This document shows positions 1 to 40,806 of a DNA stretch of 40,806 nt, in pieces. How positions within the stretch are numbered: position 1 is the first letter of the stretch; every line of letters begins with the position of its first letter. This stretch comes from a virus. The DNA lies in IMG/VR virus record IMGVR_UViG_3300042731_011622, positions 1 to 40,806 of that record, one strand, 5' to 3'. The notes under the pieces were generated by a model that had not been told where the DNA came from, did no database searches, and saw only the letters and a program-made list of their open reading frames with translations. A program made the translations under genes and the position numbers.

Positions 1-603
1 TCACGACCCGGCCTCCTGCGAGGCTAAGCCGCCGGTGGCCACCGGAATCCCCCAGGACAACGAGCCGCCGCACGTGATCTGGTTCGCGTGCGGGCCGCTC
101 TCTACGCACGCGTCTCCCCGAGGGCCGGTGTACGAGAAGAACGCCCGGTACGGCGGGCTCTGGTGTTCCCACGCACGGATGATGACCTCGGTCGCGGTCA
201 ACTCGATGGAGGCACAGACATAATCGAAGTAGCCCTCCTCGTAGTAGCCGCTGCAGTCCATCGAGAGCGGATACCACCTGAAGTGCAGGCTGACACCCGG
301 GAGCTGTGCGAACCAGCGGCATCGATTGTGGGGGTCCTGGGGCAGTACGTGCGTGCCGAGGAAGTTGCCCACGATCTCCGTGTAGTAGTAGCTCGTCAGG
401 CCCACCACGCGGCACCCGCACAGCGTGATCGGCCCGGAAAGCAGGAGCGTCCGATGGGCCGGCGTGTTCTCGCAGTACGGGCACGGTAGGCCGGGCGCGG
501 AGCCACAGCACGGGTCGGCTCCCGGCTCCGACAGGAGCCGTTCGCCGTTCGGTCCGAGCAGGAGCTCGCCGGTACCGGCCACGATGACGCGCTCACCTGA
601 CAT
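1..603 (-). CDS. Cys-rich distal tail protein (unknown function)
   Basis: Complete 200-residue frame with ATG at 603 and TGA at 1-3. I do not recognise a named family. The protein has eleven cysteines. They include a CC followed by a CPYC cluster at about residues 32-44, a CGC at about 62-64, and further singles towards the C-terminus. A Trp/Tyr-rich, probably beta-rich body lies between them. The N-terminal cluster could bind metal or form disulfides. It is the last gene of the structural operon, downstream of the tape measure and two other tail genes, so a tail-tip or receptor-contact role is plausible. That role is inferred from position only. The gene may be followed by further tail genes outside the window. 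Confidence 0.7.
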   Translation of the reverse strand: MSGERVIVAGTGELLLGPNGERLLSEPGADPCCGSAPGLPCPYCENTPAHRTLLLSGPITLCGCRVVGLTSYYYTEIVGNFLGTHVLPQDPHNRCRWFAQLPGVSLHFRWYPLSMDCSGYYEEGYFDYVCASIELTATEVIIRAWEHQSPPYRAFFSYTGPRGDACVESGPHANQITCGGSLSWGIPVATGGLASQEAGS

Positions 604-604
604 A

Positions 605-1438
605 TCAGCTCTCGGTCACTTCACACTTCTTCGTCGGCGGCCGTTCGCCGCCCACGAACCACAGCTTCCACTCGCCGGCGATGTACGAGGCCAGTCCCAG
701 ACTGCCGTCGTCCGCCGCCACGAACTGCCCGACCGACGTCCGGCCGTACTGCGGGGTCAGCTCTTCGGCGAGCCGGTAGTCGGCGGTTAGCTCCGGCGCC
801 CCCTCGGTAAAGATCGCGTACGTGTACGTGCAGGCGGTCGTCGCGTTGCCGGCGGAGCCGCCGTCGCATTTGCACTGCACGTGGATCGGCCCATTCACGG
901 CGGGGCCGAGCTGCACGACGCACCAGGCCACCGAGCCCGACCGGTGCTCGGCGTCCTGGACCCACAGCATCCGGGCACTGCCGACCGCGCAGCTCTTCAG
1001 CGACGCGACCACGCCGGCGGAGACGTCGGCGCAGGCGTGCAGCTCGGAGTCGATCGTGACCCGGGCGACGCAGACGCCGTCGACGAACGCCCGGCCGATC
1101 CCGCCGATCGGGATCGGTTCGAGCGTCACGACGAACCGCCCGACGTGTGCTGCCGTCGGCGTGGTGCCGGTCAGGACGACGCGCTCCTTGAAGGCGTCGG
1201 CGTCGTCGCTCGGCCAGATCAGCGGCCCGGAGATCCCGAGCACGCCGAACCGCGGGCAGACCGCGCCGGTGTCGTTGCGGACGGAGACGATGCCCGTCTG
1301 GCGAAAGTTGCTTCGCGGGGCGCCGCCTACGTTGAACTGCCGCTGCTGGTGTGCGGCGGCCGCGTCGACGAAAGCGTTGTACGCCGACGCCGGGATGTTG
1401 AGGACGTCTCCCGGGTTGACCTTCGAGAGATTGGCCAC
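605..1438 (-). CDS. Tail protein, unknown function
   Basis: 277 residues starting at a GTG that overlaps the TAG stop of the preceding gene, which implies translational coupling. No named domain is recognised. The N-terminus (ANLSKVNPGDVLNIPAS) is followed by a soluble, Gly/Val-rich, probably beta-structured chain with a CKCDGG segment near residue 195 and no membrane segment. The position, two genes after the tape measure, suggests a baseplate or tail-tip component. Family knowledge: genes after the tape measure in siphoviruses usually encode distal tail and tail-associated proteins. Assignment to a particular one is not possible from this sequence. Confidence 0.7.
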   Translation of the reverse strand: MANLSKVNPGDVLNIPASAYNAFVDAAAAHQQRQFNVGGAPRSNFRQTGIVSVRNDTGAVCPRFGVLGISGPLIWPSDDADAFKERVVLTGTTPTAAHVGRFVVTLEPIPIGGIGRAFVDGVCVARVTIDSELHACADVSAGVVASLKSCAVGSARMLWVQDAEHRSGSVAWCVVQLGPAVNGPIHVQCKCDGGSAGNATTACTYTYAIFTEGAPELTADYRLAEELTPQYGRTSVGQFVAADDGSLGLASYIAGEWKLWFVGGERPPTKKCEVTES

Positions 1439-2277
1439 TACGTAATCCCCAGGACGCTGAAGCTGCCGCGCGAACGGACTCGCTCAACGTACGCCCACCT
1501 CGGGACCACGATCGCCCGGCCGGACGCGGCCTCTTTCTCGCGGAAATGGACCCAGAGATATTCCCAGCCCTTCTTGGTGATGCCCGTGATGTCCCCGACC
1601 TGCAAGTCGGTCACGTTCGGGCTGGCGGCGAAGTGGAAATTGATGTCCCAATCAGCAGCGCAGTGGCGCGGCGCACCCACCGCCCCCAGAAACAGCACTT
1701 CATCGGCGTTGAACCCGAGGACCTCACCGTGCGGCAGCGTCACCGAGAACGCGTCATTGTTCGCGCTGCCGCGCAGGTAGTAGAGGGCGCGGATGTAGGC
1801 CGCCGTTATCGCCGAGTTCGGGACGTACCGCGGCACCTCGAACTTGAATACCGGCATTTCGATGTCGACGCCTTCGGGCTGTCCGTCGCCAACGCCGATC
1901 GCGTTCTTGAAGTTCTCGGCCGGATCCTCAACGCTGGCCGTGTACATTCCGATCGTTGCAATCGAGTGGGTCTTGTGCTCGGTCCCGCTCGTCATGTCGA
2001 AGCGGAAGCTCTGCTGCCCGGTCACGCGGCCGCGAGCGTAGTAGGCTGTGCCTTGCCACCGGGCATCGCTCACTGGCTCAATCCCGACGTACTGACGGGA
2101 CAGCAAGACTGCGCCGTCCCCGTAGAGGTCAAACGTAGCCGGCGTGGTGGTCAGCAATTCGATCCTGGCTTCCAGATCGCTTGACGCCCCGAAGATCATG
2201 TAGCGCAACTCGGCGGTCGCGTTCTCGCCGGTGGTCACGCGCTGACTTTCCCGCAACTCTTCCAGAGTGACCGCCAT
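1438..2277 (-). CDS. Distal tail protein candidate
   Basis: 279 residues, ATG at 2277, lying 8 bases after the tape measure stop. No signal peptide or membrane segment. The chain is rich in aromatic and beta-prone stretches, such as the segment ending in ARWQGTAYYARG around residue 80. In siphoviruses the gene directly after the tape measure is usually the distal tail protein (Dit). That synteny is the only basis for the call, because no Dit motif is evident. The stop codon overlaps the next gene's GTG start. Confidence 0.65.
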   Translation of the reverse strand: MAVTLEELRESQRVTTGENATAELRYMIFGASSDLEARIELLTTTPATFDLYGDGAVLLSRQYVGIEPVSDARWQGTAYYARGRVTGQQSFRFDMTSGTEHKTHSIATIGMYTASVEDPAENFKNAIGVGDGQPEGVDIEMPVFKFEVPRYVPNSAITAAYIRALYYLRGSANNDAFSVTLPHGEVLGFNADEVLFLGAVGAPRHCAADWDINFHFAASPNVTDLQVGDITGITKKGWEYLWVHFREKEAASGRAIVVPRWAYVERVRSRGSFSVLGIT

Positions 2278-2285
2278 ATTGAACC

Positions 2286-4637
2286 CTACCCGTGCGAGAA
2301 CTTGATGACGTCCAGCTTCTCTTCAACTCGCTTGACGCCTTTCACGACGTCCTCCGTCGCCTTGAGCGTGCGTTCGGCGACAGAGCTGGGGCCAAGACCT
2401 TGAACCGCGAACGGGTTGAACGTGCCGGCGGCGCTGGTCTGCGGGGCGATCGCGTTGGCGACCCTGGCGGCGACGTCGTCCATGTTCGGCAGCGCAACAG
2501 CCGCCGGGCGACCAGGGGCAGCCGGCAGGCCGGCTTCCTCGCGAGCTTTCGCCGCGGCCTTCAGAGCGGCGTCCAGGTCGGCCTTGGCTTGGGCGAGGGC
2601 ATCTTCAGCAGCCTTGGTTGCGGCGTCCGTTTCCTTACCGAGCGATTCAGAGGCTTCTCGATCGGCTTGGCCGATGCGCTCGAGCTCGGACTGATGGAAA
2701 TCGCTTTCTTTCTGCAGGGCAGCTTTTCGATCGGCCTCAAGCTGGTCGAGCGCGGCCGCGCTCTCGCTCTTCGCCCCTTCCGATTTCGCGGCGTATTGCT
2801 GATCAACAAGCGCTATTGCAGCCTGCTTCTGCTCGTCAGAGAGCAAGAAGTACGCATACTTCAGCTTGATCCAACGGACTTGGAGCCAGTGCTCTACCGC
2901 ATTCCATGCGTCCTTGATGCCGTCAACGATGCCGTACCACATGCGAGACATGAACGCCGTGGTCTCTACCCACGCAATCTTGATTCCGTGGCAACCGATC
3001 TCGAAGGCCGCCTGCGCCCCGTACCACATGTCGTACGCAATTCTGACAAAGAACTGCTTCGCAGCCAGCCACGCCTTGTTCAGCGCGCCGACCCCGGTTT
3101 TCCAGACCACCCGCAGCCCCGCCCACATCACCTGCGCGGCGAGCTGCATGTCGCCAGCGGCGAGGGCGTCGGAGATGCCCTTGAGCACCTTCGACGCGGT
3201 ATCACGCAGCCACCCCCACGTCTCGCCCAGCCAAGCCAGCGCGTCCGCTCCGGCACCGCTGTACACGACCAGTGCCGTTCCCAGCGTTGCGGCGGCCGTC
3301 ACCACCAGGCCGATCGGTGAAGCCATCGCGGCGAGCACGGCCGTAGTCGCGATCAGGGCCGCCTTCACGGCGACCAGGATCGTGCCCAGCCCGCCGAGTA
3401 CGAAGCCCGCCGCCTGAGCGGCCACGCCGAGCCCTACAAGCCCGGCGCCGAGGGCTCCGACGCCTACGACCGCCGCCGAGACCATGACGACGAGCTCGCG
3501 GTTCGCGCGAATCCACTGGGCGAATTGCCCGACGACGCGTGTGACGGCGTCGATGACCACGCGCAGTGGGCCGCCGAGCGATTCGCCGACGGCGATCGCC
3601 AGCCCCTCGATGGCGCTCTTCAGAATCGTCGCGTTGCCCTGGAGCGTGTTGAGCTGCGTGCCGGCGATCTTGGCTGCGGTCCCGCCCGACTCGCCGAGAG
3701 CGGCGGTGTACTCGCGCAGCTTATCCGCGCCCTGCGACAGGAGCTCGGCCACGCCGGCGGCAGTGCGGGCCGGGAAGATCCGCCCGAGGATGTCCAGCTT
3801 CTGGCCGCTGCCCATGCCCTCCATCGCCCGGTTCAGTTGGCCGATGATGTCGGCCAGCGGCCGGACGTTGCCGCTCGCGTCGGTGACGCTGACGCCGAGC
3901 TCCTTCAGCACGTCGGCAGCCTCACTGCTCGGGCTGGTCAGGGCCAGGATCGCCCCGCGCAGCGTGGTGCCGGCCATCTCGCCCTGGATGCCCGCGTTCG
4001 ACAGCAACTGGACCGCGGCGACGACTTCCTCAAAAGCGATCCCAGCCGACTTGGCGATCGGCCCGACGAATTTCATGGCGTCGCCGAGTTGATTGAGGTC
4101 GGTGTTGGCCGTCGTCATGGCCTTGGTCAGCACGTCCACGGCGTAGCCGAGCTGGTCAGCCTCCAGGCCCATGCCGGCCATGATCTTGGCGGCGATGTCC
4201 GCAGCCTGGGCGATCTCAAGCTGCCCGGCGGCGGCGAGGTTCAGGGTCGGCCCGATGGCTGTGAGGATCTTCTCGACGTCGTACCCCGCCAAGGCAAAGA
4301 AGCTCATCGCCTCGGCGGCCTGGCTGGCCGAGAAGACCGTGGTCTCGCCGAGGCGCTTGGCCTCGGTCGCGAGACGTTCGAAGTCCTTCCCCGTTGCCCC
4401 GGTGAGCGCCTGGACGCGGGCCATCTTCTGTTCGAAGTTGGCGAACACCTTCCCGCTGAGCGCTAGCGGGATAGCCGCACCGGCGCTGACGGCCACCATC
4501 CTCTGCCCGATCGAACGCACGCTGGCCCCGAACGCCTGCAGCCGGCGCTGGGCCGCCTTGAGCCCGGCGGCGATCTTGTCGTTCACGCCGAGCTCGACGT
4601 ACGCCCGGCCCGCTCGAATGCCTCGTGCGCCGGCCAT
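2286..4637 (-). CDS. Phage tail tape measure protein
   Basis: 783 residues, with GGAGG seven bases before the ATG at 4637. It sets tail length and becomes the channel for DNA ejection. The N-terminal ~330 residues look like the TP901-type tape measure core: an ATxAxxLGxTTxFSAxQAAEAM-like stretch near residue 90, then AAKIMAGMGLEADQL, and the ALTSPSSEAADVLKELGV segment. Residues ~375-455 hold long Ala/Gly/Val hydrophobic helices. Residues ~600-720 are an Ala/Glu/Lys-rich coiled coil. At about 1.5 angstrom per residue the length predicts a tail of roughly 115-120 nm, by the usual ruler rule. Longest gene of the tail module. Confidence 0.93.
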   Translation of the reverse strand: MAGARGIRAGRAYVELGVNDKIAAGLKAAQRRLQAFGASVRSIGQRMVAVSAGAAIPLALSGKVFANFEQKMARVQALTGATGKDFERLATEAKRLGETTVFSASQAAEAMSFFALAGYDVEKILTAIGPTLNLAAAGQLEIAQAADIAAKIMAGMGLEADQLGYAVDVLTKAMTTANTDLNQLGDAMKFVGPIAKSAGIAFEEVVAAVQLLSNAGIQGEMAGTTLRGAILALTSPSSEAADVLKELGVSVTDASGNVRPLADIIGQLNRAMEGMGSGQKLDILGRIFPARTAAGVAELLSQGADKLREYTAALGESGGTAAKIAGTQLNTLQGNATILKSAIEGLAIAVGESLGGPLRVVIDAVTRVVGQFAQWIRANRELVVMVSAAVVGVGALGAGLVGLGVAAQAAGFVLGGLGTILVAVKAALIATTAVLAAMASPIGLVVTAAATLGTALVVYSGAGADALAWLGETWGWLRDTASKVLKGISDALAAGDMQLAAQVMWAGLRVVWKTGVGALNKAWLAAKQFFVRIAYDMWYGAQAAFEIGCHGIKIAWVETTAFMSRMWYGIVDGIKDAWNAVEHWLQVRWIKLKYAYFLLSDEQKQAAIALVDQQYAAKSEGAKSESAAALDQLEADRKAALQKESDFHQSELERIGQADREASESLGKETDAATKAAEDALAQAKADLDAALKAAAKAREEAGLPAAPGRPAAVALPNMDDVAARVANAIAPQTSAAGTFNPFAVQGLGPSSVAERTLKATEDVVKGVKRVEEKLDVIKFSHG

Positions 4638-4640
4638 CTG

Positions 4641-5111
4641 TTATCCTCCGATGATCGCGTCGGCCCACATCCGCGGCAGGCGAGAGCGTTCCTTGTCCAG
4701 TGCGGGAGCCATGTACGGCTTGGGCTGGATCGTCACCACGACCTTCTCGTCAACGCCGACCTTGCGGCGTTTCTTCGCACGACGGCCAAGCGCGTACCGG
4801 TCCCCGAACTCGAGCGACCGCATCAGCAGCCGCTCCTCAGTCGCTCCGGCGCCCCTCGCACGCTCCGGGCCGGCAACCGACGTTCGAGTGCCGCGATCGA
4901 ATCCGGAGCGGACGCTTCGCTTCAGCCAGCGCGACCGCATGTACGGAGGATGCCCGGGCGGAGCCAGGCCCACCCTTCGCTGCATGCTGCCTTGAGCCAC
5001 ATCGCGAATCTCGTCCGCGGCCTGCGTCAGATTCCTGCGATTGGCCCGCTCGACCGCCCGCATGAACGGCCGGGCGTCAAACTGAAGCATACGCATCCGC
5101 ATCGACACCAT
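4641..5111 (-). CDS. Basic tail component, HK97 gp10-like (tentative)
   Basis: 156 residues, very rich in Arg/Lys. The start is ATG at 5111; other in-frame ATGs follow at residues 4, 6 and 8, so the exact start is uncertain. An N-terminal helix (RPFMRAVERANRRNLTQAA) and the C-terminal motif KPYMAPALDKERSRLPRMW resemble the HK97 gp10/tail-completion family, in which a conserved RP(F/Y)M..AL element precedes the final helix. Those proteins link the neck to the tail tube. Here the gene sits beside the tape measure rather than among the head-tail joining genes, which weakens the assignment. Confidence 0.55.
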   Translation of the reverse strand: MVSMRMRMLQFDARPFMRAVERANRRNLTQAADEIRDVAQGSMQRRVGLAPPGHPPYMRSRWLKRSVRSGFDRGTRTSVAGPERARGAGATEERLLMRSLEFGDRYALGRRAKKRRKVGVDEKVVVTIQPKPYMAPALDKERSRLPRMWADAIIGG

Positions 5112-5114
5112 GGT

Positions 5115-5360
5115 TCACCGGCTCGCTTGCTCACTGTCCGGCGGCTTCGTGGCTTCGATGAGCCGCTCGAACGTCCACTGGGACATCCACACGCCGGCGG
5201 CGGGCGCCGGCTCGCCCGCGTCCAGGTGCTGGACCTGGACGCGGGGGTCGTCGATCGTGATCGGGCTAACCGCCGGCGGCGGGGTCACTCGGATGCACCC
5301 CGTCAGAGCTAGCAGCAGTAGTACTGCCGCCGCCACTCGCGATACGGTTGACGAGCGCAC
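5115..5360 (-). CDS. Small lipoprotein overlapping the holin-like gene (o-spanin candidate)
   Basis: 81 residues from a GTG at 5360 with GGAGG six bases upstream. A basic N-terminus is followed by a hydrophobic stretch and a clear lipobox, LALTGC, at residues ~17-22, so the mature protein should be lipidated on Cys22. It is Pro-rich just after the Cys. The first 96 bases overlap the 3' end of the holin-like gene in another frame. A small Pro-rich lipoprotein nested into a neighbouring lysis gene resembles outer-membrane spanin (Rz1) organisation, but no inner-membrane spanin with a coiled coil is visible next to it. The function is an inference. Confidence 0.6.
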   Translation of the reverse strand: MRSSTVSRVAAAVLLLLALTGCIRVTPPPAVSPITIDDPRVQVQHLDAGEPAPAAGVWMSQWTFERLIEATKPPDSEQASR

Positions 5361-5580
5361 GCATCACCTCCTCTTTGAGCGCGGTGTCGTTGGTCGCGGT
5401 TCCCTGCTTCGCCAGGCCGCGGCCGACGGCGTAGAGCCCATCGGCGACGGCCGCGGCGGCGCAGGCCCAGTCCGCCGGCAGCCAGCCGGTCACGGCCGAC
5501 AGCAGGATCGCGACGTTGGCGGTCATCACCGCCCAGAACTCCGTGGTCTTCCACCCCGGCTTGGGGCTGGTCGTCGTCAT
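5266..5580 (-). CDS. Holin-like small membrane protein
   Basis: 104 residues, ATG at 5580, with GAAGGAGA just upstream. Two hydrophobic helices are visible: FWAVMTANVAILLSAVTGWL (~15-34) and an Ala-rich segment about 38-60. A soluble polar tail follows, ending in SSDGVHPSDPAAGG. Size and two-helix topology fit a holin that permeabilises the inner membrane for lysis. Two lipoprotein genes flank it, one overlapping its 3' end, which supports a lysis cassette. No endolysin was found beside it. A non-lytic membrane role cannot be excluded. Confidence 0.6.
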   Translation of the reverse strand: MTTTSPKPGWKTTEFWAVMTANVAILLSAVTGWLPADWACAAAAVADGLYAVGRGLAKQGTATNDTALKEEVMRALVNRIASGGGSTTAASSDGVHPSDPAAGG

Positions 5581-5613
5581 GACGTCTCCTTCCTAGTGGT
5601 TGGTCTTGGAGTC

Positions 5614-5919
5614 TCAGGTGCCGCCCGCCGGCTGCGTGGTCGGCGCCGGCCCCGCCAGCGACGCCGGCGGGCCGGTGAAGTCCACGTCGCCGTCGGCCTC
5701 GATCAGGGCATTCGGCCCGACACCGGCGCAGTTCCAGATCGACAGCGGCGCGCCCCAGGCGCGAAACAAAAACCGCCCGCGGAACTTCGACCGTTCGAGC
5801 GCGTTCAGCTCGCGCTCCATTTGCGTCGGCTCGGGGTTCTTGGAGAGCAGCGTCGCACACCCGGGCAGTCCCAGCAGGAGCCCCAGCAGCAGCACACACG
5901 CAATCGTCTTCGCAAACAT
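5614..5919 (-). CDS. Lipoprotein, unknown function
   Basis: 101 residues with a signal peptide (MFAKTIACVLLLGLLLGLPGCA) and lipobox LPGC, placing the acylated Cys at residue 21. The mature part is short and polar, with FRAWGAPLSIWNCAG around residues 52-66 and a Pro/Thr-rich tail. It lies three bases after the tail chaperone frame and just before the holin-like gene, so it belongs to the same transcript. It may help disrupt the outer membrane or block superinfection. Neither role is shown by the sequence. Confidence 0.65.
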   Translation of the reverse strand: MFAKTIACVLLLGLLLGLPGCATLLSKNPEPTQMERELNALERSKFRGRFLFRAWGAPLSIWNCAGVGPNALIEADGDVDFTGPPASLAGPAPTTQPAGGT

Positions 5920-5922
5920 CGG

Positions 5923-6210
5923 TCAGTCCTCCTCGTCATCAACGAAATAGGGCTTCAACTCCGCCATACTGCTCACTTCACGTTCGTCGGACTTCGCGTA
6001 CGGATCGAAGTCGGACGGCTCGAACGGCCTGGTCTTCGGGCCGCGGTGGCAGTTCGCCACGGTCATCATCAGCGCCGAGGCGCGAGCCCATTCGCCGCGC
6101 GACCGGGCCTCGGCCATGTCGGCGAGCTCGCGGAGCGTCAGCGGTCCGGGATCGACGCCAGCGACGCCGGCACACTGCCAGATCCAGCGTTCAAGCTCGT
6201 CTGGACTTGC
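5923..6210 (-). CDS. Second tail assembly chaperone frame (gpT-like), start not resolved
   Basis: This frame stays open upstream through the preceding chaperone gene. The protein-like part begins near SPDELERWIWQCAGVAG (about 6207) and runs through LTLRELADMAEARSRGEW to the Asp/Glu-rich C-terminus at 5923. The first in-frame ATG (6117) would cut off the WIWQCAGVAG block, which looks like the natural N-terminus of the domain. The frame is -1 relative to the upstream chaperone and overlaps it by roughly 70 bases. That matches the lambda G/GT layout, in which a ribosomal frameshift makes a fused chaperone. No classical slippery heptamer is obvious. The start given here is the domain edge, not a proven start codon. 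Confidence 0.6.
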   Translation of the reverse strand, partial: ASPDELERWIWQCAGVAGVDPGPLTLRELADMAEARSRGEWARASALMMTVANCHRGPKTRPFEPSDFDPYAKSDEREVSSMAELKPYFVDDEED

Positions 6211-6623
6211 TCGACGATTTGATCCACGTCGATCTCCGCCAGCTTCGTCTCGATCACGTCCCTCGCCCGATCCATCACGGTCTGCGTCACGTCGAGCACG
6301 CGATTCAGGTTCGCCCGATCCCTCGGGCTCGGGCAGAAATTTACGAGTTCCTTCAGCAGGGCCTTCGTGGCCGCGTCGATGGCGTCGCCGGCCATCGCCC
6401 GGCCGAAGTCCTCGTCGCTGACGCCCGCGGCGTCGGCCTGCGGCTTGCAGATCGCGTAGATCACGTCGCAGAGCAGGACCGGATCGCCGTAGAAGCGCTC
6501 GACGATCCTGTTGTCGAGAAAGTCGAGCAGGTTGACGTCGAGCAGACCGCGAACGCGCTTCATGGCGTTCACGTTGACGGCGAGCTGCCACTCGCGGTTC
6601 TCGTTGTCCTTGAAGACCTTCAC
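6138..6623 (-). CDS. Tail assembly chaperone (gpG-like)
   Basis: 161 residues from a GTG at 6623 with GGGAGGT eight bases upstream. It is a helical acidic protein: MKVFKDNENREWQLAVNVNA, then RGLLDVNLLDFLD and LLCDVIYAICKPQAD. Its order (tube genes, this gene, an overlapping -1 frame, tape measure downstream) is the hallmark of siphovirus tail assembly chaperones, which coat the tape measure while the tube polymerises. They are absent from virions. Three lysis-like genes and one other small gene are inserted between the chaperones and the tape measure here, which is unusual. Confidence 0.65.
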   Translation of the reverse strand: MKVFKDNENREWQLAVNVNAMKRVRGLLDVNLLDFLDNRIVERFYGDPVLLCDVIYAICKPQADAAGVSDEDFGRAMAGDAIDAATKALLKELVNFCPSPRDRANLNRVLDVTQTVMDRARDVIETKLAEIDVDQIVEQVQTSLNAGSGSVPASLASIPDR

Positions 6624-6661
6624 GGACAGTTACCTCCCTGGGCCGGCTCCCCGGCCCGTTG

Positions 6662-7261
6662 TTACCCCGCGGAGTCGTAGAGCACGCCCGCTCGAAACAT
6701 CGCCGCCTCCGTCCCACCCTGCGTGATCGTGACGTGCGTGATCGTCTCCGAGGCCAGCGGGTTCGCCGCCGTCTGCCCGTCGAGCCAAAACCACGGCTCG
6801 CCGGCGGCCAGCGGGATGGCCAGGACGACCGACGAATTGGCCCAGAAGAGCAGCTGCGACTTCTGGGAGCAGTGCGCGGCGATCGCCACCGCCAGATCGC
6901 CCACGAAGTCGATGTTGTGGACCTGCTGCTCCTGGACGGTGATCGTCGCGCTTTCCGGGGGCAGCACGTCGCCGGCGGCCCCGGTGAACGGCACGTCGTT
7001 GCCGACCACGACGCCAACCTCGGCGCCGTAGCAGCAGCCGCCCGTCCAGTAGATGTCCACCACGTCGCCCTCGGCGAAGCCGTGGCCGGTGCTGAGCGTC
7101 AGCGTGCCGGCGGTGTCGCTCGTGCGCGTGCTGAGCGTGCCGGACTTCGCCGCCGGCAGCGTCGGGTCCAGCCCGAGATGGGCGTCGGCCGTGCGTTTCG
7201 CTTCGCCGCCCAGCCCGATGCCGGCGATATGCCCGGTCAGTTGCAGTGTTCCGGTGGACAT
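6662..7261 (-). CDS. Virion structural protein, tail candidate
   Basis: 199 residues, ATG at 7261 with GGAGG six bases upstream. The N-terminus MSTGTLQLTGHIAGIGLGGE is followed by Thr/Ser/Gly-rich, beta-prone sequence and CCYGAEVGVVVG around residue 80. No named family is recognised. It lies between the tube protein candidate and the tail chaperone, where phages often encode a second tube or tail-decoration protein. The structural assignment is by position. Confidence 0.55.
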   Translation of the reverse strand: MSTGTLQLTGHIAGIGLGGEAKRTADAHLGLDPTLPAAKSGTLSTRTSDTAGTLTLSTGHGFAEGDVVDIYWTGGCCYGAEVGVVVGNDVPFTGAAGDVLPPESATITVQEQQVHNIDFVGDLAVAIAAHCSQKSQLLFWANSSVVLAIPLAAGEPWFWLDGQTAANPLASETITHVTITQGGTEAAMFRAGVLYDSAG

Positions 7262-7263
7262 GT

Positions 7264-7677
7264 TCAGCCTCCAATCCAGTCTCGGAGCGAGACGATCTTG
7301 ACGGAGATGTCGACCTTCACCACGTCACCCGCATCCTCCTTGCGGCTGCACTTGGTGACCGTGAAGTCGCCGTCCGGGCCCTCGCCGGTCTCGTCGAGGA
7401 TCTTCAGGGCGATCGGGGCGCCGGTGCGCCACGCGTTGCGGAACATCGCGTAGGCGGCCGCCGCCTCGGGATACTTGACGAGCGTGAAGTCGACGGCACA
7501 CGAGCGCGACACCTGCACCGTGGTCTCCATGCCGTCACCGCGACGTGTCACGAAGCTGACGGTGTTGGCGTCGCAATCCAGCGTGAGCCCCTCGATATCG
7601 AGCAGCTCGGCCGACGGCGACACGCCTTCGACGCCGTAGTACAGGTGGCCCTTGCGTCCGAGATAGAAAGTCGGCAT
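7264..7677 (-). CDS. Major tail (tube) protein candidate
   Basis: 137 residues, ATG at 7677 preceded by AGGAGG. It begins MPTFYLGRKGHLYYG. A segment near residues 29-45 (IEGLTLDCDANTVSFVTRRG) precedes DFTLVKYPEAAAAYAMFRNAW. This resembles the compact beta-sandwich tube proteins, whose strands carry short 'D.T' and 'F.V....' patterns. Its size and its position two genes upstream of the chaperones fit the major tail protein that polymerises into the tube. Identification is from layout and general fold features. The 199-residue neighbour is the alternative tube candidate. Confidence 0.55.
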   Translation of the reverse strand: MPTFYLGRKGHLYYGVEGVSPSAELLDIEGLTLDCDANTVSFVTRRGDGMETTVQVSRSCAVDFTLVKYPEAAAAYAMFRNAWRTGAPIALKILDETGEGPDGDFTVTKCSRKEDAGDVVKVDISVKIVSLRDWIGG

Positions 7678-7694
7678 GTCTCAATCCTCCTGCG

Positions 7695-9062
7695 CTACGT
7701 CAGCGCCAGTTCGATCGTCGTTCCCGCGGTGGCCCGCAGGTACACCTTCTGGCCCAACGACGGGCCCAGCGGCACCAGCGAGCCGGCCGTGATCGTCAGC
7801 TTGGCGGTCGCGCCCGGCCGGTCGCGGACCTCCACGCCAGCCTCCAGCGGGTGCACCAGCAGCGTTGCCCCGCGAGGCACCTCGATCGGCTGGTCCGATC
7901 CGCTGGCCACCAGCGGTTCCATCGCCACGAAGTTCATGGGCGTGTCCTTTCGTTGAAACCGAAACATCGAGGTCGCGGCCGGCGGCGCGTACAGCAGCAC
8001 GTGCAGGCCGATCTGCGTGCAGCACAACTCAGTGCCCGAGGCCATCGCAGCGCCGGCCACGACGGCATCGACGTCGGCCTTCGTCCACTTTCGCGACGTG
8101 CCGGGCACCAGCCGCGACAGGACGAACGCGGTGTCGTAGGACGTGCTCACCGGCGCCCCGCCGGCCCCGTCGCTGTGGTCGCCGACGCGCAAGTAGGCGC
8201 TGCCGTTCGCCGAAGTGGTCGACCGCCAGACCACCGCCGCAGTGACCGCGGCGATCTGCTCGCCGGCTTGCAGCGCGATGTCTTCGAAGCCGACGCCGAA
8301 CGTTCCGGCCGCCAGGAGTTTTGAAACGTAGGTGACGTCGCCGTCGTGCGGGACGTCGGCCAGGTGCTGCCAGAAGCTCGTGAGGCCGATGCCGTGCCTG
8401 ACCCACGCCACCGTCTCGCCGTCGGCATTCGGAGCCAGTCGGAGTACGCGGGCCGTCGGTCCGAGGAAGTCGGGCGCGGTCTCCGTGTAGAGATCGTCCA
8501 CGTCGAGCGTGTAGCCCTGCTCCTGCAGGTCGATGCGCTTGCCGAGATACGCTCGGTTCATGATTCCGCCGGGCGCGGCGGCGCCGGTGGCCACGAGCTG
8601 ACCGTCCATGCGCCAAACGAAGCTGTCGGCCAGCACGGCCAGTTCGCAGTAGTGCCAGCGCCCGGGCACGACCGGCCCAAACGTCGCCGACACGGGCGCG
8701 TCCATCGCGCCGATCCGCAACGCGAGCCGGCCCTCACCCGACAGCGACAACGACGCCCGGTGCTGCGTGTAGTTGGCGATGTAGAGCAGGTACTCCCAAG
8801 TCCCGGGGGCCGTCGGCGGGGCGACGACCCGAAACGCGAAGCCGAGCACGTACGCCGACCGCGAGGTCACGCTGGGCGTCCCGAAGCCGGTCAGCGTGTT
8901 GGCCAGCGTGATGTAGGCGCTGTCGCCGCCGGCGGGCGGCGCGATACGCACGCCGTACCGGCCGGTGCGGGCCGCGGCCTCGATAACTGAGACCGACCCG
9001 GCCACGCCGACCAGCTCGTTGGCGTCACCCGCCTCGAAACCAGCACACCACTGCACAGGCAC
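7695..9062 (-). CDS. LamG/concanavalin-like virion protein
   Basis: 455 residues from a GTG at 9062 with AGGAG nine bases upstream. The first ~215 residues look like a LamG or concanavalin-type lectin domain: WCAGFEAGDA at the N-terminus, then TGRYGVRIAPP, YVLGFAFRV, WHYCELAVLADSFVWRMDG and a DVDDLYTE strand. This architecture is typical of phage proteins that bind sugars. The C-terminal ~100 residues contain a small beta domain ending in AGTTIELALT. It lies between head-completion and tube genes, so it may decorate the virion or bind host glycans. Binding specificity cannot be read from sequence. Confidence 0.65.
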   Translation of the reverse strand: MPVQWCAGFEAGDANELVGVAGSVSVIEAAARTGRYGVRIAPPAGGDSAYITLANTLTGFGTPSVTSRSAYVLGFAFRVVAPPTAPGTWEYLLYIANYTQHRASLSLSGEGRLALRIGAMDAPVSATFGPVVPGRWHYCELAVLADSFVWRMDGQLVATGAAAPGGIMNRAYLGKRIDLQEQGYTLDVDDLYTETAPDFLGPTARVLRLAPNADGETVAWVRHGIGLTSFWQHLADVPHDGDVTYVSKLLAAGTFGVGFEDIALQAGEQIAAVTAAVVWRSTTSANGSAYLRVGDHSDGAGGAPVSTSYDTAFVLSRLVPGTSRKWTKADVDAVVAGAAMASGTELCCTQIGLHVLLYAPPAATSMFRFQRKDTPMNFVAMEPLVASGSDQPIEVPRGATLLVHPLEAGVEVRDRPGATAKLTITAGSLVPLGPSLGQKVYLRATAGTTIELALT

Positions 9063-9074
9063 GGCAATCGTCTC

Positions 9075-9377
9075 CTACGCCAGATGGGCCCACCGTGCGT
9101 TGTTGAACGGACACCCGTCCTCACGCGTCACCACGACCGCACGGATCGTGCCGTCGTCCTCGAAGTCCACCCACAGCCGCTCCGGGACCAGCAGCTCCGG
9201 GTCCACAAACGTCTCCCGCAGCGCCGCCAGCGTGGCGTCCCGCTTCTCGGCCGCCGACGCGCCGGGCGCGACGGCGAACTGGCTCGCCAGCCAGGTCTTG
9301 GTGATCCGCAGCTCGTGGTCGCCCACCAGCGCGATCACGGCCGCGTCCGGCGTGATGGCCAGGGCCCGGACGTTCAT
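9075..9377 (-). CDS. Small virion-module protein, unknown function
   Basis: 100 residues, ATG at 9377, overlapping the previous gene's stop. The protein is soluble and begins MNVRALAITPDAAVIALVGD. It has a mixed alpha/beta pattern and ends FNNARWAHLA. No family is recognised. It sits between a completion-type gene and the LamG-like gene and is presumably co-translated with them. Confidence 0.55.
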   Translation of the reverse strand: MNVRALAITPDAAVIALVGDHELRITKTWLASQFAVAPGASAAEKRDATLAALRETFVDPELLVPERLWVDFEDDGTIRAVVVTREDGCPFNNARWAHLA

Positions 9378-9814
9378 GAGACCCTCCGCAGGCGGTACAC
9401 GGCCGTGAGCAGACTCGTGAACTGCCGTCGTTGCTCCAGGTGCTCCGGCGAGAAGAGCGGGTCGTTCTCGATCGCCAGGCAGCGGGCCTCGGGAAACGCC
9501 GCCAGCTCGCTACCAATCAGGTGGTCGCCGATCTCCTCGACCAGGGCCATCAGCCCGTCGAGCTCGGCGAGGTCCTCGGGATCGACCTTCTTGAGCAGGC
9601 CGATGTAGATCCGGTCGTCGTAGAACCACGATCTTCGGTCGGCGACCTCACCTTTCAGACTCGCGGGCACGACCGTCACAATCGCACCGGTGATGTCCGG
9701 CAACTCGACGACGGGCCGGTACCCGCGCTGGGCGACGAACCGACCCTCGAACGTACCGCCGTTGAGGTCGACCGTGATCGCGTTGGCCAGCGTGATGATC
9801 GATGCTTGGGCCAT
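9374..9814 (-). CDS. Head-tail or tail completion protein candidate
   Basis: 146 residues if translation starts at the ATG at 9814 (MAQASIITLANAITVDLNGG), directly after the stop of the upstream small membrane protein. The open frame extends 21 codons further, but that part lies inside the upstream gene and reads as low-complexity Ser. The N-terminal IITLANAITVDLN and the motif FVAQRGYRPVVELPD suggest a compact alpha/beta fold of the minor tail or tail-terminator type. That is weak evidence, and position in the connector region is the main argument. Confidence 0.55.
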   Translation of the reverse strand: MAQASIITLANAITVDLNGGTFEGRFVAQRGYRPVVELPDITGAIVTVVPASLKGEVADRRSWFYDDRIYIGLLKKVDPEDLAELDGLMALVEEIGDHLIGSELAAFPEARCLAIENDPLFSPEHLEQRRQFTSLLTAVYRLRRVS

Positions 9815-9815
9815 G

Positions 9816-10043
9816 TCAGTGCACCAACGTTTCGAGCCAGGCGAAGATGAGCTTGCCGACGAGCATGCCGACCCCACCGAGCGTGGCCAGCGACATCCGC
9901 CGGATGGTGTTGAGCTGTCGCTCGACGAACTCGACGCGCATGATCAGCGACTTCTCGGGGTGGCCGTTGCCGTACACCGTCTCCCGCACCTGCTTCAGGT
10001 CCTGGCGGCACTCCGGCTCATGCTGGCACGGTCGATCGCTCAT
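9816..10043 (-). CDS. Small coiled-coil membrane protein (XhlA-like topology)
   Basis: 75 residues, ATG at 10043, overlapping the previous stop by ATGA. A Cys/Glu-rich polar N-terminus (MSDRPCQHEPECRQDLKQVR) is followed by an amphipathic helix, VEFVERQLNTIRR, and then one hydrophobic helix, MSLATLGGVGMLVGKLIFAW. This order resembles haemolysin XhlA/holin-associated proteins. Its location among connector genes, away from the other lysis-like genes, is odd. A role as a second holin or as a membrane factor in assembly is inference. Confidence 0.55.
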   Translation of the reverse strand: MSDRPCQHEPECRQDLKQVRETVYGNGHPEKSLIMRVEFVERQLNTIRRMSLATLGGVGMLVGKLIFAWLETLVH

Positions 10044-10426
10044 TCGCCGGTCTCCGTGGCTACGTGTTTCGTGTGAATCCGCAGCGTGCGACGAAACGCA
10101 TCGCTGTAGCGCCAGGGCGGCTCGCCGCCGGGCGCCATCACCTCGTAGACGAACGTCTGCCCGCCGGCCGGCTCACGGATACGAGCGCCGCCCCGGGGGA
10201 GCACCACGGCGCCATCGAGCACCAGGTCCTCCGCCGCGATCAGGAAGTCCCGCGACTCGGTGCGATGGACGACGCCGAATTCATCCACCTGCTCGAACGC
10301 GGTGCGGCCGACCGTCGCCCGCACGTCCACACGGCTGCCGTGGTCCTCGTACGTCACGAGCGACGCACAATGCTGTGTGCGTTGTCGGCTCAGCCAAGCG
10401 GCACCACGTTCGAGCAGGTTCGCCAT
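10040..10426 (-). CDS. Head-tail connector/head completion protein candidate
   Basis: 128 residues, ATG at 10426. The N-terminal helix MANLLERGAAWLSRQR precedes beta-prone sequence, and the C-terminal half carries FVYEVMAPGGEPPWRYSD followed by RRTLRIHTKHV. Proteins of this size and shape after the capsid gene usually form the neck ring of siphoviruses. I recall closely similar proteins in planctomycete prophages, but cannot verify that here. The gene follows the DUF2190 gene and overlaps the next by four bases. Confidence 0.6.
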   Translation of the reverse strand: MANLLERGAAWLSRQRTQHCASLVTYEDHGSRVDVRATVGRTAFEQVDEFGVVHRTESRDFLIAAEDLVLDGAVVLPRGGARIREPAGGQTFVYEVMAPGGEPPWRYSDAFRRTLRIHTKHVATETGE

Positions 10427-10442
10427 GGGTCACCGTTCAGAA

Positions 10443-11258
10443 TCAGGAAGGCGTTCGCGGAACCGTGACCCAGGTCGTGTCGTCCAGGGCGACGAACACC
10501 GCCGCCGACTTCGCCGGCATCTCGAAGGCCGCGTCCGCCGACAACGCGTTGATCGCGTCGTCGGTGGCCGGGTAGACGTTGAGCACGGCGTCGGCCACCT
10601 CGCTGTTCTTGATGACGCACACCTTCCCGGCGGCGGCCGTGGGCAGTTGCACGCCCTTCGTCGCATCGGCGCCGGTCGCATGCGTGAGGCCCTCGGCCAC
10701 AGCGGCGGCGGCGGCCTGCGTCGAGCCGGTCGCGGCCACCGCGGCGACCGCCATGCGCAGCGCCCCGGACGCCGCCAGGGCCAGCAGCCCCGACAGCGAC
10801 ACGCTCTGCCAGGCGGTACCGTCGGCCACCAGCAGCATGCCAGCCGTGTGGCTCACAGCCCCGACGTCGGACAGGTCGTCGATCCCCATCGTGTCGGCGT
10901 CGTTCGCCGAACGCAGGAGCATGAGGACCGTACCGGTGGCCGGATCGGCGGCCTCCAGCGACCAGCCGGCGAACACGTTGCCCGTGGCGGTCGTGGTCAT
11001 ACAGCCCGAGCCGGCCTCGCCGCCGACCGGATTGCCGGCGATGTTCCAGAAGACCGGCAGCCCGGGGCCGGTGATGTTGCTGGCGTCCTTGGCGGCCCGA
11101 ATGACGCCCTGGACGCGCAGGGCGCCCTGCTGATGGGCCGGCAGCGGCCGCGGCGTGTAGCCGACGAGCTTGCCCTGCACGACGATCGAATCGGCCGGCA
11201 CGTCCGCGCCGGGCGTGTAGTCGATCGTCTCCCCGCTGGATTCATACGTCGCTTGCAT
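10443..11258 (-). CDS. DUF2190-type capsid decoration protein
   Basis: 271 residues, ATG at 11258 with GGAGAT upstream. The N-terminus MQATYESSGETIDYTPGADV, followed by VVQGKLVGYTPRPL, is typical of DUF2190. Family members sit next to the major capsid gene and are thought to decorate or cement the shell. The C-terminal ~90 residues contain GSTQAAAAAVAEGLTHATGADATKGV-like low-complexity sequence and a final beta segment (VFVALDDTTWVTVP), so the protein is longer than the roughly 110-residue family norm and may be a two-domain fibre-like variant. Confidence 0.75.
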   Translation of the reverse strand: MQATYESSGETIDYTPGADVPADSIVVQGKLVGYTPRPLPAHQQGALRVQGVIRAAKDASNITGPGLPVFWNIAGNPVGGEAGSGCMTTTATGNVFAGWSLEAADPATGTVLMLLRSANDADTMGIDDLSDVGAVSHTAGMLLVADGTAWQSVSLSGLLALAASGALRMAVAAVAATGSTQAAAAAVAEGLTHATGADATKGVQLPTAAAGKVCVIKNSEVADAVLNVYPATDDAINALSADAAFEMPAKSAAVFVALDDTTWVTVPRTPS

Positions 11259-11329
11259 CGTGGATCTCCTCAGGCTGAGGCGAGCACGGGCCGCAGCACA
11301 AGGCGCGGCCCGTGTTCACCGCGCCAGTC

Positions 11330-13357
11330 CTACACCTCGCCCTTGCTCTTCACGCCGCCGCACGGCTCCTGCAGAGCCACACCGAAGTCGTGGTAGCCGC
11401 GCATCTGCACGCCGAGCACGTTGAAGTCCGCGTCGGCCGTCTCGATCGTCGGCGACTCCTGACCGTTGAGGAACGCCACCTCGATCACCGCCAGGTCCTG
11501 CGGATCGGCCAGCAGGTGCCAGGCCTTGCTCGAATGGCCGGGGTACTGGGAATTGCTCAGGTAACGGCTGACCTCGACCCGGAACTTCCCGACGTGCGGG
11601 TTGGCCACCGGATAGCGCGTGCTGGCCGTCGTGTCGCGGATCTCCAGCGACTTGTAGAGCCCCGTGCCCGTGGCCGAGAGCCCCGTCGGCACGAGCAGGA
11701 TCACCGGCATCGAGCCCAGCGGCTTGCCGTTGGGATCGGTTTGCTCGAGGAAGGCAACCTCGGCCTTGCTGAGCCCCCCGATCGACAGCGCCGTGTCGGC
11801 GCCGCTGAGGTAGTTCTTGTTGCCGACGCAGAAGAACGCGCCGTTGTTCATGAAGGTCGACCAGAAGACGTCGTTGATCTTCAGGCCCGACCCGCGGCCC
11901 AGCTTGCGCGGCACCGTGGTGATCGCCCCCAGGTCGTCGTTGATCATGTCCTGCCGGTCGACGCCGAGGATCAGACCGTACGTGTCGGCCTTGTTCTGGT
12001 AGCTCTGCTCGCCCAGCGTGCCGTGCTTCAGCTCACCGCCGGGGGCGACCTTCTCGTACTGGTCCTTGCCGATCAGCCGGTAGCTGGTGACCGTCTTGAA
12101 GTCGCTGACGTTGCGGACCGCGCAGATGTTCCGCCAGGTCCGCTCCACGCTGAAGAAGCCCTCCAGCAGGAACTTGTTCGTCACGTTGCTGAGGATGCCG
12201 CCGATGTTGATGCTCGAGAAGCCGGCCTGCAGCCCCTGCCCGAACGCACAGCGCAGCACCTCACGGCTGTCGCGGAAGTTCCAGCCGGTGTAGCCGTTGG
12301 CCCGGGCGGCCTCGAGGAAGAGCTCCTGCAGCCCGATGCCGCCGCGGAATCGCCGGGCGGCGGCGTCCAGCGTCTGCTCGTCGTACTGCTGCTCGACCCG
12401 GGTGATCTTCCCGGCCATCATGCAGGCCGCCTCGAGGATCCGGCCGCTCACCGTCTCGTCGACCACGTGGACGGCCGGAGCCTTCGGCCGGCCGGCCCGC
12501 AGCTTCTCGAGCTCGGTCTTCTCCTCGGTCCAGCCGTCGGCGATGGCCTGTTCCTCGATCTGCGGGAACCGCCCACCGCAGATCCGGCGGACGGCCGCGA
12601 TGCGCTTGCTCTCGGCCACGGCCTGGGCCCGGATCTCGGCGACCGGGTCGACGGACGGGTTGGCCTCCGTGCCACTCCCGCCCGTCTGTCCCGCGGGGGT
12701 GGACTCCGCCGTCGGCTGGGTGTCTTCGGCCGGCGTGACCGGCGTGTCGTTCGTCTCGTCCATGAGTGCGCTCTCCTGCTGTTGTGCCGCGATGGTCGCA
12801 GCCGTGTTGCCGTCCGCCCCCAGGTCCACGAAGCTGATTTCCCCGAGTACGGTCCGCCGGGCCACGTACAGCGGCCCTTCGAACGTCCGCCCGTTCACCA
12901 GGACGCTCTTACCGCCACGCACGAACTCGGCCTGGGCTACCTGGGCCCCGATCGACGCCTGCCACGGGAAGCCCCGCTTGCCGCTGGTCACCACCTCCCG
13001 AGCCGCCGCCGTGTCCCGGCTGACGATGCCCTCGGCGATCAGCCGGCCGGCCTCGACGGCGATCCGCTCGGTGTGCCCCACGCCGGCGTACATGCTGTGC
13101 GCGAAACGCACCGACCGCCGCTGTGACGGGATCACCAGCCCCTCCAGGTCCACCACGACCGGGAACCGCCAGCCCTCGACCCGCATCGGCCTGCCGGTAT
13201 AGGCCAGCATGGTGAAACGCGGGACGGCCGGAGCGTCGCCCTCGGTCGCCAGGGCCTCGAGCGTGATGCACTCGGCACCACACAGCAGGGCCAGCCGGTC
13301 CGGGACCTGCTCGGCGTCCTCACGCCGCGGCGCGGGCGTCTTCGTCTTCCGTGACAT
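11330..13357 (-). CDS. Prohead protease-major capsid protein fusion
   Basis: 675 residues with the preferred start at ATG 13357, which has AGGAGG nine bases upstream; an in-frame ATG at 13366 has no spacing to that site. Residues ~1-195 resemble HK97-type prohead proteases (S78): FAHSMYAG supplies the candidate His, and FPWQASIGAQV the candidate Ser, followed by GEISFVDLGADGNT. A Pro/Thr/Glu-rich linker follows, then a helical delta or scaffold-like region. Residues ~330-675 look like an HK97-fold major capsid subunit (FWSTFMNNGAFFC, SLEIRDTT). The fusion implies self-processing. A second in-frame start with a good ribosome site occurs at 12763. The 5' end overlaps the portal gene. Confidence 0.88.
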   Translation of the reverse strand: MSRKTKTPAPRREDAEQVPDRLALLCGAECITLEALATEGDAPAVPRFTMLAYTGRPMRVEGWRFPVVVDLEGLVIPSQRRSVRFAHSMYAGVGHTERIAVEAGRLIAEGIVSRDTAAAREVVTSGKRGFPWQASIGAQVAQAEFVRGGKSVLVNGRTFEGPLYVARRTVLGEISFVDLGADGNTAATIAAQQQESALMDETNDTPVTPAEDTQPTAESTPAGQTGGSGTEANPSVDPVAEIRAQAVAESKRIAAVRRICGGRFPQIEEQAIADGWTEEKTELEKLRAGRPKAPAVHVVDETVSGRILEAACMMAGKITRVEQQYDEQTLDAAARRFRGGIGLQELFLEAARANGYTGWNFRDSREVLRCAFGQGLQAGFSSINIGGILSNVTNKFLLEGFFSVERTWRNICAVRNVSDFKTVTSYRLIGKDQYEKVAPGGELKHGTLGEQSYQNKADTYGLILGVDRQDMINDDLGAITTVPRKLGRGSGLKINDVFWSTFMNNGAFFCVGNKNYLSGADTALSIGGLSKAEVAFLEQTDPNGKPLGSMPVILLVPTGLSATGTGLYKSLEIRDTTASTRYPVANPHVGKFRVEVSRYLSNSQYPGHSSKAWHLLADPQDLAVIEVAFLNGQESPTIETADADFNVLGVQMRGYHDFGVALQEPCGGVKSKGEV
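12761..12786 (-). promoter_or_regulatory. Internal start site in the protease-capsid gene
   Basis: Inside the fusion gene, an in-frame ATG at 12763 is preceded nine bases upstream by GCAGGAG, as good as the gene's own ribosome site. Translation here would give a 477-residue product (MDETNDTPVTPAE...) that lacks the protease and keeps linker, scaffold-like region and capsid domain. Lambda C/Nu3 and similar genes use such nested starts. Use of the site is inferred. Confidence 0.5.
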
Positions 13358-14798
13358 CGTCCTCATCCTCCTCGTCGGCGTCCGTCACCGCCGGTGCCGC
13401 CTGGGCGGCGGTCAGTCCCAGCTCGCGCAGCAGGGCCTGCTCCCGTCCCCGCTGGCGCAATTCGCTCTCCCAGTCCAGCCCCTGCTTGGCGTACTCGGCC
13501 GCCAGCGTCGTGGTGAGGCTGGCCAGCCGCGTGGCCTGGGCGTTGGCCTCCTTGGCCGGATCGACGTGCTCGAACCCGTCCCAGAACCACTGGTGCGGGA
13601 ACAGCGCATCGCGCGTCCGCAGCGATTGCGGCAGGTACCCTTCGATCAGCACCGCCTCGCTCAGCCAGGCGCTCAGCACGCGGTCCAGCACGACGTCGCC
13701 GAGATAGGCCTGATCGATGCGGATCTTCTTGAAGAACGCCTGGTGATCGAGCCGGCCCGAGGCGTAGTTGAGCTTCGCGGAGTTGCCCAGCGCGATGTTG
13801 AGCGGGACCTCCAGGCAGCGGGCGATCTCGTTGATCACCTCGTGCTTGAAGTCGCCGTACACCGTCGTCGGCTGCTCGGCCTTGACCTGGCCGATCTTCC
13901 AGCCGAAGGGCATCGTCATCCACGTGCCCCGGTCCATCTCGACCGTGTCCATCGGCTCGACGTTCGAGACCTCGGCGTCGGCCGCGGCGTCCGTGTAGAT
14001 CACGCCGCCGGGCAGCGCGGCCTGCTCGGCCGCACCGAGGACGGCCAGCGTGTACCGCCGCAGCATGGCAAACAGCGGCAGCGCCGGCGTGATCTCCGGA
14101 ATGCCCCGGCTCTGCCCCGGCCGCTCGGCCCGGAACAGGTGAATCACCGACTCGACCGGCATGACGTCGAAGTCGTTGTCGGCGATGCGGAAGGCCGTGC
14201 TGTCCCCCGGATGCCGGCGGAGAATCGTGTACGCCACAGGGTTACCGAACTCGTCGAAGACGATGCCGTCCACGATGTTGGCGCTGCTGCGGGGCAGCGG
14301 CCACGGCGAGGCGACCTGGTCGGATTCGACCAGTCGCAGGTCGAGCTGCACCGGGGCGGCGATGCGGGGATTGCTGATCAGCAGCCCGAAGCACTCGCCC
14401 GACTCGCTCTGCCCGATCCGCATCGTCCGCAGCTTGTGCGCCAGCCCGGCCGCCTTGGCCCAGCCGGCGAACTCCCGCTCGACGAAGCGGTTGGCGTCGG
14501 GGTCCTCGGTGAGCATCTGCAGCCGCGGGCCGGTGCCGACGATGTAGTTGGCCAGCGTCAGCACGATGCCCTTGGCGTAGCTGTTGTTGGCGACCTCGTA
14601 GCGGGCCCGGCTGCGCAGCACCCGCCGGACGTCGGCCGACATCGCCGCATTGGCCGACAGCAGATCGGCGTTGGCCCAGTGGCGGCGGTTTTCGTGCGTG
14701 GTCTGGGCAGCGTCGTACTTCCCGCGAACGAACAGCCGACCGCGGGTCACCGCCCGGGCCAGCCGCTTGCCGCCGAGTTGTCGCAGCCACTTGAGCAC
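13320..14798 (-). CDS. Portal protein, lambda family
   Basis: 492 residues from a GTG at 14798 with GAGGG six bases upstream. It forms the dodecameric ring at one capsid vertex through which DNA is packaged and ejected. Features of lambda-type portals: an Arg-rich N-terminus, NNSYAKGIVLTLANYIVGTGP (~residues 71-91), FAGWAKAAG, GESGECF-like core (QSESGECFGLL), YGDFKHEVINEIARCLEVPL and the conserved NYASGRLDHQAFF block in the C-terminal third. The C-terminus is very acidic (ADEEDEDDVTEDEDARAAA). The last 38 bases overlap the start of the protease-capsid gene, whose ribosome site is built from codons of that acidic tail. Confidence 0.93.
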   Translation of the reverse strand: MLKWLRQLGGKRLARAVTRGRLFVRGKYDAAQTTHENRRHWANADLLSANAAMSADVRRVLRSRARYEVANNSYAKGIVLTLANYIVGTGPRLQMLTEDPDANRFVEREFAGWAKAAGLAHKLRTMRIGQSESGECFGLLISNPRIAAPVQLDLRLVESDQVASPWPLPRSSANIVDGIVFDEFGNPVAYTILRRHPGDSTAFRIADNDFDVMPVESVIHLFRAERPGQSRGIPEITPALPLFAMLRRYTLAVLGAAEQAALPGGVIYTDAAADAEVSNVEPMDTVEMDRGTWMTMPFGWKIGQVKAEQPTTVYGDFKHEVINEIARCLEVPLNIALGNSAKLNYASGRLDHQAFFKKIRIDQAYLGDVVLDRVLSAWLSEAVLIEGYLPQSLRTRDALFPHQWFWDGFEHVDPAKEANAQATRLASLTTTLAAEYAKQGLDWESELRQRGREQALLRELGLTAAQAAPAVTDADEEDEDDVTEDEDARAAA

Positions 14799-14809
14799 GG
14801 AAAGCCCTC

Positions 14810-14877
14810 AGCCTTCAGCCCTCAGCCGTCAGCTCCATTGCCGCCGCACTCCGGTTGACGGCTGATGGCTGATGGCT
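14810..14877. repeat. 22-bp inverted repeat of GGCTGAN heptads upstream of the portal gene
   Basis: Arms at 14810-14831 and 14856-14877 match at 20 of 22 positions as an inverted repeat around a 24-base loop. Each arm is made of tandem heptads of the type GGCTGAN (TCAGCCN on the other strand), and one extra unit continues to about 14803. The portal ribosome site (GAGGG, 14805-14809) abuts the left arm. It could be a REP-like genomic repeat, a translational control hairpin or an mRNA processing site. No U-run follows it, so it is not a classical terminator. Confidence 0.75.
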
Positions 14878-14881
14878 CCTG

Positions 14882-15076
14882 TCACACTGCTCCCGGAGGC
14901 GCGACCTTCGTCATTCGCACGCCGAGGCCCTTGCGGGTGGCCTGCTTGCTGGCCAGGTAACGATCGGCCTCGATCTGGTCGCGCAGCGGTTGCTGCTTGA
15001 ACGTCTGGCCGTCGATCGTCACCTCGGCCGGCTGCTGGGCCGCCTCGCGAATCGCGTCTTCGAGCTCCTCAGCCAT
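14882..15076 (-). CDS. Small connector protein (gpW-position)
   Basis: 64 residues from ATG at 15076, with GGAGG five bases upstream; a GTG four codons earlier (15088) lacks a ribosome site. The sequence is helical and charged, MAEELEDAIREAAQQPAEVT, then QTFKQQPLRDQIEADRYLAS, ending TKVAPPGAV. Position between terminase and portal matches lambda gpW, the head-completion protein, but this is a layout argument. I recall similar short proteins beside planctomycete prophage portals. The start lies only 13 bases after the tRNA 3' end, so tRNA 3' processing would leave an mRNA that begins almost at the ribosome site. Confidence 0.7.
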   Translation of the reverse strand: MAEELEDAIREAAQQPAEVTIDGQTFKQQPLRDQIEADRYLASKQATRKGLGVRMTKVAPPGAV

Positions 15077-15088
15077 CGCGTCCTCCAC

Positions 15089-15159
15089 TTGCGGGAGCGG
15101 GATTCGAACCCGCGGCTCCGGCGCATGAAGCCGGCATGTTGCCGTTACACCATCCCGCC
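15089..15159 (-). tRNA. tRNA with CAU anticodon (Met or Ile2)
   Basis: Cloverleaf on the minus strand. The acceptor pairs six bases after a G1-A72 mismatch. The D arm contains GTGTAACGGCAACAT, the anticodon stem CCGGC/GCCGG closes a loop TTCATGC (anticodon CAT), and the T stem GCGGG/CCCGC closes TTCGAAT. No encoded CCA. The anticodon fits elongator or initiator Met, or lysidine-modified Ile-AUA. The unpaired position 1-72 and G29-C41, G30-C40 pairs recall initiator tRNAs, but the third G-C pair is reversed. The tRNA lies in the structural operon just upstream of the small connector gene. Confidence 0.85.
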
Positions 15160-15198
15160 AAACCGGCCGGGCGTTCCACGAGGCGAGGCCAAACGAAA

Positions 15199-15232
15199 AG
15201 GCCGCACGGGGGAGTACGGCCCCGTACGGCCT
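15199..15232. terminator. Bidirectional hairpin terminator
   Basis: The arms AGGCCG + ACGGGG pair with CCCCGT + CGGCCT, with one mismatch between the two blocks and an eight-base loop, giving 12 paired bases. On the minus strand the hairpin is followed by TTTTCGTTT, a fair U-run; on the plus strand by a weaker TGTTTGC. It would separate terminase transcription from the tRNA-portal unit, or insulate the plus-strand HEPN-like gene. Confidence 0.7.
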
Positions 15233-15578
15233 GTTTGCTCGCGTGAGAGCCGGCGGGGATCAGCCGCCGACCGCTCGCCTCCGGGATCACCCGGCTTGGT
15301 TGTCTAGCCGATACTTACGCCTTCGTCTCGCGCGATGCAACTGCGGAGAGGCACATCGAATGAGATTGTTCCATATATGGAATCGCGGCGAGTGAAACTC
15401 CCATCCAGAGCTACCTTCCCCCTTCAAAGGACCTTGTCCGACCCAAGGGCAACCGACACACTATCTACGGCAGCGGAAGCCCCGTCCCAGTTGGCTGGAG
15501 GCCTGTCCGGCCGGAGAGCTTCGTGCGAAGGCGCTCGTCGCACGTCCGATGGTCTGCTTACGAGGCAATGGTGAGTCG
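15233..15578. promoter_or_regulatory. Intergenic region with palindromic operator candidate TTCCATATATGGAA
   Basis: 346 bases without a convincing gene between the hairpin terminator and the HEPN-like gene. At 15369-15382 lies a perfect 14-bp palindrome, TTCCATATATGGAA, AT-rich in a GC-rich setting. It would suit a dimeric repressor. No strong -35/-10 pair was found near it. This region should hold the promoter for the plus-strand gene and possibly one for the tRNA-portal transcript. Confidence 0.45.
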
Positions 15579-16571
15579 ATGATCACGTCATTCCCAACAA
15601 TCGTCCGAGACTTGGAGCAACTGGAACTTGCGGCGGAGTTGCTCGACCGGAAGACTCCCACCGCTGCACGCCTCGCGCTAATCTTGATCGACAACGTCAT
15701 GGAAGGCATCGCTGTCCGCATCATCAAGCACAAATTCGCTGTCGATGCGTATGTCGGGCGTGCTGTGGGCTTCAAGTACCCGCCACGCACACGCAAGCGC
15801 ATCACGAGCGATTTTGACTCGAAGGTGAGCTTCCTTGCCGTGACCGACGCAGGCGTCGTAGACCGAGAGGCGGCCGAAGCAGCCAAGCGCATCCACTCTT
15901 TTCGGAATGAGTCGTACCACCACGTCCGCTATCACGAGGACGTCATTGAGCACGTCGCACGGAAGTACTTCGAGTACGCTTGCAGAGTCTGTTCGCGATC
16001 ACACGGTAACGTCATGGTAGACATGAGCTGCAACGAACCGCTCTTCGCGAGACATGGCTTCACTGACGCCAGCCAATACCCGGACGGTGCGAACAGCATT
16101 CTGGCTTGCTTGGCAAAAGGAAGGAGTTGCGAGCACAACGATCTTGCGCAGGCTCTGGCTGGCAATCTGAGTCGCCGTATCGGGGAGACGATTGGCCAAG
16201 TAGACTCACTGGCAAAAGAACCGTATGGATTGCCGGTAGAGGACACGTTGCGGCACATTCAATTCTACGCAAATGATCGCACGGAACGACAAGTCGAAGC
16301 AGACGATCGCACGACTGAGTGGTTTCAGCGCCGGACGAGAGAATGGGAAGATGAGTTGGCTGCCTATCAACCGCACGTTAAGTACACCACCCTTGGGAAG
16401 TGGTGCCAATCCGCGCGAGCCTTGAAGAATGAACGCCAAACGAGTGTCCTGCTTGCGAAGTACAGGAACATCGATGACCAGTTCACGCCAATTGAAGATG
16501 TCGTAAGTGACGCCGTCGCCGCGCACGAAGCGTATGTCGACAACGAAGTGAATAGGATGCGTGGGAACTAG
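15579..16571 (+). CDS. HEPN-like accessory protein (defence candidate)
   Basis: 330 residues from ATG 15579 (MITSFPTIVRDLEQ). An ATG 30 bases earlier lacks a ribosome site; neither start is strongly marked. The N-terminal half is helical. The helix ARLALILIDNVMEGIAVRII (~30-49) and later RIHSFRNESYHHVRYHE carry R109-x4-H114, the RxxxxH pattern that marks HEPN ribonucleases used in toxins and abortive-infection systems. The C-terminal part is helical and charged, with no second catalytic domain recognised. The gene is AT-richer than its neighbours, runs against the structural operon and has its own flanking terminator and palindrome, all typical of a moron. HEPN assignment rests on one motif plus helical context; nuclease activity is unproven. 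Confidence 0.75.
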   Translation: MITSFPTIVRDLEQLELAAELLDRKTPTAARLALILIDNVMEGIAVRIIKHKFAVDAYVGRAVGFKYPPRTRKRITSDFDSKVSFLAVTDAGVVDREAAEAAKRIHSFRNESYHHVRYHEDVIEHVARKYFEYACRVCSRSHGNVMVDMSCNEPLFARHGFTDASQYPDGANSILACLAKGRSCEHNDLAQALAGNLSRRIGETIGQVDSLAKEPYGLPVEDTLRHIQFYANDRTERQVEADDRTTEWFQRRTREWEDELAAYQPHVKYTTLGKWCQSARALKNERQTSVLLAKYRNIDDQFTPIEDVVSDAVAAHEAYVDNEVNRMRGN

Positions 16572-16625
16572 CCTCACTGGCGACAGCACAGCTGGCGCAC
16601 GCTGCGTCAGAAGCGGAGCACGGTC

Positions 16626-16814
16626 TCAGAACGCAACTTGCTCGTGCGTGATCACACGCTTCCCGCAGCAACGACATTCACGATTGCGAACGACCTTTCC
16701 ACCGAGAGCCCGCCGCGTGTATGTCACGCGAAAATGCTCGCAGCCGCATCTCGGGCACACCAGCCCGCGATGATCGTCTGATTTCTGCTCTGGCTTCACT
16801 GGCCGTTCGTTCAT
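16626..16814 (-). CDS. NrdR-like zinc ribbon protein
   Basis: 62 residues, ATG at 16814 overlapping the terminase stop (ATGA). Two Cys pairs, CPRCGC (~20-25) and CRCCGK (~48-53), form a zinc ribbon. Between and after them lie basic residues and RECRCCGKRVITHE, close to the N-terminal domain of NrdR, the ribonucleotide reductase repressor, whose pattern is CPxC...RRRxCxxCxxRFTTxE. The ATP-cone domain of NrdR is absent. It may bind DNA at terminase or promoter sites, or act as a small transcription factor. Length and coupling to terL favour a packaging or late-gene role. Confidence 0.75.
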   Translation of the reverse strand: MNERPVKPEQKSDDHRGLVCPRCGCEHFRVTYTRRALGGKVVRNRECRCCGKRVITHEQVAF

Positions 16815-19111
16815 CGCCGCGTCCCCTGAAGGGAGGACAGCCGCACCGTCGGGCGCGGCTTGGGTACGCCGCTGACGAGCCCGGGAGGTGCCGCGCCGCC
16901 CATCGACGCCGCCACGGCGCAGCCGACCAGACAATCGAGCCAGTGGTTGTCGAGGCCGTCGACGCGGAGCTTCCACTCGTCGACGGTCCGGCCGCGGCCC
17001 GCGGTCTTCACGCGGTACTCGCTCGTCAGATGCTCGGCGAGCAGGCGGTGCCGCTCCGGCTGGCGACCGAAGAGCGACAGGCAACCCGGGTCGCCCATCG
17101 GCACGGCCAAACGGGCCTGAACGAAGCTCTTCCAGTAGTTCGTGTCGAATACGACGTGCCGCACGGCCCGCCGGCCCACGACCGCCGGTATTCGCCAGTT
17201 CAGCCCCACGCGGTCGCCGCGCTTCCGCTTGTACTCGCCGAACGGAATCGACGAGGCCCCGACGTACTTCCCGTGACTCGGCAGCAGTACGCTGGCATAC
17301 TGGCTCTGCCGGCAGAACTGGTACACGACGTCGGTCGCCTGGCCCCAGTTCGCGTCGATCACGCAGCGGCCGATGCGCAGCACCGAGCCGTCCTCGCACT
17401 TCCACTCCTGGCCGAGCTTGGCCTCCGTCAGCCGCTCCAGGCCGGCGTAGATCGCCCCCTCGAACCCGGCGCGTGGCGCGGCCGCCGCCAGCGTCCGGCG
17501 AATGCTGCGCAGCGTGAAGTGCGGCGACTTCTGATCGGGCTCGGTCCCGTAGTCGATCACCGCCCCCGAGAAGTCGTCCCCCCAAGCCGTCACGACGTAG
17601 AACAGCGCCTTGCCCTGCACGTCCACGAACATCGTCAGGTGCGTGGCCGTCTGCGGCACCTCGCTGCGCCGCTGGCCGTTGAGCTTGGCCACGATCTGGT
17701 CGACGGTGAGCAGCTCGTCGTCGGGCTGCTGCTCGGGCAGCGGTTCGTTCTGATACTCCGCCCAGAACGCCGCATCGCCGCGGTCGAGACGGAGGTTCAT
17801 GGCGTGCTGGATCGCCGAGAGCTCGTCGGGATGGTGCCGCTCGGGCCAGGCGATCACGGCGCCGGCGTCCATCGCCACCCGGTGCGTTCGGTAGAACTCC
17901 GTCGCCTGGGCCGCGCCCTGATCGGCCCGCATTCCTTCGCGCCACAGCTCGGCGTAGCGGGCCCACAGCTTCTCGTTGCTGGGGAACGCGTAGACCATCT
18001 TCGTGCGTTCACCCTGCCACTGCGGGTGCTTCTCGCGGTCGAGCAGGCGATCGGCCAGGTCCTCCGGCCGCACGACCGTCAGCGTCATCAGACCGGCGAT
18101 CTTCCGCCCGGGCCCGGCCAGACCGAGCACCGCGCCGGCCAGGATCCGCTCCCGTACCGTGCACTGCATCGGCGACCGGGCGGATTCGTCGGTCTGCGGA
18201 TCGTCGATCAAAACCAGCGACGGGCGCACGGACGAGCCGTCGGCCCGCTTGTACTTCATGCCGCGGATGCGGCCGGTGATGCCGGCCACCTTGATGATCG
18301 CCCCGTTCGACTTCGGCGGGCCGTCCAGCCACGGCAGCGCCGGCATCGTCGGCAGGACGATCTCGCGGGCCGTCCAGCCGATACGTGTCTGCTTGCCCTC
18401 GTAGAGCTGACCCGCCGCCCGCTGGTGGATGCCCTCCAGCGCCCGCACCGGCCCGACGACTTCGGAGAAGTCCTCCTCGAGCAGGTCGTTGGTCTCGACC
18501 TCGACCTTGATGCTCTCGAGCATGCCGGCGGCGTGCTCCTCGTCGCTGCCGATCAGCGCGATGAACTCCCGGTGGCCGTAGGCCATGGCCCAGAGGCAGG
18601 CGACCTCGCAGATCGACGTCTTCCCACTGCCCCGCGGCATCGCCAGGGCGAACAGCCCGCCTTCGAGCACCGCCTGCTCGATCTTGGCGATGACCTTCAG
18701 GTGGTCCTCCGACCACGGCAGGTGGAACGTCTGCGGGAAGTACGCCTCGCAGAAGTAGCGGAAGTCCCGCTCGGCCCGGGCGCGGCGCTCGAGATTCAGC
18801 GGCGGGTGCACCCACTCGCCGCCGGCGATGTCGCGGCCGAGCAGGGCCATCTCCCGCCCGCGTTGGGCCGCCCGCTCGCGGTGGGCCTCGTAGGCCGTCA
18901 GCCCCGCCGGCTCGGGCCGCGGCCGGTGGCGTTCGAGGACCAGCCAGGCGGCGTAGCGCAGCAGGTCGATCGTCCGCCCGTCGCCGATGCGGAAGCCGGC
19001 GCGCGAGCGGTGGCGGTAGAGCTGCCGCTCGGACATGACCTCGCCCAGCGGCGTGCTGTTCAGCAACTGCACGACCTCGCTCGGCTTCAGCTTGCGCGGG
19101 TCAATCGGCAT
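16811..19111 (-). CDS. Terminase large subunit with N-terminal DNA-binding-like domain
   Basis: 766 residues, ATG at 19111. It is the packaging motor: an ATPase that drives DNA into the prohead and a nuclease that cuts concatemers. Walker A is MPRGSGKTS (~residues 174-182) and Walker B with catalytic acid is LVLIDDPQ (~300). The nuclease half includes TMFVDVQGKALFYVV (metal-binding Asp, ~517) and later DANWGQATDVV. Residues ~1-60 form an extra domain ending IDLLRYAAWLV, which resembles the separate 70-residue protein encoded at 19889-20101. Longer than the usual 450-600-residue TerL. Overlaps the next upstream gene by 11 bases. Confidence 0.93.
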   Translation of the reverse strand: MPIDPRKLKPSEVVQLLNSTPLGEVMSERQLYRHRSRAGFRIGDGRTIDLLRYAAWLVLERHRPRPEPAGLTAYEAHRERAAQRGREMALLGRDIAGGEWVHPPLNLERRARAERDFRYFCEAYFPQTFHLPWSEDHLKVIAKIEQAVLEGGLFALAMPRGSGKTSICEVACLWAMAYGHREFIALIGSDEEHAAGMLESIKVEVETNDLLEEDFSEVVGPVRALEGIHQRAAGQLYEGKQTRIGWTAREIVLPTMPALPWLDGPPKSNGAIIKVAGITGRIRGMKYKRADGSSVRPSLVLIDDPQTDESARSPMQCTVRERILAGAVLGLAGPGRKIAGLMTLTVVRPEDLADRLLDREKHPQWQGERTKMVYAFPSNEKLWARYAELWREGMRADQGAAQATEFYRTHRVAMDAGAVIAWPERHHPDELSAIQHAMNLRLDRGDAAFWAEYQNEPLPEQQPDDELLTVDQIVAKLNGQRRSEVPQTATHLTMFVDVQGKALFYVVTAWGDDFSGAVIDYGTEPDQKSPHFTLRSIRRTLAAAAPRAGFEGAIYAGLERLTEAKLGQEWKCEDGSVLRIGRCVIDANWGQATDVVYQFCRQSQYASVLLPSHGKYVGASSIPFGEYKRKRGDRVGLNWRIPAVVGRRAVRHVVFDTNYWKSFVQARLAVPMGDPGCLSLFGRQPERHRLLAEHLTSEYRVKTAGRGRTVDEWKLRVDGLDNHWLDCLVGCAVAASMGGAAPPGLVSGVPKPRPTVRLSSLQGTRR

Positions 19112-19889
19112 GTGCGAACAACCTCGTGACGCACGGGTTCATCGGGAATTCGCCAATCTGAATCTCGTGCGTGAACGCTCCGTCGCTCCACTCCCGTTCG
19201 CCGACCCACGTTGGCGGCACGCGCACCATTCGTACGTTGTGTTCCAGCGCAACCATAAGGCGCTCGGCCGCCGTGCGAGGTAGCGCGTGACGATCAACGC
19301 CGGCTGCCTTCCACAGGTACCGCATGTGCCCACGGCGCTGATGGGGATGAACCTCACGGGGCTCAAGGCCCGCCGATCTCACTTCACGATACAGCCGCTC
19401 ATACGGCACGATCGAGAAGATCGGTCGCTCCCGCGTCTCCCGGCGCAGAGCGCCGGTTCCGAAACCGCAAGACGAGCGGTGCTTCACGATGTAGCCGCAC
19501 GGCATGGACATGGCGGCGAGAGCAAAAATGACGATCGATGTGAGTTCCTTGTCGGCATCGTAGGAATGCGGTCGATGATAGAAGACGCGCGGATTGCCTC
19601 GTTCATATACCATTGACCAGAAGGCGAAGGACAGATCGTCCTCTGTGCTTGGTGCGCACGCGATATATTCTGCGTTTGTGTATTGAGGGTTATATATACA
19701 GATTGACGGCGCAGCAGGCCAAGGAAGCATCCTGCGCTTGTATAAGCACTTGGCGAGATCATTGACTGACGAGTGTACGGTGTCACAGTTCGGGACATAC
19801 CACACTGGCACCCCAATCAAATCCGGCTCAGCGTGACATGCCGCAATCACCAAGTCTTTGACCGCTCGCTGCTCTTGCTTCGTGAGCAT
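19101..19889 (-). CDS. Protein of unknown function between small and large terminase genes
   Basis: 262 residues from ATG 19889, with GGAGGG nine bases upstream; the start overlaps the stop of the small terminase-like gene (TGATG). The open frame continues 13 codons further, but the ribosome site decides for 19889. The gene is AT-richer in its middle than its neighbours. Visible features: LTKQEQRAVKDLVIAACHAE at the N-terminus, a CGYIVKHRSSCGFG segment, and a His/Arg-rich HPHQRRGHMRYLW followed by VRVPPTWVGEREW near the C-terminus. I have the impression that this last motif recurs in phage proteins of unknown role. It may have been inserted into the packaging operon. No function is assigned. 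Confidence 0.65.
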   Translation of the reverse strand: MLTKQEQRAVKDLVIAACHAEPDLIGVPVWYVPNCDTVHSSVNDLAKCLYKRRMLPWPAAPSICIYNPQYTNAEYIACAPSTEDDLSFAFWSMVYERGNPRVFYHRPHSYDADKELTSIVIFALAAMSMPCGYIVKHRSSCGFGTGALRRETRERPIFSIVPYERLYREVRSAGLEPREVHPHQRRGHMRYLWKAAGVDRHALPRTAAERLMVALEHNVRMVRVPPTWVGEREWSDGAFTHEIQIGEFPMNPCVTRLFAHAD

Positions 19890-20101
19890 CACGATAGCCC
19901 TCCGCCGGCCATCTCCTTCACCAGCCACGCGGCGTAGCGGATCAGATTCAGCGTTCCGTCCGCGTTCGTCGGGGCCCCGGCGGCCACGTCGGCCTCCAGC
20001 ATCTCGACCGTGACCGCCTGACCGCCGGCCGCCGACAGCAGCCGGGCGGCGTCGGCCAGCGGCAGAGCCGCGGGGTTCAGCCTCGCTTCCGCTCCGTCCA
20101 T
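19889..20101 (-). CDS. Small terminase-like helix-turn-helix protein
   Basis: 70 residues, ATG at 20101, the first gene of the packaging and structural operon. The sequence has LPLADAARLLSAAGG (first helix) and DGTLNLIRYAAWLVKEM. The RYAAWLV element is repeated near residue 55 of the large terminase's N-terminal domain, so the two probably share a DNA-recognition fold. Size and position suggest the small terminase that recognises the packaging site. It is shorter than typical TerS proteins (about 140-180 residues), and the oligomerisation region may be missing or supplied elsewhere. Confidence 0.65.
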   Translation of the reverse strand: MDGAEARLNPAALPLADAARLLSAAGGQAVTVEMLEADVAAGAPTNADGTLNLIRYAAWLVKEMAGGGLS

Positions 20102-20335
20102 CTACGCCACCTCCCGCGCACTCGCGCCCCAGACCGCCACACGGCGGCCGTGTCGCCCCGCAGCCGCCCGCCGCGGCCCGGAAGCCGCCGGTCCGCCGGC
20201 GAGAGCGCTCTCGGGGACGACTCGGACCTGATCCCTAGGATATCGAGAATTCATGCAGATTCTAACGCTGCGAGTGGATTTCCGGCCAAACCCATGGCAT
20301 GTCCTGTGTGCACGCGGAACACAAAGGAGCACGCG
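20102..20335. promoter_or_regulatory. Divergent control region with 14-bp palindrome
   Basis: 234 bases separate the leftward packaging operon from the rightward small genes, so promoters for both should lie here. A perfect palindrome, CGAGAGCGCTCTCG, occupies 20200-20213 and could be an operator. Right of it the sequence becomes AT-richer (20230-20270). No clear sigma-70 pair was found. This is also a reasonable place for a packaging (cos or pac) site, because the terminase genes start next to it, but no direct sign of one is visible. Confidence 0.45.
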
Positions 20336-20524
20336 ATGACGACCACGAACCGCAACGCGAAGACGAACGAGATCCGGCTGGATGCGGCCCTGAAGCGATT
20401 CCTGCGCGAGACGGCAAGCTGCCAGTCGCCGAGCCTGGCGGCCTGGGCCACCCAGATTCTGCGAGCCGGCCGGATGACGATGAGCGACCTGGAGCGGTGC
20501 CTGAACCTGGGTTTCGAGTTCTAA
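20336..20524 (+). CDS. Small DNA-binding-like protein, unknown function
   Basis: 62 residues from ATG 20336 with AAAGGAG six bases upstream. The sequence MTTTNRNAKTNEIRLDAAL then RFLRETASCQSPSLAAWATQIL is helical with a basic N-terminus, the size and rhythm of a ribbon-helix-helix protein (EIRLDAAL as the strand). The family is not certain. It is the first gene of the four-gene plus-strand cluster, transcribed away from the packaging operon, and could regulate the divergent region. Confidence 0.6.
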   Translation: MTTTNRNAKTNEIRLDAALKRFLRETASCQSPSLAAWATQILRAGRMTMSDLERCLNLGFEF

Positions 20525-20560
20525 GCCCGGCCCCCATGGGACGGAACGAGGGAGGCCGAC

Positions 20561-20776
20561 ATGACCGACGACATCACGAGATTCGACGGGGCCGTATACG
20601 ACGAGACGAACGCCGACGCCGGGACCAACCGGGCCGGCGAGCGAGTGGTCCGCCTGGACCTGACCTACACCCGCGGTACGGCACCGAACCAGACCACCAT
20701 GATCCTCACGCGCGAGACGGCGATCGCCCTGCGGAACCAGCTCGACGGCGTACTTGACGCCGACGGGCAGAACTGA
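20561..20776 (+). CDS. Small conserved-looking protein, unknown function
   Basis: 71 residues, ATG at 20561 with GGGAGG six bases upstream. Soluble and acidic. The core VVRLDLTYTRGTAPNQTTMI then RETAIALRNQLDGVL looks like a beta-hairpin followed by a helix. I recognise no family. It follows the previous small gene by 36 bases and precedes the HARE-HTH-like gene by 81, so co-transcription is likely. Confidence 0.6.
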   Translation: MTDDITRFDGAVYDETNADAGTNRAGERVVRLDLTYTRGTAPNQTTMILTRETAIALRNQLDGVLDADGQN

Positions 20777-20857
20777 CGCCGCCGAAATCCCGACCCGGTC
20801 GGGATCGCCCGGGCGCGTGAGACCCGGGCCTGACGAGGCAACGTGAAAGGACCAGCC

Positions 20858-21331
20858 ATGACGAAGGACGAGGTCAAAATCGGGCACACGTACGAGGCCA
20901 AGGTGAGTAACCGCATCGTCACGGTGCGGATCGACTCGACCAACAGCCACGGCGGCTGGAACGCCACAAACACCGCCACCGGCAAGCGCATCCGCATCAA
21001 GAGCGCCCGGCGATTGTGGCGCCCGGTTGAGACCGCCGGCGGCGGCGAGACTCAGCCAGCCCAGAAACGCCGCCCGAAGCAGCCCGCCGAGCCGCGGCCT
21101 CGGCGTGTCGGCGCCCTGGACGCCGCGGCCCAGGTCCTGGCCGACGCCGGCCAGCCCATGCGGGCCAAGGAGCTGATCGAGGCGATGGCCGAGCGCGGCC
21201 TGTGGACGAGTCCCAACGGCAAGACGCCGGAATCCACACTCTACGCCGCGATCCTGCGGGAGATCGGCGCCAAGAGCGACAAGGCTCGCTTCAGGAAGAC
21301 CGGCCGCGGGCAGTTCGCGTTTTGCGGATAA
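20858..21331 (+). CDS. HARE-HTH domain protein
   Basis: 157 residues from ATG 20858, with GAAAGGA just upstream; an ATG five codons earlier has no ribosome site. Two parts are visible. Residues ~1-55 (VKIGHTYEAKVSNRIVTVRI, WNATNTATGKRI) form a small beta domain. A Pro/Arg-rich linker follows. Residues ~88-157 (GALDAAAQVLADAGQPMRAK, LWTSPNGKTPESTLYAAI, then RFRKTGRGQFAF) match the HARE-HTH winged helix found in ASXL proteins, RNA polymerase delta and restriction enzymes. The family binds DNA and often pairs with DNA-modification genes, and two methyltransferases lie in this phage. A regulatory or modification-linked role is inferred. Confidence 0.78.
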   Translation: MTKDEVKIGHTYEAKVSNRIVTVRIDSTNSHGGWNATNTATGKRIRIKSARRLWRPVETAGGGETQPAQKRRPKQPAEPRPRRVGALDAAAQVLADAGQPMRAKELIEAMAERGLWTSPNGKTPESTLYAAILREIGAKSDKARFRKTGRGQFAFCG

Positions 21332-21364
21332 TGCCTGCGAGGGGGCGGTGTGACGTGGGCAGGA

Positions 21365-21394
21365 TTGCTCCGTTGCACCGCCAAGGCTTACAAT
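21365..21394 (+). promoter_or_regulatory. Sigma-70-type promoter for the membrane-anchored gene
   Basis: TTGCTC (21365-21370), an 18-base spacer and TACAAT (21389-21394). Transcription would start near 21401, leaving a short leader with AGGAGG seven bases before the ATG at 21419. The -10 region is an AT-rich island in GC-rich DNA. Confidence 0.5.
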
Positions 21395-21418
21395 ATGCAT
21401 GCAGCAGGAGGGATGCCC

Positions 21419-22111
21419 ATGCTCCCGCGCTTCTACCTGCGAGACGTTCAGTGGTCGGCGGCTGATCCCGTCTACGGCTCCAAGGCGACGATTGTGCGTG
21501 GCCGCGTCGCTACCCAGGAGAATCCAGGCGAATGCGATGCGAATTGGTTCGTCGGCCCTGAGACGGCGATAGTCGGTTCGCACATCGACGCCCCAGAACC
21601 GACCATTGTGCACTATGAGGTGAGGGTGCGACCGGAAGACCTTGCCAAAATCGCGCGCAGTCGACTCGTAGTCGCCGCTCGACGCCCATTTGCTGGGTTG
21701 CACTCGAAGGTGCGGGATGCCCGTGTTCGAATTTCGGTGAATGACACGCGAATCGAGTACTTCGGCCTGAAAGATGACTCGCCGCCCCACAGCGATTACT
21801 TCCACCGGGAAAGAGCGCCACTCCCTCTCGAAAGTATCCCGTTGATAAGCGATTGCCACACTATCTATCACTGGTCAATCCCACCTCGCGCTCTTGAACG
21901 GCGTACCTCTCAATTGATTGAATTCGACCTTGATCCAGCAGTGCGATGGGACATTGATTATGTCACCATCATTACGGGGACGGAGTCGCGGAAGCTGACA
22001 CCTTTCGGAGACCGCTTCCTCTGGCAGTTCCTGCTGCTCGGTCTAGTTGTCGGGATTATCCTCATCGTCATCAGCATCCTCCTCGCGAAATGGATCGGGA
22101 CCGGAGGCTAG
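21419..22111 (+). CDS. C-terminally membrane-anchored protein, unknown function
   Basis: 230 residues from ATG 21419, chosen because AGGAGG lies seven bases upstream; earlier in-frame ATGs (including 21413) are worse placed. The first ~200 residues are soluble and beta-rich (LPRFYLRDVQWSAADPVYG, VHYEVRVRPEDL), with no signal peptide. One strong hydrophobic helix near the C-terminus (FLLLGLVVGIILIVISILLA, ~204-223) is followed by a short KWIGTGG end. That topology puts the bulk in the cytoplasm, as in tail-anchored proteins. The gene is AT-richer than its neighbours, has its own promoter and converges on the methyltransferase gene with a 69-base 3' overlap. A moron acting at the membrane, for example in superinfection exclusion, is a guess. 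Confidence 0.7.
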   Translation: MLPRFYLRDVQWSAADPVYGSKATIVRGRVATQENPGECDANWFVGPETAIVGSHIDAPEPTIVHYEVRVRPEDLAKIARSRLVVAARRPFAGLHSKVRDARVRISVNDTRIEYFGLKDDSPPHSDYFHRERAPLPLESIPLISDCHTIYHWSIPPRALERRTSQLIEFDLDPAVRWDIDYVTIITGTESRKLTPFGDRFLWQFLLLGLVVGIILIVISILLAKWIGTGG

Positions 22112-22771
22112 CTCCGCCTTTTGCCCCGTGAACTGCTCCCACCGCCGCACGATCACGTCGCAGTACAGCGGGTCGAGCTCCATCAGAAACGCCCGCCGGC
22201 CCGTCTGCTCGGCGGCGATCAGCGTCGAGCCGCTGCCGCCGAACAAGTCCAGCACGTTCTCGCCCGGGCGTGACGAGTACTGCATCGCCCGCACCGCCAG
22301 CTCGACCGGCTTCTCGGTCAGGTGGACCATGCTCTGCGGGTTGACCTTCTTGACCGACCAGACGTCGGTGGCGTTGTTCGGCCCGAGGAAGACGTGGGCG
22401 GCACCCTCGCGCCACGTGTAGAAGCACCACTCGTGGTTGCCCATGAAGTCCTTGCGGGTGAGGACCGGGTGCTCCTTCACCCAGATGATCGTCTGGGAGA
22501 AGTACAGCCCGGCGGCCTTCAGCACCGGTGGGTAGTTGGCGATGTTGGCGTAGCCACCCCAGATGTACGCCGCCCGCCCGGGCAATAGCACGCGGGCGAT
22601 GTTGCCGAACCAGGCGTGCAGCAGCCGCCCGAACTCCTCGTCCGACACGAAGTCGTTCTCGAGCGGGCGGTCCCTGGGGCGCAGCTTCCGGCGTCCGGCC
22701 TGCGCTTCCTCCGCCGGGAACGACGACAGCCCCGCCGCGATCGCGTTGTTGCTGCGCGGCTCAACACGCAC
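22043..22771 (-). CDS. ParB-like/DNA methyltransferase, exon 2
   Basis: Second exon of the intron-split methyltransferase; it encodes residues 196-437 and the stop. It starts VRVEPRSNNAIAAG, in frame with the first exon's final DPPYG once the intron is removed. It holds the substrate-facing part (GRAAYIWGGYANIANYPPV, LTRKDFMGNHEWCFY), the target-recognition region, and the AdoMet-binding motif LDLFGGSGSTLIAAEQTGRR followed by LMELDPLYC. Motif order DPPY then FxGxG marks a beta-class amino methyltransferase acting on adenine N6 or cytosine N4. The C-terminus is a highly acidic tail. The last 69 bases overlap the convergent membrane-anchored gene. Confidence 0.92.
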   Translation of the reverse strand: MRVEPRSNNAIAAGLSSFPAEEAQAGRRKLRPRDRPLENDFVSDEEFGRLLHAWFGNIARVLLPGRAAYIWGGYANIANYPPVLKAAGLYFSQTIIWVKEHPVLTRKDFMGNHEWCFYTWREGAAHVFLGPNNATDVWSVKKVNPQSMVHLTEKPVELAVRAMQYSSRPGENVLDLFGGSGSTLIAAEQTGRRAFLMELDPLYCDVIVRRWEQFTGQKAELASGPDPFREEDADDDEDNPDN

Positions 22772-22810
22772 GTGGTGTAGGCCGGGAGATTGCATCCCGA
22801 CCCCAACCCC

Positions 22811-22844
22811 GAACCGGACTTGCACGTTTCCGTGCATCCGGCTC
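22811..22844 (-). ncRNA. Group II intron domain V
   Basis: A 34-nt hairpin beginning GAGCCG and ending CGGTTC, with a GAAA tetraloop-type centre and an AAG near the 3' bulge. This is the most conserved, catalytic part of group II introns and binds the metal ions for splicing. It starts 22 bases after the maturase stop, as expected. Domain VI, which should carry the branch-point A (candidate in CTACACC), follows. Confidence 0.9.
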
Positions 22845-22865
22845 TCCAGATGATTCTCGGCTCTG

Positions 22866-24533
22866 CTACGCACTGTGCTTCTCCCGGTGACAATCCAGGC
22901 ACAAGGTCTGGAGGTTCTCATCGGTGGTCGCCAGGGCGAAGCTCGCAAAGCGATGTACGGGGACGATGTGGTCCGCCTGGGAGTTCCGGTCCGTAACCCG
23001 TTTCCCACAAGCGCGACAGCGATAGCCGTCACGCTGTAAGGCGCGGTATTTCGCGTCCAGGTTCCCCAGGCGCCGGCGTTCATTGAACTGCGCGAACGCC
23101 GCTTCCATCTCGGCGTCAGTCTCATAGTCGCCCTGGCCGGGCATGTACGGTTCTGGTCCGCGATAGTCCAGCTTCATCGAAAATCCGCTGAACGTCTCCA
23201 AGCGGCAGAGGTCGTCAACCTGGAGTCCGCCGCGACGGTAGTACCGCTTCATGGCCGTGCCCGTAGGGATGTCGAACTTGCGACAGATACCCTTTAGGGC
23301 GATCCAGAGCGCATGATGATCCAACGTTCCAGCAAGGTCCGTGAAGTTGTGGGCGATACGGAAGTATTCCGACCACCCGCGCACGACCGCCGAGCCACGC
23401 TGCAACCGCAGGGCCACCGATTCCTGGTGGGGGCGATTCCGCAGCGCGTCATGCAGCCGCTGTTTCACGTTCGCCAGGGCCTTCAGACCAACCTTGATCT
23501 TCGGCACCCGCTTACCGCCTTGGCCGATTTCATAGCTCAGGCGGAAGCCGAGGAAGTCATACCCATCCTGGACGTGCGTGACGTGTGTCTTCTCCACCGA
23601 GAGTTCCAGGCCGCATTCGCGTCGAAGGAACTCGCGGATGTCATCGCGCAGCGTTTCGGCATAGCGCCGCGACGCCCGCGTGACGAAGACGCACCAGTCG
23701 TCCGCATACCGCACGAACCGAACATTCGGCCGCCGGTTGCGGGCGGCCCGCATCATGGCCTGCTCGTGCGTGCCCTTACTGTGCAGGAACCAGTCCAGCT
23801 TGTTCAGGACCGCATTGGCCAGCAGCGGTGAGATCACGCCACCCTGGGGTACGCCTTTCTCGGTCGGCTGGACAATGCCCTCGACCTCCACACCAGCCTT
23901 GAGGAACCGGTGGATCAGCGCGAGGAACTTGTTGTCCATGACCTTCTCCCGCACGGCCCGCAGGATGGACCGGTGCGAGATCTCATCGAAGCATGCCTTG
24001 ACATCTCCCTCAATCACCCAGGTGAAGCCGTGCTTCATCAGGTGCTGACAACGGAAAACGGCATGGTGCGTGCTTCGGTGAGGCCGGAACCCGTACGAAT
24101 GATCGTGGAACTCCACCTCGAAGATCGGTTCCAGCGCCATGCGGATGGCTTCCTGGACGATCTTGTCCCGTAGACAGGGGATGCCCAGAGGCCGCAGTTT
24201 GCCGTTGGCCTTCGGGATCATCACCCGCCGCACGGGTTGGGGTTGGTACGTTCCACGCTTCAATTCCAGGCGCAGACATTCGAGCTTGCCGTCGAGCCCC
24301 TTGCGGAACTCGCGTGCAGTCACGCCGTCTACGCCCGGCGCTTTGTTGTGGGACCGCCTCAGCACGCGGTCGGCCGCATCCCGCAGCCAGTGCGGGTGGT
24401 GCATCAGGTCCATCAGGTTCCGCACGCGCCCGTCATACGGGTTGGTGGGGAACAGCGGTGTCCCGGATGCACGCAATTGCCGATGCGAGCCGGATTGCTC
24501 CCACAGCCTTCTCTGGACTTCCGCCACGTTCAT
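22866..24533 (-). CDS. ltrA: Group II intron reverse transcriptase/maturase with HNH endonuclease
   Basis: 555 residues, ATG at 24533 with GAGGG six bases upstream. It splices the intron RNA and inserts it into DNA by target-primed reverse transcription. RT motifs are present: KAPGVDGVT (~64-72), [14 protein letters not shown] (~106-119), YGFRP (147-151), [14 protein letters not shown] (227-240) and catalytic RYADDW (275-280). The maturase (X) region follows ([17 protein letters not shown]). The C-terminus is an HNH nuclease: [14 protein letters not shown] (520-525) and CLDCHREKH, with four zinc-binding cysteines. All catalytic residues look intact, so the intron is probably active. Encoded within intron domain IV. 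Confidence 0.95.
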
Positions 24534-25219
24534 CGCGAGCCCTCGCGATTGACGAACGCCTTGGCCGTCCAGAACGAAACATCCTGCGTCCCTTCGCCAT
24601 GTAGACGGTTTTCCCGTCCTCGGACTACTACGGACGCTCCGCCACCCAGCCGCCTCATCGGCAGAGATTCAGCCGCCCGAAGGCGGCCTATCTGTGCGAC
24701 TGCCATACTCGGCTGGGCTTCCCTGGTTCCCTTGCTGGCACTCAAACGCTTCCGGGTAGACTCCGACCTTTCGATACCCAACAGCTCTCCGCTGCTCCCC
24801 CAAGCACCGGCGGATAGTTGACCACTCCGCCGACCTCGGAATCGCCGAAGCGATTCGCCAGGGCATGCGCCTACAACGATAGCGCTTGCCCGCTTGGGCC
24901 ATTCCCTAGCCCGGGCGGGGTACTCCCGGGCGGCTCCAGTATTCGCAGGAATGGGGGCCCACTTTCCCGAAGGTATTGGTCGGTTCCTTTCGTAGTCGTG
25001 CGGAAGCTCTACCTGGCAGGACTGCATCGGTTGTGAAGCCTCACCTGGGTCCCACGTTGTCGGGAGAGCTATGTCGCCAGCCAGCTCACACGTGCTGGCC
25101 AACTTACTCCCTAGGTACAATGGCCGGCCAAACGGCCACGGTTTGCTTCCAAACATTGCCAACAAGGTCTCTCGCATGCTCGTAATTCCTTACGCAGCAA
25201 CGCGATACATCAGGCGCAC
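24534..25219 (-). ncRNA. Group II intron domains I-III (non-coding)
   Basis: 686 bases between the intron 5' splice site and the maturase start. No gene is expected and none is credible. The stretch has many short GC hairpins, for instance around 25100-25110 and 24905-24935, as expected for domains I-III, which carry the exon-binding sites. Exact domain borders were not folded here. Confidence 0.75.
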
Positions 25220-25804
25220 GCCGTACGGCGGATCGGTGACCATCAACAGCGGCGACGCACCGTCCAGGAGCCTGGCGACGTCTCCGGCTCGCGTGGCGTC
25301 GCCGCACAGCAGCCGGTGCTCGCCGAGAATCCACAGGTCGCCGGGCCGCGTGACCGGTTCGTCCGGCGGCTCGGGGATCTCGTCGGGATCGGTCAGGCCC
25401 GGCTTCACGTCGCCGCCGAGCAGCTTCGCCAGCTCGTCGGCGTCGAACCCCAGCAGCGACCAGTCGATACCGGCCCCCTGGAGCTCGGCGAGCTCGATCG
25501 GCAGCAGGTCGAGGTTCCACGTGGCCAGCTCGGCAGTTTTGTTGTCCGCGATCCGGTACGCCCGGATCTGCTCCGGCGTCAGGTCGCGGGCGACGTGCAC
25601 GGGCACCGCCGTCAGCCCGAGCTTCAGCGCCGCCTTCCACCGTGTATGCCCACAAACGATCACGCCGGCCTCGTCGACGACGATCGGCTGGCGGAACCCG
25701 AACCGCCGAATCGACTCGGCAACGGCGTCCACCGCCGCATCGTTGATCCGCGGGTTGCTTTCGTAGGGTTTGATGGTTGCTATCTGCACGACGTCAACAT
25801 CCAT
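25220..25804 (-). CDS. ParB-like/DNA methyltransferase, exon 1
   Basis: First exon of the split gene: 195 codons from ATG 25804, preceded by AGAAGG. Residues ~1-95 form a ParB/sulfiredoxin-like domain: IKPYESNPRIND, GFRQPIVVDEAGVIVCGHTR (41-55 region), then RAYRIADNKTAELA. In phage ParB-methylase fusions this domain is proposed to bind DNA or nucleotides. The methylase part begins near residue 155 (GDLWILGEHRLLCGDAT) and reaches motif IV, DPPY, at 191-194. The exon ends on a codon boundary right after Gly195. Joined to exon 2 it gives a 437-residue enzyme, a usual length for the family. Confidence 0.92.
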
Positions 25805-25814
25805 AACACACCTT

Positions 25815-26039
25815 CTAGTCTTCGATCTCCGGCGGCGGTGGTTGTGCCAGGAAGAGCTGTTCGTAAATCCGCCGTCGCGCGTATTCGGCCAGTCCGATTG
25901 CGGAGACGTGGCGACCATGGAATCGCATTTCCACGCGATCATGCGGGTCTATCCAGATCACCAGGCCCTGGTCGGTACGTCGGAGGATCTCCGCGATCAG
26001 CTCTTCCGTTGGAACCAGCTCGAGCCCGTCCATGCTCAC
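25815..26039 (-). CDS. Small protein before the ParB-methyltransferase
   Basis: 74 residues; ATG at 26039 or, two codons later, at 26033. The sequence runs VPTEELIAEILRRTDQGLVI, then WIDPHDRVEMRFHGRHVSAI and GLAEYARRRIYEQL. It has a helix, a beta-hairpin and a helix. I recall similar short proteins (helix, 'AIGLAEYA' helix) in planctomycete phages, but their role is unknown. The gap of ten bases to the methyltransferase start implies a common mRNA. Confidence 0.65.
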   Translation of the reverse strand: MSMDGLELVPTEELIAEILRRTDQGLVIWIDPHDRVEMRFHGRHVSAIGLAEYARRRIYEQLFLAQPPPPEIED

Positions 26040-26119
26040 CTCGTCTCAGTCTCACACCAGCAACGCTGCCTCCAACACACTGGTCCTCGGCCTGCTCGAC
26101 GTTCGCCCATGCGACCCGA

Positions 26120-26317
26120 TCAGTCGATCAGCCCCATCTTGCGTGCGATCTCGTGCAGCTTGTCGAGCTGCTTACGCGAGACCTGATCGTGGGCGTCGAA
26201 CTGCACATCCAGGCTGCCCAGGAAGTCCATCTCCCAGCCGCTCAGGCCGTCTTCGCAGTCGAGCAGCTCGTCGAGCAGGCCGCGCATGTCTGACGTAACC
26301 GCGATCGTGTCGCTCAT
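26120..26317 (-). CDS. Small acidic protein, unknown function
   Basis: 65 residues from ATG 26317, which overlaps the stop of the upstream gene by ATGA; the longer open frame upstream is not supported. Helical and acidic: MSDTIAVTSDMRGLLDELLD, then a Trp/Met-containing segment and SRKQLDKLHEIARKMGLID. The C-terminal helix resembles the tail of other small phage proteins, but no family is assigned. Confidence 0.6.
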   Translation of the reverse strand: MSDTIAVTSDMRGLLDELLDCEDGLSGWEMDFLGSLDVQFDAHDQVSRKQLDKLHEIARKMGLID

Positions 26318-26763
26318 GACGTCTCCCCGAGGATTGCCCGCCGAGAGTCGGCGCACTTGGCGAGGCAGTAGTAAGACCCGCACCGGCGTGCGGTATTGGC
26401 TGCGTACTCCAGGCACTCCTGCGTGTGCAGGTGCACCTCCAGCCCGCGGCGCAGGCGTTCGTTTTCGGCTCTAAGATTGGCCACTTCACTCGCCAGGTCA
26501 CCGGCCGGCTGGGGCGGCGGCGCCGACTTCTCGGGCAGCGCAACGCGCTCTGAGTGCATGGCCGTCTCAACAGCCTTACGGGCCAAGTCCATCGCTCTTT
26601 CGAGAATTTCGTAGTTTCTAAGCGATCCAATCTCGTAGTCGGTTGGCAAGTCGAGCTTGTCGAGTACAACGGCCGCGCAGAACGCCAGCTCCGCCGCTCG
26701 TACCGTGGCACTCATGGATCGCCACAAGTCATCATTCTTTGTCGAGTCGTCTGTACAAGCCAC
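26314..26763 (-). CDS. Coiled-coil protein with C-terminal Cys cluster, unknown function
   Basis: 149 residues from a GTG at 26763, chosen because AGGAGGT sits six bases upstream; the next in-frame ATG (26715) has no comparable site. The middle is helical with a coiled coil (LASEVANLRAENERLRRGLE). The C-terminus holds Cys residues at TQECLEYAANTARRCGSYYC and LAKCADSR, which could bind metal. Overlaps the next gene by four bases. I know no family for it. Confidence 0.65.
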   Translation of the reverse strand: MACTDDSTKNDDLWRSMSATVRAAELAFCAAVVLDKLDLPTDYEIGSLRNYEILERAMDLARKAVETAMHSERVALPEKSAPPPQPAGDLASEVANLRAENERLRRGLEVHLHTQECLEYAANTARRCGSYYCLAKCADSRRAILGETS

Positions 26764-26786
26764 TGCATTACCTCCTGTTCGATCGA

Positions 26787-27113
26787 TCAGAACAGCATCC
26801 GGTCTGCCGGCGGCGCGACGTTCCACAGGGCAATCACGCGTTCCCAGTCGACGTCGTCCGGGTTGGCGTCTGACAGCCCGGCGCGCATCACGGACGCGAA
26901 CTGCTGCTGGATGTGCGGAAGGCGCAGCGCTTCCGGGCCGGCCCCGAACAAGTGTCCGCCGTGCATGTTGTCGAGCCTCTGCAGGAACTCGACGACTCCG
27001 CACTCCAGGCACACGCCTTTCCTAGCCCGTCGCAACATGCGCGCCTGAGGCGAGCCGACTCCACCACGAGCTGGCCGACCGCAGCGCCGGCAGTGCGTAA
27101 GCTCGTCTGTCAT
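26787..27113 (-). CDS. Small zinc-ribbon-like protein
   Basis: 108 residues from ATG 27113, which overlaps the stop of the upstream gene. Two CxxC pairs, CRRCGRP (~8-14) and CLECG (~35-39), flank a Gly/Arg-rich loop and should bind zinc. The remainder is helical (EFLQRLDNMHGGHLFG, IQQQFASVMRAGL, ending DWERVIALWNVAPPADRMLF). The family is not named. Possible roles include nucleic-acid binding or partner binding in the replication operon. Confidence 0.65.
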   Translation of the reverse strand: MTDELTHCRRCGRPARGGVGSPQARMLRRARKGVCLECGVVEFLQRLDNMHGGHLFGAGPEALRLPHIQQQFASVMRAGLSDANPDDVDWERVIALWNVAPPADRMLF

Positions 27114-27391
27114 CGTTCGTGGCTCCGGTGAGGCGTCTGTGGCGATTGCGCGTCGCCGTCGTTCGCGGCCTCGGGAACGGCAGGCTCGCGCTTCAGGCAG
27201 CTGTCCGGCACCACGCAGAACGCGAATCGCGGCCCGAGAACGATGTCCATCCACTTCTGGATCCCCTCCTTGTCGCGCAGCACGCCGCGCAGAATCGCGC
27301 GGCAGAGGTGCGCCCTAGAGAAGCCGAGGTCCCTGGCTAGGCCGCCAAGTTCTCGCGTGAGTTGGTTGTCGGCTCTGAATGACACGATCAT
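27110..27391 (-). CDS. Ribbon-helix-helix-like regulator candidate
   Basis: 93 residues from ATG 27391 with AGGAGG nine bases upstream; the open frame continues far upstream only as an out-of-frame reading of the next gene. The start MIVSFRADNQLTRELGGLAR then DLGFSRAHLCRAILRGVL fits a CopG/Arc-type strand-helix-helix. A polar tail follows (VPEAANDGDAQSPQTPHRS). RHH proteins bind DNA as dimers and commonly repress their own operon. No operator repeat is evident next to it. Confidence 0.6.
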   Translation of the reverse strand: MIVSFRADNQLTRELGGLARDLGFSRAHLCRAILRGVLRDKEGIQKWMDIVLGPRFAFCVVPDSCLKREPAVPEAANDGDAQSPQTPHRSHER

Positions 27392-27414
27392 CACGTACGT
27401 CCTCCTATGGGTTG

Positions 27415-28284
27415 TCAGAACAGGTCCGCCTGTAGATCCCTCACGTCGCACTTCCCGTTCACGATCAGCACTTCGGCCGTCTCGTTGTTCTGCTGGTTGC
27501 GCCCGGTTTGCCTCAGCCAGGTCCACTGCGGCTCGGTGTAGAGCTCGCGAATCAGTGGGTGATCGCCGAACCGGATGGCAATCCGGATCTCCCGGAAGCG
27601 GCTCAGCACGTCGGCCAGTTGCATGTGGTCGTAGGCCGGGAACCTGTGCTGGTAGTCCTCCCCGGCGTCCGGCCACGGGGCATCGACGTAGAGGCCGACG
27701 CCGGGCTTGTCGTGGACGTGCCCGAGGAACTCGAACGCGTCCAGGCACAGGAACGACCAGCGTTTCAAGGCGTCGTGCCAGGCCCGTAGCGACTCGACGG
27801 CGCTGCGGAACCGGACGGCCGAGTCGCCGCCGCTGGCCGTCCACCGCGCCGACAGCGTCTGGTTGAACTCGCTCCGTTTGCCCGCGTGGCCGCCGCGGCC
27901 CATCCAGCAGGCGAGGAAGTAGTCCCTCGCCCAAACGACGTCTGCGGCGTCGCCGTTCCCGCCTCGCTGCTCCCGCTCGCGGCAGCGGCGCTGCGCGCCG
28001 GCCAGCTCGTCCTGGTGGAACAGGGCCCCTTCGAGCCGGTGCACGAGCTGCTCGACCAGCTCGTCATCGCGAACCACGCGGGCGAGGTTGATGATGTGCC
28101 GATGCAGGTCGTTGGCGACGCCGGCGGCCGTCTGGATGTGCGGCAGCTCGGCACAGCCGCCGGCGAACGGCACGCCGCACCAGCGCAGCTTCCCCAGGGC
28201 GGCCCCGACCGTATGGGCGAGTCCGCGATTGCCGCCGAACCACTGGGCCAGGGCGGTGATTCGCATGGTCGATGTGTCGCTCAC
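27415..28284 (-). CDS. Dam-family (D12 class) adenine methyltransferase with DAPW motif
   Basis: 289 residues, ATG at 28284. The protein has the D12-class order: AdoMet motif I near the N-terminus, LRWCGVPFAGGCAELPHI (~33-50), a helical target-recognition insert, and motif IV near residue 200, here YVDAPWPDAGEDY. Members normally carry DPPY or DPPF in motif IV; this one reads DAPW, with Asp, Pro and an aromatic kept and Ala at the second position. Catalysis may survive, because the Asp and aromatic are present. The C-terminal RIAIRFGDHPLIRELY and SRNQQNNETAEVLIVNG-like block (GRNQQNNETAEVLIVNG) complete the fold. It probably methylates adenine in phage DNA against host restriction. Confidence 0.85.
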   Translation of the reverse strand: MSDTSTMRITALAQWFGGNRGLAHTVGAALGKLRWCGVPFAGGCAELPHIQTAAGVANDLHRHIINLARVVRDDELVEQLVHRLEGALFHQDELAGAQRRCREREQRGGNGDAADVVWARDYFLACWMGRGGHAGKRSEFNQTLSARWTASGGDSAVRFRSAVESLRAWHDALKRWSFLCLDAFEFLGHVHDKPGVGLYVDAPWPDAGEDYQHRFPAYDHMQLADVLSRFREIRIAIRFGDHPLIRELYTEPQWTWLRQTGRNQQNNETAEVLIVNGKCDVRDLQADLF

Positions 28285-28958
28285 GCCACACCCTCCGTTT
28301 CGAGCGCAGCGTGCGCCTCAGTGGCCAGATCCAACTCCCCAGTCAGCACGGCCCGGACGTCGGCGAGTTGTGCGGCCCATATGGCGTCCGGCGATCGCTT
28401 GTTAATGTGGGCCGCCATCCAGGACGCAAACTCGACATGGCCAACTGCTAGTTCAGTCCAGAGCGAGGCCCTGTAATGGTCGCGCGCCGATCTGGCGAAG
28501 CACTTAGTGGCCCTCACCGCAGCAAACGCAGTTTCGGCCGCGACGGATGTGCCGTTATACGAGTCTCTAGCCGCTGCTGCCGCCGCAGCGATTAAGCGCT
28601 TCTCGACAGCAGACAGTGCAGTTGCCTCTGTTTGCCCCAGAACGTACCGACGGGCTACGCGAATACCATCACGAACACGCCTATCATCAGGATGCCAGCG
28701 GTCATAGATCGGCTGTACGCCGTAAGCCCATCGGCATGCCAGCAGCAACATGGTCCGTATCGGCACGATCTCGTCTCTGAGTAGCACCCAGAGACGGTCA
28801 CGCGACGGGACCTCCAGGCCGCACACTTCCAACGGAGTCAAGCCGTCGCCAAACAACTCGCGCACTCGCTCTCTCGGGAATTGCGAGCACGGCCGCCACG
28901 ACAGCACCAGCTCGGCGGTAATCAGGTCAACTGTGCTCACGCCACGCCCTTCGTCCAT
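28281..28958 (-). CDS. Protein of unknown function, helical
   Basis: 225 residues from ATG 28958; a GTG one codon upstream is also in frame. The start overlaps the stop of the preceding gene. The sequence begins MDEGRGVSTVDLITAELVLS, then LTPLEVCGLEVPSRDRLWVL and later helical, Ala-rich segments (KRLIAAAAAAARDSYNG). The LTPLEV...DRLW.LL region resembles proteins of unknown function I associate with planctomycete phages. Slightly AT-richer than its neighbours. No catalytic motif is visible. Confidence 0.6.
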   Translation of the reverse strand: MDEGRGVSTVDLITAELVLSWRPCSQFPRERVRELFGDGLTPLEVCGLEVPSRDRLWVLLRDEIVPIRTMLLLACRWAYGVQPIYDRWHPDDRRVRDGIRVARRYVLGQTEATALSAVEKRLIAAAAAAARDSYNGTSVAAETAFAAVRATKCFARSARDHYRASLWTELAVGHVEFASWMAAHINKRSPDAIWAAQLADVRAVLTGELDLATEAHAALETEGVA

Positions 28959-29368
28959 CACCGTCCCCCCGTTCGTGTCAGCGCCTGCAGGGCCGGAATC
29001 GCCTTCAGCACTGCGCCACGCAGGGCACGCACGGCCGCTTCGTATGAGGCGTGGGGGCTCGACACGATCTTGAGCTCCTGCTCGTTCATATCGATCATGA
29101 GTACGGCACCCAAGCCGTAATCGGTTGGGAAGATCACCACGCTCGACATGTCGTCGTCTGGACGCTGTCCGGCGATCCCGCCAAGCGTGTCATTGCGCTC
29201 CCAGATGAGTTCGGGCCAGACCGATCGGCAGGTGGCCAGCCAGCGGGCCATGCGGCCGGGCTTGGTTTCGTGCCGCTTCGTGCAACGTCTTGTCATCACA
29301 GGCGTCCTTCGGTTTGCGGGGTAGCGGCGCGTCGCGCCGAGATTGGTCCTGATGTCCGTTGTGCTCAT
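28958..29368 (-). CDS. Small protein, unknown function
   Basis: 136 residues from ATG 29368, with AGGA four bases upstream; the open frame extends upstream only inside the HerA-like gene's 3' end. It begins MSTTDIRTNLGATRRYPANR with a basic patch (MTRRCTKRHETKPGRM), followed by a mixed alpha/beta part including VVIFPTDYGLGAVLMIDMNE. Family unknown. Its stop overlaps the next gene's start, so translation should be coupled. Confidence 0.6.
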   Translation of the reverse strand: MSTTDIRTNLGATRRYPANRRTPVMTRRCTKRHETKPGRMARWLATCRSVWPELIWERNDTLGGIAGQRPDDDMSSVVIFPTDYGLGAVLMIDMNEQELKIVSSPHASYEAAVRALRGAVLKAIPALQALTRTGGR

Positions 29369-29388
29369 GCTGTCCTGCCTCATTCCTC

Positions 29389-31098
29389 TCACGCCCGAAA
29401 CGCCGTCCCCAACACGTACCGATCGCCGGCCTGCTCGACGTGCTCCAAGTCCACGAGGTTCCGCAGCGCCGGGCGGAAGGCGCTGCTGCCGGTCGACCGG
29501 CCGGCGCGGTCGGCGATCTCGTCGGACGTCAGCGCCCGGCCGGCGTCGGCGATCGCCCGCAGCAGCGAGGCCTCGTACGCCGGCAGCTTGCCGAGCCAGT
29601 GGTCCAGCGCTGCCCGGCCCGAACGCGGCGCCGGCCGATGGTCCGGGCACGCCGCCAGCGCGGCCGACGTGGCGACGTAGCCCCGCCCGTTGGCCTCGAC
29701 CAGGCTGCGGTCGATCAGTGCCCGCAGGTTCGGCCCGAACGCCGAGCTCTTGATCGACCGGCCGGCGAGTGCTCCGAGCTGCCCCCGCGGCGTCGGTACC
29801 GGCGACCGGTCGAGCAGCACCGCCAGCAGATCCCGCTGGTACGCGTTCAGCTCGCCGTCGGCGGGAATAGAAGTGGGAATAATCCGCGCCGGTTTCTTAA
29901 CGACGGGCGCCGCCTCGGGCAGGACGACGGTCCCGGTCTCCGGCGGCGCGACCACTCGGCGGATCGACTCCTCGACTGCTTTACGACAGCTATCGACCAC
30001 CCGAGCCCACTCGGCGTCTCGCTCGACGATCGAGGCGCGCACGGATTTGGCAATGCGAAGGGCTACCTCCACCTCGTCCGGCCCGCCCGTCTGCCCTTCG
30101 AGCCGGGCGACCTCTGCTCGCAGCCGCGCCACCTCGGCCCGGAGCTTCTTCGGGTCGTTCGCCTCGACGGCCTCGGCCGAGGCCTTGATCCGTTCGCTGA
30201 GGACCGCCAGGTCGACCGGCGCCAGCTTCCGCGGCCGGATCGGCGTCTCGCCCGTGCCCGGCGTCACCGAGCTGTCGTACGTCCGCCGGCGGCGGATCTC
30301 CACGCGCTCGAACAGGTCCAGCCAGCCCGGCGACCAGAACCACGCCGTACCGCGCGGCAGCGAGGCCAGGCCGCGCATCATCTGCTCGCGCCGCTCGACG
30401 TCGCCGTGGACGTTGACCCAGTCCAGCACGGCCTTCCGGTCCTGCGGGCTGACGATCCGCAGGCAGGTGAGCAACTCGCTCTGCGTGAGGACGTTCTTGC
30501 TCAGCACCGCCGGCCGCTGGGTGATCAGCGTCAGCCCCAGTCCCCGCGACCGACCCCGCCGGACGATCGCCTCCCACGCTCCGAGCATCCGCTGCTGACC
30601 GGGTAGCGGCCGTTGCGGCGCGAACGAATCCGCCTCGTCGAGGAAGATGTGCAGCGGTGTGCGAGCCGCGGCCGTCGCCTTCCGGCGGTACAGCCGCTCG
30701 GCGAACGCCGTGGCGAACCGATCCTGAGCGGCGTTGCTCTCGAACGCCGACAGGTCCAGGACCGCCGACTGCCCGGCCTCGACCAGCCACTCGGCCACGA
30801 TCTCGCCGGCCGCCGGGTCGAGCGGGACGTCGCCGTGGTCTCCGCCGAGGATGATCACCGGCAGCCCGCGTGACCGCCCGTTGGCCCCGGCTCGCAGGCC
30901 CCACCAGACACCGGTGGGGTCGATCGCCACGCACTGCTGGCCGGCGGCGAGCATCTCCTCCATCTGCACGATCGCCGTGTAGGTCTTGCCGGCACCCTTG
31001 ATCGCCAGGATGGCCTGCGTCCGCGTGACCAGGTCGGTCGGCAGCTCGAATCGCCTGCCGGCTCCCGCCCGTCCGATGTTGAGCTTCGCGTTTATCAC
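29389..31098 (-). CDS. HerA-like ATPase with tandem C-terminal winged helices
   Basis: 569 residues from GTG 31098, with AAAGGAA about seven bases upstream; an ATG 16 codons earlier lacks a ribosome site. Walker A is AIKGAGKT (32-39) and Walker B LHIFLDEADSF (~150). The arginine-containing RRGRSRGLGLTLITQRPAVL segment matches HerA/FtsK-type DNA-pumping ATPases. After a coiled coil (LRAEVARLRAEVARLE) the C-terminus has two repeats with GRS.KSSAFGPNLRALIDRS and GRSTGSSAFRPALRNLVDLE, each ending in a short YVxxxA strand, which look like tandem winged helices. Hexameric ATPase acting on phage DNA is likely; its role (replication, repair, packaging) is open. Confidence 0.82.
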   Translation of the reverse strand: MINAKLNIGRAGAGRRFELPTDLVTRTQAILAIKGAGKTYTAIVQMEEMLAAGQQCVAIDPTGVWWGLRAGANGRSRGLPVIILGGDHGDVPLDPAAGEIVAEWLVEAGQSAVLDLSAFESNAAQDRFATAFAERLYRRKATAAARTPLHIFLDEADSFAPQRPLPGQQRMLGAWEAIVRRGRSRGLGLTLITQRPAVLSKNVLTQSELLTCLRIVSPQDRKAVLDWVNVHGDVERREQMMRGLASLPRGTAWFWSPGWLDLFERVEIRRRRTYDSSVTPGTGETPIRPRKLAPVDLAVLSERIKASAEAVEANDPKKLRAEVARLRAEVARLEGQTGGPDEVEVALRIAKSVRASIVERDAEWARVVDSCRKAVEESIRRVVAPPETGTVVLPEAAPVVKKPARIIPTSIPADGELNAYQRDLLAVLLDRSPVPTPRGQLGALAGRSIKSSAFGPNLRALIDRSLVEANGRGYVATSAALAACPDHRPAPRSGRAALDHWLGKLPAYEASLLRAIADAGRALTSDEIADRAGRSTGSSAFRPALRNLVDLEHVEQAGDRYVLGTAFRA

Positions 31099-31644
31099 GG
31101 CTGTTTCCTTTCGTTGCGGCGGGTCGCGTTCATCGCGCCGCGTCACAGCGGGTTACGGCGGATCGCATCTGGTTGAATTTCGGCCCTGGAAATAAAGTCT
31201 GATCCCGTCGGTGGCGGTTCCCGCGGGCGTCTTCCCTCTTCTCGGCCCGGGAGGACCCGTAGCAGGCCGTCTGCGGCCCGTGGCGCGATGGGGTGGACCG
31301 GGGGTACCGGCCGAGTGGCGATCGCCGCACAGGCACAACGGGACGGCGTCCTGTGGCGTTCTGGTGTAGCGACCAGGCCGGTCGGTTGTGGTGGTGACCG
31401 CGGCTGGCTTCCGTCGCTCGGGACGGGAAGGGCCGATGTTTCACTCTTTCACCCCCCCTCGCGTATACACACGCATAATAGCGCGTACAGGGGGTGCGCG
31501 AGGGGGGTAGGGTGAAAGGCTTATATATATAGAGAGAGTAGTTGTTTCTATTTATATTATAGCCATTTGCGCGATTTACTTCTTTCACCCTCAGGGGGTG
31601 AAGGAAGGGAGAACAAGGGTGAAGCATGGTCGAAGTCGAAGCCA
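31099..31644. other. Non-coding region: candidate replication origin with TTCACC motifs and AT-rich tract
   Basis: 546 bases between the primase and HerA-like genes without a credible gene. From 31439 to 31624 short motifs TTTCACC(C) or GGGTGAA(A) recur in both orientations: 31447-31454, 31510-31517, 31582-31590, 31596-31604 and 31616-31624, plus a TTTCAC at 31439. Two more lie in the primase 3' end. They flank an AT-rich stretch at 31520-31562 (TTATATATATAGAGAGAG onwards). Two pairs form inverted repeats (31447-31517 region; 31583-31602 with a short loop). Repeats plus an AT-rich unwinding tract beside a primase suggest an origin; they could also be operators for the leftward genes. Confidence 0.55.
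31582..31604. repeat. Inverted repeat of the TTCACCC motif
   Basis: TTCACCC and GGGTGAA face each other with a five-base spacer, a perfect seven-base stem. It belongs to the motif array around the AT-rich tract. The minus-strand flank is A/G-rich without a U-run, so it is not a good terminator for the primase gene. Confidence 0.65.
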
Positions 31645-34080
31645 TCATCTTTCACCTCCTGGGGTTGTTTCGGAGCGTTCCTTCACCGCCCCGGCGAGCC
31701 GATAAGCCCGCATGTTCCGGCCGGGTGTGGGCGCCGTTACCACCTCGATGTCGCCTTGCTGGGCCAGCGTCTCGACGAGCGTGCCGAACGTCTTGGCGTC
31801 GGTTTTCATGCGCTTGAGCAGCACGCTGTGGGGCAGCTCCTGACCGGGCGCGTCGCGCAGCTTCTCCAGGAGCTTCAGGCATTCGGCGTGGAAGGGGTTG
31901 TCCGCCACGTGGCTGGAGGCCATGAACAGCATGCGACGCGTCTGGTGCAGCACGAACTGCGACGCCCAGCGGACGGCCTCGACGTCGATACACGGGGCGT
32001 GGTGGTCGGCGCTGACGGCGTGCAGCAGCGCCAGCTTGCGGGTCTGCTCGCTGACGCGCCCCCATACCGTGGTGCCGACCGGGTCGCCGGCGGACTCGGC
32101 GCGGGCGTACTCGATCTCGGCCTGCTCACGGGTCTCGACGAGCAGCGCTTGGGCGTCCTCGGTCGCCGCCACGACCTGCGGCACCGGATGCCAGTCCTGC
32201 AGGTTGCCCCGCCCCGGCCGGAAGTCCGCCCACCAGCGGGCCGTCTCCATGACACGCCCGGGCACGTCCGCGATCCGCGGCTCCTGCCCCTTGCAGCGCG
32301 GCCCGGATTCGAGAATGAGCATGCGGGCGAAAAACCCGTTGGTGAGCATGCGCTCGGAGAGGGCCTCGTAGTAGTGGTTCGGAATCGCCGTGCCGAAGAT
32401 CACGAGTGTGGGCTGGTCGATCACCCCCGGAGCGGCCTTGCCCGCCTTGCGACGCATGGGGAAGACGCTGGTCGACGACGAGTACATCGTGAGCAGCGTG
32501 CCCATGACGTTCTCGTGCCGGGCGTCCTTCGCCTTGTTGATCGACTGCAGCATGCCGTCGATCTCGTCGGTCTGAAACAGCATGCAGGGGTTCAGGAACA
32601 GGGCGTCCTGAATGCCCTCCCCGGAGGCGAAGCGGTCGCCGAGGCACTCGGCCAGGCCGACCTCGTGCACGATCCGCGTGTTGACCTTGCGGGGCCAGTC
32701 CTTGCCGGCGGCCGAGTGGGCCAGACCCAGCAGGTAGACGTTCGTGCGGTTGTCGCCGGCGTCGCGGACGCGGCGGCCGGCCAGGAACGCCTGCAGGGCC
32801 AGCGCCCCGCAGAAGGCCATCACCGGGTTCGGATAGGGCGCGGTGGCCAGGCAGTAGTCCATCACCTCGCCGACGAAGCCCGGGACGCGCAGGAGCTCGT
32901 CCGGCAGCGGACTCGGATCGGGCAGCGACGGCGCCGGCTTCGGCGCCGCCACGGCGCGGCGGTCGGGCACGAACGCCGACAGATCGACGTCCGGTTCGTC
33001 CGCCGGCGGTTGCCAGTCGGGCTCGAGGGCGCGGCGCAGGTCGTGCCACGTGTATCCCTGACCTCGGCTGTGCTTGTTGCAGTAGGCGAGCTTGCCGTCG
33101 TCGCCGACGAGCACGGCTATGTCGGAGCCGCCGGTGGACGCGATCTCGGGGTTGATCGGGCAGCGTGCCAGCAGCAGGAGCGTCTTGTCGCCGTTGCGGC
33201 GGTGGCCCTTGACCTCGACGCCGTGCGCCTCCAGCCACGCCCGTACGCCCGCCGGCGTGCAGTCGAGGCGGTCGCACATGGGGCGGTCCGCCGGGGGTGG
33301 GAGGGATGCCGGTTCCGCCGGCGGCGCCATGCGTTCGAGCAGCTCGCGCGGCACGGCGACGATCGCCTCGGGCACGTCGAGCAGCTCGGCCCGGCGGTGC
33401 GGCCGATCGTCCAGGCCGGCGACGCCGCGGAGATCATCGCCCTTGCGTGAGACTGTTCCGGCCACTTTCACGATCCGGGCGGCGTTGTGGACGGACCGAT
33501 CAATCGTCACGTCCGCGTCGTCGTAGCGCTCGGCCAGGGCGACCAGCACGCGCTTCACCAGCCCCTCGTCGTCCGCCGGCAGCTCGACACGGTACAGCAG
33601 GTGATGGCCGTTGCCGGACATCACTCGGATCGGCGCCGGCCAGCCGGAATCCGCCAGGTACGCGGCCACGACCCCGGCACGCTCGGCGGCCATCGCCAGT
33701 TCGACGTCGGTCGAGCTGACGCCCGCCGGCCGCACCGGATCGACGTCGACCAGCAGCCAACGCCGGCAGACGATGTCCTTGTCCTGCGTCGTCTCACGGG
33801 CCCGCGGCTTGATGCGGTTGACCGAGCGGGCCAGCAGCGCGGGCGCAACCGGATTCATCGTCACGTAGACGGCCGGCGCAACGGCGGCGCGGTCCAGCTC
33901 GGCGATCGCCTGCGCGGCGGCACCGATGGTCTCATGTGTGAAGTAGCCGCAGCAGACGTACGTGTAGCGGGCGTCCGGGCGGTCCCGGCAATCGGGGGCC
34001 CGCACCTCGAAGACGTCCCCCGGCTCGAAGAGCAGTCCGAGGAAGCGCTGAATCGACTCTGCCACCGGCGTCTCGGCCAT
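31645..34080 (-). CDS. Primase-helicase fusion (AEP/PrimPol-type with C-terminal P-loop domain)
   Basis: 811 residues, ATG at 34080. The N-terminal ~230 residues resemble archaeo-eukaryotic primases: the DVD metal site in LLVDVDPVRPAG (112-114), SGNGHHLLYRV (155-165) and DRSVHNAARIVKVAGT with VSRKGD (194-215). A CNKHS-type segment around 330-350 may bind zinc. The C-terminal half holds a P-loop ATPase with LGLAHSAAGKDWPRK (Walker A, ~470-485) and LFQTDEIDGML (Walker B). The pairing synthesises primers and unwinds DNA at the fork. It lies between the SF2 helicase and the candidate origin, fitting an initiation role. Similar to DUF3987-type phage primase-helicases. Confidence 0.82.
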   Translation of the reverse strand: MAETPVAESIQRFLGLLFEPGDVFEVRAPDCRDRPDARYTYVCCGYFTHETIGAAAQAIAELDRAAVAPAVYVTMNPVAPALLARSVNRIKPRARETTQDKDIVCRRWLLVDVDPVRPAGVSSTDVELAMAAERAGVVAAYLADSGWPAPIRVMSGNGHHLLYRVELPADDEGLVKRVLVALAERYDDADVTIDRSVHNAARIVKVAGTVSRKGDDLRGVAGLDDRPHRRAELLDVPEAIVAVPRELLERMAPPAEPASLPPPADRPMCDRLDCTPAGVRAWLEAHGVEVKGHRRNGDKTLLLLARCPINPEIASTGGSDIAVLVGDDGKLAYCNKHSRGQGYTWHDLRRALEPDWQPPADEPDVDLSAFVPDRRAVAAPKPAPSLPDPSPLPDELLRVPGFVGEVMDYCLATAPYPNPVMAFCGALALQAFLAGRRVRDAGDNRTNVYLLGLAHSAAGKDWPRKVNTRIVHEVGLAECLGDRFASGEGIQDALFLNPCMLFQTDEIDGMLQSINKAKDARHENVMGTLLTMYSSSTSVFPMRRKAGKAAPGVIDQPTLVIFGTAIPNHYYEALSERMLTNGFFARMLILESGPRCKGQEPRIADVPGRVMETARWWADFRPGRGNLQDWHPVPQVVAATEDAQALLVETREQAEIEYARAESAGDPVGTTVWGRVSEQTRKLALLHAVSADHHAPCIDVEAVRWASQFVLHQTRRMLFMASSHVADNPFHAECLKLLEKLRDAPGQELPHSVLLKRMKTDAKTFGTLVETLAQQGDIEVVTAPTPGRNMRAYRLAGAVKERSETTPGGER

Positions 34081-35868
34081 CTAGAACGGCACCTCGTCCA
34101 GCCACCGCGCCTCGGCTTCCGCCTGCGGCACCCAGCGGAGCCAGCGTCCGCACCACGCACACACTTCCTTCGCCGCGTGCGGCCCCGAGCCGGGCTGCAG
34201 CGAGCGCTCCGTCCGGCCGCAGTTCGGGCACTCGAGCTCGACCGGCGTCTCCGTGACCGCGGGCTTGTCCCCCAGGCGATAGGCGACGACGCGATCGAAA
34301 CGTTCGCCTTCGCGGTGCTCGACGGTGATCGCGACGGTCGGAGCCAGCGCGCCGGCCCGGGCCCGCTCGACCGCTTCCTCGGTGTTCCCCGGCACCGGCC
34401 CGTCGCAGCGGGCCCGCCACCAGATCTCGGCCTTCTGCCGCGGATAGCCCTGATGCTCGAAGCACACCCACTCGGAGACGTACGTCTGGAAGCCGGTCTG
34501 GTACTCGACGCGCATCGTCCGCGGCGCATCCGGCGGCGCGTCACGCTTCATGTGCACGGCGTAGAAGACCTCGGCAACCTCGTACTCGGTGCGGGTGACC
34601 TCGCCCGACAGGATGGCCTCCGTGCCCGCCGTCGCCTCGTGCTTGCTGCGCTGACGCTCGGGAAACTCGAAGCCGCACTCCGGACACGCCGCGTAGCCGG
34701 CGGCGATCAGCGCGTGGCACTTCGGGCATTCCTTCGCCGGCGCCTCGCCGCCGACGCCGGATTCGCGGTCGGCCAGGCGGATCGCATCCACCGGCCCGTG
34801 GCGCAGCACGTTGCCACCGTAGTCCAGCACGAGGCAGTCGCTCTTGCCCGGGTGCAGCCGGAAGCCGCGGCCGACCATCTGGTAGTACAGCCCCGGCGAC
34901 AGCGTCGGCCGCAGTAGCGCCACGCAATCGATGTTGGGGGCGTCGAAGCCTGTCGTCAGGACGTTGACGTTGCAGAGATACTTGAGATTGCCCGCCCGGA
35001 AGCGGCGCAGGGTTTCATCGCGCTGAAACGGCAGCGTCTCGCCGCAGACGAAGCCGCACTCGACCTGGTACCGCTCGGTGAGCACCTGACAGACGTGCTC
35101 CCCGTGCTGCACGCCCGAGGCGAAGATCAACACGCTCTGTCGATCCCGGGTCTGCTCGACGATCTCCCGGCAGGCGGAGAGGACCAGGTCCTCGTTATCC
35201 ATCAGGGCCTCGACCTCGCCGGCGACGTACTCACCGCCGCGGACGTGCAGCTGGTCGTAGTCGGGCCGCTGCGCGCCGGCCTTGGTGCGCAGCGGACACA
35301 GGTAGCCCTGCACGATCAGCTCGCGCACGCCCACCTCGAAGCAGACCTCGTTGAGGATGTTGTCCGGCGCGCAGATCGTCCCCGACCGCAGCCGAAACGG
35401 CGTCGCCGTCAGGCCGATGATGCGGACCAGCGGGTTGATCTGCCGCATGTCCGTCAGGAACGTGCGGTACATCCCCTCGCCGTCGGGGGCGATGAGGTGG
35501 GCTTCGTCGACGATGACCAGATCGACCGCTCCGACGTCGCAGGCCTTCTGATAGAGCGACTGGATACCGGCGATCGTGACGGCGTAGCCGAGATCGCGGC
35601 GCTTCAGCCCCGCCGAGTAGACCCCCACGGGCAGGTCCGGCGCCACGAGCTGCAGCTTCTCCGCCGCCTGCTCGAGCAGCTCGCGGACGTGAGCCAGAAT
35701 GAGCACGCGGCCGTGCCAGACCTGGACGGCGTCGCGGCAGATGGTCGCCATCACCGGCGTCTTGCCGCCGGCCGTCGGGATGACGACGCAGGGGTTATCG
35801 TCCCGCGCACGCAGAAACGCGTACACGGCGTCGACCGCCTCGCGCTGATACGGCCGCAGCACCATCAT
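34081..35868 (-). CDS. SF2 DEAH helicase with zinc ribbons
   Basis: 595 residues, ATG at 35868 (or the next codon), stop adjacent to the primase start. The order is Walker A in IPTAGGKTPVM (~30-40), DEAH in VIVDEAHLIAP, motif III LTATPFRL, motif V region LTTGFDAPNID and motif VI QMVGRGFRLHPGK. After the helicase core come two zinc ribbons, CPKCHALIAAGYAACPECG (~390-410) and CPNCGRTE with CAWCGRWLRW near the end, and a variable domain between them. DNA unwinding or remodelling in replication and recombination is the expected role. The closest type is the UvrB/ssl2-like helicase of phages. Confidence 0.9.
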   Translation of the reverse strand: MMVLRPYQREAVDAVYAFLRARDDNPCVVIPTAGGKTPVMATICRDAVQVWHGRVLILAHVRELLEQAAEKLQLVAPDLPVGVYSAGLKRRDLGYAVTIAGIQSLYQKACDVGAVDLVIVDEAHLIAPDGEGMYRTFLTDMRQINPLVRIIGLTATPFRLRSGTICAPDNILNEVCFEVGVRELIVQGYLCPLRTKAGAQRPDYDQLHVRGGEYVAGEVEALMDNEDLVLSACREIVEQTRDRQSVLIFASGVQHGEHVCQVLTERYQVECGFVCGETLPFQRDETLRRFRAGNLKYLCNVNVLTTGFDAPNIDCVALLRPTLSPGLYYQMVGRGFRLHPGKSDCLVLDYGGNVLRHGPVDAIRLADRESGVGGEAPAKECPKCHALIAAGYAACPECGFEFPERQRSKHEATAGTEAILSGEVTRTEYEVAEVFYAVHMKRDAPPDAPRTMRVEYQTGFQTYVSEWVCFEHQGYPRQKAEIWWRARCDGPVPGNTEEAVERARAGALAPTVAITVEHREGERFDRVVAYRLGDKPAVTETPVELECPNCGRTERSLQPGSGPHAAKEVCAWCGRWLRWVPQAEAEARWLDEVPF

Positions 35869-36119
35869 GTGGTCGCCACCCCGTCCAGCGCCTGCCGGAG
35901 CACGAGCTCGCGATGCTCAAGGTGACGCAGCACCTGCCGGCCGGCCTGGCGCAGCTCGGCCTCGATCCGGTTGAACGCGGCCATGGCCTCGGCCTCGCCG
36001 TCTCGCGCCGCCCGCGTGATAGGCCGCGACTCGAACCAGTCCGCCACCGCGGTATAGCGCAGCGCGGCGCCGATCAGCTCGGCTTCGCATCGCGTGAGTG
36101 GTCCTTCACTTCGTCGCAT
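35865..36119 (-). CDS. Small helical protein, unknown function
   Basis: 84 residues, ATG at 36119. The sequence is almost entirely helical and charged: MRRSEGPLTRCEAELIGAAL, then DWFESRPITRAARDGEAEAM and a Gln/Arg-rich C-terminal helix. The start lies inside the RusA-like gene's 3' end and the stop overlaps the helicase start, so it is coupled to both. No family recognised. Confidence 0.55.
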   Translation of the reverse strand: MRRSEGPLTRCEAELIGAALRYTAVADWFESRPITRAARDGEAEAMAAFNRIEAELRQAGRQVLRHLEHRELVLRQALDGVATT

Positions 36120-36475
36120 GATCTCTCCGTGACCTGCACGAGCACCTTGCCGCCCGGCACGACCGGGCCGCGCCGCACGTCGAGCCGGTCGATCTGACTG
36201 TCGTCCCCGTACACGCCGGCGTGCTGCAACGCGTCGAACAGCGCCTTCTGCAGGTTGTCCAGGTCGCGCCGCCGGCGGTCGGGCGGAAACACGTGCACGA
36301 CCAGCTCGAGCCGCCCGCGGAGCGGGGCCGCCCGACCCGCCGCGAGGAGCGCGACCACGTCCCTGCGGTAGCGCCGGCCCCCGCGGCTGATCAGCGTGCG
36401 GAAGCCGACCCGCCGCCAGTAGTGGTTCACCGACGGCGGGTACGGCAGCTCGAAGACCTGCGTCAGCGCTGCCAC
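36074..36475 (-). CDS. rusA: RusA-like Holliday junction resolvase
   Basis: 133 residues from a GTG at 36475. The start is inferred from the domain edge, because the frame continues upstream only as an out-of-frame reading of the DUF669 gene. RusA features: ELPYPPSVNHYWRRV at the N-terminus (the conserved PPS.N.. element), then RDLDNLQKALFDAL and YGDDSQIDRL, which supply the catalytic aspartates (Asp71, Asp73, Asp92). It resolves four-way junctions before packaging. The typical family length is ~120 residues. It works with the exonuclease and Sak4-like protein in the same operon. Confidence 0.85.
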   Translation of the reverse strand: MAALTQVFELPYPPSVNHYWRRVGFRTLISRGGRRYRRDVVALLAAGRAAPLRGRLELVVHVFPPDRRRRDLDNLQKALFDALQHAGVYGDDSQIDRLDVRRGPVVPGGKVLVQVTERSCDEVKDHSRDAKPS

Positions 36476-36927
36476 GGCGCCTTCCCGCCCGCGGTTGCCG
36501 CCGCCGCCGTCGCCGGCGTCGCCGCCGCCGCGCCCTTCGGCTCGTAGCCCTTGATGACGTTGGTCAGCTCGCCGGTGTCCTTGCGCTTCGCGTGGGCGAC
36601 CTTGATCACCAGCGGCAGGTTGTGCAGCTCGATCGAGTCCTTCGGCGCCATCACGCCCACCGCCCGACAGATCGCCGACAGCTCGGCCCGGGCGATCTTC
36701 TTCGTCATCTCGTTGGGGTTGTCGAGGTTCAGGCGGGCCCAGAGCAGCCGGCCCTTGCATTCACCCTCCAACACCTGGAAGGTGAGCTCCAGGTACTGCC
36801 CGGCGCCGCTCTTCGTCGCCTTGAACTGCGACTCCACGATGACGGCCAGGTACTTGCCGGCCGGGATCGGGTCGTACGCGACGGCCGGGTCCACGGTGCG
36901 CGCATCGAATCCATTCAGATCCGCCAT
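36463..36927 (-). CDS. DUF669 protein (single-strand-binding-like)
   Basis: 154 residues, ATG at 36927. DUF669 features: MADLNGFDARTVDP, PIPAGKYLAVIVESQFKATK, then GQYLELTFQVLEGECKGRLL (an OB-like core) and WARLNLDNPNEMTKKIAR. The C-terminal ~30 residues are an Ala/Pro/Thr-rich tail ending APWQR. The family sits beside recombinases in phages and is thought to be a single-strand-binding or recombination accessory protein. It follows the Sak4-like gene by five bases. Confidence 0.85.
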   Translation of the reverse strand: MADLNGFDARTVDPAVAYDPIPAGKYLAVIVESQFKATKSGAGQYLELTFQVLEGECKGRLLWARLNLDNPNEMTKKIARAELSAICRAVGVMAPKDSIELHNLPLVIKVAHAKRKDTGELTNVIKGYEPKGAAAATPATAAAATAGGKAPWQR

Positions 36928-36932
36928 GACGG

Positions 36933-37715
36933 CTATGCTCCTTCCTCAGCAGGTTCCGGGGTTTCGGTGAGCGGGTCCTCGCCGCGGCAGAAGGCGGCGT
37001 AGAGGCGGTAGTCCAGCGGGAACTCCTCGGGCAGGCCGAGGCGGTTCTTGGCCACGTGCGCCGGCCGCTCGGTCGTACGGATGATCCGCTCGCCGGTGCC
37101 GATACCCTGCACCCGCTTGCGGTCGAAGCCCTCGTTCGTGGTCTTGGTGTGGACCTTGTACGTCGCGAACAGGACCTCGTCGCACCACTCCTGCACCAGC
37201 GCCGACGCCAGCTTGTGCAGCCGCGGCGAGTAGCGGTCGTACGTGTCCGTCTCCGGGTTGGCGAACTTCTCGATCTGAGCGTGGGCGATCAGGATGACCT
37301 GCATGCCCCGCTCGTTGCGCAGGGCGTCCAGGCCCTGCAGCACCTCGCGCCACTGCGTCAGGGCGAAGACGTAGCCCTTGCCGTAGCCGATGTCCTCGAT
37401 GCTCTCGACGCCGCGCTTCCGGCACACCTCGGCCCAGATCAGCCGTTCGAGCCAGTCGACGGAGTCGATGACCACCGTGCGGTACTCGTGCGCTTCGGTG
37501 TAGAGCGCTCCCAGCGCCGTGATCACGTCGGCATACACCGACGCGAGCGGGAAACGCGCGCAGTCGATGTTGGCCAGGCCGTCCTCGGTCTGGATGAAGA
37601 CCGGCGCTTCGGCCATCGCGCCGAAGGTCGACTTGCCGACGCCGTGCTGGCCGTAGATCTTCACCCGGCGCGGCGCCGCCACGCACCCGCGTTGCACTTG
37701 CTCCAGCAGACTCAT
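36933..37715 (-). CDS. Sak4-like RecA-fold ATPase (phage recombinase)
   Basis: 260 residues from ATG 37715 with AAGGAG six bases upstream; upstream codons in frame are low-complexity. Walker A is GQHGVGKST (~24-32), Walker B TVVIDSVDWLERLIWAEV (~84-101) and the following QVILIAHAQIEKF suits a RecA-like core of the AAA_24/Sak4 type. These proteins promote annealing or strand exchange together with single-strand-binding proteins. Neighbours (exonuclease upstream, DUF669 downstream) form a recombination module. A nucleotide-binding role in replication is an alternative. Confidence 0.85.
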   Translation of the reverse strand: MSLLEQVQRGCVAAPRRVKIYGQHGVGKSTFGAMAEAPVFIQTEDGLANIDCARFPLASVYADVITALGALYTEAHEYRTVVIDSVDWLERLIWAEVCRKRGVESIEDIGYGKGYVFALTQWREVLQGLDALRNERGMQVILIAHAQIEKFANPETDTYDRYSPRLHKLASALVQEWCDEVLFATYKVHTKTTNEGFDRKRVQGIGTGERIIRTTERPAHVAKNRLGLPEEFPLDYRLYAAFCRGEDPLTETPEPAEEGA

Positions 37716-37848
37716 ACGTTCTCCTTCATGGTTGCGGTCTCCAGTCGTGTGCCGTGAATCCGGGGGCGGGGCCGGGACAGGGAGTCCCGACCGTCGAGGG
37801 AAGGGGCGGGAGGAGCGACGGCCACGCCACCCGGCCCCGCGCCCGGGC

Positions 37849-38751
37849 TCACAAGCGGTCAATCACACGCAGCGCCTCGTAACGGGTGAACCAGTTGCCG
37901 GTCGTCCGGCAGCCTTGCAGCTCGGCCATCGCCGCTTCGTTCTGGCGCTGGGCCTCGTCCAGCACCGACGGCAGCACGCGCCACACGCCGCACCGGAACG
38001 GCTCGCGCTTCTCGACGGCGATGATGTGCACCGGCAGGACGTGTCCGCTGACCAGCGCGACCAGCGCCCGGTAGAACGCCACCTGATGCACGTAGTCGTA
38101 CGTGCGAATCGCCAGCTCGAACTCGTCCAGGTGGTCGCAGGTCTTCAGGTCGACGATGCCGGCGTCCGTGCTGGGGTTGAGCCAGTCGAGCCGGGCCTGA
38201 CTGGGCATCCCGCCGTAGCAGGCCCGCACCACGCCTTCGGCCACGCCGGCGGCGAGCAGCGCCGCGGCCACGGCGTGCTCCCGCACGGCCGCCGCCATCT
38301 GCTCGACCAGCGCCGCCTGGATGTCGCTGAGCACCGGCTTACCCTGCCGCTCCGCCCACTCGGCGAAGGCCTTCGTCTGCGAGCCGAAGGGCTGGCCCGT
38401 CTTCGGGTTGATGGGTCCGCCGACCGCGAACTCGCGCTCGTAGCGCTCGCGGCCTTCGAGGATCAGGGCATGCGCCGCCCGCCCGATCTGATACGCCGCC
38501 GAGTCGCGCTCCGGCACCAGGCCGAGGCCCTTCTTGCGGAACAGCAGCGGGCAGCGGCGGAAGTCGTTCAGCGTATGCGAAGTCAGCAGGTCGCCCGTCC
38601 GCGCGTGGTACACGTCGGCGGGCTCGCGGATCAGAAAGCGCAGGTCGAGCTGCGGTGTTTCGTGGTTGTCATCACCGGGCATGTTGAGGTCCTCCGGATG
38701 CACGTCGTGCTGGTAGTCGCCTTGACCAAGTCGGATCAGTGCTTCGCTCAC
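37849..38751 (-). CDS. RecE-like PD-(D/E)XK exonuclease
   Basis: 300 residues from GTG 38751 with AGGAGG seven bases upstream; the longer open frame upstream overlaps the next gene and is low-complexity. Features: LTSHTLNDFRRCPLLFRKKG, GRAAHALILEGRERYER, then SQARLDWLNPSTDAGIVDLKT, which holds the PD-(D/E)XK residues (Asp in RLDW, Asp and Lys in VDLKT), and DYVHQVAFYRALV. This is the exonuclease VIII/DUF3799 type, resecting 5' strands so the recombinase can anneal them. Pairs with the Sak4-like gene 133 bases downstream. Confidence 0.88.
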   Translation of the reverse strand: MSEALIRLGQGDYQHDVHPEDLNMPGDDNHETPQLDLRFLIREPADVYHARTGDLLTSHTLNDFRRCPLLFRKKGLGLVPERDSAAYQIGRAAHALILEGRERYEREFAVGGPINPKTGQPFGSQTKAFAEWAERQGKPVLSDIQAALVEQMAAAVREHAVAAALLAAGVAEGVVRACYGGMPSQARLDWLNPSTDAGIVDLKTCDHLDEFELAIRTYDYVHQVAFYRALVALVSGHVLPVHIIAVEKREPFRCGVWRVLPSVLDEAQRQNEAAMAELQGCRTTGNWFTRYEALRVIDRL

Positions 38752-39038
38752 AGCCCCGCCTCCTTCAGCATGGCCTCGGCCTCGTCGTGCGGCGGGGCCT
38801 GCGGCGCCAGGATGCGGTTCTGGTGCTCCAGATCCGCCGCGGCGACGGCGGCGAAGAACTCGTCCAGCCACCGCTGCTTCGTGAAGACCCGCCCACCCAC
38901 CCGCACGTGCTGCAGTTGGATCATTTTGCCGATCCGCGACTTCACGCCGCGTCGCGCCCAGCGCCAGACCGTCGCCGGCGAAACCCGGCTCGGCGTGCGT
39001 TGCGCCGCTTGGGCGAGGCTGATGTAGTCCTCAGGCAT
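38748..39038 (-). CDS. DUF1580-like helix-turn-helix protein (copy 2)
   Basis: 96 residues, ATG at 39038 with GGAGG about 10 bases upstream. The sequence has ISLAQAAQRTPSRVSPATVW then RWARRGVKSRIGKMIQLQHV and RVGGRVFTKQRWLDEFF. The pattern VSPATVWRW...G....L...RVGGR..T....L..FF is that of planctomycete DUF1580/MerR-type excisionase-like helix-turn-helix proteins. The Ala/Glu-rich tail ends MLKEAGL. The adjacent gene at 39031 is a paralogue. Stop overlaps the exonuclease start by four bases. Confidence 0.75.
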   Translation of the reverse strand: MPEDYISLAQAAQRTPSRVSPATVWRWARRGVKSRIGKMIQLQHVRVGGRVFTKQRWLDEFFAAVAAADLEHQNRILAPQAPPHDEAEAMLKEAGL

Positions 39039-39396
39039 AACGGGCGAGCCTCCTTTGTCGGGTAGCGGTGCGTCGCGTCTTCCGCGTCTTCCGCGTTTTC
39101 CGTTGCGGCCGGCGCTTGGATCTCCCCTGAAACGCCTGGTCGGCGGCTGCGGTCAGAGCGTCGAAGAACTCCTGGAGCCAGGCGGCCGTCGTGAACATCC
39201 GCCTGCCGATTTGCAGGTGGCGCAGCTTCACGACCGTGCCGGATGACGTGGTGAGCCCGTACCGAATCCAGCGCCAGATCGTGGCCGCCGAGAACCGCCG
39301 CGGGATCCACCGCGTGGCCTCTTCGAGCGTCATGAATGACACGGCTGATACTCGTGCGGCAGGTTCCCGAGCAGCGGCTACTCGTGCGGCGGGCAT
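39031..39396 (-). CDS. DUF1580-like helix-turn-helix protein (copy 1)
   Basis: 121 residues from ATG 39396, with AAGGAG seven bases upstream; a later ATG at 39333 (MTLEEATRWIPRRFSAATIW) marks the conserved part and has no better site. It shares with its neighbour the pattern S(P/A)ATxWRWxRxG, L(Q/R)HxxxGxRxFT and WLxEFFxA, so the two arose by duplication. A very basic tail (KRRPQRKTRKTRKTRRTATR) could bind nucleic acid. As the second gene of the early operon it may regulate lysogeny or early transcription, or act as an excisionase. Confidence 0.75.
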   Translation of the reverse strand: MPAARVAAAREPAARVSAVSFMTLEEATRWIPRRFSAATIWRWIRYGLTTSSGTVVKLRHLQIGRRMFTTAAWLQEFFDALTAAADQAFQGRSKRRPQRKTRKTRKTRRTATRQRRLARYA

Positions 39397-39596
39397 ACGT
39401 CGGCTCCTTGGGCGCGCTCGACCGCCGTGGCCCAGGCCACGAGGTCGGCGGCACGTTCGGGGTGGAGTGCTCGGCAGGCGTCCGCGAGCTGCCGCAACCG
39501 CGCGGCCCACGCGTCAGGCCGCCAGCCGGTGGGCACCCGGCCCTCAGCAATCGCGGCCTGCGTGGCCTTGCATCGTGTTGCGTGCGTCGCGTCCAT
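39378..39596 (-). CDS. Small protein at the operon start, unknown function
   Basis: 72 residues if the ATG at 39596 (MDATHATRCKATQAAIAEGR) is used; the frame is open upstream from a TTG at 39695, and no ribosome site is strong for either. It reads VPTGWRPDAWAARLRQLADA then CRALHPERAADLVAWATAVE, a helical protein. The 3' end overlaps the next gene. First gene of the leftward operon if real. Confidence 0.5.
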   Translation of the reverse strand: MDATHATRCKATQAAIAEGRVPTGWRPDAWAARLRQLADACRALHPERAADLVAWATAVERAQGADVCPPHE

Positions 39597-39822
39597 CGCG
39601 GGCGGTTGTACGGGTGGCTCGGCGAGTGTCCCTCGGCGACATCCACGAACAGTTACACAAGTCCGTGTCCCATATTGGGTTACGTCGAAAAACAAAGTTT
39701 CGATTCCGCCCCAACCGTCTTGGTGTGACCAACGGGGCTTGCCACGAACCCCGCCTTTTCATGTAGAATGATTGTGCGAGTGCGCAAGGCGCTCCACTTG
39801 GGGACTAGGTCGGAGGTACACG
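39597..39822. other. Intergenic divergent region
   Basis: 226 bases between the leftward early operon and the rightward membrane gene. It is AT-richer than its surroundings and should contain the early-operon promoter. No confident leftward -35/-10 pair could be picked; a weak TATGGG/TTGTTT pair near 39665-39695 has poor spacing. Confidence 0.4.
39739..39769 (+). promoter_or_regulatory. Candidate sigma-70 promoter for the right-edge gene
   Basis: TTGCCA (39739-39744), a 19-base spacer and TAGAAT (39764-39769). It lies about 53 bases before the GTG start of the plus-strand membrane gene. The -35 box overlaps a GGGG/CCCC hairpin (39733-39753) followed by CCTTTTC, which could instead be a weak terminator. 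Confidence 0.35.
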
Positions 39823-40806
39823 GTGAAGTTTCAGGTCAACGGGGCAGACCGGGAGACCGGGGAAGCTGTCGAAATCGTCATCGATGCCGCGGACGAAGTC
39901 GCCGCGGAGGCTGTGGCCAACAGGCGGAACATGGTGGTGGCAACGGTCAATCGCATGCCGTCAGTGGTCCAGCCTTCTGTCCAGCGAAGCACTCCTGGGC
40001 ATGATCCACAGGTGCCAGCGCTCAACGTGCATCTTCCGAAGCGCACGTCCAGCTTTGGTATTGTGTCGCTGATATTCGGACTGTTGGCGTTTGTGGTTTG
40101 CTGGATTCCAATAATAGGCATCGTATCAATGCCGATTAGTGGCCTAGGGTTGCTGTTCGGATTGATCGGTCTCTTGATAGCCATCAAACGCCGGGCGGCT
40201 GCTGTAGGGTATCCGCTGGCCGGAGTGCTTGTCTCTGGTTTGGCCATTTGGATCGCATGGTCGGTAGCCGCCGCGCCGGTCCGCAAGAGCACATCAGCGA
40301 TCATCGAACGGGCCAAAGCCTCAACGACACCCAGCGCGTGGACGAAGGCCGGAGAAATCGTCGCAAGCGGAGATATGCGAATAGCGGTACTGTCGGCGAG
40401 AATAGGCGAGGTCGACCTGGTCGACACCATTCGCGCCCATTCGTCGCCCTGGAAATCGAGCGAGACCTACCTGCGGATCCTTGTCAACGTGACGAATGGG
40501 AGCCCGAACAAGAAGGCCGATTTTGCTACCTGGATGGGACGGGATTACTCCCTGTCCAGAGACTACGCCGTCATCCGAGACAAGCACGGCAATACATACA
40601 AGAGAATCAGCTTCGGTGTCAGCACTCGCGCAGAGAATGCTATAGAGCGAGAATCGCTGTACCCTGGAACGTCACTGCAGGATGTGCTGGTATTTGAGCG
40701 ACCAGTGGACGGTTTCGAATACTTACGGCTGGAGCTGCCTGCCGACAACTTCGGCGGAACCGGAATGATCCGCTTCGAAATTCCGGCAGACATGATTGAA
40801 CGCTGA
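39823..40806 (+). CDS. Membrane protein with two helices and beta-rich exported part
   Basis: 327 residues from GTG 39823, chosen because GGAGG lies six bases upstream; the stop is the last codon of the window. The N-terminal ~50 residues (VKFQVNGADRETGEAVEIVI, then DAADEVAAEAVANRRNMVV) form a small domain I associate with planctomycete membrane proteins. A linker leads to hydrophobic segments (~80-130: IVSLIFGLLAFVVCWIPIIG and GLGLLFGLIGLLIAI) and another at ~140-155, then an exported beta-rich domain (~185-327) resembling DUF4352-type telokin-like proteins (YLRILVNVTNGSPNKKA, GTSLQDVLVFERPVDGFEYL). AT-richer than its neighbours. Host gene or phage moron cannot be decided. Confidence 0.75.
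   Translation: MKFQVNGADRETGEAVEIVIDAADEVAAEAVANRRNMVVATVNRMPSVVQPSVQRSTPGHDPQVPALNVHLPKRTSSFGIVSLIFGLLAFVVCWIPIIGIVSMPISGLGLLFGLIGLLIAIKRRAAAVGYPLAGVLVSGLAIWIAWSVAAAPVRKSTSAIIERAKASTTPSAWTKAGEIVASGDMRIAVLSARIGEVDLVDTIRAHSSPWKSSETYLRILVNVTNGSPNKKADFATWMGRDYSLSRDYAVIRDKHGNTYKRISFGVSTRAENAIERESLYPGTSLQDVLVFERPVDGFEYLRLELPADNFGGTGMIRFEIPADMIER

Follow-up and report, generated by a model that had tools for sequence, protein, structure and literature searches.

The question raised by this locus is whether the element that interrupts a phage methyltransferase gene within its catalytic motif is a functional mobile intron, and whether that motif serves as a homing site for its lineage. The window, which is the whole stretch of DNA analysed here (40806 bases of a virus, IMG/VR record IMGVR_UViG_3300042731_011622), carries a phage gene set with a gpA-type terminase, a lambda-type portal, a capsid and a major tail protein. 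A tRNA-Met (CAT) at 15088-15160 on the minus strand sits between the portal and terminase genes. The gene under study is a ParB-methyltransferase on the minus strand, which is split into two exons:

25220-25804, minus strand: 5' exon, comprising ParB_N and the N-terminal methyltransferase part, ending in DPPYG (PF02195, phrog_498, translation).
22043-22771, minus strand: 3' exon, comprising the remaining methyltransferase from VRVEPRSNN through FGGSGST to the stop (PF01555, phrog_498).

Both exons are covered in order by the profile of ParB-like phage DNA methyltransferases (phrog_498), the matches spanning profile positions 33-233 for exon 1 and 242-432 for exon 2, and the DPPY and FxGxG motifs are both found in the exon pair. 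Excision of 22772-25219 joins 25804-25220 to 22771-22043 and gives 437 codons and a stop on translation, with CCGTACGGC followed directly by GTGCGTGTT at the predicted ligated junction. Without splicing, the frame hits a stop after nine intron codons (VRLMYRVAA); as it ends there, before the SAM-binding FGGSGST, the methyltransferase would be inactive until splicing, and methylation of the phage DNA may depend on it. A second adenine methyltransferase of the window, of the D12 class (27415-28284, minus strand), displays DAPW where DPPY is expected. A type II hammerhead ribozyme (20780-20847, plus strand; Rfam RF02276, 40.6 bits) was also noticed immediately upstream of the HARE-HTH gene (20843-21331, plus strand), and a hammerhead ribozyme lies near the methyltransferase in the intronless relatives L052, L048 and L040 as well.

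With reference to the exact edges of the element, the 3' exon also starts with GTGCG, so the window sequence by itself leaves the junction ambiguous by 5 nt. This ambiguity was settled because the conserved ends of related introns fix the edges, the 3' end being ...ACACCAY and the 5' end mostly GTGCG or GTATG. Three empty alleles (L104, L053 and L040) align to window positions 25214/25217-25774 and 22712/22718-22776/22785 with neither gap nor excess in the subject, and the DNA alignment of an intron-bearing locus (L033) with an empty one (L115) opens precisely at the first exon-2 base, with 92% identity over 1744 bp. The intronless comparison set consisted of 80 viral homologues, 65-79% identical, of which 69 could be parsed; in all 69, DPPYN runs straight into a valine codon with nothing inserted. 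Their last six bases before the junction are TACAAC (54), TACAAT (12) or TATAAT (3), and the next base is G in every case. The first-pass annotation had placed the insertion exactly after DPPYG, with a 437-codon frame restored by removal, and this is borne out by empty alleles that meet at both edges and by homologues in which no extra residues stand between DPPY[N/G] and V.VEPRSNN. We also considered that the intron itself drove an Asn-to-Gly variant in the window, an idea that was dropped because the methyltransferase of L115 is intronless yet has DPPYG (TATGGG).

The interrupting element displays the full anatomy of a group II intron, whose parts are as follows:

22772-25219, minus strand: group II intron of 2448 nt, GTGCG...ACACCAC.
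24722-25214, minus strand: domain I, approximate limits (RNAalifold on 15 introns; basal pairs in columns 6-9 and 541-544).
24641-24721, minus strand: domain II, approximate limits (alignment A2, columns 545-653).
24586-24637, minus strand: domain III, approximate limits (alignment A2, columns 657-708).
22866-24533, minus strand: intron-encoded protein of 555 aa in domain IV, with reverse transcriptase (YADD), maturase and HNH endonuclease.
22811-22844, minus strand: domain V, 34 nt, GAGCC...GGUUC (Rfam RF00029).
22772-22810, minus strand: domain VI (Rfam alignment), kept in relatives, with a predicted branch-point A at 22778 (CCUA).

The Rfam Intron_gpII model (RF00029, domains V and VI) matches 22846-22772 on the minus strand over its full length (1-77), scoring 58.4 bits where the gathering threshold is 40, and the ends GTGCG and AC, corresponding to a GUGYG-like 5' end and an AY 3' end, are kept across the lineage. 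The maturase reading frame is intact, with matches to RVT_1 and HNH and a weak one to GIIM slightly below the cut-off, while NCBIfam group_II_RT_mat (TIGR04416) scored 349.9 bits against a cut-off of 300. The Rfam models of domains I-IV gave no match in the intron up to an E value of 5; the structure of the 5' half therefore rests on covariation within the lineage, taken from an alignment of the intron part before the reading frame in fifteen related introns. RNAalifold predicted 191 pairs there, of which 114 have at least one change on both sides. Folded as a single sequence, the 5' part was just mildly more stable than its shuffles (z -1.8), which is uninformative, and the fifteen-intron alignment was decisive. 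The earlier reading of a group II intron with a 34-nt domain V and an intact RT-HNH maturase thus holds: Rfam domains V/VI, the covariation of domains I-III and the maturase agree, domain V lies at 22844-22811 inside the Rfam match, the 555-aa frame is unbroken with its NCBIfam match above cut-off, and the covariation that shows domains I-III to be there is strong.

This anatomy bears on what kind of element is involved. An intein or an in-frame insertion element is known from a phage methylase (the ShiLan element, PMC11855218), and an element of that kind in place of an RNA intron could be imagined here; the frame through the window element, however, stops after nine codons, and Rfam domains V/VI, covariation of EBS1 with the target and a maturase are all present, so that this reading was ruled out and we give it practically no weight. 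Another explanation is that the intron is dead or impaired in splicing, which would leave the window genome with a knocked-out methyltransferase. Phage methyltransferases can be dispensable, splicing is deduced from sequence, and two of the pairs between EBS1 and IBS1 are G.U. Against this, every domain is intact, as is the maturase frame, both exons are open with their catalytic motifs in place, EBS1 and the delta base still pair with the exon, and the closest relative of the intron, 85% identical, also has an intact frame, making a dead intron very improbable. The window intron is thus most likely competent for splicing, and it is presumably mobile.

For detailed enquiry into target recognition, use was made of the fact that introns of the lineage occupy different sites, by which recognition becomes testable by covariation. 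The elements concerned in the window are:

25220-25225, minus strand: IBS1, TACGGC, the codons Y-G of DPPYG (covariation with EBS1 across insertion sites).
24872-24877, minus strand: EBS1, GUUGUA, located in the loop of a hairpin at intron nt 343-348 (covariation and RNAalifold).
24878, minus strand: delta-like nucleotide C, intron nt 342, pairing with the first 3'-exon base G (Watson-Crick in 14 of 16 introns).

Across 15 introns, the EBS1 in this domain I hairpin loop forms on average 5.67 of 6 pairs with the final six bases of the exon, against 4.2 for the second-best position and a maximum of 4.53 in 300 permutations. When only one intron was kept per distinct target (11 distinct IBS1), the value was 5.55 against 4.45 permuted. 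The two sides change together, as in GUUGUA with TACAAC, GUUCCA with TGGGAT, GUCCCA with TGGGAC, UUCUUC with GAGGAA and GAUGUC with GATATT. In 14 of 16 introns the nucleotide just 5' of EBS1 is complementary to the base that opens the 3' exon, a count reached in none of 2000 permutations; these permutations, like those of EBS1, ignore relatedness, so the figures describe the pattern strongly but are not exact probabilities. In the window, all six positions of GUUGUA and TACGGC pair, which provides the EBS1 pairing sought for the exon ending at 25220, though the two G.U pairs make a looser fit than in relatives; L003 pairs at just four of six positions with its own site. Pairing of EBS2 with IBS2 is weakly supported: the best flexible register gave 4.7 of 6 over 14 introns, and the scan was without a clear column. 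Introns of subgroup IIA have their delta base immediately 5' of EBS1, and the window intron is tentatively assigned to that subgroup from this position.

Concerning the distribution of the lineage, maturase searches yielded 6 viral and 17 genomic loci, and a scan for the 3' end brought more. The window phage itself has relatives that live in Planctomycetota. Twenty-odd related introns were recognized, nearly all from Planctomycetota or their phages and largely within phage genes, and ten loci, the window included, carry the intron at the DPPY[N/G] junction of the methyltransferase. The insertion sites are:

DPPY[N/G], both flanks read: window, L002, L009, L029 and L007/L008 (one locus, with a ParB-methyltransferase 5' exon).
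DPPY[N/G], six exon-1 bases and all of exon 2 read: L005.
DPPY[N/G], exon 2 alone read: L017, L025, L028, L033.
Major tail protein, WD/TEDSGF: L014-L016, all three in the complete chromosome CP087563.1.
Major tail protein, DV/TTRA: L004/L019, L011, L012.
Major tail protein, EPLEE, likely a third site: L010 (5' side only).
Tail-region gene: L006.
Small gene upstream of the terminase: L013.
Second methyltransferase site, VWD/KQHPV: L020.
C5-methyltransferase-like gene: L030 (3' side only).

L003, L018, L021 and the partial L022-L024 had no placement in a known gene, and L031, obtained from a DNA-pattern scan, was rejected as a chance match. Wherever both sides of a protein-coding junction were read in a recognised gene, the intron lies in phase 0. 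The window itself harbors intronless homologues of the other targets, namely tail (7264-7677), tail-region (5980-6183) and pre-terminase (19901-20101) genes, and many intron loci have terminase, portal, capsid or tape-measure genes in common with it. Because host genes and many core genes are common to the loci and the window, the lineage appears tied to one phage family, within a small sample found by sequence similarity. CP087563.1 contains three window-related prophages (L014-L016, L205-L207) with the intron at the identical major tail protein codon in each; one of the three introns has an altered EBS1 that tracks a one-base change of the target. The viral contigs L025, L028, L030 and L033 start inside the intron, about 50-80 bases ahead of the conserved 3' motif, which suggests that assemblies break at repeated introns and that further copies stay hidden in this way. 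When 392 genomes from the phylum of L008 were searched at a strict threshold, only G146 was added, apparently the L011 contig again, whose length it shares.

The common DPPY position might be explained by one ancient insertion inherited with the methyltransferase gene. In its favour, the maturase tree contains seven DPPY introns, six of which form, together with L003, one supported clade (97/96), in which L003 is a single escapee. However, the exon-2 tree of 49 proteins has nine carriers, whose distribution requires 8 changes, random-like and no fewer than with shuffled labels (mean 8.4); alleles as near-identical as L033 and L115 (92% of DNA) occur with and without the intron; L017 reaches the DPPY junction from outside the clade with an identical EBS1; and the lineage has also inserted in other genes. 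A single old insertion is hence improbable. The sites are also reciprocally empty, since L020 has an uninterrupted DPPYN-VRVEPRSNN and an intron at VWD/KQHPV, while L002 shows the reverse. Because its presence is scattered over the methyltransferase tree, the intron most likely homes repeatedly, and repeated homing into the methyltransferase junction explains the data better than one old insertion. The proposal that DPPY, shared by very many methyltransferases, is a homing site of the lineage was upheld for ParB-methyltransferases, with ten loci and scattered presence, whereas for other methyltransferase families it is hinted at by one chimeric locus.

That locus (L008 2721-9665, the same as L007) consists of a ParB-methyltransferase 5' exon, the intron at DPPYN, then the C-terminal portion of a type III Mod, with Res downstream. 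Its delta base fits the old ParB-methyltransferase exon and misfits the Mod 3' exon. If introns lodged in the DPPY codons of two different methyltransferase families recombined, hybrid modification enzymes could arise in this manner, though we regard it as rather unlikely that the lineage, besides homing into phage core genes, shuffles exons as L007/L008 would indicate. An assembly joined wrongly at a repeated intron would yield an identical picture, and even then the DPPYN of the Mod gene would still need an intron copy of its own. The Mod part is single-copy in the L008 genome, which is neutral on misassembly, and neither the inspected related viral loci nor the phage records contained an intronless ParB-Mod fusion.

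Taken together, it is very probable that the window holds a mobile, most likely splicing-competent intron inserted at the DPPYG codons, which belongs to a lineage, mainly of Planctomycetota phages and prophages, that retargets through EBS1. Retrohoming is the mechanism common to introns of the 6me0 and Ll.LtrB type, to which the window intron is likened. In the transcript, the intron RNA and its own maturase would excise the intron, so that the exons join and the methyltransferase is restored. The lariat-protein complex would then find an empty allele through two pairings, that of EBS1 GUUGUA with TACAAC or a variant of it, where Tyr-Asn/Gly is encoded, and that of the adjacent C with the G that begins the following Val codon. 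Reverse splicing into the target, HNH cleavage and copying by the reverse transcriptase would follow, as in the family. Because the target is a catalytic motif, it would be offered by nearly every phage of the window's type, and changes of EBS1 would have switched the lineage to the several core phage genes in which it is now found. A retroelement can in this way persist in phages by targeting codons that selection keeps constant.

Group II introns were believed absent from phages until 2025, when Merk, Jones and Eddy described them there, with hits in 9,229 IMG/VR contigs (PMC12350094), which may include the window contig. Like the window intron, those introns lie inside phage genes, with or without an RT-maturase, and were found with the same Rfam domain V/VI model. 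The main text of PMC12350094, in contrast to the lineage described here, mentions no methyltransferase, tail gene or Planctomycetota, and neither recurrent insertion at one catalytic codon nor retargeting by EBS1 covariation within a lineage. The Thermosynechococcus maturase (PDB 6me0) and LtrA of the Lactococcus intron Ll.LtrB (PDB 5g2x) share the layout of reverse transcriptase and maturase with a C-terminal endonuclease; they are among the best solved-structure sequence matches of the window maturase, yet distant (bit scores 195 and 182), and have other hosts and other targets. The homing element ShiLan (PMC11855218), whose HNH is hidden and which sits in the DNA methylase of an actinobacteriophage, is likewise mobile, with an HNH endonuclease and a phage DNA methylase as target, but it is not a recognised intron or intein, is read in frame and is without a reverse transcriptase. 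No report of the lineage, or of any group II intron placed within the catalytic motif of a methyltransferase, was found in the literature searched, with most subscription journals outside it. The window intron joins a known kind, the phage group II introns, and the added value is the surrounding lineage: a compact natural experiment with about eight phage-gene sites, a recognition sequence matched to each and empty alleles for comparison, in which natural retargeting is directly readable from the sequences.

Follow-up and report, generated by a model that had tools for sequence, protein, structure and literature searches.

In PICI/SaPI the replication origin lies directly 3' of the initiator gene rep (Rep or Pri-Rep) and has an AT-rich region between two sets of short iterons, which the initiator recognises through its C-terminal domain (PMC6092414, PMC7581432). 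For SaPI Rep, the iterons read by the C-terminus are 3' of the protein's own gene, and the same holds for SCCmec Cch2 (PMC7581432). In P4, priming, unwinding and iteron binding by a winged helix are combined in a single polypeptide, the alpha protein, whose primase domain is of the bacterial TOPRIM type (PMC4234260). ORF904 of pRN1 combines a prim-pol domain, a helicase and a C-terminal winged helix, and its origin is 3' of the gene and contains a large stem-loop; a stem-loop origin of this kind has also been suggested for phage BIP-1 (PMC4234260). Binding, assembly, melting and priming by the initiator have been proposed both for Rep of SaPI and Cch2 of SCCmec (PMC7581432) and for P4 alpha and pRN1 (PMC4234260). 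DUF3987 is a predicted helicase found fused to archaeo-eukaryotic primases (AEP) of mobile elements in the PrimQH and All3500 families (PMC5862659); the word iteron is missing from the main text of that paper. Our literature search, with subscription papers mostly outside its reach, returned no paper on iterons with DUF3987 primases or on their origin.

Here we analyse an array of TTCACC/GGTGAA repeats in an IMG/VR viral contig of 40,806 bp and ~67% GC (the window). Comparison with relatives leads us to suggest that the region 31440-31690 is very probably a phage replication origin of the self-loading iteron type that is read by the winged helix of the primase.

The repeat array and the primase-helicase

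Seven exact TTCACC/GGTGAA copies lie within 31448-31687 (240 bp), between the body of the primase gene and the gene for a HerA-like ATPase; a single near-copy, TTCACT, is found at 31440 (Table 1). Nowhere else in the window do more than two copies fall within 240 bp, and TTCACC occurs 27 times in the window compared with 14.6 +/- 3.7 expected. GGTGAA forms the joint densest hexamer cluster of the window with only these 27 occurrences; the co-leader, CCGCCG, has 205. The initial annotation had described at least seven copies in both orientations within 31439-31657, at a density above chance, with two inverted pairs around an AT-rich stretch. Number, density and the two pairs (31448/31511 and 31584/31597) are borne out, the copy at 31682 lying 25 bp past the end of that interval, and a check for an even spread over the window found none. 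The array was also said to lie between the primase-helicase and HerA-like genes, which is accurate overall, with the correction that the copies at 31651 and 31682 fall within the 3'-terminal part of the primase ORF. GC skew, proposed as an origin mark, was uninformative: with the recognised genes of the contig on one strand, it was positive only locally, at 31-34 kb.

Table 1. Coordinates of the repeat array, its associated elements and the neighbouring genes.
Feature	Position	Strand	Basis or remark
HerA-like ATPase, next recognised gene	29389..31146	-	family matches; gene at this position differs in relatives
GC-rich core palindrome, long single-strand hairpin	31446..31518		11-bp perfect arms; folding z; core in relatives
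Iteron copy TTCACC	31448..31453	+	exact copy; outer stem of hairpin
Iteron copy	31511..31516	-	exact copy; outer stem of hairpin
AT-rich segment, candidate DNA-unwinding element	31519..31583		contains AT-richest 60 bp of window; layout kept in relatives
Iteron copy	31584..31589	+	exact copy
Iteron copy	31597..31602	-	inverted pair with 31584, 13-bp spacing
Iteron copy	31618..31623	-	21 bp to next same-strand copy
Primase-helicase gene, 811 aa, initiator candidate	31645..34080	-	PHROG 3022 'DNA primase', Pfam DUF3987
Iteron copy TTCACC	31651..31656	+	within primase ORF; Shine-Dalgarno-like too
Iteron copy TTCACC	31682..31687	+	within primase ORF; 31 bp to next same-strand copy
C-terminal winged-helix domain, ~residues 727-797, putative iteron reader	31690..31902	-	model, comparison; PHSVLLKRMK helix
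DUF3987 AAA+ domain, MCM-like fold, ~residues 395-725	31906..32898	-	Pfam, model, Foldseek, VIA-align
N-terminal archaeo-eukaryotic (prim-pol) primase-like region, ~residues 1-360	33001..34080	-	Foldseek; near-invariant residues

The domain folds of the primase are those predicted by a structure model built on 34 relatives (mean pLDDT 84); with its low pTM of 0.57, the model should not be relied on for how the domains are placed relative to each other. The N-terminal region has Foldseek matches to Prim-PolC and CRISPR-associated prim-pol (CAPP) and contains near-invariant D112, D114 and H160. The AAA+ domain has Walker-like GK459-460 and DE505-506, and among solved structures it is closest to MCM subunits (VIA-align Z 17.7, 270 residues, 3.7 A). 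The modelled winged helix consists of helices 729-743, 751-758 and 762-775 and strands 778-783 and 790-795. Searches of solved structures by sequence gave no match with the helicase profile and chance-level matches only with the winged helix. Among the window ORFs scanned, no DNA polymerase was recognised. The primase half (N-terminal 350-380 aa, in loci L002-L069) is far less conserved than the helicase half, and most first-scan matches span only residues ~350-810, which suggests that the N-terminal domain is exchanged too.

Comparison with described origins

As in PICI/SaPI, the window array is immediately 3' of the gene for a candidate initiator, here with a putative origin role, and iterons lie on both sides of an AT-rich region. 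In contrast to these satellites, which lack most virion genes, the carrier is a tailed phage: the window encodes a terminase, a portal, a head protease/major head protein and a tape measure. The predicted initiator also differs, with prim-pol, DUF3987 AAA+ and winged-helix domains compared with a DUF927 or D5-type Rep, and the window has an additional GC-rich hairpin. Because initiator and carrying element differ, we do not file the array as a PICI origin.

In P4, crr lies directly 3' of the alpha gene, as the window array lies 3' of the primase gene; however, ori and crr are separate sites in P4, and the N-terminus of the window primase models as prim-pol (AEP) whereas P4 alpha is of the TOPRIM (DnaG) type. 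The P4 type 1 repeats, mainly TGTTCACC (L499, 4291-4590 and 9310-9413), contain the hexamer GGTGAA, which may be coincidence or convergence. Kinship to P4 alpha by way of the common hexamer was considered and found no support at the profile level, at which the DNA-binding domains do not align (the alpha C-terminus and the window winged helix gave an hhalign probability of 0.2%).

With pRN1 the window shares a large stem-loop 3' of a prim-pol/helicase/winged-helix gene, but pRN1 has an SF3 helicase and no iterons, whereas the window has mainly iterons, to which the hairpin is added. SCCmec Cch2 is a self-loading helicase whose C-terminal domain binds direct repeats that lie downstream of the gene encoding it; there, however, priming is by a separate polymerase-MP pair, and the carrier is a chromosomal cassette and not a phage. 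The window primase is an AEP-DUF3987 fusion of the same kind as PrimQH/All3500. By analogy, the putative window origin would share its mode of action with the origins of PICI/SaPI and P4, while using another initiator and residing in complete tailed phages.

Conservation of the array in relatives

Scans of viral contigs gave 440 loci; 159 remained when only distinct primase genes followed by at least 250 bp of sequence were retained, and control bins were taken from the same loci. At least three GGTGAA copies are present within -70 to +330 of the primase stop in 99/159 non-redundant relatives compared with 19/3,194 control bins, and 133 of the 159 primase 3' regions contain a strong array of any word. 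Reading the relatives side by side, the order is iterons, AT-rich stretch, inverse iteron, palindromic core and iterons; the AT-rich stretch frequently contains ACTCTCTCT, and the core has C-rich/G-rich arms about an alternating purine-pyrimidine spacer. The AT-richest 40 bp has iterons on either side in 84/85 GGTGAA loci and 27/37 loci with other words, compared with 46% for random placement, and this 40-bp segment is in the top 1% of its own locus for AT in 117/122. In the window, the AT-richest 60 bp is located at ~31522 (0.73 AT).

Same-strand iteron spacings in the relatives peak at 10-11, 20-21, 31, 42-43, 53 and 63 bp, i.e. at ~10.5-bp multiples. The window spacings (same-strand 21 and 31, opposite-strand 13 and 63) agree with those frequent in relatives, 13 bp being the commonest opposite-strand spacing. 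The extended iteron consensus is approximately GGGTGAARGAAG. There are 435 exact GGTGAA copies compared with 14 expected and few one-mismatch variants in excess; the hexamer is, by this comparison, under purifying selection, exact copies being kept while the spacers diverge.

Some loci depart from this pattern. About 10 loci with a GGTGAA-type winged helix have at most two copies nearby (L122, L125, L137, L100, L043, L032, L035 and others have few or no copies), and L038 has its array 1.8 kb further away. Among nine more distant cultured phages, three have other-word arrays at the same place (phiAxp-1, ACCGAAAACA; Kharn, ATACAAC; RHph_TM3_3_14B, CAATTCCAAA), and a comparable array is absent in six (NP1, H188, RcSpartan, H40/1, Ssp-JY40 and NV1.1.1), indicating that the rule holds in the primase family of the window and thins with distance. 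An element of the form GGTTCCTTCCCG...GGAACAGTCGC..AGACAGAGTTTGTTT.GCGTGTCCGG was observed ~60-120 bp past the array and before the next gene in L460, L018, L008 and L022; Rfam gave nothing convincing for this element in the relatives, and it was not seen in the window.

The initial annotation had regarded both an initiation site and a master operator as plausible. As an operator, the repeats would bind a repressor or the primase itself and control transcription of the downstream operon, in line with sites that are clustered and inverted and that sit between the primase gene and the next gene, together with a weak promoter-like site on the + strand at 31530; moreover, initiators often autoregulate as well. 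However, that site is the only one of its kind in the array region, the AT-rich segment and the GC-rich hairpin are retained along with the array, the word tracks the primase winged helix (see below), and the following gene varies, falling into ~50 families in 90 loci and being on the opposite strand in 28/90 (crude ORF call). The array lies 3' of the primase gene and not at its promoter, and an operator of the primase was rejected for this reason. On these grounds we consider the operator highly improbable and strongly favor the initiation site, for which position and layout are conserved in relatives and the word co-varies with the DNA-binding domain of the primase. A ribbon-helix-helix (RHH) protein is not needed by the origin explanation.

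The same survey of neighbouring genes bears on the idea that the array is a partition/segregation or packaging site (pac/cos) that by chance lies beside the primase. Such sites also hold repeat arrays, and a ParB-like gene comes next in 19/90 relatives; most arrays, however, have no adjoining ParB-like gene, the terminase gene of the window is ~12 kb off, and the co-variation is with the primase winged helix, so that this alternative appears highly improbable.

A GC-rich hairpin beside the iterons

The right-hand iteron pair 31448/31511 runs on into an 11-bp perfect palindrome, CCCCCCTCGCG/CGCGAGGGGGG, so that the core reads CTTTCACCC + CCCCCCTCGCG ... CGCGAGGGGGG + GGGTGAAAG, and the array strand at 31446-31518 folds into a single long hairpin (z -5.8, DNA parameters). 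A core of the pattern ACCCC[CT]...G[AGT]GGGG is found in 71/159 primase 3' regions compared with 12/3,194 control bins, and also in 15 of the 60 primase 3' regions with fewer than three GGTGAA copies. As judged from this distribution, iteron classes have a second element in common, namely the GC-rich hairpin next to the right-hand iterons. Its arms match slightly better within a locus than across loci (8.74 vs 7.96 of 16; 0/2000 permutations) and the longest perfect stem shows no clear difference of this type (155/2000 permutations), so that the hairpin may or may not function as a cruciform.

A coding reading of the region was rejected: a 172-aa ORF crossing the array, for which the iteron at 31651 resembles a Shine-Dalgarno site (AGGAGGTGAAAG-ATG), lacks the codon bias of a coding sequence (GC3 0.65 vs 0.90 in its neighbours) and has no family match. 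An intrinsic terminator was looked for at the array and none was found.

Co-variation of the repeat word and the winged helix

Thirty-seven non-redundant relatives have a strong array in which the layout is the same and the word differs. The alternative words are GTGACGGATT, CAATAAG, CTTTTGTCC, CTTTTGGCC, CTTATGGCC, AAACGTG, AATAGGT, AATGAGT, CAAAAAGT, GCAAGAAC, GCGAACC, GGGAATCGA and others, and the commonest alternative C-terminus likewise models as a winged helix (pLDDT 86). Among the strong-array loci (122), those with more similar winged helices also have more similar repeat spectra when helicase identity is allowed for (partial Mantel 0.71, 0/999 permutations; 0.70 using solely DNA 3' of the primase stop), whereas the reverse partial correlation, with helicase identity, is 0.30. 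The word is shared in 1286 of 1360 pairs with winged helices at least 50% identical and in none of 195 pairs in which the helicases are 70-95% identical and the winged helices <30%. Winged-helix type and GGTGAA array are concordant in 131/133 loci; on the helicase tree the two change jointly in all seven independent pairs (7:0, median p 0.016), and GGTGAA presence requires 21 changes on this tree vs 11 on the winged-helix tree. Individual loci illustrate both directions: L069 has a helicase merely 34% identical, yet a GGTGAA-type winged helix and a GGTGAA array, and L052, L146 and L204 have helicases 72-74% identical with other C-termini and other words.

By these comparisons the repeat word follows the winged helix and not the helicase, suggesting that the primase has an exchangeable C-terminal domain that reads the word of which the repeats consist, and the co-variation strongly supports that the C-terminal domain of the initiator specifies the iteron. 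Because the winged helix adjoins the array in the DNA, joint exchange contributes to and inflates the correlation. In the extreme case, the 3' end of the primase gene and the array would be swapped as a cassette and another factor would bind the repeats, physical adjacency by itself giving the correlation. The nearby helicase domain correlates far less, however, hexamers are exact in diverged surroundings, and the association recurs in distant loci, e.g. L069 and the L058/L146 pair. These observations speak against linkage as the sole explanation, which is highly improbable.

A model for replication initiation

Combining the layout with the co-variation data, we suggest that (i) the primase-helicase made from the adjoining gene would bind the GGTGAA iterons via its C-terminal winged helix, (ii) copies spaced by approximately whole helical turns on both sides would align several primase subunits, (iii) the MCM-like AAA+ domains would form rings and melt the AT-rich segment, and (iv) the prim-pol domain would lay primers that a host or other polymerase would extend, the GC-rich hairpin perhaps being a priming or loading site. 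Co-variation is the support for iteron binding by the primase; ring assembly, melting, priming and the role of the hairpin are conjectural steps of this model.

More tentatively, and with rather less than even confidence, we propose that these loci represent a widespread and so far undescribed class of phage origin in which a conserved prim-pol/MCM-like initiator swaps its winged helix and the matching word as a pair. More than a dozen such pairs would then constitute a recognition code keeping replicons apart, with the GC-rich hairpin core as the common melting/priming element.

An origin of this kind would map the origins of phages that use DUF3987-type primase-helicases, and small purified domains together with short DNA would allow direct tests of how they initiate. 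In the natural swaps, a set of protein-DNA pairs would be at hand for studying word choice by a winged helix and the way in which phages keep from firing one another's origins. The arrangement also suggests, contrary to an earlier statement, that phage satellites are not alone in having, 3' of the initiator gene, two iteron sets about an AT-rich region.

Hosts and other features of the window

Relatives within bacterial assemblies are chiefly from Planctomycetota, and 30/40 such loci have a GGTGAA array, although most of these assemblies are metagenome-assembled and binning errors are possible; L460, with 10 copies, is the complete chromosome of Planctomycetales bacterium ZRK34.

The HerA-like ATPase matches phrog_2666, which is named terminase large subunit; the proper terminase is at 16811-19111, and the HerA-like protein is probably a translocase. 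A ParB-like/DNA methyltransferase gene (phrog_498, 22043-25942, - strand) is split by a reverse transcriptase-HNH ORF (22866-24533), and an Rfam group II intron match lies within the split gene at 22772-22846; the phage gene is probably interrupted by a group II intron. The window also has a tRNA gene at 15089-15159 (- strand, Rfam) and a match to the type II hammerhead ribozyme at 20780-20847 (+ strand), which is above the Rfam gathering score and on the strand opposite to the recognised genes.
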